Assembly: GCA_002070105.1 (NCBI GenBank)
Contig: MWCQ01000014.1
Location: forward strand, 1-64,000
DNA from: Firmicutes bacterium ADurb.Bin193
Lineage (GTDB): Bacteria > Bacillota > Clostridia > Monoglobales > Firm-18
DNA length: 64,000 nt
Reading direction: 5' to 3'
The notes beneath the pieces were generated by a model. It saw only the letters and a list, made by a program, of their open reading frames with translations. It made no database searches and had not been told where the DNA came from. Numbering within the stretch: position 1 is the first letter of the stretch; each line of letters starts with the position of its first letter. Shown in pieces: positions 1-64,000 of this stretch. Position numbers and translations under genes: made by a program.

Positions 1-119
1 CATTTTTTCCCTGTCGATGCGCCAAGGGTGTCAGTTCCTCGGCGCGCCAACAAGATAAGAAAGGAGGAAATGAGGGTGTGTATTGTTATGCCGTAAGCGA
101 ATATTTTATACACACTTCC

Positions 120-148
120 ATTGTAACACAAATTTATCCAATTGTCAA
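120..148 (-). promoter_or_regulatory. Sigma-A-type promoter reading off the left edge
   Basis: On the minus strand the -35 TTGACA (143-148) is separated by 17 bases from the -10 TACAAT (120-125). Transcription would run left, past an 8-bp inverted repeat GTGTGTAT/ATACACAC (76-83 and 108-115), towards an ATG at positions 3-1 preceded by AGGGAAAAA. The gene it serves, probably the next phage gene after the terminase, lies outside the window. Confidence 0.6.
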
Positions 149-195
149 TATGTTGTGGTTTACAATTTAGCAAACACAATATATTGTGGTTTTAC
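147..195. promoter_or_regulatory. Operator-like repeats near the phage promoter
   Basis: A perfect 14-bp palindrome CACAATATATTGTG (175-188) lies upstream of the minus-strand promoter. The stretch around it (from 179) resembles a second stretch (147-163): both contain ATATRTTGTGGTTT, spaced about 32 bases apart, and the second overlaps the -35 region. The half-site ACACAAT also occurs in the operator-like sequence at 3832-3852. This is probably a repressor-binding region; the protein that binds is not known. Confidence 0.4.
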
Positions 196-1853
196 CAAGG
201 TCTCCTTCCAATTTCAACTTTGTTACCGTGTAAATTCCTAATCTCGTTTTCAAGCAAACTCATTCCATCAGGACTGTCATCGTGTTTCACTTTCCCGGAA
301 CGTGTATAAGTAATTAGTTCACGCATCATCATTCCGTATTGGTCTGTTGGTTTATATAGTGACTTATCCTTGAAATAAAAGTGTTTGATAATCCCGTCTG
401 ATGCATTTTCGATACGAGTGTGCTTATTGCTTATCGTGCGTTTTGTTCTAATACTGCATCTGCCACCCAACTTTTTAACAAGCTTCTCTACATCTCTGGC
501 GTAATAAGTTCCGGCATTGTTGCTCTCGAATGTAGCGGTTGAAACCTTGTGTTGTACAAGCTTTTTAGCGCATTGTGGTTTTGTAATATCAGGCGGGGAA
601 TTGTCAAAAACACAATCTTCAATAAACACATCTTCGCCGTAAATGTAAGCAATCGGCAACATAACGCTATCGCCGCCACCTTCCGCTGTATCGCAAACTG
701 CAATAATGGCATCAGGGTCAACATCTGCCGGAAGTTCGAAATAACGATTTAGTTTTTCTTCGGGAAACATAATTCCTTTTGCTTCGAATGGTTGTTGTTG
801 AAATTCACTCTCCCATTGTTCTTCGGTAAGTAAAAGACGCTCGTTCCTCAAATATTCGGTTGTGAAAATTTTCTTGCCTTCCTTCATGTGCTCGTAGTTA
901 CTTTCGTCTGTTATAGGGTCAAGTGCAGGTATTTCTATTGCACGCCAACGCCAACCCACTCTCTGTGCGTGTTCCTGCAATCTGCCGATAGGGTCATACA
1001 AACTGTATCTTGTTCCAGCAGCCACAATCGGACAACCCTCAATCCTTCGCCCTAACACGTCACCAGAAAGCCTTTCCCATTTGTCATCTAATCTGTCACG
1101 GTTTTTTGCCTCCTCTCGACTTTCTACAAGGTCATCGAGGTAAAGCAAGTTGGTAGCTTCTGACAACCCGACCTGTGTTGCGTCTATTGAACGGCACATA
1201 ATCGTGGGAAAGCGTGATTTACTTTGCAAGTTTATAGTTTTTAGTTCGGCGCTGACATCAACAATGCGTGCATTTGGAAAAATATCATAAAATAAATACT
1301 CTGATTGTGGTTCAAGGTATTCCAAACACCCTTTATAAAAGGAATTAACTAAAGCGGAACCTGCGCCCTCCATTAGAACAGAACCACCCGGATTGCGACC
1401 ACTTACCATATTGACGAAGTTTATCCCCGTTTGCGATTTTCCTGTTCGCTTTGGCTGGCTTATTGTAAGCAAATCAAGCTTTCCATCTAACACATCTTGA
1501 TAGCCTTGAATCATAGGTTTTAAATAATGCATGCGAGGCTGATAGAACCTTTTTTCAGCCGGACGATTCCATTCGTTGTATATCAAATAAGAATGAAAAT
1601 CATCTTGTGCCATATACAAATAAGTCTTTTTGTTTAATTCGTAAAATTTTTCGATAGCCTTTACATCGCTGCTTGCCTGTACCATTTTAGCCGTTTCGCC
1701 TCTAAGCCAAAGATTGTGTTGAAACGATTTTGCTTTATCTTCTTTACCCAATGCCCGGAGTGTGTCAAAATAGTCTTGGTACGCTTCAAATTCAACAGGC
1801 CTCTTTTTTATAAATTTTTCTATATTTTTCAGTGTCTTTTTAATCGATTCCAT
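192..1853 (-). CDS. Phage terminase large subunit
   Basis: Motor and nuclease of a tailed-phage DNA packaging machine; it cuts concatemeric phage DNA and pumps it into the procapsid. A deviant Walker A sequence, QPKRTGKSQTG, lies around residue 135 and a Walker B, LLYLDDL, around residue 237. The C-terminal half has the RNase H-like nuclease pattern, with an acidic strand (VCDTAEGGGDS), SNNAGTYYARD and a late acidic LLENEIRNL. Length (about 553 residues) is normal. The ATG at 1853 follows GGAGGG by about 12 bases; a GTG at 1865 is also possible. It is the last gene before the left-facing promoter, in a run of minus-strand phage genes. No small terminase subunit was recognised. Confidence 0.88.
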   Translation of the reverse strand: MESIKKTLKNIEKFIKKRPVEFEAYQDYFDTLRALGKEDKAKSFQHNLWLRGETAKMVQASSDVKAIEKFYELNKKTYLYMAQDDFHSYLIYNEWNRPAEKRFYQPRMHYLKPMIQGYQDVLDGKLDLLTISQPKRTGKSQTGINFVNMVSGRNPGGSVLMEGAGSALVNSFYKGCLEYLEPQSEYLFYDIFPNARIVDVSAELKTINLQSKSRFPTIMCRSIDATQVGLSEATNLLYLDDLVESREEAKNRDRLDDKWERLSGDVLGRRIEGCPIVAAGTRYSLYDPIGRLQEHAQRVGWRWRAIEIPALDPITDESNYEHMKEGKKIFTTEYLRNERLLLTEEQWESEFQQQPFEAKGIMFPEEKLNRYFELPADVDPDAIIAVCDTAEGGGDSVMLPIAYIYGEDVFIEDCVFDNSPPDITKPQCAKKLVQHKVSTATFESNNAGTYYARDVEKLVKKLGGRCSIRTKRTISNKHTRIENASDGIIKHFYFKDKSLYKPTDQYGMMMRELITYTRSGKVKHDDSPDGMSLLENEIRNLHGNKVEIGRRPW

Positions 1854-1882
1854 AAAAATAAGCACCCTCCATTCTCATGAAA

Positions 1883-1900
1883 GGCGCTCGGTGGCGCTCT
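1883..1900 (-). repeat. GAGCGCC tandem motif, terminase leader
   Basis: On the minus strand it reads AGAGCGCCACCGAGCGCC, a direct repeat of GAGCGCC just ahead of the terminase ribosome binding site. A near-identical 18-mer sits in the leader of the next gene upstream (2280-2297). Confidence 0.6.
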
Positions 1901-1924
1901 AAATATATCATGTTTTTAAAAAAA

Positions 1925-2251
1925 TCAAAAGCCCGGTATGGTATCTTTTACGCCCTTTAAAAGTCCTGCAGCCTTTTTAATTTTTGTGTTTTCGACTAAA
2001 TATTCAAGCCCTTTCAAAGTGATAACTGGTGTAATAGGCTCGGCTATGCGGCGTTTAACATCCGATAAATTCCGAGCAGTTACAATCCCTTTAATATACC
2101 CTTCATCTTGCAGCATAATTAAAAGTTGTTCCCATCTTTCGCGTGTCACATTAAGCCGGAAAGGACTAATTGCTTCATAATCTGTTTCGGGGTAGTCAAG
2201 CGATGCCTCTAAATGTTTCAATATCCTATAAATTACTTTGAAATTATCCAT
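1925..2251 (-). CDS. YjcQ-like phage protein
   Basis: A 108-residue protein resembling the YjcQ family, small winged-helix proteins common in Firmicutes prophages. The N-terminal MDNFKVIYRILKHLE, a central segment (RERWEQLLIMLQDEGYIKGI) and PITPVITLKGLEYLVEN fit this family. Its function is unknown; DNA binding is the usual guess. The start has a strong AAGGAGG. It lies between the secreted stalk protein and the terminase in the same orientation. The family call is from pattern recognition only. Confidence 0.7.
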   Translation of the reverse strand: MDNFKVIYRILKHLEASLDYPETDYEAISPFRLNVTRERWEQLLIMLQDEGYIKGIVTARNLSDVKRRIAEPITPVITLKGLEYLVENTKIKKAAGLLKGVKDTIPGF

Positions 2252-2279
2252 TTTGCGCCTCCTTATATTTTTTTGGTTG

Positions 2280-2297
2280 GGCGCTCATGGGCGCTCT
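2280..2297 (-). repeat. GAGCGCC tandem motif, yjcQ leader
   Basis: On the minus strand it reads AGAGCGCCCATGAGCGCC, matching 15 of 18 bases of the motif at 1883-1900 and placed likewise between a gene end and the next ribosome binding site. Confidence 0.6.
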
Positions 2298-2317
2298 GTG
2301 TTGTTTTTTAGATTAAA

Positions 2318-2914
2318 TTATTGCTTCTTCTCTAAAACGATCTCGTCGCCAAAGCCTATTCGATTTAAAATGATTTGATTTTCAGTTTGCTTCACGACTT
2401 CTAATTCATAAAACGGATCACTTTCTAAATTCTCATTATAATAAAGCAAGAGATTTTTACCACCTTCAAGTCGGGCTAAATGATACGATTTATTAATATG
2501 TTCTGCCCCACCATATATAATAACCTTGTTATAAAGGACAACTTTGTTTTTGTAATCATAAAACTCAATTTCATCACCCGCTTTAAGAAAACCTTCATAT
2601 TCAGACCTAACGCAAATCCACTTACCAATCCAGTAGGCAGGGAGTGTGCTAGCATCGGTTATTGAGGGAAGCCCAACCTCCGCTTGCCTTAATTCCTCAT
2701 TCCAATTAACCGGAACACCTAAAGCCTCACCCATTGCCCGAAGTGGTAGATATGTCCTTCCCTCTACCTCTAAAGCGGGTGGGTCTGATACAAATTCCTT
2801 GCCATTTACCAACACCTTGAAGTCAACAGGATTCGCAACATACGAAACCGCCACCGCTCCTACTACACCGAACAACATTGCCCCTAACAGAAAACCACTC
2901 ATAAATCGTTTCAC
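2318..2914 (-). CDS. Secreted stalk-domain protein in prophage
   Basis: A 198-residue exported protein. A hydrophobic N-terminal segment (FLLGAMLFGVVGAVAVSYVA) acts as signal peptide or anchor. One copper-amine-oxidase N-terminal-like (stalk) domain follows at about residues 33-80, recognisable by VLVNGKEF, GRTYLPLRAMGEALG and VNWNEELRQAEV. The remaining 100 residues are not recognised. The GTG start lies 8 bases after GGAGG. Three host-type proteins in this window (11749, 26358 and 27523) carry the same domain, so this phage gene may be a cargo gene that modifies the host surface. No catalytic function can be inferred. Confidence 0.75.
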   Translation of the reverse strand: MKRFMSGFLLGAMLFGVVGAVAVSYVANPVDFKVLVNGKEFVSDPPALEVEGRTYLPLRAMGEALGVPVNWNEELRQAEVGLPSITDASTLPAYWIGKWICVRSEYEGFLKAGDEIEFYDYKNKVVLYNKVIIYGGAEHINKSYHLARLEGGKNLLLYYNENLESDPFYELEVVKQTENQIILNRIGFGDEIVLEKKQ

Positions 2915-2948
2915 ATCGACAACCTCCTTGTGTTTTCTTTTACTTTAA

Positions 2949-2971
2949 CATAAAATAGGTTGGGTTGTCAA
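2949..2971 (-). promoter_or_regulatory. Possible promoter for the phage stalk protein
   Basis: A minus-strand TTGACA (2966-2971) lies 17 bases before a poor -10, TTAAAG. It is well placed for the stalk-protein gene, but the -10 is weak, so read-through from the repressor operon is equally possible. Confidence 0.35.
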
Positions 2972-2981
2972 TGATGGGGAG

Positions 2982-3554
2982 TTAAATATCATTTGTTATC
3001 CTATACCATTTTGCCCGACTTATACCGAGTTCATTTGCCGCTTCCGCTACCGTCTTGTAGCCATCGCATACTTTTTCATACAATTCAGCAAATTTTTTCA
3101 CATTATACTTTTTCGGTTTTCTTCCTTCACGATAATTCGGGTTTTGCTTTGCTATTTCTTTACCGCTTTGTGTTCGCTCTACAATCATAGCCCTTTCAAA
3201 TTCTGCAAATGCAAGCAGGTTAGTAACTATCAATCTGCCCATAGCTGTATCTTCTATAAGCCCCATGTTTAAAATATGAATACTCACGCCCTTTGCCATC
3301 AATTCATCAATGTACTGCAAACCCTCTTTCGTTGTTCGGCAAAACCTATCTAATTTTGTTACCACCAACACATCGCCACGTTGCAATTGTTGCACTAATT
3401 CCGAAAACACAGTTCGATACTTAGCGCCACTACTTGCTTCGCTAACAATTTTCGCAGTGGGATAACGTGATAAAATAACTTCTTTCTGTTCCTCTAAACT
3501 ATTACCATTTTTCGCCTGCCCTTTAGTTGACACTCTTGCATATCCATAAATCAT
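2982..3554 (-). CDS. Serine recombinase (resolvase/invertase family)
   Basis: Small serine recombinase of 190 residues that would cut and rejoin DNA at short paired sites. The catalytic domain starts [10 protein letters not shown], with the nucleophilic serine in ARVSTKGQ, then [11 protein letters not shown] and the E-helix [19 protein letters not shown]-terminal helix-turn-helix follows ([20 protein letters not shown]). The length is typical of a resolvase or invertase, not of a large serine integrase. Its ATG overlaps the stop of the upstream HTH gene by 4 bases (ATGA), so the two are translationally coupled. No recombination sites were recognised. Confidence 0.88.
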
Positions 3555-3802
3555 CGTTCTGCCCCCTTACCCTCTATTACAATTTGACCGTTAGGACGAG
3601 CGCCTGCCCTGCGTGAAGGTTGAATAGTTATCTCATAGTCAAAAAGTTCGCAAATTCTATAAAGAGTATCTACCGTAACATTGCCCCGTTTCAACATTTG
3701 ACTAACGCCATTAGGACGAGTATACCCCAATTGTTCGGCGAGCCACACTTTGTTTTTATTGTTATCCTTCAATAGTTTCTCGATTGCTTCCGGTTGTTTC
3801 AT
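3551..3802 (-). CDS. XRE-like helix-turn-helix regulator
   Basis: An 83-residue DNA-binding protein. The HTH is visible in [37 protein letters not shown], the Cro/C1 layout. A basic tail follows ([13 protein letters not shown]). It is the first gene of a two-gene operon with the serine recombinase, behind a perfect consensus promoter containing an imperfect palindrome. Autorepression is therefore likely, inferred from position only. It could instead act as an antitoxin, but no toxin is seen. Confidence 0.8.
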
Positions 3803-3826
3803 TTCTCATTACCCCCTTCTAAATGT

Positions 3827-3855
3827 ATTATACACTATTGAGTGAATTGTGTCAA
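3827..3855 (-). promoter_or_regulatory. Consensus promoter with operator for HTH-recombinase operon
   Basis: On the minus strand TTGACA (3850-3855), a 17-base spacer and TATAAT (3827-3832) match the sigma-A consensus exactly. The spacer lies within an imperfect palindrome (3832-3852) with ACAC/GTGT ends and ATT/AAT inner halves, the natural place for a repressor such as the HTH protein encoded just downstream. Confidence 0.8.
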
Positions 3856-4057
3856 GGCTTTTTTGTCTTTTTATTTTTTCGGTGGTTGTGGGGGTGAGTA
3901 GGGGTGATTGGCAATGCATATATCCCCCAGGGGTGCATGTAGCACAAGACATATATAAAGAAGAAAAATATGTCCGAAACTTAAAGAGAAAAGTGATATA
4001 CGAATTAAAAAATTTAATATTGAGGGTTTCTCAAAAGCTTCTGACTATTTTATTCCG

Positions 4058-4522
4058 TTGGAAAAGCTACTTCAAGTAATAATATCCTTTTCATTAGGTG
4101 GTTATCATGCATACACAAAGAAATCAAACTTATTGAAATATAATACTGAACAATATAACGCTGCAATAGAGTTTATAAAGGGCACCAATGTCACAATTGA
4201 TACACTTGTTGATTTGTATTTGTTGTATAGAAAGGCTGATGTGAATAAGTCGAACAGTTCTGAAAACAGGTTTCCTATACCATATTATTTAATTGATGCA
4301 TTTGCTTTATATGAATGCTCAAATAGAAAACCCGAATTGATTTCCAATAAGTTAAATAGCAGTGAACTGATAGAAAATACAATTAAATTGTACACAATTG
4401 TAACAAAAGCTTATACAAAAAACATTAGACAATCAACAGCGATAGAATATAATCAAATGATTAAAAAACCTATTGACTATTTATTGCTTGAAAATCAAAG
4501 GGAGATAATGATTGATATTTAA
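4058..4522 (+). CDS. Hypothetical protein, probably 5'-truncated
   Basis: An AT-rich ORF of 154 residues with no recognised domain. It is mostly helical, for example NAAIEFIKGTNVTIDTLVDLYLLYRK and IENTIKLYTIVTKAYTKNIR. The only start is a TTG at 4058 with no ribosome binding site. The same frame stays open upstream to a stop near 3957 and gives protein-like text (KFNIEGFSKASDYFIP) with no ATG or GTG. It is best read as the C-terminal remnant of a longer gene, cut at the prophage junction. Confidence 0.4.
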   Translation: MEKLLQVIISFSLGGYHAYTKKSNLLKYNTEQYNAAIEFIKGTNVTIDTLVDLYLLYRKADVNKSNSSENRFPIPYYLIDAFALYECSNRKPELISNKLNSSELIENTIKLYTIVTKAYTKNIRQSTAIEYNQMIKKPIDYLLLENQREIMIDI

Positions 4523-4624
4523 TGAACAACGGTAAAACAATAGGAACTTTATTTATTGTCCTTAGCTATCAAGACACAAGGGGACGGTATGAATCTGCAT
4601 TAAAATAATTAACACAAAATAGAG

Positions 4625-4670
4625 AAAGCGGTATAATTCGGGTAAGCTTTGAGTTATACCGCTTTGTTTT
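4625..4670 (+). terminator. Rho-independent terminator
   Basis: Twelve-base stem AAAGCGGTATAA (4625-4636) and TTATACCGCTTT (4654-4665) followed by GTTTT. It closes transcription from the truncated ORF and insulates the fermentation promoter. Confidence 0.8.
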
Positions 4671-4715
4671 ATATTATAGAAAATTACGACGGGTTCCGGT
4701 AAAATTCAGCGTGCT

Positions 4716-4774
4716 TGTCATCCTGAACGAAGTGAAGGATCTTAAAGATTCTTCGGCGTTGTCTCAGAATGACA
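4716..4774. repeat. TGTCAT-ATGACA palindromic intergenic repeat, copy 1
   Basis: The ends TGTCATCCTGA and TCAGAATGACA are inverted repeats with one mismatch, and inside lie AGGATCTT and AAGATTCTTC. A relative with the same ends and the same GAAGAATCTT/AAGATTCTTC core occurs at 57949-58033. Such palindromes are dispersed non-coding repeats; a role in termination or attenuation is inference. Confidence 0.6.
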
Positions 4775-4897
4775 CGGCGGGAGTGAATCCAGCCTTCGCA
4801 TACACCCGTGTGGCGGGCGTATGCGTTCAGGCAATGCTTTGCACCCGAAACGCTTTATTTATTTTGACTATTCCTAATCAATCTATTCCGGCATGTT

Positions 4898-4915
4898 TTG
4901 TTAAAAATATAACAA
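4898..4915. promoter_or_regulatory. Rex site: Rex-like operator, upstream site
   Basis: TTGTTAAAAATATAACAA matches 13 of the 14 specified positions of the Rex consensus TTGTTAANNNNTTAACAA as I know it. Rex is the NADH/NAD-sensing repressor of alcohol dehydrogenase genes in Firmicutes. The site lies 18 bases before the -35 of the aldehyde dehydrogenase promoter. Confidence 0.65.
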
Positions 4916-4933
4916 AATAATCGCTCCAAAACA

Positions 4934-4962
4934 TTGACAAAATTTTAACAATGGCATATAAT
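4934..4962 (+). promoter_or_regulatory. Promoter of the aldehyde/alcohol dehydrogenase genes
   Basis: TTGACA (4934-4939), 17-base spacer, TATAAT (4957-4962): a perfect sigma-A consensus. The leader to the start codon at 5130 is about 160 bases. Confidence 0.85.
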
Positions 4963-4978
4963 GTTAATATAATAACAA
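4961..4978. promoter_or_regulatory. Rex site: Rex-like operator, downstream site
   Basis: ATGTTAATATAATAACAA matches 12 of 14 specified positions of TTGTTAANNNNTTAACAA and overlaps the end of the -10 box, where a bound repressor would block initiation. Confidence 0.6.
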
Positions 4979-5129
4979 AGTCGCTTCGACGCAAAACACC
5001 TGTGACCGATAAACAAAAACGATCAAAAGCGGTTTGAAACAAGGTTTTTGGCAAAGAATAATCGTAAAAGTAAAGGCGGGATTTATACCAATCGGAAATT
5101 CAAATTAAATGAAAAAGGAGGAGCGGAAA

Positions 5130-6464
5130 ATGGATAACACTACAAAAACGGTTAACACCAACATAAAAGCAGTAATTGACAGTCTTGTCGAAAAGGCAAA
5201 CAATGCACTTGCGGAGTTTTTGGATTATGACCAGGAGCGGATAAACAACATAATAAAGGCAATGGCGATGGCTGGGCTCGATGCACACATGCGTCTTGCA
5301 AAGATGGCGGTTGAAGAAACGGGAAGGGGCATATACGAGGACAAAATCACAAAAAACATATTTGCGACAGAGTATGTGTACCACAGCATTAAGTATGACA
5401 AAACCGTCGGGGTTATAAGCGAAAACGAGTTTGAGGGCTATGAGGAGGTCGCTGAGCCTGTGGGCGTAATCGCGGGGGTAACGCCTGTAACAAACCCGAC
5501 CTCTACGGCAATGTTCAAGTCCATAATATCCATAAAGACGAGAAACCCGATTATCTTCGCCTTTCACCCGTCCGCTCAAAAATGTAGCGCCGAGGCGGCA
5601 AAAATAGTGTATGAGGCCGCGGTAAAGGCGGGCGCTCCGAAACATTGCATACAGTGGATTGAGGAGCCTTCGGTTGAGGCGACGAACCTTCTTATGAACC
5701 ACCCCGGTGTTGCGATGGTTCTTGCAACGGGCGGCTCCGGAATGGTGCGCGCGGCGTACAGCACGGGAAAGCCCGCGCTCGGTGTAGGACCGGGGAATGT
5801 GCCCTGTTATATCCATAAGTCAGCAAAGCTCGAAAGAGCGGTTACCGACATAATTCTGTCAAAGGCGTTTGACAACGGTATGATTTGCGCCTCCGAGCAG
5901 GCGGTCATAGTGGACGAGGAAATTTCAAAGGAGTTTGAGCGCATTGCGAAGGAAAACCGTTGCTATTTCGTAACCGAAAAAGAGCTTCCCCTTCTTGAAA
6001 AGCATGTTATAAATATAGAAAAGGGTGCTGTAAATGCGGCAATAGTCGGCAAATCCGCCCATGAGATTGCAAAGGGTGCGGGATTTGAGGTTGACCCCGA
6101 CACAAAAATTCTTATTGCAAAAATTGACGGCGTGGGTGAAAACCACCCGCTTTCAAGGGAAAAGTTAAGTCCCGTTCTTGCTTACCTCACCGTAAAGGAC
6201 TATGAGGAGGGCATAAAAAGAGCGGTAGAAATGGTTGAGTTCGGCGGTCTGGGGCACTCCGGCGTTATTCACTCCGAGGACGACGCGGTTATCGAGCTTT
6301 TCTCAAAGAGGATAAAGGCGGGAAGGCTTATCGTCAATTCCCCCTCAACCCACGGCGCGATAGGCGACATATACAACACAAATATGCCTTCTTTAACCCT
6401 CGGCTGCGGAAGCTACGGCGGGAAATCTCATAAACAAAAAGCGCGTGGCGATAAGGAGGGTTAA
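5130..6464 (+). CDS. Acetaldehyde dehydrogenase, CoA-acylating (AdhE N-terminal half)
   Basis: Reduces acetyl-CoA to acetaldehyde with NADH in ethanol fermentation. The 444 residues correspond to the aldehyde dehydrogenase half of bifunctional AdhE: GVIAGVTPVTNPTSTAMFKS near residue 115, the glycine-rich ATGGSGMVRAAYSTGKPALGV, the catalytic cysteine in NGMICASEQAV, and the terminal MPSLTLGCGSYGG that in AdhE precedes the linker. The ATG at 5130 follows AAAGGAGG. The tail KSHKQKARGDKEG does not look like AdhE. The AdhE linker instead lies in the +1 frame, so the gene was probably cut from a fused adhE by a frame-changing deletion. The alcohol dehydrogenase starts one base after the stop. Confidence 0.9.
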   Translation: MDNTTKTVNTNIKAVIDSLVEKANNALAEFLDYDQERINNIIKAMAMAGLDAHMRLAKMAVEETGRGIYEDKITKNIFATEYVYHSIKYDKTVGVISENEFEGYEEVAEPVGVIAGVTPVTNPTSTAMFKSIISIKTRNPIIFAFHPSAQKCSAEAAKIVYEAAVKAGAPKHCIQWIEEPSVEATNLLMNHPGVAMVLATGGSGMVRAAYSTGKPALGVGPGNVPCYIHKSAKLERAVTDIILSKAFDNGMICASEQAVIVDEEISKEFERIAKENRCYFVTEKELPLLEKHVINIEKGAVNAAIVGKSAHEIAKGAGFEVDPDTKILIAKIDGVGENHPLSREKLSPVLAYLTVKDYEEGIKRAVEMVEFGGLGHSGVIHSEDDAVIELFSKRIKAGRLIVNSPSTHGAIGDIYNTNMPSLTLGCGSYGGKSHKQKARGDKEG

Positions 6465-6465
6465 C

Positions 6466-7704
6466 ATGCAGTGGTTCAAGATTCCCGAAAAGATATATTT
6501 CGAGTTTGACTCAACGCAGTACCTTGAAAAAATGCCGAATATAACAAAGGCGTTTATCGTGACCGACCCTCTCATGGTAAAGCTCGGTTATGTCGACAAG
6601 GTTTTATACTATCTTCGCAAAAGACAGGACTATGTCCACTGCGAAATCTTTTCGGATTTAGAGCCCGACCCCTCCGTTGATACGGTAATGAAGGGCGCAC
6701 AGATGATGAAGGCGTTTGCCCCCGATGTAATAATCGCATTGGGCGGCGGAAGCGCAATGGACGCCGCAAAGGGAATGTGGCTTTTCTACGAACAGCCGGA
6801 ACTTGATTTTGATGCATTGAAGCTTAAGTTTATGGATATAAGAAAGCGCATATACAAATTCCCGAATTTGGGTAAAAAAGCAAGGCTTGTGGCAATCCCG
6901 ACAACAAGCGGAACGGGCTCGGAGGTAACCTCCTTTGCCGTTATTACGGACAAAAGGAAAAATATAAAATATCCGCTTGCAGACTATGAGCTTACGCCGA
7001 ATGTTGCGATTATTGACCCCGATTTTGTTATGACCGTACCTCCCAATGTAACCGCCGATACGGGTTTGGATGTTTTAACCCACGCCATTGAGGCGTATGT
7101 GTCCGTTTTGGCTTCCGACTTTACCGATGCGCTTGCGATAAAGGCGATACAGATGGTGTTTGAGTATCTGCCCCGCGCGTACAGGAACGGCACTGACAAA
7201 ATTGCGCGCGAAAAGATGCACAACGCAAGCTGTATGGCGGGAATGGCGTTTACAAATGCGTTTTTGGGAATAAATCATTCTCTTGCGCACAAGCTGGGCG
7301 GCGAATTTCATATCCCCCACGGCCGTGCCAATGCAATACTCCTTCCCCATGTTATCGAGTTCAATGCTACAAAGCCCAAAAAGTTTGCGATTTGGCCCAA
7401 GTATGAAACTTTTATAGCCGACAAAAAATATGCAGAGATCGCAAAAACACTCGGCCTCCCCGCGGCAACCACGGAGGAGGGCGTAAAAAGCCTTATAAAA
7501 GCGGTAAGGGAGCTTATAAAAGAGGTAAACATTCCCGCAACGCTTGCGGAGTGCGGCATTGATAAAAAAGCGTTTTTCTCAAAGATTCCCGAGCTTGCCG
7601 ACAGGGCGTTCGAGGACCAGTGCACGGGCGCAAACCCGCAGATGCCGCTTGTTTCCGATCTTGAGGAGCTTTATAAAAAAGCATACGGCGAAAAAGAATT
7701 ATAA
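6466..7704 (+). CDS. Iron-containing alcohol dehydrogenase (AdhE C-terminal half)
   Basis: Reduces acetaldehyde to ethanol with NADH. The 412 residues match the Fe-ADH half of AdhE from its first residues (MQWFKIPEKIYFEFDS). Visible are the nucleotide-binding IIALGGGSAMDAAKGMW, TTSGTGSEVTSFAVITD, and the metal-binding histidines in LDVLTHAIEAYVS, FLGINHSLAHKLGGEFHIPHGRAN. The ATG at 6466 has AAGGAGGG 5 bases upstream, encoded inside the end of the preceding gene, with a 1-base gap from its stop, so translational coupling is likely. In the same frame just upstream the codons still read LINKKRVAIRRVN, the AdhE linker. Confidence 0.9.
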   Translation: MQWFKIPEKIYFEFDSTQYLEKMPNITKAFIVTDPLMVKLGYVDKVLYYLRKRQDYVHCEIFSDLEPDPSVDTVMKGAQMMKAFAPDVIIALGGGSAMDAAKGMWLFYEQPELDFDALKLKFMDIRKRIYKFPNLGKKARLVAIPTTSGTGSEVTSFAVITDKRKNIKYPLADYELTPNVAIIDPDFVMTVPPNVTADTGLDVLTHAIEAYVSVLASDFTDALAIKAIQMVFEYLPRAYRNGTDKIAREKMHNASCMAGMAFTNAFLGINHSLAHKLGGEFHIPHGRANAILLPHVIEFNATKPKKFAIWPKYETFIADKKYAEIAKTLGLPAATTEEGVKSLIKAVRELIKEVNIPATLAECGIDKKAFFSKIPELADRAFEDQCTGANPQMPLVSDLEELYKKAYGEKEL

Positions 7705-7711
7705 AAAACAG

Positions 7712-7740
7712 TTGACCTTTTAAAAAAGATATAATATACT
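7712..7740 (+). promoter_or_regulatory. Promoter of pflBA
   Basis: TTGACC (7712-7717), 17 bases, TATACT (7735-7740), directly after the alcohol dehydrogenase gene. PFL expression can thus be separate from the Rex-controlled upstream genes. Confidence 0.65.
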
Positions 7741-7834
7741 ATATATATGGTGTTGGGGGTTTATGAGGTACGAGATATTGTGTAAAGCACAACTGCCTCC
7801 GACACGATTTATTCTGTTGCAGAGGGTGAATTTT

Positions 7835-10057
7835 TTGATTCGGGATGATTTTATAGGGGGAACATGGCTAAAGAAAACAGATGTGCGTGACTTTATTCAG
7901 AAAAATTATACTCCGTATACAGGGGACGAGACCTTTTTGGCAAAGGCGACAAAGCGTACCACTGAGCTGAATGAAAAATATGAGGCGCTTCGCAAAGCAG
8001 AACTTGTAAAAAACGGTGTCCTTGACATTGACACGGATAAGGTAACCTCGCTTCTCAGCTATAAGCCGGGGTATCTTGACAAGGACAAAGAGATTATATA
8101 CGGGCTTCAGACCGAAAGCCCCTTAAAGCGCTCCGTAAATCCTTTCGGCGGACTTCGCCTTGCACAAAAGGCTTGCGAAGCTTACGGTTACAGCCTTTCG
8201 GATAAGGTCCTTGAAAATTTTGAGTACAAAACCACCCACAACGACGGTGTTTTCCGTGCCTATACGCCCGAAATGCGCCTCGCGCGAAGAAGCGGAATTA
8301 TAACGGGGCTTCCTGATGCGTACGGCAGAGGCCGCATAATAGGCGACTACCGCCGTGTTGCGCTTTACGGCGTCGACTTTTTAATAGAGCAAAAATTAAA
8401 CGATAAAATCGATGTCGGCAATCGCGCTATGGATGATGATACAATCAGACTTTTGGAGGAGCTTTGGAAGCAGATTGATTTTCTGGAAAAGCTTAAAACA
8501 ATGGCAATGTCATACGGTGACGATATTTCAAAGCCGGCAAAGAATTCAAGAGAGGCTGTTCAGTGGCTTTACTACGCCTATCTTGCGGCGATAAAGGAAC
8601 AAAACGGCGCGGCAATGTCATTGGGGCGTGTCAGCACATTTTTGGATATATACTTCGAGCGTGACCTTAAAGCGGGCAGGATAACGGAGGAGCAGGTACA
8701 GGAAATCATAGACGACTTTGTGCTGAAGCTTAGAATGGCAAGACAGCTTCGCACCCCGGAGTATAACGAGCTTTTTGCAGGCGACCCGATGTGGATTACC
8801 GAATCCCTGGGCGGCATGGGTGAGGACGGGCGGACGCTTGTTACAAAAACGACCTTCCGCTTCCTTAACACCCTTTATACTCTTGGCAGAGCACCGGAGC
8901 CCAATCTTACGGTTTTGTGGTCCGAGGCGCTTCCGGAGCCCTTTAAAAGGTATTGCGCAAGGGTGTCGGTTGAAACTGACTCGATTCAGTATGAAAATGA
9001 TGACCTTATGCGCCCGATATACGGCGACGATTATGCAATTTCATGCTGTGTTTCCGCGGCGGCGGTGGGTAAGCAGATGCAGTATTTCGGCGCGCGCGCC
9101 AACATTGCGAAAACCCTGCTTATGGCGTTGAACGGCGGTGTGGACGAGATTTCGGGCGAACAGGTCGGGCCGGATTACGGAAAGGTCGGCGACGGCGTTT
9201 TAGATTATGACGATGTTATAAAAAGGTTCAAAAAATACTGCGAGTGGCTTTGTCGCCTTTATGTCAATACAATGAATGTCATACACTATATGCACGACAA
9301 ATACGCTTATGAAAAAATTCAAATGGCGCTTCACGACACGGATGTAACACGGTTTATGTCATTCGGAATAGCGGGGCTTTCCGTTGCGACGGATTCACTC
9401 AGCGCAATAAAGTATGCAAAGGTTACCCCTGTTCGTGACGGGCGCGGAATTATTACGGATTTTAAGGTGGAGGGTGATTTCCCAAAATACGGAAACGATG
9501 ATGACAGGGCGGACGAAATTGCGGTATGGCTTACCGAATACTTTATAAGCGAGCTTAGAAAGACGAAAGCGTACAGGAATGCTATTCACACCCTTTCAAT
9601 CCTTACCATTACCTCGAATGTGGTATACGGGAAAAAGACGGGCTCAACACCCGACGGGCGCAAGAAGGGCGAGCCCTTTGCGCCGGGTGCGAATCCCATG
9701 CACGGCAGGGACAGCTCGGGTGCGCTTGCCTCGCTTAACTCTGTTGCCAAAATCCCCTATGATTGCTGTCGCGACGGCGTGTCATGCACCTTTACCGTTA
9801 CGCCTCAAACAATAGGCAAAAACCTTGATGAACAAATAAACAATCTGGTTGACATAATTGACGGATACTTCGCCCAAAAGGCGCACCATCTTAATGTTAA
9901 TGTTTTAGACAGGGAAATGCTTACGGATGCCATGGAAAATCCGGGCAAGTACCCGTCGCTTACGATTCGTGTATCGGGCTATGCGGTTAACTTTAACTCT
10001 CTTGCAAGGGAGCAGCAGCAGGAGGTCATAAACCGCACCTTCCATAAAAAACTGTGA
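7835..10057 (+). CDS. pflB: Pyruvate formate-lyase
   Basis: Glycyl-radical enzyme that converts pyruvate and CoA to acetyl-CoA and formate. The adjacent catalytic cysteines are in [19 protein letters not shown] and the radical glycine is in the C-terminal [12 protein letters not shown]. The body is typical [35 protein letters not shown] and [23 protein letters not shown] chose the TTG at 7835, preceded by AGAGGG, because homology starts there ([19 protein letters not shown] aligns with the usual PFL N-terminus). An in-frame ATG at 7763 would add 24 unlike residues. An out-of-frame ATG at 7864 is a decoy. pflA overlaps the stop by 4 bases. Confidence 0.95.
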
Positions 10058-10743
10058 GGGGGCGGGTCCATTCGATAGAAACTCTCGGCGCGCTTGACGG
10101 GCCGGGGATTAGGACAGTCGTGTTTATGCAGGGCTGTCCTTTGCGTTGTGCCTACTGCCACAACCCCGACACATGGAATGCAAAGGGTGGCGTGCTTTAT
10201 ACGCCGAATGAGCTTTTTGAGCGGGTTAAGCGTTTCAAACCCTATTTCAAAAGCGAGGGCGGGCTTACCCTGTCGGGGGGCGAGCCTCTGTTGCAGGGCG
10301 ATTTTTGTGCCGAGGTCTTAAGGCTTTGCAGGAATGAGGGAATAAAAACAGCCATAGACACAAGCGGCTATATTCTCCACAAAGAGGCGGTTGACCTTGC
10401 GGATTTGATTATTCTTGATATAAAGCATACAAGCCCTGAAAGGTATAAAGCCCTTACCGGTGCGGATATAGAAAAAAGCTTTGAATTTTTGGACTACTGC
10501 AAAAAAACGCACAAGCCCCTTTGGATAAGACAGGTGATTTTAACGGGTATTAACGACACAAAAGAGGATATGGAAGCATTAAAAAGCCTTATTAAAGGCG
10601 CGAATGTTAAAAAAACAGAGCTTTTGCCCTATCATAAAATGGGCGTTGAAAAATGGGATAGGCTTGGGCTAAACTACCCGCTAAAGGATACGGAAAGCCC
10701 CACCGAACAAAAGATGGAGGAGCTTTCTCGCCTGCTTTTGTAA
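10054..10743 (+). CDS. pflA: Pyruvate formate-lyase activating enzyme
   Basis: Radical-SAM enzyme that abstracts hydrogen from the PFL glycine to switch it on. The [4Fe-4S] motif is [14 protein letters not shown] near residue 28, followed by [13 protein letters not shown], the SAM-binding GGE. The length of 229 residues is that of the short activases without extra ferredoxin clusters. The GTG start at 10054 overlaps the pflB stop (GTGA), and the N-terminal [19 protein letters not shown] is typical. Cotranscribed with pflB. Confidence 0.95.
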
Positions 10744-10748
10744 GCATT

Positions 10749-10770
10749 AATAATCCTGCCTCGGATTATT
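10749..10770 (+). terminator. Weak hairpin after pflA
   Basis: AATAATCC/GGATTATT stem. The T-rich run starts about 20 bases later and doubles as the spacer of the next promoter, so termination is probably partial. Confidence 0.35.
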
Positions 10771-10784
10771 CGGCAATATTTCTA

Positions 10785-10813
10785 TTGTACTTTTTTTATT
10801 TTTTTATTATACT
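10785..10813 (+). promoter_or_regulatory. Promoter of the epimerase-esterase pair
   Basis: TTGTAC (10785-10790), 17 T-rich bases, TATACT (10808-10813), 40 bases before the start codon of the epimerase gene. Confidence 0.5.
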
Positions 10814-10852
10814 TAAATCAGAGCGTGTCTTTATACGAAAGGGGATTTTTAT

Positions 10853-11710
10853 ATGAAATACGGTGTATTTTCGGTCGGAATGCCCGAATACTCGGTGGAG
10901 GAGACCGTAAAGGTATTGAAGGAAATCGGCTATCATGGAGTGGAATGGCGGGTACAAAACGGCGTTCCGAAAGCTATACCCGAAAACATCGATTATGAAA
11001 GAAGGTACTGGCAATACAACTTAAGCACCCTGAATATTGATACCATAGCGGAGGACGCCGAGGGTATTTATAATCTGTGCGCCCAAGCTGGGCTTGAGGT
11101 TTGTTCTCTTTCAACCTACACAAAGCCGCATGAAACCGAGAAAATCGAAAATGCCCTTCGCGCGGCGGTGACTATGAAGTGCCCGCAAATAAGGGTTAAC
11201 GCCCCGCAATACGACGGTACAAAAAACTATTGGGAAATTCTTGAAGAAGCAAGACAGGCAATCGGCGAATTGGAAATACTTGCAAAAAAATACGGTGTTA
11301 AGATTAACTTTGAACAGCACATGGGTACGATTATCCCTTCGGCAAGCGCATGCTATCGGCTTGTTTCGGGCTTCGACCCGAAGTATATCGGGATTACCGT
11401 GGATCCCGGCAATATGGTAAACGAGGGTTATGAAAATTACAAAATGGGCATAGAAATATTAGGTGATTATCTTGCACATGTACATATCAAAAATTCATGC
11501 TGGAAATTCGTCAAAACAGACGATAACGGCATGGATGTCTGGAATCCGGAATGGGTACCTCTTAAAAAAGGTTCCGCAAACCTTACCGGATTCATTCAGC
11601 TGCTGAAAGAATACGGGTATGACAAGTATCTTTGCATTGAGGACTTTTCCAATCAGGATGACACCCTGACCAAGCTTAAAGACGGACTTGAGTTTTTGAA
11701 ATCGGTATAA
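10853..11710 (+). CDS. Sugar phosphate isomerase/epimerase, TIM barrel
   Basis: A 285-residue protein of the xylose-isomerase-like TIM-barrel superfamily, which isomerises or epimerises sugars using a metal held by Glu, Asp and His. Visible are the first strand MKYGVFSVGMPEYSVEETVKVLKEIGYHGVEWR, KINFEQHMG, GITVDPGNMVNEG, AHVHIKNSCWK and the last strand YLCIEDFS. The substrate cannot be told from sequence. RBS AAAGGGG. The next gene, a secreted esterase, follows after 38 bases, so a joint role in carbohydrate use is plausible. Confidence 0.85.
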   Translation: MKYGVFSVGMPEYSVEETVKVLKEIGYHGVEWRVQNGVPKAIPENIDYERRYWQYNLSTLNIDTIAEDAEGIYNLCAQAGLEVCSLSTYTKPHETEKIENALRAAVTMKCPQIRVNAPQYDGTKNYWEILEEARQAIGELEILAKKYGVKINFEQHMGTIIPSASACYRLVSGFDPKYIGITVDPGNMVNEGYENYKMGIEILGDYLAHVHIKNSCWKFVKTDDNGMDVWNPEWVPLKKGSANLTGFIQLLKEYGYDKYLCIEDFSNQDDTLTKLKDGLEFLKSV

Positions 11711-11748
11711 TCTCCGTTGTTTATATATTTTGGAAGGAGCGAATTCGT

Positions 11749-12951
11749 ATGCAAAACAGCAAAAGCATAATTGCCGCTGTCGCTGTTTTAGTATTGATAT
11801 TTTCGATTTATATTGTTATAACGCTTGCGGCAGATTCTGAAAAACCCATCAGTGTTCAGATTGACGGTAAGGCCTACACCTTTGACCCGCCGCCTATGAT
11901 AGTGAATGACCGTACCATGGTGCCGATGAGGGCTATATTCGAGAATCTGGGCGCAAAGGTAACATGGGACGAAAAAACCAACAGCGTTATTGCTTTCAAG
12001 GTTAATACTACCGTTGTACTGCAAATCGGCAGTACCGTTGCAAGTGTTAACGGTAAGGAAATAACCTTGGATTCGCCTGCAATGCTTTACAACGACCGGA
12101 CTATGGTACCGCTGAGATTTGTCGGCGAGGCGCTTGGTTACAATGTTTTCTGGATTGAAGAAAAACAACAGGTTGTAATAAGCAAGAAGATACCCACAAC
12201 CTTTGAAAAGCGCGTATATAAAACGGTTGGGGGCAAAGACTTTCATATATACATCTATAAGCCCGTTGACTTTTCAAAGGACAAAAAATATCCCGCGATT
12301 GCATTTTTCCACGGCGGGGGATGGAAACAGGGCGATGTAGACAAAATCCGACCGTTCGCGGTGGAATATGCGGCAAAAGGGTTTGTTACGGCTTTGGTGG
12401 AGTACAGGTTGCAGGGTACTGATAAAATTACAACCGCTATCCCATGTATTTCCGACGGAAAATCATCTATCCGCTGGTTAAGACAGCACGCCGAAGAATT
12501 TTCCATTGACCCCAACAGAATTATAGCATCCGGCGGGTCTGCGGGCGGTCATGTTGCGCTTAGCACATCCGTTTTCGACACCTTTGACGAACAGGGCGAA
12601 GACCTTTCTGTAAGCTCAAAGCCCAATGCGCTGATTTTATATAACCCCGTTGTCAACACATTGGTAAACAAGGGCTTTATGACGGATGAGAAAGTTCTGT
12701 TGTCGATTTCTCCTTATCATCATGCAACAAAGGATGTAGCCCCCATGGTAATCTTCCACGGCACTAACGACCAATCCGTTCCGATAAAAACTATCGAGGA
12801 TTTGCAAAAAAAGGTGCAGGAGCTGGGAGGGGTATGTATACTGCATAAATATCCGGGTAAGGGTCATGGCTTTTTCAATGAAAAGACTCTGATGCCCGAT
12901 TTAACAAACAAAGGCGATGCTTTTCTGGATTTAATCAGGTTTTTTGAGTAG
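11749..12951 (+). CDS. Secreted stalk-domain esterase (alpha/beta hydrolase)
   Basis: An exported 400-residue protein. A signal segment (residues 5-27) is followed by a copper-amine-oxidase N-like stalk region (about 30-150, with DRTMVPMRAIFENLGAKVTWDE and DRTMVPLRFVGEALG), then an alpha/beta-hydrolase domain. The hydrolase has the oxyanion motif FFHGGGWKQGD, nucleophile SGGSAGGH, acid in HGTNDQSVP and histidine in GKGHGF, so the triad is complete. It resembles lipase/esterase families that deacylate polysaccharide side chains; the substrate is unknown. The stalk domain probably tethers it in the wall. RBS GGAAGGAG. Confidence 0.85.
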   Translation: MQNSKSIIAAVAVLVLIFSIYIVITLAADSEKPISVQIDGKAYTFDPPPMIVNDRTMVPMRAIFENLGAKVTWDEKTNSVIAFKVNTTVVLQIGSTVASVNGKEITLDSPAMLYNDRTMVPLRFVGEALGYNVFWIEEKQQVVISKKIPTTFEKRVYKTVGGKDFHIYIYKPVDFSKDKKYPAIAFFHGGGWKQGDVDKIRPFAVEYAAKGFVTALVEYRLQGTDKITTAIPCISDGKSSIRWLRQHAEEFSIDPNRIIASGGSAGGHVALSTSVFDTFDEQGEDLSVSSKPNALILYNPVVNTLVNKGFMTDEKVLLSISPYHHATKDVAPMVIFHGTNDQSVPIKTIEDLQKKVQELGGVCILHKYPGKGHGFFNEKTLMPDLTNKGDAFLDLIRFFE

Positions 12952-12980
12952 TAAGCACCGCTTTACAATTCATAAAAAGG

Positions 12981-13020
12981 AAAACTAAAAGACGGAGCGT
13001 CCGCTCCGCCTTTTAGTTTT
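12981..13020. terminator. Bidirectional terminator
   Basis: A 19-base hairpin with AAAACTAAAAG and CTTTTAGTTTT outer arms and CGGAGCG/CGCTCCG inside. A-tract and T-tract symmetry lets it serve both the esterase (+) and the LRR gene (-). Confidence 0.85.
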
Positions 13021-13043
13021 ATACTATAAAGCTCATATAAGCC

Positions 13044-15818
13044 TTATCTGTCGCCCACACTGACCGAATCGCTCTCGGCAAGCGGAGCCATATCGGTTAT
13101 GCTGTCCCATAAAAATACTTTTACTTTATATCCGTCTTCGGGATCGGCTCTTAATGCAATGCTTTCCGGCAATACCGGGCTTTCTGTATTCGGAATCTCA
13201 ATATTGCTGCTTTTAATATTCAAAAGCTTGTTGTCGACGGTATACACAGCTATGATAAAACAGGCGTTTGCCGACCTTGATTTTATATTATTTATGGTAA
13301 CGGACAAATCAATATTTTCGGTAGCGTCGTTGTAGTCAAATGATGATATATTGATTCCAAAATCAAAATTATTTGTAATGGCTACAAATCGAATAGAGTT
13401 ATTATTTGCATAGACCTGGGCATCCGAGCCTTCATATCCGTATATAGTTAACTCGTCAGGGCAATCGTTAAACACACCTTCGCCAATATTTGTATCGCTG
13501 CCGAGGAAGGTTACCGAGGTAAGGTCGGTGCAGTTCTCAAATGTCCAGTTGCCGATATATGTAACGCTGTCCGGTATGGTTAGAAAGGTTAGACTGTAGC
13601 AATCCAAAAACGCATAAGAACCAATGCCTATAACACCGTCGGAGATAGTTACCGAATTAAGGTCTTCGCAGCCCATAAACGCGCCTTCGCCAATATTTGT
13701 AACACTGCCCGGTATGGTTACGGAGGTGAGCTTGTCGCAATTCGCAAACGCCCAACCGCCAATGACTATAACGCTATCGGGTATGGTTACCGAAGTGAGG
13801 TTGTAGCAACTGGAAAACAGACTGCTTCCGATTGATATAATACTGTCCGGAATGATTACCGAGTCAAGGCTGCTGCATTGGTAAAACGCTCCTTCACCGA
13901 TGACCATAACGCTGTTTGGGATGGTTACCGAGGTCATCCCGACGCAAGACGCAAATGCTCCTACGCCAATGTATGTAACGCTGTTCGGAATGGTTACCGA
14001 TGTCAGACCTTCGCAGTTTTCAAACGCATTTTGGCTGATGGTTGTAACGCTGTTCGGAATGGTTACCGAGGTCAGGCCGCGGCAATTGTAAAATGCGCTG
14101 ACGCCGATGCTTATAACACTATTCGGAATTATGTATGCGCCGCTTTTACCTACGGGAAATGTTATTAACACCTCTTTCGACTTGTCAAACAGTACGCCGT
14201 CCTGACTTGAGAATATCGGATTGTCGCCATGGACATTTATCTCGGTCAGGCTGCTGCAATATGAAAACATGTAATAGATGATATTTGTAATGCCGCTTGG
14301 AATAGTTAGTGAGGTCAGACTGTTGCATTCTTCAAATGCAGAATCGACAATGGTTGTAACGCTGTCCGGTATAATATATGCGCCGCTCTTACCTTCGGGA
14401 AATTTTATTAACATCTCCCCGTACTTGTCAAACAGTACGCCGTCCTGACTTGAATACTCCTCATTGTCGCCATGGACATTTATCTCGGTCAGACTGCTGC
14501 AATTTGTAAACACACTTTCGCCAATGTATGTAACGCTGTCCGGTATGGATATCGAGGTCAGGCCGCGGCAACAGAAAAACGCCCAAGCATCAATGTCTGT
14601 AACGCTGTTTGGTATGGTTACCGAGGTCAGGCTTCTGCAATTGTAAAATGCGCCGATGCCAATGTATGTAACGCTGTCCGGTATGGATATCGAGGTTAGA
14701 TTTATGCATTCTTCAAATGTATTATCGTTAATGGAATCAATGCTGTTTGGCATGGTTACCGAGGTCAGGCTGATGCAGTTATAAAATACGCTGTAGCCAA
14801 TGTATGTAACACTGTCCGGTATGGTTACCGAGGTCAGACTTTCACATCTGTAAAACGCTCCGTCACCAATGTATGTAACGCTGTTCGGTATGGTTACCGA
14901 AATCAGATTGCTGCAATCTTCAAACGCCCAATCTTCAATGCGTATAACGCTGTCAGGTATGGTTACCGAGGTCAGGCTGATGCATCTGTAAAATGCGCCG
15001 CCGCCAATAGCTATGACTGAAACTCCGTCGATAGTTTTCGGTATCATAACGATACTGTCATCCCCTAAGTATTCCGTTATCGTCTGTGTATCAGGGTCAA
15101 AATCAAAATCCGATTCGGGACTATACTCGCCGAGTGTTTTTGCTTGAACAACATTGGATATGCCTTCTCTTTCGCCGCCCGTTACAACAAGGCGGAACTT
15201 ATATTCCGTTTCCAATTCAAGGTCTTCTACCGTGGCAGTGGTAGAAGAGGCATCTAACAATTCGGTTGTTACGGCATTTTCCCATTCAATTCCGCCGTCG
15301 TACGAAATCTGCAAATCAACACTTGTTGCATTTTTTGGGCTTGGGAAGGAGAAAGTAACGCTGTGACTCCTAATTGCGGTTGCCCTAAAATTTGATATCG
15401 GCCCTGTTGCCAATACCGGATAGATATTCGTAACCCTAAAACCGTATTCGCTATATGAATAATCGCTTATAAGCCGTATCTTTACGGTTTTTCCGATAAC
15501 CGATTTTGTTTTTCCCGCAAGCTGCCTCCCGTGAAACGGACTGCCTGCTATATTGTTGTCGTTTTCATCCATTATGAAGATAAAATCATAGCCTTCTTCG
15601 GTTTCGGTATCTAAGGAAAATGTAATTTCCAATTCGTCGCAGTCCTCAGGGTGCGTATAAACCCATGTCGTATCCTCGTAGTCCGCATAAGGGTGCTCGG
15701 ATTGGAACTCGGACAAATCGGTTACAGTTACTTCGGTTGACGCAAAGGCTGTATCGGGAACTGCTATCAGGGTCAATAGAATTGTCACTAAAAGAGTAAA
15801 ACTTAATACTTTTTTCAC
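13044..15818 (-). CDS. BspA-like leucine-rich repeat surface protein
   Basis: A secreted protein of about 924 residues. After the signal peptide (VKKVLSFTLLVTILLTLIAVPDTAFA) come a CUB-like domain (WVYTHPEDCDELEITFSLD to KIRLISDYSYSEYGF), a fibronectin type III-like domain, and roughly 20 LRR_5/BspA repeats of about 23 residues (LTSVTIPNSVTYIGDGAFYRC). These are interrupted twice by a longer EINVHGDN...SSQDGVLFDK module. The C-terminal 110 residues (FDFGINISSFDYND to WDSITDMAPLAE) recur in two other genes here. Such proteins mediate adhesion or ligand binding. The GTG at 15818 follows AAGGAGG by 12 bases. No sortase or other anchor is visible. Confidence 0.9.
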   Translation of the reverse strand: MKKVLSFTLLVTILLTLIAVPDTAFASTEVTVTDLSEFQSEHPYADYEDTTWVYTHPEDCDELEITFSLDTETEEGYDFIFIMDENDNNIAGSPFHGRQLAGKTKSVIGKTVKIRLISDYSYSEYGFRVTNIYPVLATGPISNFRATAIRSHSVTFSFPSPKNATSVDLQISYDGGIEWENAVTTELLDASSTTATVEDLELETEYKFRLVVTGGEREGISNVVQAKTLGEYSPESDFDFDPDTQTITEYLGDDSIVMIPKTIDGVSVIAIGGGAFYRCISLTSVTIPDSVIRIEDWAFEDCSNLISVTIPNSVTYIGDGAFYRCESLTSVTIPDSVTYIGYSVFYNCISLTSVTMPNSIDSINDNTFEECINLTSISIPDSVTYIGIGAFYNCRSLTSVTIPNSVTDIDAWAFFCCRGLTSISIPDSVTYIGESVFTNCSSLTEINVHGDNEEYSSQDGVLFDKYGEMLIKFPEGKSGAYIIPDSVTTIVDSAFEECNSLTSLTIPSGITNIIYYMFSYCSSLTEINVHGDNPIFSSQDGVLFDKSKEVLITFPVGKSGAYIIPNSVISIGVSAFYNCRGLTSVTIPNSVTTISQNAFENCEGLTSVTIPNSVTYIGVGAFASCVGMTSVTIPNSVMVIGEGAFYQCSSLDSVIIPDSIISIGSSLFSSCYNLTSVTIPDSVIVIGGWAFANCDKLTSVTIPGSVTNIGEGAFMGCEDLNSVTISDGVIGIGSYAFLDCYSLTFLTIPDSVTYIGNWTFENCTDLTSVTFLGSDTNIGEGVFNDCPDELTIYGYEGSDAQVYANNNSIRFVAITNNFDFGINISSFDYNDATENIDLSVTINNIKSRSANACFIIAVYTVDNKLLNIKSSNIEIPNTESPVLPESIALRADPEDGYKVKVFLWDSITDMAPLAESDSVSVGDR
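13480..15010 (-). repeat. Tandem 69-bp LRR DNA repeats
   Basis: The LRR array is near-identical at DNA level. Phrases such as GTTACCGAGGTCAGGC and TATGTAACGCTGTCCGGTATGG recur in register about every 69 bases, with 138-base steps elsewhere. Such an array is prone to slippage and length variation. Confidence 0.8.
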
Positions 15819-15906
15819 TGTTTCAATGCCCTCCTTATCACTTTTGTATTTTTTATTACTATCCAAAAACAAACCTGATTTTTAAACCAAGAATTTCCTT
15901 GTGAAT

Positions 15907-15935
15907 ACTATACCCTAAAAAAAGTCATTTGTCAA
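15907..15935 (-). promoter_or_regulatory. Promoter of the large LRR gene
   Basis: On the minus strand TTGACA (15930-15935), 17 bases ending TTTTTTTAGGG, TATAGT (15907-15912). The same TTTTTTTAGGGTATA block is found in the promoter of the LRR paralogue at 57848-57876. Confidence 0.7.
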
Positions 15936-15984
15936 CAGTTTTTTCCACATTGGATGGTTGGATAATTGCTTGACAAATGACTTT
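15921..15984. repeat. 15-bp inverted repeat covering the LRR promoter -35
   Basis: AAAGTCATTTGTCAA (15921-15935) and TTGACAAATGACTTT (15970-15984) are perfect inverted copies 34 bases apart. One arm contains the -35 of the LRR promoter, so the pair may bind a regulator in a DNA loop. Confidence 0.6.
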
Positions 15985-15997
15985 AAAAAAATTAACC

Positions 15998-17245
15998 CTA
16001 CCGCCTTATCATCTTACAAATATAAAACCCGTCGCAATTGTCCCTGTGGGGCAAAAGCTGGATTTCGAAAACCTTCTCAAACGGCTCCCGCTTTATAAAT
16101 TCATCGGTAACGCCGCTGTTTTCCTCCTTGTTTACCGTACAGGTGGAGTAAACGATTACCCCGCCTTTTTTAAGATACTTTGCGGATGCGGCTAAAATTT
16201 TCTTTTGTATTTCTATAATTTCTTTAATGTCATCAGGGCTTTTTGTCCATTTTATGTCGGGCTTTTTCCGTATAATCCCCAGCCCGCTGCACGGAACATC
16301 CGCCAAAACCTTATCCGCCCTTCCGACATAGTCCGGGTGTGTTTCTGACGAGTTGTGGCATAGCGCGGTTATTGATTTTATCCCAAGCCTGCAGGCATTT
16401 TTTTCAATAAGCTCTGTTTTGTGCGGGTAAAGGTCAAAGGCAATGATTTCGGCGTTGTCACCGCTTTGCTCCGCAAGCTGCGTGGTTTTTCCGCCCGGTG
16501 CGGCGCAGACATCAATAATAAGCTCACCCGCTTTCGCCTCGACTGCCGCCGCCGCAAGGAATGCGCCTCTGTCCTGCGGCGTAAAAAGCCCGCCCTTGTA
16601 TTCCGAAAGTGCGGATATATCGCCGAATTTTTTAATCTCCAAAACGCCGCCCGCCAAAACCGCTTTGATACCCTTGGCTTTTAAAGCTTCACAAAGCGCT
16701 TCGTCAGTTGTTTTAAGGGAATTCGCCCTAATTGTAACGGGTGCGGGTTCGTTGTTTGATGCAAGAATTTTTTTGAAACAGTCGGGATATTGCTCCGAAA
16801 GAAGTGTTACAAGCCACTTTGGGTGTGAATAAAAAATCTCGATTGAGGGGCACTTAATTTCACCGCCCAATGTCACCGCCCTTAAAACAGCGTTGACAAA
16901 GCGCGAAGAGGCATCATGCCCATACCGCTTTGCAAGCTTCACGCCCTCGTTAACAGCCGCACTTTGAGGGATTTTATCAAGAAAGATAAGCTGATAAATA
17001 CTTATCCGCAGGATATTCAAAATCCATACAGAAAGTTTATTTAGTTTTTGTGAGGAATATGTCTTAATATTATAATCAATATGCAATTTGTGCCTTATAA
17101 CCCCGTAAACAAGCTCCGTCGCAAAGGCACGGTCAACACCCGACAGATTACTGCCGCCGAGGATTTTTTTAAGCGCCAGATCGCTGTACGCTCCGTTTTT
17201 TTCAACCTCAAACAAGGCCAAAACCGCCGCTTCTCTTGCATTCAT
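15998..17245 (-). CDS. rsmB: 16S rRNA (cytosine-967 C5) methyltransferase
   Basis: Methylates C967 of 16S rRNA with SAM. The N-terminal NusB-like RNA-binding domain (about 1-140) begins MNAREAAVLALFEVEKNGAYSD. The methyltransferase domain has the SAM motif IDVCAAPGGKTTQLA, ADVPCSGLGIIRKKPDIKW and the catalytic cysteine of YSTCTVNKEEN. The 415 residues are a normal length. It is the last gene of the yicC-rsmB operon and its ATG overlaps the fmt stop by 4 bases. Confidence 0.93.
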   Translation of the reverse strand: MNAREAAVLALFEVEKNGAYSDLALKKILGGSNLSGVDRAFATELVYGVIRHKLHIDYNIKTYSSQKLNKLSVWILNILRISIYQLIFLDKIPQSAAVNEGVKLAKRYGHDASSRFVNAVLRAVTLGGEIKCPSIEIFYSHPKWLVTLLSEQYPDCFKKILASNNEPAPVTIRANSLKTTDEALCEALKAKGIKAVLAGGVLEIKKFGDISALSEYKGGLFTPQDRGAFLAAAAVEAKAGELIIDVCAAPGGKTTQLAEQSGDNAEIIAFDLYPHKTELIEKNACRLGIKSITALCHNSSETHPDYVGRADKVLADVPCSGLGIIRKKPDIKWTKSPDDIKEIIEIQKKILAASAKYLKKGGVIVYSTCTVNKEENSGVTDEFIKREPFEKVFEIQLLPHRDNCDGFYICKMIRR

Positions 17246-18165
17246 CCCAGCACCGTCCCGTCACCGACCTTATAGCCCCTAAGAAAATCGGCCGTTCTCA
17301 TGCGTTTTTTGCCCTCAAGCGCAAGCTCATCTATCGAAACGGCGCCGTCACCGCAGGCAACGATAAGCGCACCGTCGGCCGACACAACGGTTCCCGCCTT
17401 CGCATTGCCGTTATACTCGGCTTTGTGACAGTGGTAGACCTTAAGCTTTTTCCCCGATAAAACCGTGTGCGCGGTAGGGTATGGGTTCATTCCCCTAACA
17501 AGATTTATAATATTCTCCGCGGTGTCGCTCCAGTTTATTCTTGTGTTGTCGTTGGTCAGCATCGGCGCGTAGGTATGCGCCGAATCGTCCTGCTTTTCGG
17601 GCGTTATCGTACCCTTTTCAAGCCTGTCAAGCGTTTCTAAAAGAAGATCCGCACCTCGCTCGCAGTATATGTCGTGAAGCTCACCGGCCGTCATTTCGGG
17701 GGTTATTAAGACCTCCGACTTTAACAGAATGTCACCCGTGTCAAGCCCCTCGTCCATAAGCATTGTGGTAATTCCGCCGACCTTTTCCCCGCGGGCTATA
17801 CACCATTGTATCGGCGCGGCGCCCCTGTATTTCGGAAGGAGCGAGACATGAAGGTTTATACACCCGAAGCGGGGATAATCAAGGACATATTTAGGGAGTA
17901 TAAGCCCGAACGCAACAACCACGATTACATCGGGCTTGTATTTTTCGAGAACCTCTATAAAGCGCCCGTCCTTTAAGGTTGTGGGCTGAATAATGTCGAT
18001 ACCTTTTTGAAGGGCTTTTTCCTTTACGGCGGAAAAGGCAATTGCCTTGCCCCGCCCTTTTGGCTTGTCCGTTTTCGTCACGACACAACAAACCTCATGT
18101 TTTTTTGTAAGCGCCTCAAAACAGCTTACCGCTATTTCCGGCGTTCCCATAAACATTATCCTCAT
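17242..18165 (-). CDS. fmt: Methionyl-tRNA formyltransferase
   Basis: Formylates the initiator Met-tRNA using 10-formyl-THF. MRIMFMGTPEIAVSCFEAL opens the N-terminal Rossmann domain. The catalytic motif is HVSLLPKYRGAAPIQW, with LMDEGLDTGDIL and a C-terminal OB-like domain (about 205-307). The 307 residues match the family. Start ATG with GGAG 7 bases before. It sits between def and rsmB, the standard pairing of formylation and deformylation. Confidence 0.95.
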   Translation of the reverse strand: MRIMFMGTPEIAVSCFEALTKKHEVCCVVTKTDKPKGRGKAIAFSAVKEKALQKGIDIIQPTTLKDGRFIEVLEKYKPDVIVVVAFGLILPKYVLDYPRFGCINLHVSLLPKYRGAAPIQWCIARGEKVGGITTMLMDEGLDTGDILLKSEVLITPEMTAGELHDIYCERGADLLLETLDRLEKGTITPEKQDDSAHTYAPMLTNDNTRINWSDTAENIINLVRGMNPYPTAHTVLSGKKLKVYHCHKAEYNGNAKAGTVVSADGALIVACGDGAVSIDELALEGKKRMRTADFLRGYKVGDGTVLG

Positions 18166-18209
18166 TTTTTATCTCCGTTCCCAAATAAATCCTCTGTATT
18201 AATGCAAGG

Positions 18210-18698
18210 TTACTGTCTTTGGCTTTTTCTCTCCTCTAATTCTTCGGGGTCTATAAACTCCGTAACCTTTTCGATGAACAGATGACCGTCAAGGTGGTCA
18301 AGCTCATGGCATATTGCGCGCGCCAAAAGCTCCTCGGCGGTGATTTCGGTTTTATTTCCGTGCCTGTCTGTCGCCCGGACGGTGACGGACCTCGGACGCT
18401 TTACAATGCCCCACTTTCCGGGGACGCTTAAACAGCCCTCGCAATCCTCAATCATATCATCCGATGCACCTGTTATTTCAGGATTTATAAGCTCCAAAAG
18501 CCCGTCGCCCGCATCTATGACAGCAATACGCTTCAAAACGCCGACCTGCGGTGCGGCAAGGCCGATACCCTCCGAATTGTAAAGGGTTTCCGCCATGTCA
18601 TCCAAAAGCGTAATAATCCTCTGGTCGATTCTGTCGACCGTCCTGCATTTTTTGGTAAGGGATTCGTCCCCGATTTTAATGATGTTGCGTATCGCCAT
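18210..18698 (-). CDS. def: Peptide deformylase
   Basis: Removes the formyl group from nascent proteins and needs a divalent metal. All three motifs are present: GIGLAAPQVG (near residue 46), EGCLSVPG and HELDHLDG, with the metal bound by Cys and the two His. 162 residues. RBS GGAGG. It lies in the priA-def-fmt order of Firmicutes. Confidence 0.96.
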   Translation of the reverse strand: MAIRNIIKIGDESLTKKCRTVDRIDQRIITLLDDMAETLYNSEGIGLAAPQVGVLKRIAVIDAGDGLLELINPEITGASDDMIEDCEGCLSVPGKWGIVKRPRSVTVRATDRHGNKTEITAEELLARAICHELDHLDGHLFIEKVTEFIDPEELEERKSQRQ

Positions 18699-18724
18699 AA
18701 GTTTATCCTCCTGATTTTTTGCGA

Positions 18725-21115
18725 TTAATTCATAGAGTTGGGGTTTATATCTATGGAAAGAAGGTTTTCGCTTTTAGAATAGTCCTGTAATATATTATGT
18801 AAAAGGGGCATAACAGTATTCACATCCGTGCATTTAAGTATAATCCGCCACCTGTATTTGTTTCTTATTTTAACATAGGGTGCGCTTACGGGACCTAAAA
18901 GCCTGTCGCATTTCCCCTTCAGCCTTTGCGCTATTTCTTTAAGCTCTTTGATTATACTGTTTACATCCGGTCCCTGCATAAGCAGTACGACAATGTCACA
19001 GAAGGGAGGAAGAAAAAGCTGTCTGCGTATTGCGATTTCATGCTCGTAAAACGAGGAGTAATCGTGGTTTTTCGCAAGCCTCACGGCATAGTGGTCGGGC
19101 TGATATGTCTGGACAATCGCCCTTCCCGATAAATCGCCCCGTCCCGCGCGCCCGCAAACCTGAGTAAGCTGACTGAAGGTGCGCTCTGCCGCGCGGTAGT
19201 CGTCATTATTAAGGGACAAATCCGCCATCATAACGCCCACAAGCGTTACATTCTTAAAATCCAGCCCCTTTGTTACCATTTGCGTTCCTAAAAGTATGGG
19301 TATATTTTCACTCTCAAAACGGCGGAGTATAATCTCATGCGAGTTTTTACCCGTCGTGGTGTCGCTGTCCATGCGTATAAAGGATTTCTCTCCGTAAAGC
19401 TTAATTATTTCCTCCTCGATTTTTTCCGTTCCCGTACCCATAAACCTGATGTGAGGGCTTTGGCAGAACGGGCATTTGTCGGCATTGGGCCGCTCAAAAC
19501 CGCAGTAATGACATTTAAGCCGTCCGTCATGCTTGTGATAGGTAAGCGAAATGCTGCATTTTCCGCAACATAAAACCTGGCCGCAGCTTCGACAGAGCAC
19601 AAAGCTGTTAAACCCGCGCCTGTTGTGGAAAAGTATCGTCTGCTGACCGCTTGAAATGTTTTTGTCAAGCTCGCTTAATAGCCGCCTGCTGAAAACGCTT
19701 CTGTTTCCGTCCTGAAGCTCGCTTCGCATATCCACAATATCAACCGCCGGCATATCCGAAAGGTTGTGACGGCGAAGCATCTCAAAAAGCCGGTATTCGC
19801 CCCGACAGGCTTTGTAGTAGCTTGTAACGGACGGTGTCGCACTGGATAAAATAACGATTGCGCCTTCGATTTCTCCTCTTTTTATCGCAACCTCGCGCGC
19901 ATGGTAGTAGGGTGCGTTTTCGGATTTGTATGTACCCTCATGCTCCTCATCTATTATAACAATGCCGAGATTGTTAAAAGGTGCAAACACCGCGGAGCGC
20001 GCCCCGACGGCGACCTTTACCTTACCTTCCGCAATTTTCATCCATTCGTCATACCTCTCGCCGAGGGAAAGCCCGCTGTGCAAAACGGAAACCATGGGGC
20101 CGAACCGCCCCACAAACCGCTCAACCATCTGCGGAGTAAGCGAAATTTCGGGCACCAAAACAATCGCCTGCTTTCCGCCCGATATAACATGGTCGATTAT
20201 CTGAAGAAAAATTTCCGTTTTTCCGCTTCCCGTAACTCCCCTTATCAAAACGGGAGTTCCGTCATTGTTGCTGAGCGAGGCTTTAAGATGCGCCAAAATC
20301 TCCGCCTGTTCCTTGGTAGGCTTTAGGGGGCGTGTTTTTTCAAAGCTGTCCTTATCATATACCGTTCTATATACGATTTTATCCTCAAAGCGCACAAACC
20401 CCTTTTCGCAAAGCGAGTGTAGTGCGGAGTACGAACCGCCCGAAAGCGCAACAAGGTCGGCGGCGGGAATGGATCCCACGGGTCGCAGAATTTCAAGCAT
20501 CTTTGCCTGCTTGGGCGCTTTTTTTTGCAGCTTTGAAAAATCGGGTTCACCGCATAGGTGAACCATTCTTATATGCCTGCTTCCGACATTTTGAGCCACA
20601 GTTTCGTCAAGCGTCACAAGCCCCTTTTCCGAAAGAGCCAGAACAGCCCGCCTCGCACCCTTTATATCGGACAAAAAGCCGAGGTCGGCAGTCCTGCCCG
20701 CCTCTTTGAGCCTTTTCAGAACCTCTTTTTGAGTGGGAGTAGTATCGGTATCATCACCGCCGACAAGCGTAACCCACTCGGTTGTTTTAACGCCCGTTCC
20801 GGAGGGCATAACGGTTTTTAATGCCTGATAGCGGGTACACAGATATTTTTCCCTTATCCAATCGGCAAGCCTTGCCATACTTTCGCTGAAAAGAGGTCTG
20901 TCATCTATGACGGACACAATTTTTTTAAGGTTTTTATGCTCGCTTTTGTCGGAAAGGGCGACAACAATCCCCTCTGTTGTTTTGTTGCCCATGCCAAAGG
21001 GAACCAAAACCCTTATGCCGACGGTAATATCCATGCCGTCGGGCACAAGGTAGTGGAAAATCCTGTCCGTTGCTCTTGAATTTGAGGCAATGACAATCTG
21101 CGCAATCATTTTCAT
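18725..21115 (-). CDS. priA: Primosomal protein N', replication restart helicase
   Basis: Superfamily 2 helicase that reloads the replisome at stalled forks. It has the N-terminal DNA-binding domain (about 1-110), Walker A RGVTGSGKTEIF, the DEEH motif IIDEEHEGTY, and paired zinc-binding cysteines (CRSCGQVLCCGKC, CHYCGF, CPFCQSPH), then QVCGRAGRG. The 796 residues are near usual. The ATG overlaps the coaBC stop (ATGA). It would work with the DnaD and DnaI homologues encoded at 31-33 kb. Confidence 0.95.
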   Translation of the reverse strand: MKMIAQIVIASNSRATDRIFHYLVPDGMDITVGIRVLVPFGMGNKTTEGIVVALSDKSEHKNLKKIVSVIDDRPLFSESMARLADWIREKYLCTRYQALKTVMPSGTGVKTTEWVTLVGGDDTDTTPTQKEVLKRLKEAGRTADLGFLSDIKGARRAVLALSEKGLVTLDETVAQNVGSRHIRMVHLCGEPDFSKLQKKAPKQAKMLEILRPVGSIPAADLVALSGGSYSALHSLCEKGFVRFEDKIVYRTVYDKDSFEKTRPLKPTKEQAEILAHLKASLSNNDGTPVLIRGVTGSGKTEIFLQIIDHVISGGKQAIVLVPEISLTPQMVERFVGRFGPMVSVLHSGLSLGERYDEWMKIAEGKVKVAVGARSAVFAPFNNLGIVIIDEEHEGTYKSENAPYYHAREVAIKRGEIEGAIVILSSATPSVTSYYKACRGEYRLFEMLRRHNLSDMPAVDIVDMRSELQDGNRSVFSRRLLSELDKNISSGQQTILFHNRRGFNSFVLCRSCGQVLCCGKCSISLTYHKHDGRLKCHYCGFERPNADKCPFCQSPHIRFMGTGTEKIEEEIIKLYGEKSFIRMDSDTTTGKNSHEIILRRFESENIPILLGTQMVTKGLDFKNVTLVGVMMADLSLNNDDYRAAERTFSQLTQVCGRAGRGDLSGRAIVQTYQPDHYAVRLAKNHDYSSFYEHEIAIRRQLFLPPFCDIVVLLMQGPDVNSIIKELKEIAQRLKGKCDRLLGPVSAPYVKIRNKYRWRIILKCTDVNTVMPLLHNILQDYSKSENLLSIDINPNSMN

Positions 21116-22299
21116 TTGAGTAAAATTTTAGCCCTGTCGAGTATCTCACCCGCAAGGTCGTCCTTTGACATAATGGGAAGGTCCTCAACCTCACCGCTTT
21201 TGTGCAGAATTTTTACTATATTCGTATCGGTCGCAAAGCCCGCGCCCTCATTCGTAAGGTCGTTGGCAACCATAAAATCCGCATTTTTCTCTTTAAGCTT
21301 TTGTGAGGCATAATATTCAAGGTCCTCCGTCTCCATACAAAAGCCGACTAGGACATAGCTTTTGTTTTTACCGAGCTCAAAAAGAATATCGGGATTTTTC
21401 TCAAGTTCTATCGTAGAATACGAATCCTTTTTAATTTTTCCGCTTGCGGCGTTTTTAACCCTGAAATCGCCCACCGCCGCCGCCTTTACGATGATATCCG
21501 AGGAAGGCGCAAGCCTCATAACCTCGTTATACATCTGAACGGCGCTTTTAACATAAATCGTCCTGATTCCCTTAATCTCGGGAAGGCAAACGCTTCCGCT
21601 TATCAGAGTAACCTCCGCGCCCCGCCGTTTAGCGTTTTTCGCAATGGCATAGCCCATTTTCCCCGACGAGTGATTTGAAATAAAGCGCACATCGTCTATC
21701 CGCTCCTGCGTGGGGCCTGCCGTAACGACAACCCGTTTTCCCACAAGATCCTTTTCAAAAAGCGCATATTCCACAACAAGTTCCACTATATCGGCAGGGT
21801 CGGCAAGCCTTCCCTTCCCTACCTCGCCGCAGGCAAGCCTTCCGAAGTCAGGCTCCGCAAAGATATAGCCAAGCCCCTTCAGCTTGTCGATATTTTGCTG
21901 TGTAATGGGGTTTTCGTACATATTGCTGTTCATCGAGGGTGCGATTATAACCTTCGCCTTTGTCGCCATAACCGTTGTGGTAACCATATCATCCGCAATT
22001 CCGTTTGCAATCTTTCCTATTATATTTGCCGTTGCGGGGGCGATAAGCATAATGTCGGCGTCGGATGCAAGTGAGATATGCTCGATATCCCACTTCGGAA
22101 CGGCCTCAAACATATCGACCGATACGGTATTCCGGGAAAGCGTCTGAAGCGTAAGAGGTGTAATAAATTCCGTCGCCGCTTTGGTCATGCAGACCCTTAC
22201 ATTTGCGTGCAGCTTTTTAAGACGGCTTATTATTTCAGCCGTCTTGTATGCGGCAATGCCGCCGCTTACGCCTATGACAATTGTTTTACCGTTAAGCAT
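21112..22299 (-). CDS. coaBC: Phosphopantothenoylcysteine decarboxylase/synthase
   Basis: Bifunctional coenzyme A enzyme that couples cysteine to 4'-phosphopantothenate with CTP, then decarboxylates the product. The CoaC half (about 1-180) has GKTIVIGVSGGIAAYKTAEI, the active-site His in WDIEHISLAS, PSMNSNMYENP and ACGEVGKGR. The CoaB half has VVTAGPTQERIDDVRFISNHSSGKMG and KAAAVGDFR. I take the ATG at 22299 (MLNGKTIV), preceded by GAGGAAGAG; it overlaps the end of rpoZ by 8 bases. A longer reading would add 15 unrelated residues. Confidence 0.95.
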   Translation of the reverse strand: MLNGKTIVIGVSGGIAAYKTAEIISRLKKLHANVRVCMTKAATEFITPLTLQTLSRNTVSVDMFEAVPKWDIEHISLASDADIMLIAPATANIIGKIANGIADDMVTTTVMATKAKVIIAPSMNSNMYENPITQQNIDKLKGLGYIFAEPDFGRLACGEVGKGRLADPADIVELVVEYALFEKDLVGKRVVVTAGPTQERIDDVRFISNHSSGKMGYAIAKNAKRRGAEVTLISGSVCLPEIKGIRTIYVKSAVQMYNEVMRLAPSSDIIVKAAAVGDFRVKNAASGKIKKDSYSTIELEKNPDILFELGKNKSYVLVGFCMETEDLEYYASQKLKEKNADFMVANDLTNEGAGFATDTNIVKILHKSGEVEDLPIMSKDDLAGEILDRAKILLK

Positions 22300-22522
22300 A
22301 AAACTCTTCCTCATACGATAGTTTCCTGTCGGAGGAAATCCCAAACTTTATTTTATCGTTTAAAATCTCCTCGACAGCTATGGAAACAGGCTTGTTTGTT
22401 TCTGTATTCACAAGACGCTCCGAGCCGTTTACAAGCTCTCTTGCCCGCTTTGCGGTTGCAACGACAAGCGAGTATCTGCTGTCAACCTTTTTCATAAGAT
22501 CAACTATTGCCGGGTATAACAT
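22292..22522 (-). CDS. rpoZ: RNA polymerase omega subunit
   Basis: Small 76-residue subunit that helps assemble and stabilise RNA polymerase. MLYPAIVDLMKKVDSRYSLVVATAKRARELV is the signature, followed by NKPVSIAVEEILNDKIKF. The ATG at 22522 has GGAG before it. Between gmk and coaBC, as in most Firmicutes. Confidence 0.94.
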   Translation of the reverse strand: MLYPAIVDLMKKVDSRYSLVVATAKRARELVNGSERLVNTETNKPVSIAVEEILNDKIKFGISSDRKLSYEEEFYA

Positions 22523-22568
22523 ACAAATTCTCCTTTTTTGTTTATTAAATTTCGCGTGAAATACTTTT

Positions 22569-23192
22569 TTATTCGTCGGTAATATGCCGGCATATAAAAT
22601 CAAGACACCTCAAGGTTTTGCACTTTTCCGCCTCGATTATTGCCTTTATCTTTTCGGCGGCGTTTTCCACGGTATCGTTTACGACAATATAATCATAATC
22701 GCTTGCAAGATTAAATTCTACCTTAGCTCTTTCAAGCCGGGATAAAATATCCTCCTCGGTTTCCGTTTTTCGCCCCCGAAGGCGCCTCTCAAGCTCGCAG
22801 AATGTCGGCGGAACAACAAAAACCATAACTGTCCGGGGCCGCTTTTGTTTTACCTGCCTTCCGCCCTCCACATCTATTTCAAGTATAACACTGTCGCCGT
22901 TTTTTATGTGCTCGTCGCAGGGCGCGGCGGGAGTTCCGTAGTAGTTTCCGTTGACATAGCGGTTGTATTCCAACAGCTCGCCGTTTTTTATCATTTCTTC
23001 AAATTCGGATGTTGTTTTGAAAAAATAGTGAACCCCGTCAATTTCACCCTTTCTGGGTGGGCGTGAGGTTGCGGATACCGAAAGAAAAACATCGGGCATC
23101 ATTCGCGCAACCTCGTCACAGATTGTACCCTTTCCGACACCCGCAGGGCCTGACACAACCATTAAAACGCCCCGGCTATCGGTCGTCCTCAT
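22569..23192 (-). CDS. gmk: Guanylate kinase
   Basis: Phosphorylates GMP to GDP with ATP. The P-loop is [12 protein letters not shown], the GMP-binding [19 protein letters not shown] follows, and [13 protein letters not shown] lies in the core. 207 residues from the ATG at 23192, which has GGGAGG 8 bases upstream. The start lies inside the end of remA (17-base overlap), so the two are translationally coupled. Confidence 0.95.
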
Positions 23193-23439
23193 CGACAATA
23201 CCTCCCTTTGATACAACTCTGTTCGAAATTGTTTCGGGTTGAAGCGCACTTAAAATTATATGGTCGCTGTCGGTAATTATAACCGCCCTTGTACGCCTGC
23301 CGCATGATGCATCGATAAGCATACCGCTGTCCTTCGCCTCCTGTATTATTCTCCGGATGGGTGACGAATCCGGCGTTACTATTGCTATTATTCTTTCGGC
23401 GGAAACGGTGTTGCCGAAGCCTACGCTTATGAGTTTCAA
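23176..23439 (-). CDS. remA: RemA/DUF370 family regulator
   Basis: An 87-residue protein of the RemA (DUF370) family, a DNA-binding regulator of biofilm matrix and osmoprotectant genes in Bacillus subtilis; its role in Clostridia is less clear. It begins [31 protein letters not shown], the highly conserved family start, followed by [26 protein letters not shown]. The TTG start at 23439 is supported by GGAGGG. Always beside yicC and gmk. Confidence 0.92.
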
Positions 23440-23451
23440 TGCCTCACCCTC

Positions 23452-24330
23452 CTATTCTATGTTCTGAATTTGCTCCCTTATTTTTTCAAGCTCGGATTTT
23501 ATGTTTACGACAATTCGCGTTATCTCAAGGTCATTGGATTTAGAGCCGATTGTGTTTATTTCCCTGTTCATCTCCTGCAAAAGAAAGTCAAGCTTTCTTC
23601 CCACAGGCTCGTTTTGCGCCATAATTCTGTCAAACTCCACTATATGGCTTTTAAGTCGCACTATTTCCTCGGTTACGGAAAGCCTGTCGGCATAAAGCGC
23701 GGTTTCGGTTAAAAGCCTGTTTTCATCAATGGGGGCATCGCCCAAAAGCTCCTTTATACGCGCTTCAATCTTCTCGCGGTATTCGATTACGGCTTTTGGC
23801 GCAAGCGCTTCAATTTTTGAAAGCTCCTCGGCTATAATTCTGTTTCTCATAAGCATATCCGCCGCAAGCTTTTCGCCCTCGCGAACACGCATAGCGGTAA
23901 ACCCTTCCACAGCCTCTTCCGTTAAGGTAAGGACACGGCTTAAAAGCTCATCCTCATCGTCCTCCTTATGCGTTATCTCGAATATTTCGCTGAAACGGGT
24001 GAGTGATGTAACGGTTATGTCGTTTTGAATACCAAACTCGTCGGAAATTCTTGAAAATGCATCAATATAGCTTTTGGCAAGCGCAATGTTGGGAAGAATC
24101 TCCTTGCTGTCGTCAACGCTTTTGCGTACGGTAACCGAAATGTCGACTTTTCCTCTTGAAATGCGCTCTTTCAGATAGCTTCTTATATGTTCCTCCAAAA
24201 ATCCGTAATGTCTGGGAACCCGAAGGCTGAAATCGGCATATCTGTGGTTAACCGACTTAATTTCTACGCTTATGTCAAAATTATCAATGGTTTTCACAGC
24301 CCGTCCATAGCCTGTCATACTTTTTGTCAT
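23452..24330 (-). CDS. yicC: YicC/YloC family endoribonuclease
   Basis: A 292-residue protein that begins MTKSMTGYGRA, the family hallmark, and ends with the DUF1808 region (GRKLDFLLQEMNREINTIGSKSNDLEI). YicC proteins have been reported as endoribonucleases involved in small-RNA turnover. It is the first gene of the long minus-strand operon to rsmB, with GGAG 9 bases before the ATG. Confidence 0.93.
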   Translation of the reverse strand: MTKSMTGYGRAVKTIDNFDISVEIKSVNHRYADFSLRVPRHYGFLEEHIRSYLKERISRGKVDISVTVRKSVDDSKEILPNIALAKSYIDAFSRISDEFGIQNDITVTSLTRFSEIFEITHKEDDEDELLSRVLTLTEEAVEGFTAMRVREGEKLAADMLMRNRIIAEELSKIEALAPKAVIEYREKIEARIKELLGDAPIDENRLLTETALYADRLSVTEEIVRLKSHIVEFDRIMAQNEPVGRKLDFLLQEMNREINTIGSKSNDLEITRIVVNIKSELEKIREQIQNIE

Positions 24331-24378
24331 ATAATAACACTCCTTAATGAGCTCTAAGATACTTAATTATATATAGGT

Positions 24379-24400
24379 GCAAGCCGCCAATCGGCTTGCT
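24379..24400 (-). promoter_or_regulatory. Leader hairpin of the yicC operon
   Basis: GCAAGCCG and CGGCTTGC form an 8-bp stem with a 5-base loop in the 5' leader of yicC. There is no T-run on the coding side, so it may stabilise or regulate the leader but is not a clear terminator. Confidence 0.4.
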
Positions 24401-24462
24401 TCACACCGTTTCAATAAATGATCGGGATAAAACCGTTTAGGTTTTATTTACCTATTATATTT

Positions 24463-24490
24463 ATTATAACATATTTTTAGCATAAAGCAA
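24463..24490 (-). promoter_or_regulatory. Promoter of the yicC-rsmB operon
   Basis: Minus-strand TTGCTT (24485-24490), 16-base spacer, TATAAT (24463-24468). It gives a leader of about 130 bases that contains the hairpin at 24379-24400. Confidence 0.5.
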
Positions 24491-24543
24491 GGGTTGGCTA
24501 CATAAATATAGTACAAACAAGTTGTTTGGAGGAGAGGTTTACA

Positions 24544-26094
24544 ATGATGATAGAATACCAACATGAGCCGGTATGTGTCAGCGAAGCGGCGATAACCGCA
24601 TTTTCACAGGCGTATACGGAAGCGGATATTATTGTTCCCGATGTAAAGCCCGATATTGCAAAGGTTTTGCAGATTGATGCACGCGCGGTTATTCTTTCGA
24701 AGGAATGTTCGACCGATAGGATTACGGTCGAGGGAAAGGCAACCTTAAACATCCTCTATGTCGGAGAGGACAATTCCGTAAAAAGCATCAACTCCGCTCA
24801 GAATTTTACGCACTATATCGATGTAAAGGGCGCGGCGGAGGGAATGGGAATTGAGCTGGAAAGCGATGTTGAGAATGTGGAGTACGAGGTTATAAACAGC
24901 CGCAAGATTAATGTAAGGACTCTAATCGGGCTTGATGTGAAGGCTTTCATGCCCCGCGATATCAATGTTCTTACAAATGTCATGGGCGGCGAGTTTGAAA
25001 CCCTGCGAAAAAAAATAAAACCGTACAGCGTTGTGGCAAGAATCGATGACAATACGGAAATTAAAGAAAAACTTGAAATTCCCGCGGGAAAGCCGAGCAT
25101 TGCATCGATTCTTAAAATTGATGCAAGGGTAAAGGAAAGCGAGCTGAAGGTCAGCACAAACAAACTTATCATTAAGGGTACGCTTTGCGTGACCACACTT
25201 TATTTAGGCGATATGGACCGCGATGTCATCCAGTTTATGGAACATGAGGTACCCTTTACCGAAATTTTCGATGTTCCCAGCGCGGACGACGGCATGGACG
25301 GACAGATATCCTTTGCGGTAACCGACATTACCTACGATATAGTTGAGGACAGCGACGGAGACAGCCGGATTTTAATAGTCTGCGTGGCGGTTGCTGTAAC
25401 GGGAAAGGTTGCAAGGCAGCTTGAGATTGATGTTATAGAGGATATATACAGCGTCAATACGCCCCTTTATGTTGCGAAAAACACGGCAAACCTTGACAAA
25501 ATGGTAGAGAATACAAGGGTTCAGGTGACGGTAAACGATGTTGCAACCGTTTCCGATGAATCGCCCGAAATTGTTCAGGTTTATAATGTCATCGCAAAGC
25601 CGTATCTTTCGGAAACCCGTATCGAAAACGGAAAGATTGTTGTCGAAGGGGTTGTAGACGCATACATACTCTATATGTCGGACGACAAGTCATGCCCGCT
25701 TTACACCCACAAGCATGAAATGAGGTTTTCACACAACATGGACGGCGGGAACGCCTGCGACGATATGTACTGTGATGTAAAGCTCGATATCGACCATATA
25801 AGCTATAATATTGCAATGGGACGCGAGGTCCAGCTTCGGATTATACTCGGTATAAGCGCAAAGGTTATCTGCACCGACCGAATAGAGTATGTCACGGAGG
25901 TTGCGGCAAGCGATGAGTCTGCCGAGGCTTCGGAGAAAAAGAAATGCTGCATTAAAATTTATTTCGTTCAAAAGGGCGATAAACTTTGGGACATTGCGAA
26001 AAAATACCGTACCACGATGGATAAAATTATGCAGATGAACGACATTTCCGACGAATCCGAAATAATAGCGGGAAAGCAGATTATCATTCCGTAA
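24544..26094 (+). CDS. sipL: SipL-like spore protein (SPOCS/DUF3794 + LysM)
   Basis: Resembles SipL of Clostridioides difficile, which binds SpoIVA through its LysM domain and is needed for coat assembly around the forespore. The 516 residues carry repeated SPOCS (DUF3794) domains with the recurring VPDVKPDIAKVLQIDARAVI, KPSIASILKIDARVK and YNVIAKPYLSETRI patterns. A C-terminal LysM follows (FVQKGDKLWDIAKKYRTTMDKIMQMND). The ATG at 24544 has GGAGGAGAGG upstream. Divergent from yicC. It implies an endospore former. The name rests on domain layout and length. Confidence 0.85.
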   Translation: MMIEYQHEPVCVSEAAITAFSQAYTEADIIVPDVKPDIAKVLQIDARAVILSKECSTDRITVEGKATLNILYVGEDNSVKSINSAQNFTHYIDVKGAAEGMGIELESDVENVEYEVINSRKINVRTLIGLDVKAFMPRDINVLTNVMGGEFETLRKKIKPYSVVARIDDNTEIKEKLEIPAGKPSIASILKIDARVKESELKVSTNKLIIKGTLCVTTLYLGDMDRDVIQFMEHEVPFTEIFDVPSADDGMDGQISFAVTDITYDIVEDSDGDSRILIVCVAVAVTGKVARQLEIDVIEDIYSVNTPLYVAKNTANLDKMVENTRVQVTVNDVATVSDESPEIVQVYNVIAKPYLSETRIENGKIVVEGVVDAYILYMSDDKSCPLYTHKHEMRFSHNMDGGNACDDMYCDVKLDIDHISYNIAMGREVQLRIILGISAKVICTDRIEYVTEVAASDESAEASEKKKCCIKIYFVQKGDKLWDIAKKYRTTMDKIMQMNDISDESEIIAGKQIIIP

Positions 26095-26138
26095 AAAAGT
26101 TGCTTATATGAAATACATATAAACAATTGTTCCGATGC

Positions 26139-26172
26139 AAAACGGGCAGCCCCCAAAAGGGTTGCCCGTTTT
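26139..26172 (+). terminator. Terminator of the SipL-like gene
   Basis: AAAACGGGCA (26139-26148) pairs with TGCCCGTTTT (26163-26172), with a further CCC/GGG in the stem; the T residues are part of the stem. Confidence 0.75.
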
Positions 26173-26223
26173 GGTGGGTTATTTTGAAGAAAAAATGTAA
26201 CATTATTGTTATTTTAGAAAATG

Positions 26224-26252
26224 TTGCAATTATTGTACAAATATTGTATAAT
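26224..26252 (+). promoter_or_regulatory. Promoter of the protease operon
   Basis: TTGCAA (26224-26229), 17 bases, TATAAT (26247-26252). The transcript begins just before a long hairpin. Confidence 0.75.
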
Positions 26253-26261
26253 GTTTTTGGT

Positions 26262-26336
26262 TTAAGCATGAGTTATATGAACATGCACTATTCTCGCTGC
26301 CCAAAACCTATGCGTGTTCGTATATCCCATGCTTAA
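26262..26336 (+). promoter_or_regulatory. Long leader hairpin before the protease gene
   Basis: Outer arms TTAAGCATG (26262-26270) and CATGCTTAA (26328-26336) are perfect. Inner arms ATATGAACATGC (26275-26286) and GCGTGTTCGTAT (26312-26323) pair fully in RNA, with two G-U pairs. A TTTTATATTTTT tract follows. It fills most of the leader and could be a terminator-like attenuator or a stabilising structure. Confidence 0.55.
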
Positions 26337-26357
26337 TTTTATATTTTTATAAAGGCT

Positions 26358-27509
26358 GTGTGCATATTGAAAAAACTTGTTGGAGCAGTAACCGCATTGG
26401 CTATAATATGTTCGGCTGGGCTTGCCGACATCGATTTCACTCCCTCCGTTTATGTAAACGGAAACAAGATAGAAGCGGATATAATTATGAAGGATGACAG
26501 AATTTATGTTCCGCTTCGGGCAGTAAGCGAAAGCATGGGCGCAACCGTTTCGTGGGACGAAACAAATAACACTGCAAGCATTGAAACCTCGCGAAGCGAC
26601 AGTATCCTGCCCCAGGTTATAAAGGATGCAAGCCCTTTTGTAGTCGCCATAATAGGCGGGTACTCATTTGAGGGGACGCCCGCTTATAAGGAGAAATATA
26701 TGCAGGGCACAGCCCACGGTACGGGCGTAATAATAAAAAGCGGCGGTGAAATTTTAACAAACGCCCATGTCGTAAAGGACCTTAATAATATAATTGTCGT
26801 GCTATATGACGGAAGCGGATATGAGGCGACAATTAAGTATATAGACGAGGAAACCGACCTTGCGGTTATAAAAATCAACAGGCTGGGGCTTCAAACCGCA
26901 AGATTTGCCGATGATGAGGATATTGTAATTGGAAAGACCGTTGTGGCTATCGGAACGCCGATTTCTTTTTCGCTGCGAAATTCCGCCTCACTCGGAATAA
27001 TAAGCGGAATAAACAGAAGCATAACAAATGATTATCGCCTTATACAGACTGATGCCTCAATAAATCCGGGGAACAGCGGCGGCCCGCTTGTCAATATGAA
27101 TGGCGAGGTTGTGGGTATAAACTCGTCAAAGCTTGCGGGGATAGGCGTTGAGGGAATGGGCTTCTCGATTCCCGCGGGCACGGTAAAGTATGTGCTTAAA
27201 CATTTTGAAACATACGGAAGGGTCAGACGCCCCGACATAGGAGCAACTCTTCAGGAGAGCGTGTTTGCATATATGGGGCTTCCCGCCGATACGGGGCTTA
27301 TGGTAAGCTCGGTTAAGGAAGGCTCGCCGGCGCAGACAGCAGGAATTTTAATAAATGATACGATAATTGAGGTAAACGGCTGTGCTGTTCACAGCATTGT
27401 GGACTGGAACGAGGAAATGAAAAAGTACCTGCCCGCAGATACGGTTACCCTTAAGGTGCAAAGAGGAACAGAGCAAAAAGATATATCAATAAAATTCAGT
27501 GAAAAATAG
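26358..27509 (+). CDS. Stalk-domain HtrA-like serine protease
   Basis: A secreted 383-residue protease, probably for surface protein quality control. A signal segment (LVGAVTALAIICSAGLA) is followed by one stalk domain (VYVNGNKIEADIIMKDDRIYVPLRAVSESMG), then a trypsin-like domain with His in LTNAHVVKD, Asp in EETDLAVIK and Ser in SINPGNSGGPLVN, and a C-terminal PDZ domain (TGLMVSSVKEGSPAQTAGI). The triad is complete. In most HtrA proteins a membrane helix precedes the protease; here a wall-type stalk domain does. The start is GTG 26358 or TTG 26367; the RBS is weak (AAAGG). Confidence 0.88.
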   Translation: MCILKKLVGAVTALAIICSAGLADIDFTPSVYVNGNKIEADIIMKDDRIYVPLRAVSESMGATVSWDETNNTASIETSRSDSILPQVIKDASPFVVAIIGGYSFEGTPAYKEKYMQGTAHGTGVIIKSGGEILTNAHVVKDLNNIIVVLYDGSGYEATIKYIDEETDLAVIKINRLGLQTARFADDEDIVIGKTVVAIGTPISFSLRNSASLGIISGINRSITNDYRLIQTDASINPGNSGGPLVNMNGEVVGINSSKLAGIGVEGMGFSIPAGTVKYVLKHFETYGRVRRPDIGATLQESVFAYMGLPADTGLMVSSVKEGSPAQTAGILINDTIIEVNGCAVHSIVDWNEEMKKYLPADTVTLKVQRGTEQKDISIKFSEK

Positions 27510-27522
27510 GAGGAAAATTTTT

Positions 27523-29463
27523 ATGACAGCATTCAGAAAAGTTAAAAAAGGCATTTCGTTATTGCTTTGCACATTCCTGTTGTTTTCTGTGATCGGAATA
27601 CCCGCGGTTGCCGAGGATAAGGAAGAAAAAAAGGACATCCCCAAAATTGAGATTTCCTTTACCGTAGGCGAAAGCACTCTTAAAATCAACGGTAAATCGG
27701 TTACTGTCGAAACTCCTTATGTGGTTGACGGAACCACACTTGTTCCTCTCAGGGTTATAACCGAGGCATTTGGGGCAAAGGTTACATGGGACGAAAAAAC
27801 ACAGGGAATAACTCTTGAGTACAAAGAGGTCGTAATCAAGCTTAATATCGGCAAAAAGACGGCATATATAAATTCTCAGGTGACAGAGCTACTGCAGGCG
27901 CCTGAGCTGAAAAACTCAACGACAATGGTGCCCTTAAGATTTGTAACCGAAAACTTCGGGGCCGATGTGTCATACAATTCCCAAACTGCGGAGATTACGG
28001 TTGTAAAGGAAAACACCGAAAGCAACAGTATTAAGGATTATGCGCTTATTCTCAAAAGGACAACAAAGGATTATATCGGCGACAGCTATCACAAGTGGCA
28101 TATGCCCATGCCGAAGGAAATGAGACTCAGAGACAGAACCTTTGACGGCTATTACAGCTATTTTGTATCGGACGACGGCAAAAGAGAGGTAATGATAACC
28201 ATAAAAGATGCGGAATCCTCCGACACTCCTGATACGGTGGCGCAAAAGCTTATTGCCATTGCTAAGGAATATACTCTGATTGAAAGCACTAAAAAAGTAG
28301 ACAAATCACACAGCGAGTATTACTTTGTTAAATACAAAGACAAAGAAATGACCTATGAACATAAGGGTTACTTAAGCAACGGAAAGATATTCTATGCTTT
28401 GTCCGCTGTTGATAACGGAGCCACCGCCCAGGAAAAACAGGTGATGTCGGACATTATTGAAGGGTTTGTTTTAAATTTCCCAACCGATGGGTCGGTTGAG
28501 GATTTATCCGATGTTATGTCGGACGGGTACAGAGTTTTCAGTGAGAACAGAATGAAATTCTCTTTGAAGGTTCCCGCCGACTGGATTGAGGTCCGCTTGG
28601 AGGATAAGGAAAACGAATTTATATTCGGGAGAATACAAAGTAATAGACTCGTCGGAAGAATAGGTGTTGAAATTTATTCCGAACAAAGCGGGCAAACCAT
28701 TGAGCAGTGGGCGAATATGGACCGCCAGCACAATATTGACATGTTCAATCCGGCCTGCATAATTGAGACTTCGCCCGTCGCACCCATCAATGTAGCTGGT
28801 GTTTCAGGCTATTCTTATATGATTAAAATGGACAACAAAAAGGAAAAGATCATTATGAATGACATCTTCCTTATGAAGGGCAAGTACCGCTACAACCTTA
28901 CAATCGAGCTTGAGGAATCGTTTATGAACTCAAAGGATTATTATAATGCGGTTTTGAATTCCTTTAAGGTTGAAGAGATTTATGTCGAGGATGTCGGACA
29001 GCTTACAAGGTTTGAACAAAAGAATGATATCTTTACAACCTACGAAGAAAAGAATTTGGAGTGCAAGGTAGATATTCCGGTTAATTGGAACAGAGAGGAA
29101 CAAAACAGCACTTCGGTTGTATTTTTCGATCCGGAAAGCGGAAGAGGAGTTAACATTTTTACAAATGAAAACAAAAACGCAGACCCCGCAGAAAAAGTGG
29201 GAAGGCAATTAAAGAACTATATGTCGGAAGAAAAAGGCGCTCAAATACTTGACAGTGACGACTATGAAATCAATAATATTAAAATGTACTTTTTCAAGTA
29301 TACCTTGCCCAATGAAAACGACGGCAATTTTGTGTATACCGCCTATATAGCCTACGGCAACGGAAAACTTTACAGTATTGTATTTACAACACCGTATATA
29401 GGCGACGGCAAGGAAACCGCTACGATATTCAAAAAAATAGTGGATAGCTTTAAATTTCTTTAA
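27523..29463 (+). CDS. Secreted stalk-domain protein with PsbP-like repeats
   Basis: A 646-residue exported protein. A signal peptide ends at about residue 30 (IGIPAVAE). A stalk region (about 40-150) contains VVDGTTLVPLRVITEAFGAKVTWDE and NSTTMVPLRFVTENFGADVSYN. Then come three modules of about 130-150 residues, each starting with a conserved pattern (HMPMPKEMRLRD, FSLKVPADWIEV, CKVDIPVNWNRE) and ending IIEGFVLNF, VLNSFKVEE or IVDSFKFL. This resembles PsbP/DcrB-like folds; that is inference. AGGAGG precedes the ATG at 27523. It lies 13 bases after the stalk-domain protease, so it may be a partner or substrate. Function unknown. Confidence 0.8.
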   Translation: MTAFRKVKKGISLLLCTFLLFSVIGIPAVAEDKEEKKDIPKIEISFTVGESTLKINGKSVTVETPYVVDGTTLVPLRVITEAFGAKVTWDEKTQGITLEYKEVVIKLNIGKKTAYINSQVTELLQAPELKNSTTMVPLRFVTENFGADVSYNSQTAEITVVKENTESNSIKDYALILKRTTKDYIGDSYHKWHMPMPKEMRLRDRTFDGYYSYFVSDDGKREVMITIKDAESSDTPDTVAQKLIAIAKEYTLIESTKKVDKSHSEYYFVKYKDKEMTYEHKGYLSNGKIFYALSAVDNGATAQEKQVMSDIIEGFVLNFPTDGSVEDLSDVMSDGYRVFSENRMKFSLKVPADWIEVRLEDKENEFIFGRIQSNRLVGRIGVEIYSEQSGQTIEQWANMDRQHNIDMFNPACIIETSPVAPINVAGVSGYSYMIKMDNKKEKIIMNDIFLMKGKYRYNLTIELEESFMNSKDYYNAVLNSFKVEEIYVEDVGQLTRFEQKNDIFTTYEEKNLECKVDIPVNWNREEQNSTSVVFFDPESGRGVNIFTNENKNADPAEKVGRQLKNYMSEEKGAQILDSDDYEINNIKMYFFKYTLPNENDGNFVYTAYIAYGNGKLYSIVFTTPYIGDGKETATIFKKIVDSFKFL

Positions 29464-29572
29464 GTCATATACTTTGAATTAAAAAACAGGGGCTTAACGC
29501 ATAGCACTTTCCCGAACTAAACCGCTTTCAGCGCATAAATTATAAGTTTTTGCATAATTAACAACAAATTAA

Positions 29573-29627
29573 AAACAGCGTATACACTATGGCTGCATTA
29601 TAACCGCTAATGGTGTATACGCTGTTT
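29573..29627. terminator. 15-bp hairpin, probable terminator
   Basis: AAACAGCGTATACAC (29573-29587) and GTGTATACGCTGTTT (29613-29627) are perfect inverted copies with a 25-base loop. There is no long T-run beyond the stem, so termination is likely but not certain. Confidence 0.5.
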
Positions 29628-29718
29628 GCTTTGGTATTTGGACTAACCCGTAAACGCTTCGCCCCGAAGTTGCGGTCCTACCTCCTTAAAAACATCGCCG
29701 AAGTGTGTCAAAATCTTC

Positions 29719-29747
29719 TTTACAGTAAGGGCTTTATATGGTAAAAT
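29719..29747 (+). promoter_or_regulatory. Promoter of ilvB
   Basis: TTTACA (29719-29724), 17 bases, TAAAAT (29742-29747), 30 bases before the start codon. Confidence 0.65.
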
Positions 29748-29777
29748 AATTGTAATATTATAATGGAGGTACATATC

Positions 29778-31436
29778 TTGAAAATCAACGGTTCACAGAT
29801 TGTTATAGAATGTCTTGTCGAGCAGGGCGTGGATACGGTATTCGGGTATCCCGGCGGAGCGGTGCTCAATATATATGATGCGCTGTATAAAAACAGCGAT
29901 AGGATAAAGCATATTCTTACGGCGCATGAGCAGGGTGCGGCGCACGCCGCTGACGGCTACGCAAGGGCATCGGGCAAGGTCGGTGTATGTATCGCAACCT
30001 CAGGTCCCGGCGCGACAAATCTTGTTACCGGTATTGCCACGGCTTATATGGACTCCGTTCCGATTATAGCCATCACGGGGAATGTCGGAACATCCCTTTT
30101 GGGCAAGGACAGCTTTCAGGAGGCGGACATTACGGGTATAACCGCCCCCATTACAAAGCACAACTATATAGTAAAGGATGTCAAGGACCTTGCGAACACC
30201 ATTCGGAAGGCGTTTAAGATAGCCCGAAGCGGAAGGCCCGGTCCCGTTCTTATTGATATACCGAAGGATGTTTCCGCTAACCTGTGTGAATTTGAAAGCC
30301 AAAAACCCGAAGAGATAAAGCGGTTTGTGCCGAAAAAGGAAGATGTCGAAACAGCGCGTGAGCTTATAATGTCAAGCAAAAAACCGTTTATTTTCGCGGG
30401 TGGCGGTGTAATAAGCTCCGATGCCTGCAATGAGCTTTTTGAGTTTGCAAAAAGAATATCCGCGCCGGTAAGCTGTTCTTTAATGGGGCTCGGCGCATAT
30501 CCTGCGACGGATAAGCTTTTTACGGGCATGTTGGGTATGCACGGAACAAAAGCATCGAATACTGCGGCGTCAAACTGCGACCTTTTTATTGCTGTGGGAA
30601 CAAGGTTTTCGGACAGGGTTATAAGCGACCCTTCAAAATTCGCTAGGCACGCAAAAATTCTTCACATCGATATTGACCCTGCCGAAATCGACAAAAACAT
30701 AAAATCCTATCATTCGGTTATAGGTGATATAAAAGAGGTGCTGGCGCCGTTATTAAAGGATATAACAAGCCTTGAAAACCCCGAATGGCTTGACCACATC
30801 CTCGGACTTAAAAAGAAATTCAAAATCGGCCATACCCATATAGGAAGCCTGACCCCATATTTTGTAATGCGTGAGGTTGACAAACAGACCGGGGGGGATG
30901 CGGTTATAACAACCGAGGTCGGACAGCACCAGATGTGGGCGGCGCAGTATTATTCATATACAAAGCCGAGAACCTTTATATCCTCGGGCGGCTTCGGAAC
31001 AATGGGCTACGGAACGGGGGCAAGCATGGGCGCCGCCCTGTCTGGTACGGGCAAGCGTATAGTCCATATCGCCGGCGACGGCTCATTCCGTATGAACAGC
31101 AGCGAGCTTGCGACAATGAAGCATTATAATATCCCCGTTATCATTGTTGTTATGAACAACGGAACACTCGGCATGGTGCGCCAATGGCAGGCGCTGTTTT
31201 ACGGGGGAAGATACTCACAGACAACGCTTGACAGAGGGCCTGATTTTAATATTCTTGCCGAGGCGTACGGCGTACGCTCCTACAAGGTACAGACCGAGAG
31301 TGAGTTTAAGGCGGCATTTGCCGAGGCGCTTTCCTTAAATGAGCCCGTACTTATAAATACGATGATAGACATTGATGAGCGTGTATTGCCGATGGTACCC
31401 GCAGGAAGGCCAATTGATGAACTGATACTGGAGTAG
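29778..31436 (+). CDS. ilvB: Acetolactate synthase large subunit
   Basis: TPP enzyme that joins two pyruvates to acetolactate, or pyruvate and 2-oxobutyrate, for branched-chain amino acids. Visible are TVFGYPGGAVLNIYDALY, the TPP glutamate in TAHEQGAAHAADGYARASGK, GPGATNLVTGIATAYMDSVP, and the Mg/TPP motif GDGSFRMNSSELATMKHYNIPVI. 552 residues from TTG 29778, which has GGAGG 8 bases before; the ATG at 29763 overlaps that GGAGG and is unlikely. No regulatory subunit gene (ilvN) adjoins. The gene is followed at once by dnaD. Confidence 0.9.
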   Translation: MKINGSQIVIECLVEQGVDTVFGYPGGAVLNIYDALYKNSDRIKHILTAHEQGAAHAADGYARASGKVGVCIATSGPGATNLVTGIATAYMDSVPIIAITGNVGTSLLGKDSFQEADITGITAPITKHNYIVKDVKDLANTIRKAFKIARSGRPGPVLIDIPKDVSANLCEFESQKPEEIKRFVPKKEDVETARELIMSSKKPFIFAGGGVISSDACNELFEFAKRISAPVSCSLMGLGAYPATDKLFTGMLGMHGTKASNTAASNCDLFIAVGTRFSDRVISDPSKFARHAKILHIDIDPAEIDKNIKSYHSVIGDIKEVLAPLLKDITSLENPEWLDHILGLKKKFKIGHTHIGSLTPYFVMREVDKQTGGDAVITTEVGQHQMWAAQYYSYTKPRTFISSGGFGTMGYGTGASMGAALSGTGKRIVHIAGDGSFRMNSSELATMKHYNIPVIIVVMNNGTLGMVRQWQALFYGGRYSQTTLDRGPDFNILAEAYGVRSYKVQTESEFKAAFAEALSLNEPVLINTMIDIDERVLPMVPAGRPIDELILE

Positions 31437-31444
31437 TGTAAAGT

Positions 31445-32326
31445 ATGGATAATATATCCCTTCCCGTCAAATTCATAGACGAATATCTACCAAAGGCAGA
31501 GCCTGCCTATGTGGTTGTTTATTTGTATGCCTACCGTTTCATAAGCAGAAATGAGGTCGTTCCCGACACTCGTCAGATTGCATCCGCGCTCAATCTTAAG
31601 GAACGGCAGGTCGAGGCGGCAATGGATTATTGGAATCGGTACGGCTTTAATTTGGGCGGCAGGAATGTTATCAAAACACTGCACAAAAGCATATACACGC
31701 CCTCCGAGATTGCCGCGCGGGCGCAAACCGACAAAAAGCTGAAATGGCTTTATGAGGAGGCGCAAAACTCACTGGGCAAAATTCTGTCAAGCGCAGACAT
31801 TCAGGCACTTTTTTGGATTTATGATTATTTGGGGCTTAATCCTCAGGTTATAATGCTTATCATAAACTATGCAAAAAAAATTGACAAAGCATCAATGCGT
31901 TATATCGAAAAGATTGCGATGGACTGGGCGGACAAGGGTGTGGATACTGTCCGAAAGGCAGAGCGCTACCTTGCCGACCTTGATGAAAAAAGCACATATC
32001 AATACCATATCAAAAAACTTTTCGGCATAAAGGACAGGGATTTTACGCCGAGCGAAAAGGCGATATTGGACGAGTGGGCTACATCCATAAAGCCGACGGA
32101 CGAGCTTTTGCTCTCCGCCTTTGACATCAACATAAACAGAACGGGGAATTTAAACATAAAGTACATAAACGGCATATTAAAAAGCTGGAAGGAAAAAGGA
32201 ATAACAACTACCGGGCAGATTCCGCTGGAAACAAAAAGCACGGGCACTGCAAACTTTGACCAGCGCGGCGACATTGATTTTGATGCCCGCGAAATAGAGA
32301 TTCTGAAAAAGCGTATGGGGCGGTGA
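31445..32326 (+). CDS. dnaD: DnaD-domain replication protein
   Basis: A 293-residue primosome protein of the DnaD family, which remodels DNA and helps load the helicase during initiation and restart. An N-terminal winged helix (LPVKFIDEYLPKAEPAYVVVYLYAYR, RQIASALNLKERQVEAAMDYW) and a DnaD/DnaB C-terminal helical domain (SADIQALFWIYDYLGLNPQVIMLII to IEKIAMDWADKGVDTV) are visible. A second, partial copy of that domain (PSEKAILDEWATSI to YINGILKSWKEKGI) follows. It starts 8 bases after ilvB. Confidence 0.85.
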   Translation: MDNISLPVKFIDEYLPKAEPAYVVVYLYAYRFISRNEVVPDTRQIASALNLKERQVEAAMDYWNRYGFNLGGRNVIKTLHKSIYTPSEIAARAQTDKKLKWLYEEAQNSLGKILSSADIQALFWIYDYLGLNPQVIMLIINYAKKIDKASMRYIEKIAMDWADKGVDTVRKAERYLADLDEKSTYQYHIKKLFGIKDRDFTPSEKAILDEWATSIKPTDELLLSAFDININRTGNLNIKYINGILKSWKEKGITTTGQIPLETKSTGTANFDQRGDIDFDAREIEILKKRMGR

Positions 32327-32330
32327 GGAT

Positions 32331-33311
32331 TTGGACAGAACCATAGAAGAGATTTATGAGACTCTAAACAGGGAGTATGCAAATATTCGTGAGCGAAACA
32401 AGAAAAAGCAGGCGGCAATCACGGCCGAGATATACATAAAGATACCGCGCATCAAAGAAATCGACGACGAAATCGCAAACGAGGGTTTGGCTGTGGCATC
32501 AAGGGTTTTGTCGGGGGGCGAAAGCCCTAAAAAAGCGGTGGAAAACATGCGCCTTAAAATGAATTCGCTTGTGCGCGAGAAAGAGAAGCTTCTAAAGTCC
32601 GCGGGCTACGCTCCCAATGCAATGGATGAGATTTACGACTGTGCGCTGTGCCTTGACAAGGGCTATACAGACGGAAAGCGTTGCGTATGCTACGACAAAA
32701 AACTGAGCAGGCTTCTTCAAAGGTATTCAAATATATGTATGAGCGGTAAAAATTCGTTTGAAACCTTTGACCTTGACCTGTTTTCGACCGTGCCCGACAA
32801 AAAATACGGTATTTCACCGAGGGAAAATATGTCCTCGGTTTACGATATTGCGTGTAATTTTGCCTCGGGGGGCAAGGATGCGCCCAGGAACCTGCTGTTT
32901 TACGGAGCGACGGGGCTTGGCAAAACCTTTACATCGGATTGTATCGCAAAAAGATTTATCGATAGGGGCAAAACAGTTTTCTATATGTCTGCGCCGAGGC
33001 TGTTCACAACCTTTGAGGAATATAAATTCGGGCGGGATACTACGGACAGAACCAAGAGGGTTATAAACTCGATAGGTGATGCCGAGCTTCTTATTATCGA
33101 CGATCTGGGTACCGAATTTCGCACGGCATATACCGACAGCATACTTTTTGATGTTATTAATTCAAGAATTATTGAAGACAAAAGCATGATAATAAGCACA
33201 AATCTATCCTTAAAAGACTTAAAACGGATTTATTCCGAAAGAATATGCTCAAGAATTATGGGCCATTTTACCGAGGTGCTGTTCTTCGGAAACGACCTTA
33301 GGCTTAAATGA
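32331..33311 (+). CDS. dnaI: DnaI/DnaC-like helicase loader ATPase
   Basis: AAA+ ATPase of 326 residues that loads the replicative helicase. It has an N-terminal coiled segment (1-80), zinc-type cysteines (CALCLDKGYTDGKRCVC), Walker A LFYGATGLGKTFTSD and Walker B AELLIIDDLGTEF, followed by sensor IISTNLSLKDL. TTG start with GGTGAGGA before it, 4 bases after dnaD. DnaD and this loader, together with PriA, form a Firmicutes restart primosome. Confidence 0.88.
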   Translation: MDRTIEEIYETLNREYANIRERNKKKQAAITAEIYIKIPRIKEIDDEIANEGLAVASRVLSGGESPKKAVENMRLKMNSLVREKEKLLKSAGYAPNAMDEIYDCALCLDKGYTDGKRCVCYDKKLSRLLQRYSNICMSGKNSFETFDLDLFSTVPDKKYGISPRENMSSVYDIACNFASGGKDAPRNLLFYGATGLGKTFTSDCIAKRFIDRGKTVFYMSAPRLFTTFEEYKFGRDTTDRTKRVINSIGDAELLIIDDLGTEFRTAYTDSILFDVINSRIIEDKSMIISTNLSLKDLKRIYSERICSRIMGHFTEVLFFGNDLRLK

Positions 33312-33385
33312 TATAGGAACAAGCCTTTAAAACCGACAGCCTTTTGCTTTTACCGCCCGTAATATGTTAAAAATGCACATATAAT

Positions 33386-33440
33386 AAGCCGCATTACACA
33401 AAAAGGTTTCCGTTTTTTGTGAATAAGCTGCGGCTTTTTT
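33386..33440 (+). terminator. Terminator after dnaI
   Basis: AAGCCGCA and TGCGGCTT outer arms, inner ACACAAAAA/TTTTTTGTG, followed by a T-run. Confidence 0.8.
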
Positions 33441-33441
33441 G

Positions 33442-33470
33442 TTGTAAATTGTTATAAATAATGATATAAT
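33442..33470 (+). promoter_or_regulatory. Promoter of cdd-udp
   Basis: TTGTAA (33442-33447), 17 bases, TATAAT (33465-33470), 48 bases before the cdd start. Confidence 0.75.
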
Positions 33471-33518
33471 AAAAACAAGTTATTACTCAAACCGTACAGA
33501 TTAGGGTGTGTTTTTGTT

Positions 33519-33914
33519 ATGACCGATAACGAGCTTATAAAAATTGCCGACAGTATGAGGGAAAAATCATACGCCCCCTACTCAAATTTCAGGGTCGGGG
33601 CGGCTCTGCTGTGCGGCGACGGCTCGGTAATAACGGGCTGTAATGTCGAAAACATATCATTCGGCGCAACGATTTGTGCTGAGCGTACGGCGTTTGTCAA
33701 GGCAATATCCGAGGGCAAAAGCGGCTTTATAAAGCTTGCGATTTCCGCATCGGGCGGCGAAATTCCGACCCCCTGCGGTATATGCAGGCAGTTTATGAGT
33801 GAATTTGCTTACGATAACTTTAAGGTCATTTGCAAAGGCGATGGCGGCGGGTGTAAGGCATATACTCTAAGTAGCCTTATGCCACACTCCTTTAAAGCGG
33901 AGGGCTTAAAATGA
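33519..33914 (+). CDS. cdd: Cytidine deaminase
   Basis: Zinc enzyme converting cytidine to uridine in pyrimidine salvage. 131 residues, with SYAPYSNFRVGAALL, substrate-binding GCNVENISFG, the catalytic CAE of TICAERTAF and the zinc-binding PCGICRQF. The next gene, uridine phosphorylase, overlaps the stop by 4 bases, so the pair takes cytidine to uracil and ribose 1-phosphate. Confidence 0.95.
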   Translation: MTDNELIKIADSMREKSYAPYSNFRVGAALLCGDGSVITGCNVENISFGATICAERTAFVKAISEGKSGFIKLAISASGGEIPTPCGICRQFMSEFAYDNFKVICKGDGGGCKAYTLSSLMPHSFKAEGLK

Positions 33915-34669
33915 TAAAAACGAATAAGCTGTATCATATCGGTCTTTCGGAAGATATACAGGCGAAATATGCCCTGCTGCCGGGCAATCCGGGCAGGGTT
34001 GAGGCTATTGCAAGGCATCTTGAGTCCTACGAAAAGATTGACTCGAACAGGGAATACCTGACATACCGCGGACTGTTATGCGGCGAAAGTATTTTGGTAA
34101 CCTCGACTGGCATAGGCGGCGCATCCTCGGCAATAGCCGTCGAGGAGCTTTACACCCTCGGCGTTCGTAACTTTATACGGATAGGAACCTGCGGCGGTAT
34201 GCAGCCTCAGGTAGAGGGCGGAGATATAGTGATAGCGACCGCAGCGGTGCGGGCGGAGGGGACATCGAGGGAATATGTCCCGATAGAATACCCCGCGGTA
34301 TCTGATTTTGAGGTAACCGCCGCACTTGCTTCTGCGGCGAAGAAGCTAAACAAGCCGTATCATACCGGCGTAGTCCAAAGCAAGGACTCTTTTTACGGCC
34401 AACATTCGCCGGAGCGAATGCCCGTGGGATACGAGCTTGAAAGCAAGTGGAGGGCATGGATAAAAGCGGGCTGTCTTGCTTCCGAGATGGAGTGCGCTGC
34501 AATATATACCGTTGCGGGCGTGCTCGGTGCGAAAAGCGGTGCGGTGCTTTCTGTTGTATGGAATCAGGAGCGTGAGAGGCTTAAGCTTCCCAATCCTGAG
34601 GTACATGATGCGGAAAGCGCGATAGCCGTGGCAATAGATGCGCTTAAAATCCTTATAAAAGGTTCCTGA
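33911..34669 (+). CDS. udp: Uridine phosphorylase
   Basis: Cleaves uridine with phosphate to uracil and ribose 1-phosphate. 252 residues of the nucleoside phosphorylase I family: YALLPGNPGRVEAIA, LVTSTGIGGASSAIAVEEL, IRIGTCGGMQPQVEGGDIV, VQSKDSFYGQHSP and SEMECAAIYTVAGVLG. The first two fit Udp better than PNP or MTA phosphorylase. RBS GCGGAGGG. Coupled to cdd. Confidence 0.9.
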   Translation: MIKTNKLYHIGLSEDIQAKYALLPGNPGRVEAIARHLESYEKIDSNREYLTYRGLLCGESILVTSTGIGGASSAIAVEELYTLGVRNFIRIGTCGGMQPQVEGGDIVIATAAVRAEGTSREYVPIEYPAVSDFEVTAALASAAKKLNKPYHTGVVQSKDSFYGQHSPERMPVGYELESKWRAWIKAGCLASEMECAAIYTVAGVLGAKSGAVLSVVWNQERERLKLPNPEVHDAESAIAVAIDALKILIKGS

Positions 34670-34721
34670 AAGGTTTAATCAATAGGCAGTGTGTTTAACA
34701 ATAAGAAAGGGTGGGGTTACA

Positions 34722-38231
<3,510 letters not shown>

Positions 38232-38251
38232 TTATTACAGTTGAGAATTAT

Positions 38252-38291
38252 AACAGCCCCATGAAAAATCATATATTTTCGTGGGGCTGTT
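38252..38291. terminator. Bidirectional terminator
   Basis: AACAGCCCCA/TGGGGCTGTT with inner GAAAA/TTTTC. It lies between convergent nifJ (+) and the radical SAM gene (-). Confidence 0.8.
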
Positions 38292-38315
38292 ATATTAGTG
38301 GAAAAGCCAAAAAAA

Positions 38316-39842
38316 CTATATCTCGTCCGTAATATCCGATACGGTATTACTTTCATAATCCGCAAGATATACTTTATCGAAAATCGGTTCGATCCGTACA
38401 TTTTTAAGCGAAAAATTGTGCCTCTTAAGATACTCGGCGCATCTTTTTTTATAATCATCAGGCTCGTTTCGCTTAATGTATTTCGGAAGCGGACGCTCCC
38501 TAAAGCTTTGAAGAAGGTCAAGCGCAAGCGGCACTAAAACCGACTCCCCGCCGAATTCGTACAAGATATCGCCAAGCCGAAAGCGCGGGATTTTTCCTTT
38601 TGATTCGGCGGTTTTAAGCGCCCTGCCCAACGCTTCGAAAACCGAAAATGCATTTTTCTTTGTCAAAACTTCAATAGTTCTTGAAAATGCCCTGCTGTTG
38701 TAAAAACGGTCAACGGCCTCTTCCGTCTTCTTAAGCCTTATAAGCTCCGAAGCGGAAAGCCAATCGGTGCGCAAAACCTCAAAGGGAGGTGTTTTCATAT
38801 AACAAATACCATTCATCTCTCTTATGGGAGTGTCGGGCAGAGCCTTCAAAAACCCAAGCTGAAGCATATCGGGGCGAAAGGCGTATGCAAAATCAAAGGA
38901 ACGCGCGAAGGAGGCATAATCCTCAAACGGAAGACCCGCAATAAGGTCAAGATGGACACAAACACCCGTTTTTTTAATCCTTTCAATGATTTTAGCAACC
39001 GCTTCCAAATCAAAATTGCGGTTTACGGCGGCCAATGTTTTGGGGTTTGCCGACTGAATACCTATTTCTACCCGGAAAAGATGAGGCTTTTGCGCCAAAA
39101 GACCGATAATATCGTCATTTATAAGATGGGGCGCCATTTCAAAATGTACACGGGTCGAAATACTGTTTTCCGATATAAATTCTATTATCTGCGCCGCCCT
39201 TTCAATATCACAGTTAAATGTTCTGTCCACAAGCTTTACAAGGGGAACTTCGTTTTCAAACAAAAGCAAAAGATTTTTCCTCACATAGTCCATCGGAAGA
39301 TAGCGAACCCTCCTGTCCGTGGACGAAAGGCAGTAGGCGCACGAAAAGGGACAGCCTCTTGATGTTTCGAAATATATGATTTTGCCCCTGCGCGATATAA
39401 TATCCTCTTTGGTATAGGGCGCGGGAATTTCGAAAGGAGAAAGATTTTCCTCACTTTTCAGCAGCTTCGGGGGCAATTCTCCGTTTTCAAGCGCAGTCAA
39501 AAGAGCAAAAAACGGCTTTTCCCCTTCACCCGAAACAAAGTGGTCGACAAAATCAAAATCGCCCTGCGCCTGAGGCCCGCCGAAGACGATAATACATTCG
39601 GGCATTGAGGTTTTTATCATATCCGCAACAACCGCGGTTTGAGAAATGTTCCATATATAGCAGGAAAAAGCGTATATATCCGCTTTTATTTCGACAAGGT
39701 CGGAATATATCGCATGGGGTGTATCATTTGTTGAAAATTCTGCGATTTCCATATCAAATTTGTCGCAGTATTTTTTAAGGTATAAAAGCGCAAGAGAGGA
39801 GTGGGAATATCTTGCGTTAAGCGCACAAAGAACAGTTTTCAT
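38316..39842 (-). CDS. B12-binding-domain radical SAM protein (DUF4080 type)
   Basis: A 508-residue radical SAM enzyme of unknown substrate. The N-terminal cobalamin-binding-like domain (MKTVLCALNARYSHSSLALLYLKKYC, IIVFGGPQAQGDFDFVDHFVSGEGEKPF) leads into the cluster motif TSRGCPFSCAYCLSS near residue 165, then YLPMDYVRKNLLLLFE and HLDLIAGLPFEDY. A C-terminal DUF4080-like region completes it. It could be a methyltransferase-type or tRNA-modification-like enzyme; nothing nearby narrows this. The ATG starts after AGAGGTGACCGCAA. Confidence 0.82.
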   Translation of the reverse strand: MKTVLCALNARYSHSSLALLYLKKYCDKFDMEIAEFSTNDTPHAIYSDLVEIKADIYAFSCYIWNISQTAVVADMIKTSMPECIIVFGGPQAQGDFDFVDHFVSGEGEKPFFALLTALENGELPPKLLKSEENLSPFEIPAPYTKEDIISRRGKIIYFETSRGCPFSCAYCLSSTDRRVRYLPMDYVRKNLLLLFENEVPLVKLVDRTFNCDIERAAQIIEFISENSISTRVHFEMAPHLINDDIIGLLAQKPHLFRVEIGIQSANPKTLAAVNRNFDLEAVAKIIERIKKTGVCVHLDLIAGLPFEDYASFARSFDFAYAFRPDMLQLGFLKALPDTPIREMNGICYMKTPPFEVLRTDWLSASELIRLKKTEEAVDRFYNSRAFSRTIEVLTKKNAFSVFEALGRALKTAESKGKIPRFRLGDILYEFGGESVLVPLALDLLQSFRERPLPKYIKRNEPDDYKKRCAEYLKRHNFSLKNVRIEPIFDKVYLADYESNTVSDITDEI

Positions 39843-39914
39843 TTGCGGTCACCTCTTAAATATCATACACCCTGTCGCGGCTAATGTAAACAACATTACA
39901 ATTATATTTCAGAA

Positions 39915-39943
39915 ATTGTTTCATATAATTAAATGTGGTATAA
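39915..39943 (+). promoter_or_regulatory. Possible promoter using the repeat's TATAAT
   Basis: TTGTTT (39915-39920), 17 bases, TATAAT (39938-39943). The -10 is supplied by the left palindrome of the dispersed repeat, so insertion of the element may have created a promoter towards ddl. Confidence 0.4.
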
Positions 39944-40068
39944 TAACCGCGGGCGGTTATTATACGCTCCGCGAAGAATTTATTGCGCCGCCGAAATTTT
40001 CCTCGCGAAAACCGCTCGTAAACGGCGATGCGCAGTTATACCATAATTCGCTTGCTTTTATGGCATAA
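39937..40068 (+). repeat. Two-hairpin dispersed repeat, copy A
   Basis: A 132-base element. The left palindrome GGTATAATAACCGC/GCGGTTATTATAC, a GC-rich middle with GCGCCGCCGA and AACGGCGATGCGCA, and the right palindrome TTATACCATAA/TTATGGCATAA. An inverted copy lies at 55077-55196. The 102-residue reading frame across it is spurious. Confidence 0.75.
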
Positions 40069-40124
40069 CAATCGGGATATAGATGATTATTATGCCGAAT
40101 ATATATCTGCATTAAAGGAGGCTT

Positions 40125-41186
40125 ATGATGTCCAAACAGAAGGTTTGCGTTATTTTCGGCGGGAACTCATCGGAGCATGAGGTTTCAAGGGTTTCGGCGC
40201 GGAATGTAATAAACAATCTCGATAAAAACAAGTATGAGGTTTATCCCCTCGGAATAACAAAGGAAGGGCAATGGCTTCTATACAGCGGCGATATAAGTAA
40301 ACTTGACAACGGCGAATGGGAAAAAAGCAATGTACATAAAGCGATAATTTCACCCGATTCGGGCGACAAGTGTATTTTGGTATTTAAGGGCAATACGGTT
40401 GAAAAAATAAACATAGATGTTGCGTTTTTGATACTCCATGGTCGCAACGGCGAGGACGGAACCGTCCAGGGGCTTCTTCAGCTTGCGGGTATACCCTATA
40501 CGGGGTCGGGGGTGCTGTCCTCTGCGCTTTGCATGGATAAGGCTTCGTCAAAGCTGATACTCGAGGCAAACGGCATACCTCAGGCAAGGTGGCTTGTTAT
40601 AAGGGAAAGTGATATGCAAAACCCCGCATTGGTTTTGGAGAGGGTTGAAAAAGCCTTTTCATACCCTGTTTTTGTAAAGCCGTCTGGCGCAGGCTCGTCA
40701 ATCGGCGCAGGGCGCGTTTTGTCGCCCGAGGGTCTTATTCCCGCGCTCGAAGATGCGCTGAGGTACGACACCAAGGCTTTGGTTGAGGAAAACATAAATG
40801 CCCGCGAAATAGAGTGCGGAATTATAGGTAACGACAACCCGCGCATAGCCCTTTTGGGCGAGGTTGTAACGGACCACTCCTTCTACGATTTTGAGGCGAA
40901 GTATACGGAAGGGGCGGCAAGCTCCGTTATCCCCGCTCCGCTTAGCGCCGAAAAGACGGAGGAGATAAAGGAAATAGCCAGAAAGGCATATCTTACACTG
41001 GAATGTAAGGGTTTTGTCCGTATAGATTTCTTTGTGGAAAAGACAACCGAGAGGGTTTTTCTGAATGAGATTAATTCGCTTCCCGGCTGTACGGACAGCA
41101 GTATGTTCCCTGTTTTGTGGCAAAAGAGCGGGCTTACATTCACCGCATTGTTGGACGAAATCATATCCTACGCCATGGAGGGTTAA
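40125..41186 (+). CDS. ddl: D-alanine--D-alanine ligase
   Basis: ATP-grasp enzyme making D-Ala-D-Ala for peptidoglycan. 353 residues: [77 protein letters not shown] and the C-terminal [18 protein letters not shown] metal-binding segment. Starts ATGATG after AAGGAGG. The next gene is murI, so two steps of wall precursor synthesis lie together. Confidence 0.95.
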
Positions 41187-41222
41187 CAATCTCTATGTGC
41201 AATGGAAAATAAACTGTACGCA

Positions 41223-41264
41223 CGAACCGGCGGGAATGCCCTGTAAAGGGGTTTTTTCGGTTCG
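41223..41264 (+). repeat. Hairpin between ddl and murI
   Basis: CGAACCG/CGGTTCG arms with an inner GCCCTGTAAAGGG and a T-run inside. It may attenuate read-through from ddl to murI. Confidence 0.35.
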
Positions 41265-41284
41265 CCGTAGGAATGGAGATTACT

Positions 41285-42088
41285 ATGGATAACAGGCCTA
41301 TCGGAGTGTTTGACAGCGGTCTTGGCGGGCTTACAGTCGTAAAAGAGCTTATACACCTCCTCCCAAAGGAGAGTATTATATATTTCGGAGATACCGGAAG
41401 GGTGCCCTACGGAACAAGGGGGCGCGATACGGTAATAAAGTATGCGATTTCGGACATAAATTTTCTTATGACCAAAAATGTTAAGGCGATTGTAATCGCC
41501 TGCGGAACCGCAAGTTCCATTGCGCTTTCGAGTGTTGTTCCGAAATACGATATACCTATTATAGGGGTTGTATCCCCGACGGCAAGCGCGGCGGCGGCGG
41601 CGACAAGGAATAAAAAAGTCGGAATAATAGGCACGGCGGGGACAATCTCAAGCGGCGCGTATGTGAAAGAGCTTAAAAGCATTGACCCTGAGATAGAGCC
41701 TTTTTCAATGCCCTGCCCGCTTTTCGTCCCCATTGTCGAAAACGGTTATACCGACGGCGAGGTTGCAAGGCTTGTTGCGACGGAGTATCTTGAGCCTCTT
41801 AAGAAAAAAGGCGTTGACACAATTATCCTCGGGTGCACACATTATCCTTTGCTAAAAGGCGTTATCTCTGATATAATGGGTGGTGATACCGTGCTTGTGG
41901 ATTCGGGGCGACCCGTGGCGGAGCGTGTGGCAAGCCTTCTTTATGAAAATGGTATGGAGACGGACGGCGTTGCGCAGTATCAGTACTTCGTAAGCGATAC
42001 GGTTGAAAATTTTGCCTCGCTGGGCGGACTTTTCATGCAGCAAGAGATTTCAAACAGCGTGTCGCGGATTGATATTGAAAAATACTGA
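41285..42088 (+). CDS. murI: Glutamate racemase
   Basis: Provides D-glutamate for peptidoglycan by cofactor-free racemisation with two cysteines. 267 residues: PIGVFDSGLGGLTVVKEL, FGDTGRVPYGTR, the first catalytic Cys in VIACGTASS (Gly where Asn is more usual) and the second in LGCTHYPLL. ATG at 41285 with GGAG 6 bases before. Confidence 0.93.
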   Translation: MDNRPIGVFDSGLGGLTVVKELIHLLPKESIIYFGDTGRVPYGTRGRDTVIKYAISDINFLMTKNVKAIVIACGTASSIALSSVVPKYDIPIIGVVSPTASAAAAATRNKKVGIIGTAGTISSGAYVKELKSIDPEIEPFSMPCPLFVPIVENGYTDGEVARLVATEYLEPLKKKGVDTIILGCTHYPLLKGVISDIMGGDTVLVDSGRPVAERVASLLYENGMETDGVAQYQYFVSDTVENFASLGGLFMQQEISNSVSRIDIEKY

Positions 42089-42116
42089 TATGAAAAAGAT
42101 AACGGGGGATTATCTG

Positions 42117-42536
42117 ATGAAAAAAGATGTAATTATTTCACTTCGGGGCAGGCAGAGCGACAAGGACGGCAACGAGGAGATAGAGCTTGTAACCGAAGGA
42201 ATCTATTATAAGGACAATGAAAGCCACTATGTTACATATAATGAAACAGAGGTCACGGGCATGGAGGGAACGACGACGACCCTGAAAATCGAAAAGGGAA
42301 GGGTTACAATGCTTCGCTCGGGGCAAAATAACAGTCAGCTAATATTTGAAAAGGGTGAGCGTCACCTTTGCTGCTATGAAACGCCCTTCGGCGCATTCAC
42401 AATCGGCGTTTTGTCAAACCGTGTCGATATCGACATAAACGACAAAGGCGGCGATGTATCCGCGGAATACCGGATAGAAATCGACAACAACATAAGCGGA
42501 AGCAATGATTTTCACCTTCATTTCAGGGAATGTTAA
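42117..42536 (+). CDS. DUF1934 (YwiB-like) protein
   Basis: A 139-residue cytosolic beta-barrel protein of the DUF1934 family: MKKDVIISLRGRQ, IELVTEGIYYKDNESHYVTYNETEVTGMEGTTTTLKI and LSNRVDIDINDKGGDVSAEYRIEID. In many Firmicutes it precedes argS, as here. Molecular role unknown. The ATG at 42117 follows GGGGG by 9 bases; an ATG at 42090 is an alternative. Confidence 0.85.
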   Translation: MKKDVIISLRGRQSDKDGNEEIELVTEGIYYKDNESHYVTYNETEVTGMEGTTTTLKIEKGRVTMLRSGQNNSQLIFEKGERHLCCYETPFGAFTIGVLSNRVDIDINDKGGDVSAEYRIEIDNNISGSNDFHLHFREC

Positions 42537-42581
42537 ATCGCTGAATAATTGTTGAGGTTGCAAGACGAAAGGATAGTACAA

Positions 42582-44243
42582 ATGTTTAACATCAAACAAA
42601 CGATAAGAGAACAAATCGCAGGGGTTGTCGACGATGCAATTAAAAAATCGGGCTTTTCGGGCATCCCATACACCGTAGAAACTCCGAGAGAGCGGGTAAA
42701 CGGTGACTTTTCCGTTAATGCGGCAATGCTTCTTTCAAAGACCGCCAAAAAGCCTCCGCGGGCCGTTGCCGAAATACTAACGAACAATATGGATATAAGC
42801 GGAACATATATAGAAAGGGCGGAGGTTGCGGGCCCCGGTTTTATAAACTTTTTTCTCGGAAGGCAGTGGCTTTGCGATGTAATCGGGATTGTCGAGAGGC
42901 TCGGCAAGAGATACGGAAGCGCACCGCCGGTCGGCGAAAAGGTTATGGTTGAGTTTGTAAGCGCAAACCCGACAGGCCCCATGCACATGGGAAATGCCAG
43001 AGGCGGCGCCCTGGGCGACTCGCTTGCTAACATTCTTGATTTTGCGGGCTATGATGTTACGCGGGAGTTTTATTTAAACGATTCGGGCAACCAGATTGAA
43101 AAATTCGGCTGTTCTCTTGAGGCGCGCTATCTTCAGCAGTGCGGGATTGATGTACCATTTGATGACGAGTGGTATCAGGGTGCGGATATTTCGGAGCGCG
43201 CGAAGGAGTTTATTGATATATACGGCGATAAATATGTTAACGCTTCCTCGGAGGAGAGGAAATCCGCTCTTGTTGATTACGCTCTGTCCGAGAATGTTAA
43301 GATGATGAAAAAAATCCTTTCCCGATACCGCATAAGCTATGATGTGTGGTTTAGTGAGAGCAGTCTTTATAAAAGCGGGGAAGTGGACAAGGTTATAAAT
43401 ATTCTGAAAGAGCGCGGCTTCACCTATGAAAAGGAGGGCGCGCTTTGGTTCCGCGCATCGAATGATGGAGAAAAGGATGAGGTTTTGGTCCGTGCAAACG
43501 GAACGCCGACATACTTTGCGGCGGACATAGCATACCACAAAAATAAATTTGATAAGCGGGGCTTTGACAGGGTTATAGATATATGGGGCGCCGACCACCA
43601 CGGTCATGTTGCCCGTATGAAAACCGCAATGGAGGCGGTGGGAATAAGCTCTGACAGGCTTACTGTCGTTTTGATGCAGCTTGTGCGCTTGATGCGCGGC
43701 GGTGAGGTTGCGAGGATGTCAAAGCGAAGCGGGAAGGCAATATCGCTCGGCGACCTTCTTGACGAAATCGGAATTGACGCCGCAAGGTTTTTCTTTAATA
43801 TGAGGAATGCGGGGAGCCACTTTGATTTCGACCTTGACCTTGCGGTGGAGCAAAGCAACAACAACCCCGTATACTATGTCCAATACGCCCATGCGAGGAT
43901 TTGCAGCATAATCCGCATTTTGGGCGAGGACGGAGTATTTGTGAAAAAGTATGCCGATATTGACACGGGGCTTCTTACGGAGAAGGAGGAGCTTGAGCTT
44001 CTTCGCAAAATAGCCGAATTCCCCGACGAGATACATGCGGCGGCGCAGACGCTTGAGCCTTCGAGGATGACAAGATATGCCATAGAGCTTGCCAATGAAT
44101 TTCATTCGTTTTACAATGCCTGCCGCGTAAATGTCGATGATGAGAAAATACGGGATGCAAGGCTTAAACTTATCGACTGCGCAAGGGAAACGCTTGCGAA
44201 TGTGCTTGGTATACTCGGCGTTTGCGCACCCGAAAGGATGTAG
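42582..44243 (+). CDS. argS: Arginyl-tRNA synthetase
   Basis: Class I synthetase that charges tRNA-Arg. 553 residues: an N-terminal Add-1 domain (1-100), the HIGH motif in SANPTGPMHMGNARGGALGD, the KMSKS-like VARMSKRSGKAISL, and a DALR anticodon-binding domain at the end (NNPVYYVQYAHARICSI onwards). ATG at 42582 with AAAGGA 8 bases before. Confidence 0.96.
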   Translation: MFNIKQTIREQIAGVVDDAIKKSGFSGIPYTVETPRERVNGDFSVNAAMLLSKTAKKPPRAVAEILTNNMDISGTYIERAEVAGPGFINFFLGRQWLCDVIGIVERLGKRYGSAPPVGEKVMVEFVSANPTGPMHMGNARGGALGDSLANILDFAGYDVTREFYLNDSGNQIEKFGCSLEARYLQQCGIDVPFDDEWYQGADISERAKEFIDIYGDKYVNASSEERKSALVDYALSENVKMMKKILSRYRISYDVWFSESSLYKSGEVDKVINILKERGFTYEKEGALWFRASNDGEKDEVLVRANGTPTYFAADIAYHKNKFDKRGFDRVIDIWGADHHGHVARMKTAMEAVGISSDRLTVVLMQLVRLMRGGEVARMSKRSGKAISLGDLLDEIGIDAARFFFNMRNAGSHFDFDLDLAVEQSNNNPVYYVQYAHARICSIIRILGEDGVFVKKYADIDTGLLTEKEELELLRKIAEFPDEIHAAAQTLEPSRMTRYAIELANEFHSFYNACRVNVDDEKIRDARLKLIDCARETLANVLGILGVCAPERM

Positions 44244-44271
44244 GAACTTCTAAAAGAAAGGGACTTTATGA

Positions 44272-45021
44272 ATGAAAAAGAAGGTGCTTTTTCTGATCGC
44301 CGTTTTAATGGCTGCCTCCGTTTCCGCCTCGGCAACTCCGTTGGAGGAGGCTGTTTATAAAACCGTTGTGAGCCTTAGCGTGGAAATGGCGGTTGATTTC
44401 AATGTTTTAAGGCTTTACAAGGACTGGAGCTTTGTTGACAAACAGTACAGGCCCGCAATGGCGGGTGCGCTTTTTGCAAGACTTTTATGCCCTGAGGGTG
44501 ATATGCTAAACCCTAAATCAGAGGATTTAACGCCTCTTATAAAGGGGCTTGAAAGGTTTGGCTTTAAGGACACCGCCTTTGAGGTTGTTTCCGTTAAGGG
44601 CGGAGCCGATATGAATATATCGGACGATACTCTGTTTCTTATTGACAACGAAATTGTACCCGACTACAAGCCTGTCGAAGGCGAAAGCTACTATGCGCTT
44701 GTCAACAGGGGTGGTAAAATTTTTGCCCTCTGGAAGCAAAACGGCGCATTGCAGGACTGTATTTTCAAAGGGAGTCTTTACCTGCAGGAGGGAGACACAC
44801 TGATTCTTACAAACACTAAAAAACTTGTTAACGGCTTGTGGGAGGATGTATCCGAAAACAAATACATAACCGTCCGCCTCGAAGGCGGAAGGGTCAAGAA
44901 GGACGGCAGGGAGATGGAGGCTGACGAGGTTAACGCAAATCACCTCGACAGCGACATCTATATACTGGGAAGCCTTTCGGAAAACGAAATAAACGCAAAA
45001 TATGCATCCCCTGTTTTTTAG
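44272..45021 (+). CDS. Secreted protein of unknown function
   Basis: A 249-residue protein with a clear signal peptide (KKKVLFLIAVLMAASVSASATP). The mature part has no domain I recognise. It is mixed alpha/beta, with GKIFALWKQNGALQDCIFKGSLYLQEGDTLILTNTKKLV and a charged tail. It lies 28 bases after argS and 42 before a ctpA-like protease, so it may be a partner or substrate of that protease; that is inference only. Confidence 0.75.
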   Translation: MKKKVLFLIAVLMAASVSASATPLEEAVYKTVVSLSVEMAVDFNVLRLYKDWSFVDKQYRPAMAGALFARLLCPEGDMLNPKSEDLTPLIKGLERFGFKDTAFEVVSVKGGADMNISDDTLFLIDNEIVPDYKPVEGESYYALVNRGGKIFALWKQNGALQDCIFKGSLYLQEGDTLILTNTKKLVNGLWEDVSENKYITVRLEGGRVKKDGREMEADEVNANHLDSDIYILGSLSENEINAKYASPVF

Positions 45022-45063
45022 GCGGATAGGGGAGAGTTTTTAATCAGTAAAGGGGTGTTTTGT

Positions 45064-46515
45064 ATGAATACCAAAAAAGCGCTTATATCATTTGTCCTGT
45101 GTCTTGCTCTGTGTTTTACATATACTTTTGCAGATGGGGAGGATCCAAAAACCTCGCCTACCGATGGCGAAAAAGCGTACACACTGTTTGATCAGATTGT
45201 TGACTTTACCGCGGAGTATTACCGTTTCGGTATAACAAAGGAAGAACTCTTGGACTCGGCACTTGAGGGTATATTAAAAAACCACCCCGAACTTTTTGAC
45301 GAGCTTATGAAGGGCGCATACGATGCGCTTGACGAGAACTCAAGGTATTTAAGCCTTGAAGAAAACGGCGCAAACACCGAAAGGGTCACGGGTCAGTTTG
45401 AGGGCATAGGAATAAATGTTTCGGAGTACAACGGAATAACGCTTTTAGGCAAGCCGATTAAAGGCTCTCCCGCGCACATTGCCGGACTTATGCCGGGCGA
45501 CAGAGTTTTGAAGGTTAACAAAGAGGACATAACCGGTTATGTGCTTGATAAAACGATATCCCTTATAAAAGGGGAAAAGGGGACGAGCGTAGAGCTTGAG
45601 ATTCTCCGCGACGGACAGGTATTAACCTTTACTATAGTGCGTGATCTTATAAAGATAAACCCTGTCGAGTATTATGCGCTCGGAGAAAACAATGCGGGTT
45701 ATGTAAGTATTTCTTCATTTAACGCAAATACAACGGAATATCTTGAAGAAGCGCTTTATAACCTTGCCTCGCAGGGCGTTGACAAGGTAATTTTAGACCT
45801 TCGGAATAATTTGGGAGGCTTTTTGAGGGAGGCCATATCGGTCGCAAGCTATTTTATACCCGACGATTCCCTTGTAATTACAGAGGATTTTAAGGATCCG
45901 ATAAACAATTCCGAGTACAGGTCGTATCATACCGATTTGAAATTTAAAGCAGTGGTTTTGGTGAATGAATACAGCGCATCGGCTTCGGAGATTGTTGCTG
46001 CGGCGATAAGCGACAACAAATGCGGTGTTTTGGTGGGTCAGACGACCTTCGGAAAGGGAACGGTCCAGGACGGTATAAACATTAAAAACGGTGGCGCAAT
46101 ATGGCTTACCATTGCAAAGTATCTTACTCCGGGCGGAAAGTATATCCATGAGGTCGGAATTGAGCCCGAATATCTGGAGAACAACAAAAAAGTAAAGCTT
46201 GACATAACAAAGCTTGAGGCGATTACGGGTGAGCGCATTTTGAAAAACGGTGATAGGGGTAAGGATGTTTTGGCGGTTGAGCATAGGCTTGATGCAATGG
46301 GCTTTTATATTCAGTCGGTCGATGAGATTTATGACAGCTATACCGCCGCGGCGGTAACAGCTTTTCAAAGCAGCACCGGTCTGTTCCCCTATGGCGTGGC
46401 CGATATTACGACCCAGATAAAAATCGCGGACGAGGCGGCGCAGGCTTATGTTATTCAGGACAGACAGCTTGAAAAAGCGAAAGAGCTTATTTTAAACCCC
46501 GATTTCTTAAAATGA
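45064..46515 (+). CDS. S41 carboxy-terminal processing protease (CtpA-like)
   Basis: An exported serine protease that trims proteins from their C-terminus. 483 residues: a signal peptide (1-25), a helical segment, a PDZ domain (QFEGIGINVSEYNGITLLGKPIKGSPAHIAGLMPGDRVLKV), then the S41 domain with nucleophile Ser in NEYSASASEIVAAAI and Lys in TFGKGTVQ. A C-terminal peptidoglycan-binding domain (GKDVLAVEHRLDAMGFY to AVTAFQSSTGL) localises it to the wall. ATG at 45064 after GGGG. Confidence 0.92.
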   Translation: MNTKKALISFVLCLALCFTYTFADGEDPKTSPTDGEKAYTLFDQIVDFTAEYYRFGITKEELLDSALEGILKNHPELFDELMKGAYDALDENSRYLSLEENGANTERVTGQFEGIGINVSEYNGITLLGKPIKGSPAHIAGLMPGDRVLKVNKEDITGYVLDKTISLIKGEKGTSVELEILRDGQVLTFTIVRDLIKINPVEYYALGENNAGYVSISSFNANTTEYLEEALYNLASQGVDKVILDLRNNLGGFLREAISVASYFIPDDSLVITEDFKDPINNSEYRSYHTDLKFKAVVLVNEYSASASEIVAAAISDNKCGVLVGQTTFGKGTVQDGINIKNGGAIWLTIAKYLTPGGKYIHEVGIEPEYLENNKKVKLDITKLEAITGERILKNGDRGKDVLAVEHRLDAMGFYIQSVDEIYDSYTAAAVTAFQSSTGLFPYGVADITTQIKIADEAAQAYVIQDRQLEKAKELILNPDFLK

Positions 46516-46524
46516 TACTGCGTA

Positions 46525-46560
46525 AAAAAACCGCTTTTCAAGACAGAAAAGCGGTTTTTT
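46525..46560 (+). terminator. Terminator after the CtpA-like gene
   Basis: AAAAAACCGCTTTTC and GAAAAGCGGTTTTTT form a 15-base stem with a 6-base loop; the final T6 is part of the stem. Confidence 0.9.
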
Positions 46561-46566
46561 GAATCC

Positions 46567-46595
46567 TTGACATATATTAAAAAATCATATAAAAT
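46567..46595 (+). promoter_or_regulatory. Promoter of the sulfatase
   Basis: TTGACA (46567-46572), 17 bases, TAAAAT (46590-46595). Confidence 0.8.
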
Positions 46596-46672
46596 GTAAT
46601 TATTGTATTAATAATTTTGCTTTATAATTAAGCAATAGCCGGCGCAGGTAATCCTCTGACATTAAGAAGGGA

Positions 46673-49018
46673 ATGAAAAATTTAATGCCGATACAAAAAG
46701 GTACGGGCGAAAAATACTCCAACTCCGAGCTTAGTAAGTTTAAAAAGGTTTTTTCTAAAAAGGGCATGATGGTTGCCTTGTCGGGCGCATGTCTGGCGGG
46801 CGGGATTTCAATGACGGCGGCCGCAGCGGACAAGCCCAATATTCTTTGGATTACAGCCGAGGATTTAAGCCCGTTTATCGGGTGCTACGGCGACACTTTC
46901 GCAGTTACACCCAATATCGATGCTTTGGCGAATGCAGAAGCTAACGACGGAACGAAGGAAGGGCTTGTATTTACCAATGCCTTTTCAAACGCGCCGATTT
47001 GTTCACCGGCCCGCACAACGATTATTACAGGTATATATGCCAATGCGCTTGGCGCCGAGAGCCATAGGAGTAGCCCTTTAATACCTTCGTACATCGAAGG
47101 CTTTCCGAAGTATTTGAAAGATAACGGCTATATGACCTACAACAACAGCAAGACCGATTATAACATCGGTAACAGCGGTTTTGCAGGCCGTGCGTGGACC
47201 GGAAACAGCAGTTCGGCGCATTATTACGACCGTCCGGTCAAAACAAAGCCGTTTTTTCAGGTGTATAACATAGCTATAACGCATGAGTCCAAACTATTCA
47301 CAATTGGGACCAACAAGGTCGACAAGTCCGTTCCCTACCTCCCCGACAACGATATTTTCAAAAGGTCGTGGGGGCAGGAATATGCAAATATTCATTCAAT
47401 GGATTCCAAATTGGGAGGATACATAAATAAATTAAAAGCCGAAGGAGAATGGGACAACACCATTGTGTTCTTTTACGGCGACAACGGCGGCGTTATGCCG
47501 GGAATGAAGCGTTATCCCCATGACAGAGGCACAAGGGTTCCCTTTGTTGTGCGTATTCCGAAAAAATTCCATGACAGTCTGCTTCCCGCTGACTTGAAAG
47601 CAAGTTTAGGCGGGACTACCGACCGCCTTATAAGCTTTGTAGACCTTGCCCCGACAATACTTAATCTTGTCGGCGCCGATATACCGGAGTATATGCAGGG
47701 CAAGCCGTTTATGGGGAGCAATACACAGACCAACGAGTATATTTTTAATTTTGTCGGCCGTGCCGATGAACGCTTTGAATGTATAAGGGCAGTAATCAAC
47801 AAAAAGTACGATTATGTCAGAAACTATTATCCGTTCCTGCCGCACATGCAATTTATGGAGTATCCGAACGATCAGCCGGCATACGCATCCATGTGGGCGG
47901 AGTTCAGAAACGGTACGCTAAACAGTGCACAGCTATGGTATTTCAGCACGAAATCGTATGAAGAACTTTACGATTTGGAAAAAGATCCGTATGAAATAAA
48001 CAATCTTGCCAACGATCCGAATTACTATGATATCTTAAATGAATTGCGCGGCGTTATGGACAATTATCAGAATACATACAGAGATGTCGGGCTTGTGCTT
48101 CCGGAGGAAGAAATTTTAGCGCTCGGCGGGTCGGACAATGCACATGATGTTGTCAACGCCCAGTCGTTCCCGTATGCGAGGATTAAAGAAACGGCTGAGA
48201 TGGCGGCAAGCGGTAACGAGGCTTACCTGCCAGAATTAATAGCAAGGCTTTCGCCGACTGAGCATAGCAGTGTACGCTATTGGGCGGCAATCGGCTGTTA
48301 TATTCATAAGGATACGGTTAAAAACGACAGCAATGCTACCGATAGTCTGAAAGCGTGTCTGACGGGTTGCGATTCATTAAAACTTGCAGCCGCAAGAGTG
48401 CTTATGGCAATAAATATTCACAAAGCCGATGCGGAAGCGACTTTGCATGCGGCGCTTTCTTCAACCAATTATCTGACAATTATACGCGCGGTTAATATTC
48501 TTGAGGAGGTTGCACCCGTTTCCGAACAGTTGGTTCAGGCTGTGCAAGCGATTTCAGGCAATTTCGGCAATGACCCGAATAAACTCATTCAGAGGGTGAA
48601 GGCTTACATTTCAAACTTTAACGACAATCCTACACAGTTTATTAAAGTCCCGATTAAGACGGAAAGCAGGGATAGCGGACTTTTCAATATTTTTATTGAG
48701 CAAAGCAATATTTCGTTTAATGACGGGGTGATAACGGGCGGGATAGATCTGAATATTGTAAACGACACAGGCGATGCTGTTGAATCCAATGTTATTCTTG
48801 CGGTTTATCGGGTGAATGAGGCTAAGGAGATTAAGCTGATAGATGTGTATGTAGAGCCCAAAATCCTTAACGAGGGTGATAATCTTGTAGAATTTAACGG
48901 GCTTAATATTACAACCGAAACAGGGGGCGATCTCACATTTAAGGTTATGACATTCGGCAATCCTCTGGGTTTATCGCTGACACCGCTTACTAATATTGCG
49001 AGCGGGACAATACAGTAA
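46673..49018 (+). CDS. Secreted sulfatase with HEAT-like repeats
   Basis: Would hydrolyse sulfate esters of host or algal glycans. 781 residues. The formylglycine cysteine is in PICSPARTTIITG (CxPxR type), metal ligands in ILWITAEDLSPFIGCYG and VFFYGDNGGVMPGMKRYPHDRG. After the sulfatase domain (about 55-480) come HEAT-like helices (500-640) and a C-terminal beta domain like that of the LRR proteins. The export signal is odd: 30 hydrophilic residues precede KKGMMVALSGACLAGGISMTAAAADK. An anaerobic sulfatase-maturing enzyme is required but not in this window. The layout is one I associate with Planctomycetes or Bacteroidetes sulfatases, so transfer is possible. RBS AAGAAGGG lies very near ATG 46673; ATG 46685 is an alternative. 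Confidence 0.88.
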   Translation: MKNLMPIQKGTGEKYSNSELSKFKKVFSKKGMMVALSGACLAGGISMTAAAADKPNILWITAEDLSPFIGCYGDTFAVTPNIDALANAEANDGTKEGLVFTNAFSNAPICSPARTTIITGIYANALGAESHRSSPLIPSYIEGFPKYLKDNGYMTYNNSKTDYNIGNSGFAGRAWTGNSSSAHYYDRPVKTKPFFQVYNIAITHESKLFTIGTNKVDKSVPYLPDNDIFKRSWGQEYANIHSMDSKLGGYINKLKAEGEWDNTIVFFYGDNGGVMPGMKRYPHDRGTRVPFVVRIPKKFHDSLLPADLKASLGGTTDRLISFVDLAPTILNLVGADIPEYMQGKPFMGSNTQTNEYIFNFVGRADERFECIRAVINKKYDYVRNYYPFLPHMQFMEYPNDQPAYASMWAEFRNGTLNSAQLWYFSTKSYEELYDLEKDPYEINNLANDPNYYDILNELRGVMDNYQNTYRDVGLVLPEEEILALGGSDNAHDVVNAQSFPYARIKETAEMAASGNEAYLPELIARLSPTEHSSVRYWAAIGCYIHKDTVKNDSNATDSLKACLTGCDSLKLAAARVLMAINIHKADAEATLHAALSSTNYLTIIRAVNILEEVAPVSEQLVQAVQAISGNFGNDPNKLIQRVKAYISNFNDNPTQFIKVPIKTESRDSGLFNIFIEQSNISFNDGVITGGIDLNIVNDTGDAVESNVILAVYRVNEAKEIKLIDVYVEPKILNEGDNLVEFNGLNITTETGGDLTFKVMTFGNPLGLSLTPLTNIASGTIQ

Positions 49019-49092
49019 GGGTAGGGACAAGACAAAACAAGGTTTATTCCCTTATCGAAAATTCCGCAGGTATCCGCGACTTTTTATAAGTT

Positions 49093-49139
49093 AACAACGC
49101 CCCCGCTTTCAGATAAAGCGGGGGCGTTGTTGGTTTTTT
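49093..49139. terminator. Strong bidirectional terminator
   Basis: A 17-base perfect stem AACAACGCCCCCGCTTT/AAAGCGGGGGCGTTGTT with a 5-base loop and a downstream T6, between convergent genes. Confidence 0.9.
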
Positions 49140-49146
49140 ATTTTCT

Positions 49147-49788
49147 TTATGCAAAAATAAACCTTTTTCGGCATGGAAATACCGCTCTTGGGTTAAGGCT
49201 TTCCGCCGCCGTGGACAGCGCGTCACATACAAGTTGCGGTTTTATGTTAAAGGTGTTGCCCGCGGATATAACAACCCTGAGCCTGACGGAAAAATCCGTA
49301 TAGCCGAGGATTTCGCTTTCAAAAATATTCTCCATAATATTTATTTCGGAAACTTTTTTCTTGCTCTTTTTTTCAATAAGTATTTCCTTTTGCGCAAGTG
49401 CAGCCGAAATATCGTCAATGTTAAGCCTTCCGTTATTTACAATATCAATCACATACTCCGCCCTTATGATTTCGCGAAAGGGCCTGTCCGTATACTCCGC
49501 CGCAACGACTTTTATTCCGCCGGGTGCAAGGTTTGCGTTTAGCCTTGTTATTACATCCGAAAGGTGAGGCTCATCGGTTACCGCAATATCCACAAGCTCG
49601 CACTCGCTCGTCACGCCGACACCCAGAGGAAGGGCAAAGGTCATAACCGCGTGCGGGTTAAAGCCCTCGGAGTATTTTACGGGAATTTCCGCCCTGCGCA
49701 TAGCCCTCACGAAGGTTCGCAAAACATCAAGATGACCGATATATCTGACCGCCTCGCCCTTTTCAAAGGTAAGCCTTAGCTTATTCAA
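49147..49788 (-). CDS. Radical-SAM-linked protein (DUF2344/TIGR03936)
   Basis: A 213-residue companion of the TIGR03960 radical SAM protein encoded just upstream. It begins (L)NKLRLTFEKGEAVRYIGHLDVLRTFVRAMRRAEIPVKYSEGFNPHAVMTFALPLGVGVTSECELVDIAV, the family signature. Function unknown; the pair is suspected to act in RNA or ribosome modification. The TTG at 49788 has GGAGG 7 bases before and overlaps the partner's end by 8 bases. A longer reading to 49884 would add 32 low-complexity residues. Confidence 0.85.
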   Translation of the reverse strand: MNKLRLTFEKGEAVRYIGHLDVLRTFVRAMRRAEIPVKYSEGFNPHAVMTFALPLGVGVTSECELVDIAVTDEPHLSDVITRLNANLAPGGIKVVAAEYTDRPFREIIRAEYVIDIVNNGRLNIDDISAALAQKEILIEKKSKKKVSEINIMENIFESEILGYTDFSVRLRVVISAGNTFNIKPQLVCDALSTAAESLNPRAVFPCRKRFIFA

Positions 49789-51610
49789 AGCAAACACCTC
49801 CGCCGAAGGAGTTTGCGCCGCACCCGCTGCATTGCTCCCTGCACTGGGGCGTGGTAACGGCTTTTTTCGCCTTTTCGTTTTCACGCATCAGAAAATCCCT
49901 CGAAACTCCGACATCTATATGATCCCACGGCAGAATTTCATCATAAGAGCGTGCGCGTGTCGTATAAAAATCAGGGACTACGCCGCACTCGTCAAAAACC
50001 TCAAGCCATCTGTCAAAGCTGTAAAAATCATGCCAGCTGTCAAATTTACAGCCTTTTTTCTGGGCGGCGATTATAACCTTTGAAAGCCTTCTGTCACCCC
50101 TTGAAAAAACACCCTCAAGGTAGGATACGGATGCCTCATGCCAGTTAAACCTTATTGCGCGGTGCTTAATCGAATCCCGCAAAAGCTTCTGCTTTCTTTC
50201 AAGGACCTCAATGCTGTCCTGTGCCTCCCACTGAAAGGGAGTATGCGGCTTAGGAACGAAGCATGACGCGCTTACCGTTACCGAAAGCCCCCTTGCGCGC
50301 TTTTCCTTCTGGATTGTAAAATAACAGTCTGCAACCATCTCCGCAAGGTTTGCGATACCTATTACATCCTCGTCCGTTTCCGTCGGAAGCCCAAGCATAA
50401 AATACAGCTTAATACCACTAAAGCCCCCCGAAAATGCGAGAGTAGCCGACGAGCGTATGTCCTCCTCGGTAATGTTTTTATTAATCACATTGCGAAGCCT
50501 TTGCGTCCCCGCCTCCGGGGCGAAGGTGAGCCCGCTTTTTCGCACCCTTCGCATTTTTTCCATAAGCTCCATAGAAAAGTTGTCAACCCTAAGCGACGGA
50601 AGGGCAAGATTTATATTTTTAGGCTCCGTTACCTTCAATAGCCCGTCGGTAAGACAGCCGAGGCGGGTATAGTCGGAGGACGAGAGGGATACAAGTGAAA
50701 TCTCCTCATAGCCCGTATTTTTGATCAGACTGTCGGCAAGATTTAACAGCTTTTCGGGGCTTTTCTCACGCACGGGGCGATATATAATGCCCGCCTGACA
50801 AAAGCGACAGCCCCTTGAACATCCTCTAAAAATTTCAAGCATAATCCTGTCATGGACAATATCGGTATAAGGCACAATAATTTTTTCGGGGTAGTAGGCT
50901 TTGTCAAGGTCCTTTACTATCCGCTTTTTGATTTTTTCCTTTGCGGCGGGATTATTGGGCGAAACGGAGGCGATTGTCCCGTCCTCATTATATGAAACAT
51001 CATAAAACGACGGAACATAAACGCCCTCAAGCTCCGCAATTTGTTCAAGGAACCTTTTTCTCGGCGCATTAGCCCTTTTCCACGCCGCAAAAACATCCAA
51101 AACCTCGTTTATAATTTCCTCGCCCTCGCCGAGAATGAAAAAATCAATAATATCCGCCAGAGGTTCGGGATTGTAGGCGCAGGGGCCGCCGGCGCACACA
51201 AAAATACCCTCCCTGTCACGGGAGAGGAGGGGAATCCCCGCCAAATCAAGCATATTTACAATGTTTGTATAGCTCATCTCATATTGAAGCGTAAAGCCCG
51301 CAATATCAAAATCTTTTAGTGAATCGCCTGTTTCAAGGGCAAAAAGCGGAAGAGAGTTTTCCCTTAAAATCTGTTCCATATCCGCCCACGGCGCAAAAAC
51401 CCTCTCACAATAGGTGTCGGGGCGCTCATTTATCAGCCCGTACAAAATTTTCATGCCCAAATGGCTCATACCCACATCGTATATGTCGGGAAAGCAAAAG
51501 GCAAAGCGTATATCGACCTTTTCAGGGTCTTTTATAACGCTTCCCCACTCACCGCCCGTATACCTTGCGGGCTTTTCAACTTTGCTCAAAAAATGCCGGA
51601 TATCCGCCAA
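49781..51610 (-). CDS. B12-binding-domain radical SAM protein (TIGR03960)
   Basis: A 609-residue radical SAM protein of unknown substrate. An N-terminal cobalamin-like domain (ARYTGGEWGSVIKDPEKVDIRFAFCFPDIYDVGMSHLGMKILYGLIN) precedes the cluster motif FRGCSRGCRFCQAGIIYRPVREK near residue 265, followed by YEEISLVSLSSSDY. The C-terminal CSGCGANSFGG may bind a second metal. TTG start with GGAGGAG before. Coupled to the DUF2344 gene. Confidence 0.88.
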   Translation of the reverse strand: MADIRHFLSKVEKPARYTGGEWGSVIKDPEKVDIRFAFCFPDIYDVGMSHLGMKILYGLINERPDTYCERVFAPWADMEQILRENSLPLFALETGDSLKDFDIAGFTLQYEMSYTNIVNMLDLAGIPLLSRDREGIFVCAGGPCAYNPEPLADIIDFFILGEGEEIINEVLDVFAAWKRANAPRKRFLEQIAELEGVYVPSFYDVSYNEDGTIASVSPNNPAAKEKIKKRIVKDLDKAYYPEKIIVPYTDIVHDRIMLEIFRGCSRGCRFCQAGIIYRPVREKSPEKLLNLADSLIKNTGYEEISLVSLSSSDYTRLGCLTDGLLKVTEPKNINLALPSLRVDNFSMELMEKMRRVRKSGLTFAPEAGTQRLRNVINKNITEEDIRSSATLAFSGGFSGIKLYFMLGLPTETDEDVIGIANLAEMVADCYFTIQKEKRARGLSVTVSASCFVPKPHTPFQWEAQDSIEVLERKQKLLRDSIKHRAIRFNWHEASVSYLEGVFSRGDRRLSKVIIAAQKKGCKFDSWHDFYSFDRWLEVFDECGVVPDFYTTRARSYDEILPWDHIDVGVSRDFLMRENEKAKKAVTTPQCREQCSGCGANSFGGGVCFE

Positions 51611-51679
51611 AATTAACTCCTCCGAAAATCGATTTCAGGGCTTGTCCATGCCCTGCCGACAATGCTCTGTTCTATGCAA

Positions 51680-51708
51680 TTTCGCCGAGCCATTTTGACC
51701 CGGCGAAA
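51680..51708 (-). terminator. Weak hairpin after degV
   Basis: TTTCGCCG/CGGCGAAA with a 13-base loop and no T-run; it may be a weak terminator between degV (its 3' side) and the radical SAM operon. Confidence 0.3.
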
Positions 51709-51737
51709 GCTAATGTTATTAAAACTGCTGCTTTGTT

Positions 51738-52625
51738 TTATGCCAAGCCCAGATATTTTTCATAGGGCGATTCACTGTCAAGAAAGAAGACGGCAAGCGT
51801 CCCCGGTCCCGAATGGGCGCCGATTGTAGAGCCCACATAGCTTATCATAAAGTTTTGCGCGCCTGCCATATCTTTAAGATACCCCATAAGAGTATTAACA
51901 GCCTCAATATCATCGCCGTGACTTATTGCGATAAGCTGTTTATCAAGGTTTGCGCCGCGCTCAATACAAAGCTCCGCCATTTTGCGGATAGCGTTTTGCC
52001 GTCTCTTAACCTTGGCAATCGGCACAAGCTTACCCTCGTCGTTAACCTCTAAAACAGGCTTAATACCCAGAAGCCCGCCGACAAAGGCAGAGGTTCGGCT
52101 CAGCCTGCCACCCCTGTACAGGTATTCAAGGTTGTCAACAGTAAAAATATGCTCGGTATGTGCGGAATTAAAAAGAGCAGCCTCGATAATTTCCTCTTTT
52201 GATGCACCGTTTTTAAGCATCACAAGCGCCTTGTATACCACAAGACCGTGACCTGCTGAAGCGCATTTCGTATCAATTACCGTAATATCAAAATCGGGAT
52301 ATTTTTCTTTAATGTCGTTCATTGCTATATTTGCAGAATTAAGGGTCCCCGACAGGACGCTTGAAAAAGCAATATAGATAACGCTGTCGCCGTCCTGGGC
52401 GTATCTTTCGAAGGATTGCATGAAGGTTTCGGGCATAATCTGTGAGGTTCTTGCCCTTGCGCCGCCGCGCATGCGGTCATATACCTCCTTAGGCGTGATA
52501 TCAAGACCGTCTGTGTATTCCACATCATCAAGGTATACATTCATGGGAGCAATCTCAAACTCATATTCTTTAATTATTTCTTGAGGTAAATCCGCACCGC
52601 TGTCCGTAAGAATGCGCAAAGCCAT
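51738..52625 (-). CDS. DegV family fatty-acid-binding protein
   Basis: A 295-residue DegV protein that binds a fatty acid and, as FakB, can present it to a fatty acid kinase. LRILTDSGADLPQEIIKEYEFEIAPMNVYLDD, SQIMPETFMQSFERYAQDGDSVIYIAFSSVLSGTLNSA and IGAHSGPGTLAVFFL are diagnostic. Start ATG at 52625 with AAAGGAG before. Monocistronic, behind a consensus promoter. The kinase partner FakA is not in the window. Confidence 0.92.
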   Translation of the reverse strand: MALRILTDSGADLPQEIIKEYEFEIAPMNVYLDDVEYTDGLDITPKEVYDRMRGGARARTSQIMPETFMQSFERYAQDGDSVIYIAFSSVLSGTLNSANIAMNDIKEKYPDFDITVIDTKCASAGHGLVVYKALVMLKNGASKEEIIEAALFNSAHTEHIFTVDNLEYLYRGGRLSRTSAFVGGLLGIKPVLEVNDEGKLVPIAKVKRRQNAIRKMAELCIERGANLDKQLIAISHGDDIEAVNTLMGYLKDMAGAQNFMISYVGSTIGAHSGPGTLAVFFLDSESPYEKYLGLA

Positions 52626-52711
52626 TTTCCCCACTCCTTTTTTTATTTTACGCTTCGGCGACAATTAATTTCGCCTTCGTACCCGAACGCTTTATTAAAA
52701 CTATTTACACT

Positions 52712-52740
52712 ATTATATGGCAACAAGGTGTTGTTGTCAA
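52712..52740 (-). promoter_or_regulatory. Promoter of degV
   Basis: Minus-strand TTGACA (52735-52740), 17 bases, TATAAT (52712-52717). The spacer holds CAACAAGGTGTTG, a small palindrome that may be an operator. Confidence 0.8.
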
Positions 52741-52756
52741 CATAAGCCATCTGCGT

Positions 52757-54253
52757 TTATTCATATTCGATAAACCACTTGTGCACATCATTAAACATAT
52801 TGGTGCGAAGCGGGCTTATATCCCCAAGGATTTTACTGTTGTATAAAAGAGCCTCCACATCAAAATAAAGCGGAATATCTGGGAGTAACTGCGCATACTC
52901 CTGCTGAAGTTTGTTGTAAATATCCTTTCTGCCCGAATCGGTCGTCTGAAGCTGTAAAAGCGATAAAAGCGGCTCAAACTGCGGATTGCCCCTTAAAACA
53001 TATTTCGGGTTTATCTCGGTGGAATAGTTTATCTCACCCAAATACATATCGTATGCGCCGCTATTTGCGCGCGAAACAAATGTTTGCCATTCCACCGCCG
53101 AGACTCTGACGGCAATACCGATTTCCTCAAGCTCCTGCTTTATGATTTCGGCGACACTAAGCTTCATCTCGTTATCATTATTGACCAAAAGCTCAAGCGT
53201 TATATCCTTAGGCGATAAATTCTGCTGCTTTATAATATCCACCGAAAGCCCCGGGTCATAGGCGTATTTTATGGCATCATCGTTATAAACCCACCATTTC
53301 GGGTTTAAAAAAGTATCGGTAAGACTGCCGTGAGAAAGCAAAACCTCCTTAAAAATACGACTTTTATCTATGGCATGCGCAACGGCCTTTCGAATATCGG
53401 GGTTGGAAAGAAATCTGTTTTCAAGGTTGAACGCAAGAAAATTATAGCTTCCGGAGCTATACTCCGCCGATTTTATTTCGGAGCTTCCCGAAAATTCCCG
53501 CCAGTTTAGCAAATCGGTTGTGACAACATCAATTTCCCTTGCTTCAAAGGCGTAAACCGAGGTTTCCTTGTCGGGAAGGAGAAGCACCTCAACATTTTCG
53601 ATAAACGGGTCCGCCCCCTTCCACCAACCCTTGTTTGATGTAAGGTATATTTTCTTGTGAGTCTTTTCGGTAAAAACATATTGACCGGTGCCCAAGGGCT
53701 TGAAATTGTCGTAAACGGCCGTATCGCTTTTTTTAACCATGGGGATTTCAAGAAGGTTAATAAAATTCGTCTGAGGTTCCTTTAAGGTTATGATGACCGA
53801 ATCGCCCGTCGCTTCAATTTTTCCGGCGTTATAAAGTGCGGGGGCATAGGGGCTTTTGTGCGGACTTTCCTTAACCGCAATAAGTGTGGCGGCGGCGTCC
53901 TCGGCGGTAAACGGCGTGCCGTCATGCCACAAAACCCCGTTTTTGATCATGACCGTCCACACAAGGCCGTCATCCGAAACACTATAATCCGAAGCTAAAA
54001 CCGGGTGCACCATTTGGCTTTCGTCACATTTTATCAGAGTGTCGTAAATAAGCATAAGCATCTGGGCATTCGCCTTGTTGCGTGTATAAAGAGGGTTAAA
54101 GGTGTCGGGATTGTAGGAATAAATTTTAAGCGTTCCGCCGTATTTGGGGGTATATCTTTCATCATCGCTTCTTTTTACCTTGCCCGACGGTGTGTTTCCC
54201 ATACAGCCCGACAAAAAAACGGCGGCTAAAAAAAGAACCAAAAGCCTTTTCAT
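52757..54253 (-). CDS. Peptide-binding lipoprotein (SBP family 5)
   Basis: Extracytoplasmic solute-binding protein of the oligopeptide/nickel type. The lipoprotein signal LLVLFLAAVFLSGCMGN has lipobox LSGC. The mature protein has YGGTLKIYSYNPDTFNPLYTRNKANAQMLMLIYDTL, VWTVMIKNGVLWHDGTPFTAEDAAATL and ADPFIENVEV. 498 residues. No permease or ATPase gene is adjacent, so it would work with a transporter encoded elsewhere or as a sensor. Follows pgeF by 32 bases. Confidence 0.88.
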   Translation of the reverse strand: MKRLLVLFLAAVFLSGCMGNTPSGKVKRSDDERYTPKYGGTLKIYSYNPDTFNPLYTRNKANAQMLMLIYDTLIKCDESQMVHPVLASDYSVSDDGLVWTVMIKNGVLWHDGTPFTAEDAAATLIAVKESPHKSPYAPALYNAGKIEATGDSVIITLKEPQTNFINLLEIPMVKKSDTAVYDNFKPLGTGQYVFTEKTHKKIYLTSNKGWWKGADPFIENVEVLLLPDKETSVYAFEAREIDVVTTDLLNWREFSGSSEIKSAEYSSGSYNFLAFNLENRFLSNPDIRKAVAHAIDKSRIFKEVLLSHGSLTDTFLNPKWWVYNDDAIKYAYDPGLSVDIIKQQNLSPKDITLELLVNNDNEMKLSVAEIIKQELEEIGIAVRVSAVEWQTFVSRANSGAYDMYLGEINYSTEINPKYVLRGNPQFEPLLSLLQLQTTDSGRKDIYNKLQQEYAQLLPDIPLYFDVEALLYNSKILGDISPLRTNMFNDVHKWFIEYE

Positions 54254-54285
54254 TTTATTCCCCAATCCCCCTTTCCTTAAATATG

Positions 54286-55056
54286 TTAAGCATTAAGCTG
54301 CATTATCGAAACCATACTACCCGTTTTCATATTGTCGCCGCGGTATGAATAAAAAAGATCCTTCCGGCAAAAGGTACAAATGCCGGATAATGTAAAATTA
54401 CTTTCCGTGACGCCGCAAGCCAAAACCTGATCTTTGCAAAGCGCCCAAAGGTCTATTCGGGGCTTTTCGCCTTGAATAACATATTTCGTATCAAAAACAT
54501 CGGCAACCTCCTGCCCGACCTCAAAGTGGCATACCCCGATGGAAGGGCCGAGGGCCGCTATGATATTATGGGGGTCACAGCCGTAATCAGCAATCATTTT
54601 ACCTACGGTTTTCCCCGCTATGTTTGCCGCCGTGCCCCGCCAGCCCGAGTGCGCAAGAGCAATCACCCTTTTTTTCGTATCAAGGAAGAAAAGAGGAACG
54701 CAGTCGGCGTGAAAGGTGCATATTGCAATATCGGGGTCGTCGGTTACAAAGGCGTCAACGCCCTCCAAACGCCGCCCCGCATCGGTTTTGTCGGCGGCTA
54801 ATACGATATCGCCGTGTACCTGCTTTGCCATAACAAGCTTGTCCGGATTTATGCCGACACAGCCGCATAAAAGCTCAAAATTTCTTTTGATGTTTTCGGG
54901 CGTATCCTTTCTTTCAAAGCCGAAGTTCATGGTTGCGGTTTCGCCCGTGCTCACTCCGCCGATTCGTGTGGAAAATGCGTGCCGAACCAGCCCGCTTTGC
55001 TCAAAAGACGGTATAGTAAGATATTCGATATTGTTCTTTCGGTTTATTGTAAACAT
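54286..55056 (-). CDS. pgeF: Purine nucleoside phosphorylase YfiH/PgeF (LACC1 family)
   Basis: A 256-residue protein of the DUF152/YfiH family, copper/zinc enzymes with purine nucleoside phosphorylase and adenosine deaminase activity in relatives; some are linked to peptidoglycan editing. Motifs: RHAFSTRIGGVS, LVMAKQVHGDIV, CTFHADCVPLFFLD and LAHSGWRGTAANIAG, whose His and Cys bind the metal. ATG at 55056; a reading extended to 55134 starts within the dispersed repeat and gives the spurious NGDAQLYHNSL. Confidence 0.93.
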   Translation of the reverse strand: MFTINRKNNIEYLTIPSFEQSGLVRHAFSTRIGGVSTGETATMNFGFERKDTPENIKRNFELLCGCVGINPDKLVMAKQVHGDIVLAADKTDAGRRLEGVDAFVTDDPDIAICTFHADCVPLFFLDTKKRVIALAHSGWRGTAANIAGKTVGKMIADYGCDPHNIIAALGPSIGVCHFEVGQEVADVFDTKYVIQGEKPRIDLWALCKDQVLACGVTESNFTLSGICTFCRKDLFYSYRGDNMKTGSMVSIMQLNA

Positions 55057-55076
55057 GGTATTCTCACTTTCTTTTA

Positions 55077-55196
55077 TTATACCATAAAAGCGAAGCGAAT
55101 TATGGTATAATTGCGCATCGCCGTTTCCGAGCATAGCGAGGAAAATCTCGGCGGCGCGATAAATTCCGTATAATAACCGCTTGCGGTTATTATACC
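55077..55196 (-). repeat. Two-hairpin dispersed repeat, copy B
   Basis: Inverted relative to copy A (39937-40068). The TTATACCATAA/TTATGGTATAA palindrome is perfect here, and the other end has GCGGTTATTATACC. It fills the gap between the spoIVFB-like stop and pgeF almost exactly. Confidence 0.75.
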
Positions 55197-55197
55197 A

Positions 55198-56055
55198 TTA
55201 TCGGTTGTCTAAATCAACCATTTTTGCAGCTTTAGTCCTAATCCCCATCTCGACAAGAAGCTCTATAAGACGTGTCTCCGTAAGGGTGCCGATGATGTCC
55301 ATATCGCTGTTTATTACATTTATAAGGTAATAACGGTTATAGCTTAAAAGTTTCAATGCCTTACCGGCGGGCTCGTCGGCGGAAATAGCTATAACCCCTG
55401 CCCTTTCCGCACAGCCTCTTGAAAGCTTTTCCCTGCTTTTTATTATTTCGTTCATCATAATATGAGCAGAGCTTCGCTGCTCCGCAACGGTGTTTACGAC
55501 CAAAAATGCGCCGATAAGTATCAGAGAAAAATTAAAACGGGTATAAAAAAGAAACGCGGCGCCGGCAAGCGAAACAACAACCGCGCAAACCCTTGTTATT
55601 TTAACCGTAAAATTAAATGCTTTAACATATCCCCACCGCTCTGTGAGGAAGGCTTTGAGAATACGCCCTCCGTCAAGCGGCAGGGCGGGAATGATGTTTA
55701 TCAGCGCAATCGAAAGATTGACCATAACAAAAAAGCTGTCGGTCATAAGCCTGTGGCACAAAAACGCCATTCCCGCACTGCAAAGAGGACCCGCCGCCGA
55801 AATAATAATCTCGTGGACTGGATTTTTAATATATGAGCCGCTTATCTTTATCGCCACGCCGAAGGGGAGTATTTCAACGGTGTCGAGCTTAACTCCGAGC
55901 GAAAGTGCCGCAGCGGCGTGGGCAAGCTCATGTATTATAACCATAATATACGCCACCGAAAGATAGTAAATAAAATCAAAAACAATGGCAAAAAACAAAA
56001 GGAGCAGGAAAGAGGGGTGTATTTCGACTTTTTTAAGTCTGATCGGTTTTAGCAT
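55198..56055 (-). CDS. spoIVFB: SpoIVFB-like M50 site-2 protease
   Basis: A membrane metalloprotease that, in Bacillus, cuts pro-sigma-K inside the membrane of the mother cell. 285 residues: zinc motif HELAHAAAALSLG in an early membrane segment, second motif NIIPALPLDGGRIL, several hydrophobic helices, and a C-terminal CBS-like region (IAISADEPAGKALKLLSYNRYYLINVINSDMDIIGTLTETRL). ATG at 56055 after GGAGGAAG. It overlaps the end of the upstream gene by 23 bases. It supports sporulation ability; the exact substrate is inferred. Confidence 0.88.
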   Translation of the reverse strand: MLKPIRLKKVEIHPSFLLLLFFAIVFDFIYYLSVAYIMVIIHELAHAAAALSLGVKLDTVEILPFGVAIKISGSYIKNPVHEIIISAAGPLCSAGMAFLCHRLMTDSFFVMVNLSIALINIIPALPLDGGRILKAFLTERWGYVKAFNFTVKITRVCAVVVSLAGAAFLFYTRFNFSLILIGAFLVVNTVAEQRSSAHIMMNEIIKSREKLSRGCAERAGVIAISADEPAGKALKLLSYNRYYLINVINSDMDIIGTLTETRLIELLVEMGIRTKAAKMVDLDNR

Positions 56056-56500
56056 CGGGAACTTCCTCCGTAACCGTGTCTTCGGTATTTTCCGCCTCGT
56101 CAGCGTTTTCACCGGTAGTGTTGTCCTCCTCGGCTGTGTCACCTGCCGGCTCTGCGGACGGATTCTCTTCACTCACGCCCTCTGTGGGTGCGGTGGGCGC
56201 CTCCTCAAGTGTTCCGGCTTTGTTTTTATTGAATATACCGGGGAATTTCTTTATGGCATCCCAGATTCCCGATGCGGCCGCCTTGTAGTCAATGGTGTAT
56301 GTAAGCGTGTTTCTTACACCGTCCGTAGCCGCCCTGAATGTCGGCGTATCAATCCTTGCAATCCCGAAAACAACCGCCGCCAATAAAACGCACACCAAAA
56401 GCTGTCTTATCGTTTTTATCACAAACGAATTATCCTCGACAGAGTCTACCTGCCTTCGCTGAAACCGTGAGGTATTTAGCCTTGCCCGTGTGGTTACCAT
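56033..56500 (-). CDS. Single-pass membrane protein with acidic tail, SpoIVFA-like position
   Basis: A 155-residue protein with a basic N-terminus, one membrane helix (LLVCVLLAAVVFGIARI, about 37-53), an extracytoplasmic segment (YTIDYKAAASGIWDAIKKFPGIF) and a long acidic, Pro/Thr-rich tail (EEAPTAPTEGVSEENPS onwards). It is the first gene of a coupled pair with the SpoIVFB-like protease, where SpoIVFA, its inhibitor/anchor, is expected. The LytM-like domain of Bacillus SpoIVFA is missing. ATG at 56500 after AAAGGTGAT. Confidence 0.65.
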   Translation of the reverse strand: MVTTRARLNTSRFQRRQVDSVEDNSFVIKTIRQLLVCVLLAAVVFGIARIDTPTFRAATDGVRNTLTYTIDYKAAASGIWDAIKKFPGIFNKNKAGTLEEAPTAPTEGVSEENPSAEPAGDTAEEDNTTGENADEAENTEDTVTEEVPDAKTDQT

Positions 56501-56569
56501 ATCTTCATCACCTTTCATAAAAAATTACATCCCGTATCATTATATTAACCATGTCCCGAAAATATGTAA

Positions 56570-56598
56570 TTGACAATATATGTAGCTTTGGGTATAAT
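56570..56598 (+). promoter_or_regulatory. Promoter of the small lipoprotein gene
   Basis: TTGACA (56570-56575), 17 bases, TATAAT (56593-56598): exact consensus. Confidence 0.85.
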
Positions 56599-56678
56599 GA
56601 AGCTGTCTTTAATTGTCCGGCGGAAAAGTCGCTTTCGCCGGGATTATCGGAAAGGTTAATCGAAAAGGAGGCGTTGGC

Positions 56679-57041
56679 ATGTTAAAGGTACTGAGTGTTG
56701 TTTCCGTGGCGGTTGTTATTATGCTTATGACCGGCTGTACGGCGCAAGAAACCGTGGCGCCGCCGCCCGAGCCTGTAAGCACGGCATCGTCACCGCAAGA
56801 GACGAATGAGGAGGGGCTTTTCGCAACGGGGGTATATACGGGGCAAATTGACAATAACTCCATAGAGATAAAGATAAACGGTCGCACGGAAGATAACGGA
56901 TACAGGGCGTTTGCGCTGTCCGAAGGTGTCAGGGCATCGTTCGATAGGATGGAGCTTAACCCCAACGAGCCCGTGAAAATCAGGTACCTCGAAAGAGAGG
57001 GGCAACAGCCCTTGCTTTTGTCCATTGACAGAACAAAGTAG
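56679..57041 (+). CDS. Small lipoprotein of unknown function
   Basis: A 120-residue lipoprotein: signal LKVLSVVSVAVVIMLMTGCTAQ with lipobox MTGC, a Pro-rich linker, then a small beta-rich domain (GVYTGQIDNNSIEIKINGRTEDNGYRAFALS and PVKIRYLEREGQQPLLLSI). Probably outward-facing on the membrane. Function unknown. Start ATG 56679 after AAAAGGAGG. Confidence 0.8.
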   Translation: MLKVLSVVSVAVVIMLMTGCTAQETVAPPPEPVSTASSPQETNEEGLFATGVYTGQIDNNSIEIKINGRTEDNGYRAFALSEGVRASFDRMELNPNEPVKIRYLEREGQQPLLLSIDRTK

Positions 57042-57063
57042 GGAATCAAACACAGTACAAAGC

Positions 57064-57159
57064 GGTCAAGACCACGGAACGGTCTAGACCGTTTCCTACA
57101 TAACTGACGAGAATAATATAAACACATAATTTTGCGCAGGGATGGGTCTTGACCCATCC
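57064..57159. repeat. Three GGTC-NN-GACC palindromes upstream of queH
   Basis: GGTCAAGACC (57064-57073), GGTCTAGACC (57081-57090, inside the 16-bp palindrome AACGGTCTAGACCGTT) and GGTCTTGACC (57145-57154, inside GGATGGGTC/GACCCATCC). The third is the reverse complement of the first. With 2-base centres they suit DNA binding better than RNA hairpins. Confidence 0.6.
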
Positions 57160-57197
57160 GAATGCTATTATGATAAACTTATAAAGGATCGAACCTT

Positions 57198-57800
57198 ATG
57201 GATTATAAGCGGTGGCTTGAAAATCTATTGACAGGTCTTGAGTGTGAGGGGAAAATACCTTCGCTTCTTCTCCACAGCTGTTGCGCGCCCTGTTCAAGCT
57301 ATGTTTTGGAATATCTGTCATCACGCTTTGATATAACGCTCCTTTATTACAACCCCAACATATTTCCCAAGGAGGAGTATGACAAAAGGCTTAAAACACT
57401 AAAAGAGCTTATAATGAAAATGGATGCTCAAAATCTTATTACCCTTATCGAAGGGGAGTATGAAAACGACAGATTTTCGGAAATCACAAGGGGCTATGAA
57501 GACGAGGCGGAGGGCGGAAAAAGGTGCCGCCTGTGCTATGCCCTAAGGCTTGAGGAGGCCGCGGCGGCGGCAAAGAGGCTTAATCTTGACTATTTTACCA
57601 CAACCCTTTCCGTAAGCCCCCACAAAAACGCCGAATGGATTAACGAAACAGGCGCGCAAATGGCTGAAAAATACGGGGTACCGTATCTGTATTCCGATTT
57701 CAAAAAGAACAACGGATATAAAAGGTCGATAGAGCTTTCAAAGGCTTACGGGCTTTACAGACAGGATTATTGCGGCTGTAAATGGTCAAAAAGAGGATAA
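57198..57800 (+). CDS. queH: Epoxyqueuosine reductase QueH
   Basis: Last step of queuosine tRNA modification: reduces epoxyqueuosine to queuosine. 200 residues of the QueH (DUF208) family, which uses iron-sulfur and metal cofactors in place of the B12 enzyme QueG. The metal-binding motifs LLHSCCAPCSSYVLEYL, GGKRCRLCYALRLEEAA and QDYCGCKWSKRG are complete. ATG with AAAGGA 9 bases before. No other queuosine genes adjoin. Confidence 0.93.
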   Translation: MDYKRWLENLLTGLECEGKIPSLLLHSCCAPCSSYVLEYLSSRFDITLLYYNPNIFPKEEYDKRLKTLKELIMKMDAQNLITLIEGEYENDRFSEITRGYEDEAEGGKRCRLCYALRLEEAAAAAKRLNLDYFTTTLSVSPHKNAEWINETGAQMAEKYGVPYLYSDFKKNNGYKRSIELSKAYGLYRQDYCGCKWSKRG

Positions 57801-57828
57801 AGAAAACGAAATTGCAAACGACTGTCAA

Positions 57829-57857
57829 CTGCTTTTTAACATAGTGTTTGACAGTCG
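57829..57857. repeat. Inverted repeat overlapping the second LRR promoter
   Basis: CGACTGTCAA (57829-57838) and TTGACAGTCG (57848-57857). The right arm contains the -35 of the promoter, the same layout as at 15921-15984. Confidence 0.55.
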
Positions 57858-57876
57858 GATTTTTTTAGGGTATAAT
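57848..57876 (+). promoter_or_regulatory. Promoter of the LRR paralogue
   Basis: TTGACA (57848-57853), 17 bases ending TTTTTTTAGGG, TATAAT (57871-57876). It shares the TTTTTTTAGGGTATA block with the promoter of the large LRR gene. Confidence 0.75.
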
Positions 57877-57948
57877 GCAGTTTAGGTATAATATGGATAA
57901 AATGTCTGATAATAGGAAAAAAGGAAGGAGTCAGCAAAATATCTGCTT

Positions 57949-58033
57949 CTGTCATTTAAGAGCAAAGCGAAGAATCTTAAAAATCGCATACTCACATTAA
58001 AGATTCTTCGGGCTTCGCCCTCGCAGATGACAG
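57949..58033. repeat. TGTCAT-ATGACA palindromic intergenic repeat, copy 2
   Basis: CTGTCAT and ATGACAG ends, with GCGAAGAATCTT and AAGATTCTTCGGGCTTCGC inside. Related to 4716-4774. It lies in the leader of the LRR paralogue, between promoter and start codon. Confidence 0.6.
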
Positions 58034-58092
58034 ATTTATTGAGTTTTTTTACTCATCTTCACAGCTAAAAAAAGATAACGGAGTGCGTTATA

Positions 58093-58912
58093 ATGAGGAA
58101 AAAGGTAATAAGTCTTTCTTTGGCAATGATAATGTTGTTTACTCTGATAACCTTTGCGGATACGGTTTTTGATGAAAACAAAATGGGTATAACCGTACAA
58201 GCATCAGGGGGCAGCGCCGAATCGGATTTTGATTTTATTCCTTCAACAGGAAAGATAACGGGTTATTCGGGGAACGGCGGTATCGTTATGATTCCTCAAA
58301 CCATAGGCGGAGTTACTGTCACAACGATTGGAGAATATGCATTTTTTAGATGCAACAGCCTTATCTCGGTAACAATTCCGAACAGCGTTACAACGATTGA
58401 AGAAGGTGCGTTTTACAGTTGCGAAAATCTTACATCGGTAACCATTTTGAACAGTAAGTACTATAATCATTGGCGAGGAAGCATTTAAAAATTGCGATAA
58501 TTTAAACATTTACGGCTATGAGGACTCATGCGCCGAAACCTATGCGGATGATAATAATATTGACTTTATACACATTAATCCTGCCTATGACTTTCAAATT
58601 ATCATATCATCCGCAAAATACAACCCTGATACCAAAAATTTAGATTTATCTCTTATTATAAACAATTTTAAATTGCAGTCGAAAAGCTGCTGGCTTATCC
58701 TTTTTGTGCATACCGTTGATGAAAAGCTTTTGAAAATAACAAACAGCTATATTGAGCTTGACCAAATGCCGGGTGTGATGCTAACGCCGCAAATTAAGTT
58801 GTCCGCCGACCCTATAGGCGGATATTGGGTTAAAGCATTTTTGTGGGACGATATAAATAAAATGCGTCCGATTGCCGATATAGATGGTGTTGGTATGTGG
58901 TATTGGTATTAA
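58093..58912 (+). pseudogene. Frameshifted BspA-like LRR protein
   Basis: A short relative of the large LRR protein. The intact first part (58093-58488) has a signal peptide, SDFDFIPSTGKITGYSG and about three LRRs (LISVTIPNSVTTIEEGAFYSC). Near 58451-58456 the frame shifts by one base. The next frame continues without a gap as IIGEEAFKNCDNLNIYGYEDSCAETYADDNNIDFI and then the C-terminal domain (YDFQIIISSAKYNPDTKNLDLSLIINN to FLWDDINKMRPIADID) up to 58912. It is a pseudogene, a phase-variable gene or a sequencing error. Promoter and RBS (GGAG) are intact. Confidence 0.8.
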
Positions 58913-58961
58913 GCCGCAGGGGTTCATTCAATAATTTCGCCAAATAATTTGAAAAAAATGC

Positions 58962-58990
58962 TTGCATATATATCTTGGTTGTGTTAAAAT
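58962..58990 (+). promoter_or_regulatory. Promoter of rplS
   Basis: TTGCAT (58962-58967), 17 bases, TAAAAT (58985-58990). The leader of about 70 bases may fold and could include an L19 autoregulatory structure, but I cannot confirm that. Confidence 0.65.
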
Positions 58991-59068
58991 ATAATTTGCG
59001 TTTAACAAATGGGCAATCCGCTGCGTCTTATTCGGCGTACGACTGTCCTAATGAAAGGAAGAACATAG

Positions 59069-59410
59069 ATGGATTTAGTAAAGCTTATAGGTCAGGATCA
59101 GATAAGAAATGACCTTCCTCCTCTTGAAATCGGCTCTACGGCAAGGGTTTATGTCAAGGTTAAAGAGGGAAACAGAGAAAGACTTCAGATGTTTGAAGGA
59201 ACAATAATTAAAAAGCAGCACGGTGGAATTAACGAAACATTTACCGTCCGCAGGGTTTCATACGGCGTCGGGGTTGAAAAGACATTCCCCGTTAACTCGC
59301 CCAACATCTCTAAAATAGAGATTATCCGAAAAGGTAAGGTAAGGCGTGCCAAGCTTTACTATTTGCGTGACAGGGTCGGTAAGGCCGCAAAGGTTAAACA
59401 AAAGCTTTAG
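59069..59410 (+). CDS. rplS: 50S ribosomal protein L19
   Basis: Large-subunit protein at the 30S-50S interface. 113 residues: [96 protein letters not shown]. In Firmicutes it is often followed by lepB, rbgA and rnhB, as here. Confidence 0.97.
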
Positions 59411-59421
59411 AATGTGTTATC

Positions 59422-59486
59422 AAAAGGCGTGGCTGCCGACATAAGCCGCTTGGCTGCGTTATGTCGGGGGGACGCCTTTTATTTTT
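59422..59486 (+). terminator. Terminator after rplS
   Basis: AAAAGGCGT/ACGCCTTTT outer and CCGACATAA/TTATGTCGG inner stems, followed by ATTTTT. Confidence 0.85.
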
Positions 59487-59540
59487 GAATGGATAAAAAT
59501 GAATTTGTGCCGCATTTTCGTGGCGGAATGGAGCTTATAT

Positions 59541-60161
59541 ATGGAAGACAATAATTTTATTCCTGAGGAAACGACAGAGGAAATCGAGGTTACACCCGCA
59601 CCCCGGGGAATCAACTGGAAAAAGGAAATTTTTGAGTGGAGCGAGGCAATCATAATTTCGATTGTCATTGCCATCATCATCAAAACCTTCATTTTTACAA
59701 TAGTGCTTGTCGATGGTCCGTCTATGGAAAACACGCTTCATACGGGCGACCGTCTTTTTGTCTACCGTCTGGGATATACCCCTAAAAACGGTGATATTGT
59801 TGTGTTTAAGCCTGAGAGGAACCCCAACAAGCCGTTTATAAAGCGGGTTATTGCAACGCCCGGTCAGACCATTGACATCGACTACACAAGGGGCTTGGTT
59901 ATGATTGACGGCAAGGTTTTGGATGAGCCGTATATTAAGGTTGCCACAAAATCCGTAAACGGTGAGGCGGTTAAGTTCCCCGTTACGGTTCCTGAGGGGT
60001 ATTTTTTCGCAATGGGCGACAACCGGGGCAACAGCCACGACAGCAGGAATGTTGATGTGGGAAGTATGGACAACAAAAGCGGTTTAATAAAAAACGAGTC
60101 GGTAATGGGTAAGGCGATTTTCAGAATATGGCCCTTATCAAAATTCGGGCTCTTACGCTGA
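59541..60161 (+). CDS. lepB: Signal peptidase I
   Basis: Membrane serine protease that removes Sec and Tat signal peptides. 206 residues: one membrane helix (EAIIISIVIAIIIKTFIF, about 35-52), nucleophile Ser in LVDGPSMENTLHTGDRLFV, Lys in KPFIKRVIATPGQ, and the box GYFFAMGDNRGNSHDSR. ATG at 59541 with GGAG 7 bases before. Confidence 0.95.
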   Translation: MEDNNFIPEETTEEIEVTPAPRGINWKKEIFEWSEAIIISIVIAIIIKTFIFTIVLVDGPSMENTLHTGDRLFVYRLGYTPKNGDIVVFKPERNPNKPFIKRVIATPGQTIDIDYTRGLVMIDGKVLDEPYIKVATKSVNGEAVKFPVTVPEGYFFAMGDNRGNSHDSRNVDVGSMDNKSGLIKNESVMGKAIFRIWPLSKFGLLR

Positions 60162-60164
60162 TTT

Positions 60165-61025
60165 ATGAATATACAGTGGTACCCCGGACATATGGCGAAA
60201 ACCCGCCGCCTAATATCGGAGAATCTTAAGATAGTCGATGCGGTTGCGGAGCTTGTCGATGCGCGGATTCCCCGCTCGTCGCGCAATCCGGATATAGACG
60301 GGATTACTGGTCACAAACCTAAAATAATTATACTCAACAAAAGCGATATGGCGGACCCCGCCGCCAACAAAAGGTGGATAGACCACTATAAAAGCATGGG
60401 TAGGGCGGCGATAGCGGTTGACAGCATAAGCGGGGCGGGAATCGGAGGTTTAAAGACCGCCTTTGAAAGTATTTTGCAGGAGAAAAACCGCCGTGATACG
60501 GAGCGAGGTATGAAGGTACGCCCGCCGAGAATAATGGTTGTGGGGATTCCGAATGTCGGGAAGTCCTCCTTTATAAACAGACTTTCGAAAAGGGCGGGTG
60601 CAAAGACCGGTGACACGCCCGGAATTACAAGAGATAAGCAGTGGATACGGATAAGCGGAGGGTATGAGCTTTTGGATACCCCCGGTATCTTATGGCCTCG
60701 ATTTGACGACCCGACAACGGGGCTTTATCTTGCCTTTACCGGCGCGATAAAGGACGAGGTTTATGATGTTGTGGAGGCGGGGGCGCATCTTTGCTCATAC
60801 TTTGCCGAAAAATACCCCGAAAATATTATTGAAAGATACCGCTTGGGCGATATAAATAATATGAAGGGCTATGAAATCCTGACCGAAATCGGAAGGAAAA
60901 GAGGCTGTATTATAAGCGGCGGAGAGGTTGACATGGGGCGCGCGGCAAGGATTTTGCTTGACGAGTTTCGGGCGTGCAGGCTCGGCCGCATAACCCTTGA
61001 GATGCCGGAGGATTATGATGAGTGA
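60165..61025 (+). CDS. rbgA: Ribosome biogenesis GTPase RbgA/YlqF
   Basis: Circularly permuted GTPase needed for late 50S assembly. 286 residues: MNIQWYPGHMAKTRRLI, G4 motif ILNKSDMADP before G1 VGIPNVGKSSFINRLSKR, and G3 LLDTPGILWPRFD, the permuted order. C-terminal RNA-binding tail. Starts 3 bases after the lepB stop. Confidence 0.95.
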   Translation: MNIQWYPGHMAKTRRLISENLKIVDAVAELVDARIPRSSRNPDIDGITGHKPKIIILNKSDMADPAANKRWIDHYKSMGRAAIAVDSISGAGIGGLKTAFESILQEKNRRDTERGMKVRPPRIMVVGIPNVGKSSFINRLSKRAGAKTGDTPGITRDKQWIRISGGYELLDTPGILWPRFDDPTTGLYLAFTGAIKDEVYDVVEAGAHLCSYFAEKYPENIIERYRLGDINNMKGYEILTEIGRKRGCIISGGEVDMGRAARILLDEFRACRLGRITLEMPEDYDE

Positions 61026-61644
61026 TTTTGAGAGGGTTGACGCTCTTTGGCGCATAGAGCGCGAAAAAATGAGAAATGGCTATACGCGTATTGCGGGGGT
61101 TGACGAGGCGGGCAGAGGGCCGCTTGCGGGGCCTGTCTGCGTTGCGGCGGTTATACTGCCCCCCGATGCTTATCTTGAGGGGATTGACGACTCAAAAAAG
61201 CTCTCCGAAAAAAACAAGAACAGGCTTTTTGATGAAATCCGAAAGGTTGCGGTATGCTATAATATAGTCCTGATACATAACGATGAAATAGACCGGCTTA
61301 ACATACTTGGCGCAACCTTCAAGGGGATGTGCGAAAGCGTAAACGGGCTTTCCGAAAAGCCTGATTTTGTGCTTGTTGACGGCAATATGGTAAGGGGAAT
61401 GAGCATCCCGCATGAATGTATCGTCAAGGGCGATTCCAAAAGTATTTCCATTGCGGCGGCGTCGATTCTTGCGAAAGTTACCCGCGACAGATATATGGAT
61501 TCGCTCGGTGAGGAGTATGCGGTTTACGGCTTTAAAAAGCACAAGGGGTATCCGACAAAGGCACATTATGAGGCGCTGTCGAAATACGGCGCAAGCGATA
61601 TACACAGAAAATCCTTTAATCTGAAGATTGGGATTGGTGGTTAA
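61018..61644 (+). CDS. rnhB: Ribonuclease HII
   Basis: Cleaves RNA of RNA-DNA hybrids and misinserted ribonucleotides. 208 residues: RIAGVDEAGRGPLAGPVCVAAVIL with catalytic Asp-Glu, IDDSKKLSEKNKNRLFDEI, VLVDGN and AASILAKVTRDRYMDSL. ATG at 61018 (a neighbouring ATG at 61015) with GGAGG before; overlaps rbgA by 8 bases. Confidence 0.95.
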   Translation: MSDFERVDALWRIEREKMRNGYTRIAGVDEAGRGPLAGPVCVAAVILPPDAYLEGIDDSKKLSEKNKNRLFDEIRKVAVCYNIVLIHNDEIDRLNILGATFKGMCESVNGLSEKPDFVLVDGNMVRGMSIPHECIVKGDSKSISIAAASILAKVTRDRYMDSLGEEYAVYGFKKHKGYPTKAHYEALSKYGASDIHRKSFNLKIGIGG

Positions 61645-62013
61645 ATGGAAAAGTACAACAAAACCATCGGAAGATACGGCGAGGATGCGGCTGTCCGATA
61701 CCTGAAAAGGCGCGGTTATCGCATTATTGAGCGGAATTATACGGTACAGGGCGGCGAGATAGACATAATAGCCCAAAAGGGTGTAAATACCGTGTTCGTG
61801 GAAGTAAAGACGAGAAGCGGGGACGGGTACGGAAGCCCCGCCGAAGCGGTTACATATATTAAAAAACAGCGCATGAAAAAGGCGGCGACCGTTTTTTTGC
61901 AAAAGGAAGGCGACTGCTTTGTGCGCTTTGATGTTGTTGAGGTTTACGGCTCTTTTGACGGAAAAAAGTTTAAGAAAGAGCATATAAACCATATTGAAAA
62001 CGCAATTATATAA
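61645..62013 (+). CDS. yraN: YraN/UPF0102 nuclease-fold protein
   Basis: A 122-residue UPF0102 protein with a restriction-endonuclease-like core: GRYGEDAAVRYLKRRGYRIIERNYTVQGGEIDIIAQKG and TVFVEVKTRSGDGYGSPAEAV (the D...EVK motif). Often next to rnhB. Function not established. Starts directly after the rnhB stop. Confidence 0.92.
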   Translation: MEKYNKTIGRYGEDAAVRYLKRRGYRIIERNYTVQGGEIDIIAQKGVNTVFVEVKTRSGDGYGSPAEAVTYIKKQRMKKAATVFLQKEGDCFVRFDVVEVYGSFDGKKFKKEHINHIENAII

Positions 62014-62053
62014 TTATTTGTGCCGACTCGGGGCGGCGGATAAGGAGATTTTT

Positions 62054-62965
62054 ATGTTTAGCGATGCGCATTGTGATACAATATCGAGAATTCTCGACAA
62101 AAAGCAGGAGCTTTATGAAAATGACGGGCATGTGGACGCAATAAGGCTTAAGGCGTCGGGAAGCCTCGTTCAGTTTTATGCGGCGTGGATTGACCCGTCC
62201 TATTACTCTGAAGGAAGGCTTATAAGATGCCTTGAAATTATAGATAAGTTTTATACCGAAACCGAAAAATGCAATATCCCCGTGATTAAGACGGCAGAGG
62301 ATGTAACCGGCGGGGGCGCGCTTTTGTCCATAGAGGGAGGGGAGGCGCTTTGCGGGCGTATTTCGGTCCTTCGGATGCTTTACAGGCTTGGTGTAAGGGC
62401 AATAACCCTTACATGGAACGGAAGGAATGAACTTGCCGAAGGAGTGGGAGAGGGCGATACCGCATCAGGCCTGTCCTCATTCGGACGGCGTGCGGTGTGC
62501 GAGATGAACGCTTTGGGTATGATTGTCGATGTTTCGCACCTTGCGCCCAAAGGATTTTGGGATGTTGCGGAGTGTTCCACCCTGCCGTTTATCGCATCTC
62601 ATTCAAACGCAAAGGCAATCTGCCCGCATCGCAGGAACCTTACGGATGAGCAGATAACCGAAATTATCAGGCGAAAGGGTTTTATCGGCATAAATTTCTG
62701 CGCTTCGTTTCTTAGTGAGGGCGGGGCGAATATAACCGACATCATACGGCATATTGAGCATATTATGTCGCTGGGCGGCGGCGGTGTCCTCGGCTTCGGG
62801 GCGGACTTTGACGGCGTTGACGACCTTCCCGAGGGAATAAACGGCGTAGAGGATATGCCCAAGGTAATAAACGAGCTTGGCAGGCTCAATTACAGCCAAA
62901 GCCAGATAAACGCAATCTTATACGGAAACCTTCACAGAGCAGTAAAACTAATTTTGAAAAAATAA
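62054..62965 (+). CDS. Membrane-dipeptidase-type peptidase (M19)
   Basis: Zinc dipeptidase of the renal dipeptidase family. 303 residues: SDAHCDTISRILDKKQEL with the HxD metal pair, LLSIEGGEALCGRI, ITLTWNGRNELAEG, IVDVSHLAPKGFWDV, FIASHSNAKAICPHRRNLTDEQI and LGFGADFDGVDDLPEG. ATG at 62054 after AAGGAG. No secretion signal, so it probably acts inside the cell on peptides. Confidence 0.92.
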   Translation: MFSDAHCDTISRILDKKQELYENDGHVDAIRLKASGSLVQFYAAWIDPSYYSEGRLIRCLEIIDKFYTETEKCNIPVIKTAEDVTGGGALLSIEGGEALCGRISVLRMLYRLGVRAITLTWNGRNELAEGVGEGDTASGLSSFGRRAVCEMNALGMIVDVSHLAPKGFWDVAECSTLPFIASHSNAKAICPHRRNLTDEQITEIIRRKGFIGINFCASFLSEGGANITDIIRHIEHIMSLGGGGVLGFGADFDGVDDLPEGINGVEDMPKVINELGRLNYSQSQINAILYGNLHRAVKLILKK

Positions 62966-62974
62966 AAATAATTA

Positions 62975-63003
62975 TTGCATTTCGTCCCCGAATAGTATAT
63001 TAT
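62975..63003 (+). promoter_or_regulatory. Promoter of the aminotransferase
   Basis: TTGCAT (62975-62980), 17 bases, TATTAT (62998-63003), with a leader of about 125 bases. Confidence 0.55.
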
Positions 63004-63135
63004 ATTGTTATGGACGATAAGACTTTGAAAAAATTTTTCCTGTCCGTTCATATGCAAAAAGTGCGGACTGAATAAACGAAGTCGGCGCTTTGAATTTTAA
63101 GAAAACTTATTAATTCGCGGAAATGGGGATGAAAT

Positions 63136-64000
63136 ATGAAACTATCGGGGAAATCCTTATCAATAAGCCCGTCGCCGACACTGTCGATTGACGCAAAGTA
63201 TAAGGAAATGATTGCAAATGGGATTGATGTAGTGGGCTTCGGTGCGGGTGAGCCTGACTTTGATACCCCCGAACACATAAAAGAGGCGGCCGTTGCCGCC
63301 ATTAATAGGGGCTTTACAAAGTATACGCCCGCGTCAGGGACGGTTGAGCTTAAAAAGGCGGTCTGCAAAAAGCTTGCAAGGGACAACGGTCTTTCCTATA
63401 CGCCCGCCGATATTGTTATTTCAAACGGTGCAAAACATTCCTTGGTAAATGCATTCTGTGCAATATTAAATCCGGGTGATGAGGTTATAATTCCCGCTCC
63501 CTACTGGGTAAGCTACCCTGAAATGGTGAAGATTGCGGACGGCGTTCCCGTTGTTTTGGAAACGACCGAGGAGGACGGCTTTAAGTTCACCCCCGCACAG
63601 CTTGAGGCGGCGATAACTCCCAGGACAAGGGCTATTGTAATAAACAGTCCGAGCAATCCCACAGGAATGATCTATGGCAGGGACGAGCTTAAAGCGATAG
63701 CAGAAATTGCGATAAGGCACAATATTTTCGTTATTTCGGACGAAATCTATGAAAAACTTGTGTACGACGGAAACGAGCATGTAAGCATTGCATCATTGGG
63801 CGATAAAATCAAAGAGCTTACCATTATCGTAAACGGCGTTTCAAAGTCTTATGCAATGACGGGGTGGAGAATCGGCTACACCGCAAGCGCTCCCGAAATC
63901 GCAAAGGTTATGGGGAATGTTCAAAGCCATGCAACCTCAAACCCCTGCTCAATATCACAGGCGGCGGCGGTTGCCGCGCTTGAAGGGCCGCAATACAGTA
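63136..64000 (+). CDS. Class I aminotransferase (aspartate-type), cut by window end
   Basis: PLP-dependent aminotransferase of the AspB/PatA-like group. The first 288 residues are present: LSISPSPTLSIDAKYKEM, GVDVVGF-type GAGEPDFDTPEHI, YTPASGTVELKKAV, AIVINSPSNPTGMIYGRDEL, ISDEIYEKLVYDG and the PLP lysine in VNGVSKSYAMTGWRIGY. It runs off the right edge. RBS GGGGATGAAAT. Aspartate aminotransferase is most likely; other class I specificities cannot be excluded. Confidence 0.92.
   Translation, partial: MKLSGKSLSISPSPTLSIDAKYKEMIANGIDVVGFGAGEPDFDTPEHIKEAAVAAINRGFTKYTPASGTVELKKAVCKKLARDNGLSYTPADIVISNGAKHSLVNAFCAILNPGDEVIIPAPYWVSYPEMVKIADGVPVVLETTEEDGFKFTPAQLEAAITPRTRAIVINSPSNPTGMIYGRDELKAIAEIAIRHNIFVISDEIYEKLVYDGNEHVSIASLGDKIKELTIIVNGVSKSYAMTGWRIGYTASAPEIAKVMGNVQSHATSNPCSISQAAAVAALEGPQYS

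Follow-up and report, generated by a model that had tools for sequence, protein, structure and literature searches.

A small hairpin repeat of Clostridia inserted in register at the -10 box of promoters

Results

Two copies of a three-hairpin repeat

The window, that is the whole stretch of 64,000 nucleotides analysed here, contains two copies of a short repeat, A and B, located upstream of a D-alanine-D-alanine ligase gene and of a gene of the polyphenol-oxidoreductase-laccase family, respectively (Table 1). The first-pass annotation had described the copies as a pair of two-hairpin elements, and both were recovered at those places, matching each other with E = 5.9e-34 in a whole-genome BLAST search. 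The terminal palindromes and the GC-rich centre it had noticed are common to A and B when read from the sequence, as is the out-of-frame peptide NGDAQLYHNSL, which AACGGCGATGCGCARTTATACCATAATTCGCTT encodes in both. Both terminal hairpins hold, but the description as a two-hairpin element falls short, since the GC-rich centre forms a third hairpin, which is well supported and whose AT bulge is conserved. No inverted-repeat relation exists between the terminal palindromes; what the two ends of the element share is a direct repeat, TGGTATAATA ... TGGTATAATA.

Both copies sit in promoters, a point which the first-pass annotation had missed. The second -10 box of copy B lies about 20 nt upstream of the start codon of the next gene, the laccase-family gene, which starts at 55056; the longer frame listed for this gene (to 55134) enters copy B. 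Elsewhere in the window, ten 69-nt direct repeats (23-codon units) occupy 13519-14994 within a long frame (13044-15872, minus strand), and they also resemble 58217-58455.

Table 1. Positions of the two copies, their promoter boxes and hairpins, and the genes downstream
Feature	Position	Strand	Basis
Copy A, type I	39938..40070	+	Covariance model, 125.6 bits; BLAST copies in genome
-35 box TTGTTT of copy A promoter, outside the element; 17-bp spacer to TATAAT	39916..39921	+	Sequence; 69-flank statistics
-10 box TATAAT, 5' end of copy A, outer arm of H1	39939..39944	+	
Hairpin H1 of copy A, GTATAATAACCGC-GG-GCGGTTATTATAC	39938..39965	+	
Core hairpin of copy A, with AT bulge	39985..40033	+	
Hairpin H2 of copy A; terminal -10 box decayed (GGCATAAC)	40036..40068	+	Sequence, alignment
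D-alanine-D-alanine ligase gene downstream of copy A	40125..41186	+	Pfam PF01820, PF07478
Copy B, type I	55075..55195	-	Covariance model, 136.4 bits
-35 box TTGATT of copy B promoter, outside the element; 17-bp spacer	55212..55217	-	Sequence; 69-flank statistics
-10 box TATAAT, 5' end of copy B	55189..55194	-	
Hairpin H1 of copy B, GTATAATAACCGC-AA-GCGGTTATTATAC	55168..55195	-	
Core hairpin of copy B	55113..55158	-	
Hairpin H2 of copy B	55077..55110	-	Sequence, alignment
Second -10 box TATAAT (in TATGGTATAATA), 3' end of copy B	55076..55081	-	
Polyphenol-oxidoreductase-laccase family gene downstream of copy B	54286..55056	-	Pfam PF02578

Distribution and arrays

A search of the genome and its relatives, which the first-pass annotation had proposed, returned about 18 copies in the genome itself and many in relatives; by covariance-model count, there are 18 in the former and 20 in G003, a genome of the same family. 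Element length is approximately 120-150 bp across the family. Within the order, 12 of 51 genomes carry relatives of the element; within the class, 28 of the 391 sampled genomes do, the named carriers being uncultured Clostridia such as UR.bin154, Oscillospiraceae HAN083 and the 'Lapin' bins. No match was obtained against phage and viral collections, and none of the Rfam family models matches the element.

Some copies are arranged head to tail (C1:269277-269666, C1:9730-9982 and C8:11514-11768); adjacent units have one TATGGTATAATA in common, with a single TATAATA per junction. The assemblies used break at such arrays. In the genome of the window, the end of contig G000:C1 (L080) and the start of G000:C2 (L081) both stop within near-identical tandem copies, and these contigs may be neighbours across an unresolved array. 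At L189, L192, L133 and L171:1297, the 3' flanks run on into part of a second H1, to an extent that varies, which gives the impression of a shortened tandem unit. In genus g48 (L171:8972-9210, L174, L179), other repeat families of about 100-230 bp abut the TATAATA of the element and themselves terminate in TATGGTATAATA. Possibly these, too, are elements that target promoters, with different interiors.

Promoter register

The position of the element relative to the -35 box was analysed in 69 5' flanks drawn from a limited number of genera, with redundant and tandem flanks excluded and TTG alone scored. A TTG lies 16-18 bp before the first TATAAT in 47 of these 69 flanks and at exactly 17 bp in 32, against 0-10 (typically about 5) at out-of-register offsets, counts in which common ancestry of a few flanks is possible beyond the 30-nt redundancy filter. 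In a separate genus, the -35 box is in register in 19 of 25 flanks, compared with 0-3 at clearly shifted offsets. The TATAAT at the 3' end of the element is preceded by a -35 box in none of 54 cases, and other TGnTATAAT words in the same loci in 44%. The -35 box lies in upstream sequence that varies between copies. The element sits, then, at the -10 box of sigma-A-type promoters while the -35 box remains outside, and the presence of this box in register identifies the target as a promoter, not merely AT-rich DNA.

At its 3' end, the element bears a second extended -10 box (TGnTATAAT), often shortly before the start of the downstream gene. A gene with a ribosome-binding site begins within 100 nt past the element, on the same strand, for 37 of 80 copies, as opposed to 9 of 80 in a mirror control. 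No description of small repeats inserting in the register of a promoter or a ribosome-binding site was found in the open-access literature.

Empty sites and recent movement

In genus g128, orthologous promoters lacking the element were identified for four copies of G187 and one of G403. An empty promoter is, for example, of the type TTGAAA-17-TGTTATAATATATGTG; in its filled counterpart, -35 box and spacer are unchanged and lead into TGTTATAATA-element-TATGTTATAATATATGTG. Promoters are intact where the element is missing from the orthologous site, and the -10 box is duplicated where it is present. TATAATA, the candidate for a target-site duplication, is present at both ends of the element, and the 3' one appears to be carried by the element. 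Relatives lack the element at sites L191 and L199 (g83) as well. The promoter orthologous to L191 contains TAAAAT, the type to which all four arms of the inserted element also conform. In genus g48, a copy of G078 is absent from G110, where the empty site may be either ancestral or the outcome of a deletion between direct repeats, and one G429 site retains an H1 scar. Movement has been recent, as evidenced by near-identical copies at different promoters of G187, four of which are 100% identical to a 125-base query (one across 124 bases) and a fifth 99%.

A sister form at ribosome-binding sites

A second form, type II, has the same core hairpin as the type I copies of the window and is placed between the Shine-Dalgarno sequence and the start codon. 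The Shine-Dalgarno sequence precedes the element at 20 of 21 sites; the element ends in GGAGATTATT, or nearly so, and is followed directly by an ATG. The frame that begins there has at least 60 codons at 20 of the 21 sites and 58 codons at the remaining one. Type II brings a new Shine-Dalgarno sequence of its own, the ribosome-binding site being within a hairpin. The inner arm of its H1 terminates in CCTCC, complementary to the Shine-Dalgarno sequence, and its 3' domain looks pseudoknotted when judged by eye. Orthologous sites without type II are ordinary ribosome-binding sites (e.g. AAGGAGCAAAACATTATG), and in two of five cases the 'empty' site has apparent remains of an older copy. The genome of the window holds one type II-like copy by sequence (L017:1410-1610, minus strand; G000:C7 around 87722-87849), with GGAGG, H1, CCTCC, the shared core and a different, pseudoknot-like 3' domain that stops immediately ahead of an ATG.

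Hairpin anatomy and covariation

The three hairpins can be written as GTATAATAAACGC-AA-GCGTTTATTATAC (H1), GCRCCGCCG-AAAT-TTTCC...GGAAA-CGGCG-AT-GYGC (core, with the AT bulge conserved) and ATTATACCATAA...TTATGGTATAAT (H2). H1 is perfect in 60 of 75 copies. Across H1 and the core, 99.1% of cells pair and 13 pairs feature double changes. The stem covariation whose absence the first-pass annotation would have counted against the element is present: 86 cells are double-changed, compared with 16.6 in shuffles, a value reached by none of 500 shuffles, and all slid registers of the pairing fail. The arms of each hairpin covary, variant -10 boxes included, and when inner arms were swapped between copies of one genome, upper-stem pairing decreased from 0.99 to 0.80 (maximum 0.87 in 1000 trials).

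G-U (G-T) pairs are rare, amounting to 3 of 644 cells in one count and about 2% in another. Their rarity points to hairpins of DNA rather than RNA, and template-switch correction would yield the same pattern. Mismatches in H1 are about equally G-T (20) and A-C (16). In the core, G-T mismatches exceed A-C (16 and 4), an excess which suggests that the core may act as a single folded strand.

Discussion

Relation to known mobile repeats

As a kind, the element is a small non-autonomous bacterial repeat close to REP, BOX and RUP elements and to MITEs, and membership in the MITE, REP/RAYT and IS200/IS605 groups fails on the defining features tested. The first-pass annotation had suggested a MITE- or REP-like repeat. 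This stands as far as a dispersed, non-coding, hairpin-rich repeat is concerned, given about 18 copies, relatives, covarying stems and empty sites, but terminal inverted repeats, a matching transposase and the REP foot tetranucleotide were not found.

In architecture, the element resembles IS200/IS605 elements, in which an internal guide pairs with the target motif and insertion occurs 3' of a short motif (PMC6006769). Like those of the IS608 and ISDra2 type, the element has hairpins near both ends without terminal inverted repeats, and its inner arms, which are complementary to the -10 box and covary with it, are candidate guides. On the other hand, these guides span at least 7 bases instead of 4, a hairpin lies between guide and target, the right-end motif equals the target motif, the target is a promoter -10 box, and many hosts lack a Y1 transposase. 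With REP/REPIN sequences mobilised by RAYT (TnpA-REP) the element shares short palindromic intergenic repeats in many copies with no gene of their own; it differs in having three hairpins and the promoter register, in lacking a GTAG/GTGG foot tetranucleotide (alignment of 31 copies), and in that RAYT is absent or flanked by other repeats.

Were the element a non-autonomous member of either group and dependent on a Y1 transposase acting in trans, such hairpin ends, the lack of terminal inverted repeats and guide-like pairing with the target would be expected. This explanation is nevertheless unlikely, because the geometry differs in the hairpin interposed between guide and target, and because no Y1_Tnp match was obtained in 9 of 19 element-bearing genomes (G187, G403, G003, G078, G110, G226, G410, G021 and G032; the assemblies are incomplete, with G187 and G403 at 99% completeness). 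The repeats flanking the RAYT pair of the genome of the window are, moreover, unrelated to the element. This pair (L079, G000:C6:66423-68243) consists of two adjacent Y1/RAYT transposase genes amid AAGAACCGTCCC and GGGGACGGGGGTTTGACA repeats, and it resembles the TIRYT-type subclass 2.1 (PMC6006769). These RAYTs were rejected as partners of the element in view of their flanks and of the many hosts missing Y1.

An ordinary MITE, understood as an internal deletion derivative of a DDE insertion sequence with a preference for AT-rich, TATAAT-like targets, would account for the size, the AT-rich ends, the numerous copies and the empty sites. It is a rather improbable origin, since each end has its own hairpin and the ends are direct rather than inverted repeats, and since the in-register -35 box marks the promoter itself as the target. 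Furthermore, no full-length relative with the same ends was present among the matches in ten g128 genomes. The matching transposase which the first-pass annotation had suggested looking for was not encountered there either, these genomes containing only full, truncated or contig-edge copies, and partial hits initially considered as halves of an autonomous element were dismissed as contig edges or truncated copies.

BOX, RUP and SPRITE of Streptococcus pneumoniae, thought to be non-autonomous parasites, are similarly small interspersed Firmicutes repeats with strong secondary structure (PMC3049150). Their published descriptions, on which the comparison is based, set them apart: terminal inverted repeats and target-site duplications are given for BOX and RUP (PMC3049150), and no promoter-register insertion is described for any of the three. 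The Correia elements of Neisseria are short as well, and their insertions can create functional promoters (as cited in PMC3049150). By description, they are delimited by 26-bp inverted repeats, whereas the present element targets an existing promoter and duplicates its -10 box.

A retroelement, whose RNA would begin at a host promoter and be reverse-copied into DNA at another, would remain transcribed through insertion at the transcription start, and could also leave the variable partial repeats past the 3' end; it is very improbable, given that the carriers of the freshest copies (G187, G403, G427 and G429) have no RVT_1 reverse transcriptase and that the part of the H1 outer arm carried by the element is located before the point at which the transcript would be expected to start. 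Least credible is an immobile regulatory RNA leader (riboswitch-like or attenuator) fixed before certain genes, which would fit the structure, the position upstream of genes in the same orientation and the ribosome-binding site inside the type II hairpin, yet is contradicted by the empty sites; against it, too, are the differences between sister species in the presence of the element, the identical copies within one genome, tandem arrays, unrelated downstream genes and the lack of an Rfam match. A secondary regulatory effect of the element may nonetheless exist. The small structured RNA proposed in the first-pass annotation is not favoured, as the H1 outer arm is the -10 box, which would not be transcribed from that promoter, and G-U pairs are rare.

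A proposed mode of movement

Copies A and B probably belong to a non-autonomous mobile family of Clostridia which targets expression signals and moves as folded single-stranded DNA with guide arms. Its mobility is documented by the empty sites, and from the structure of the copies we infer how it would move. The inner arms of the end hairpins would serve as guides, the left arm pairing with the -10 box of the target and the right arm with the terminal -10 box of the element itself. Strand transfer would take place just 3' of TATAATA or, for type II, immediately ahead of the start codon, and a circle closed at a single TATAATA would account for the tandem arrays. The mobilising enzyme is presumably encoded elsewhere and acts in trans; no autonomous copy and no such enzyme was found, Y1 transposases being missing from 9 of the 19 element-bearing genomes searched and reverse transcriptases from all four g128 genomes searched, with incomplete assemblies weakening every enzyme absence. 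As a replacement signal is brought along, insertion would do hardly any harm to the host gene, and the presence of copies before essential genes would be accounted for.

The base preceding TATAAT varies by site at the left end, while the 3' copy keeps that of the element (for example, TGA or TGC at the left and TGT at the right). The outer left arm is probably target sequence as far as the -10 box, and the remainder of H1 would be carried by the element, since it is the same in near-identical copies at different targets. A target duplication comprising the whole H1 outer arm was rejected, as near-identical G187 copies share the arm at different targets. At L195 and L204 the outer -10 box does not match the inner arms, so guide pairing would not be strict. 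Perfect arms could also arise by template-switching hairpin correction, without any guide function.

More tentatively, and with somewhat less than even confidence, the family can be conceived as a new class of mobile element, in which a single-strand enzyme would be directed by base-pairing to -10 boxes or ribosome-binding sites and the replacement signal would prevent silencing.

Conclusions

As far as could be found, no other bacterial element has been shown to enter promoters in exact register, and this one would be the first. Yeast Ty elements aim at polymerase start sites, and the promoter targeting described here loosely recalls them. The element points to a further mobilising enzyme, and one may ask whether promoters, once melted, offer it single-stranded sites of entry; short promoter-directed guides could also become a tool. 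The family is a clear example of a parasite which, by rebuilding the signal it has broken, may spare its host.
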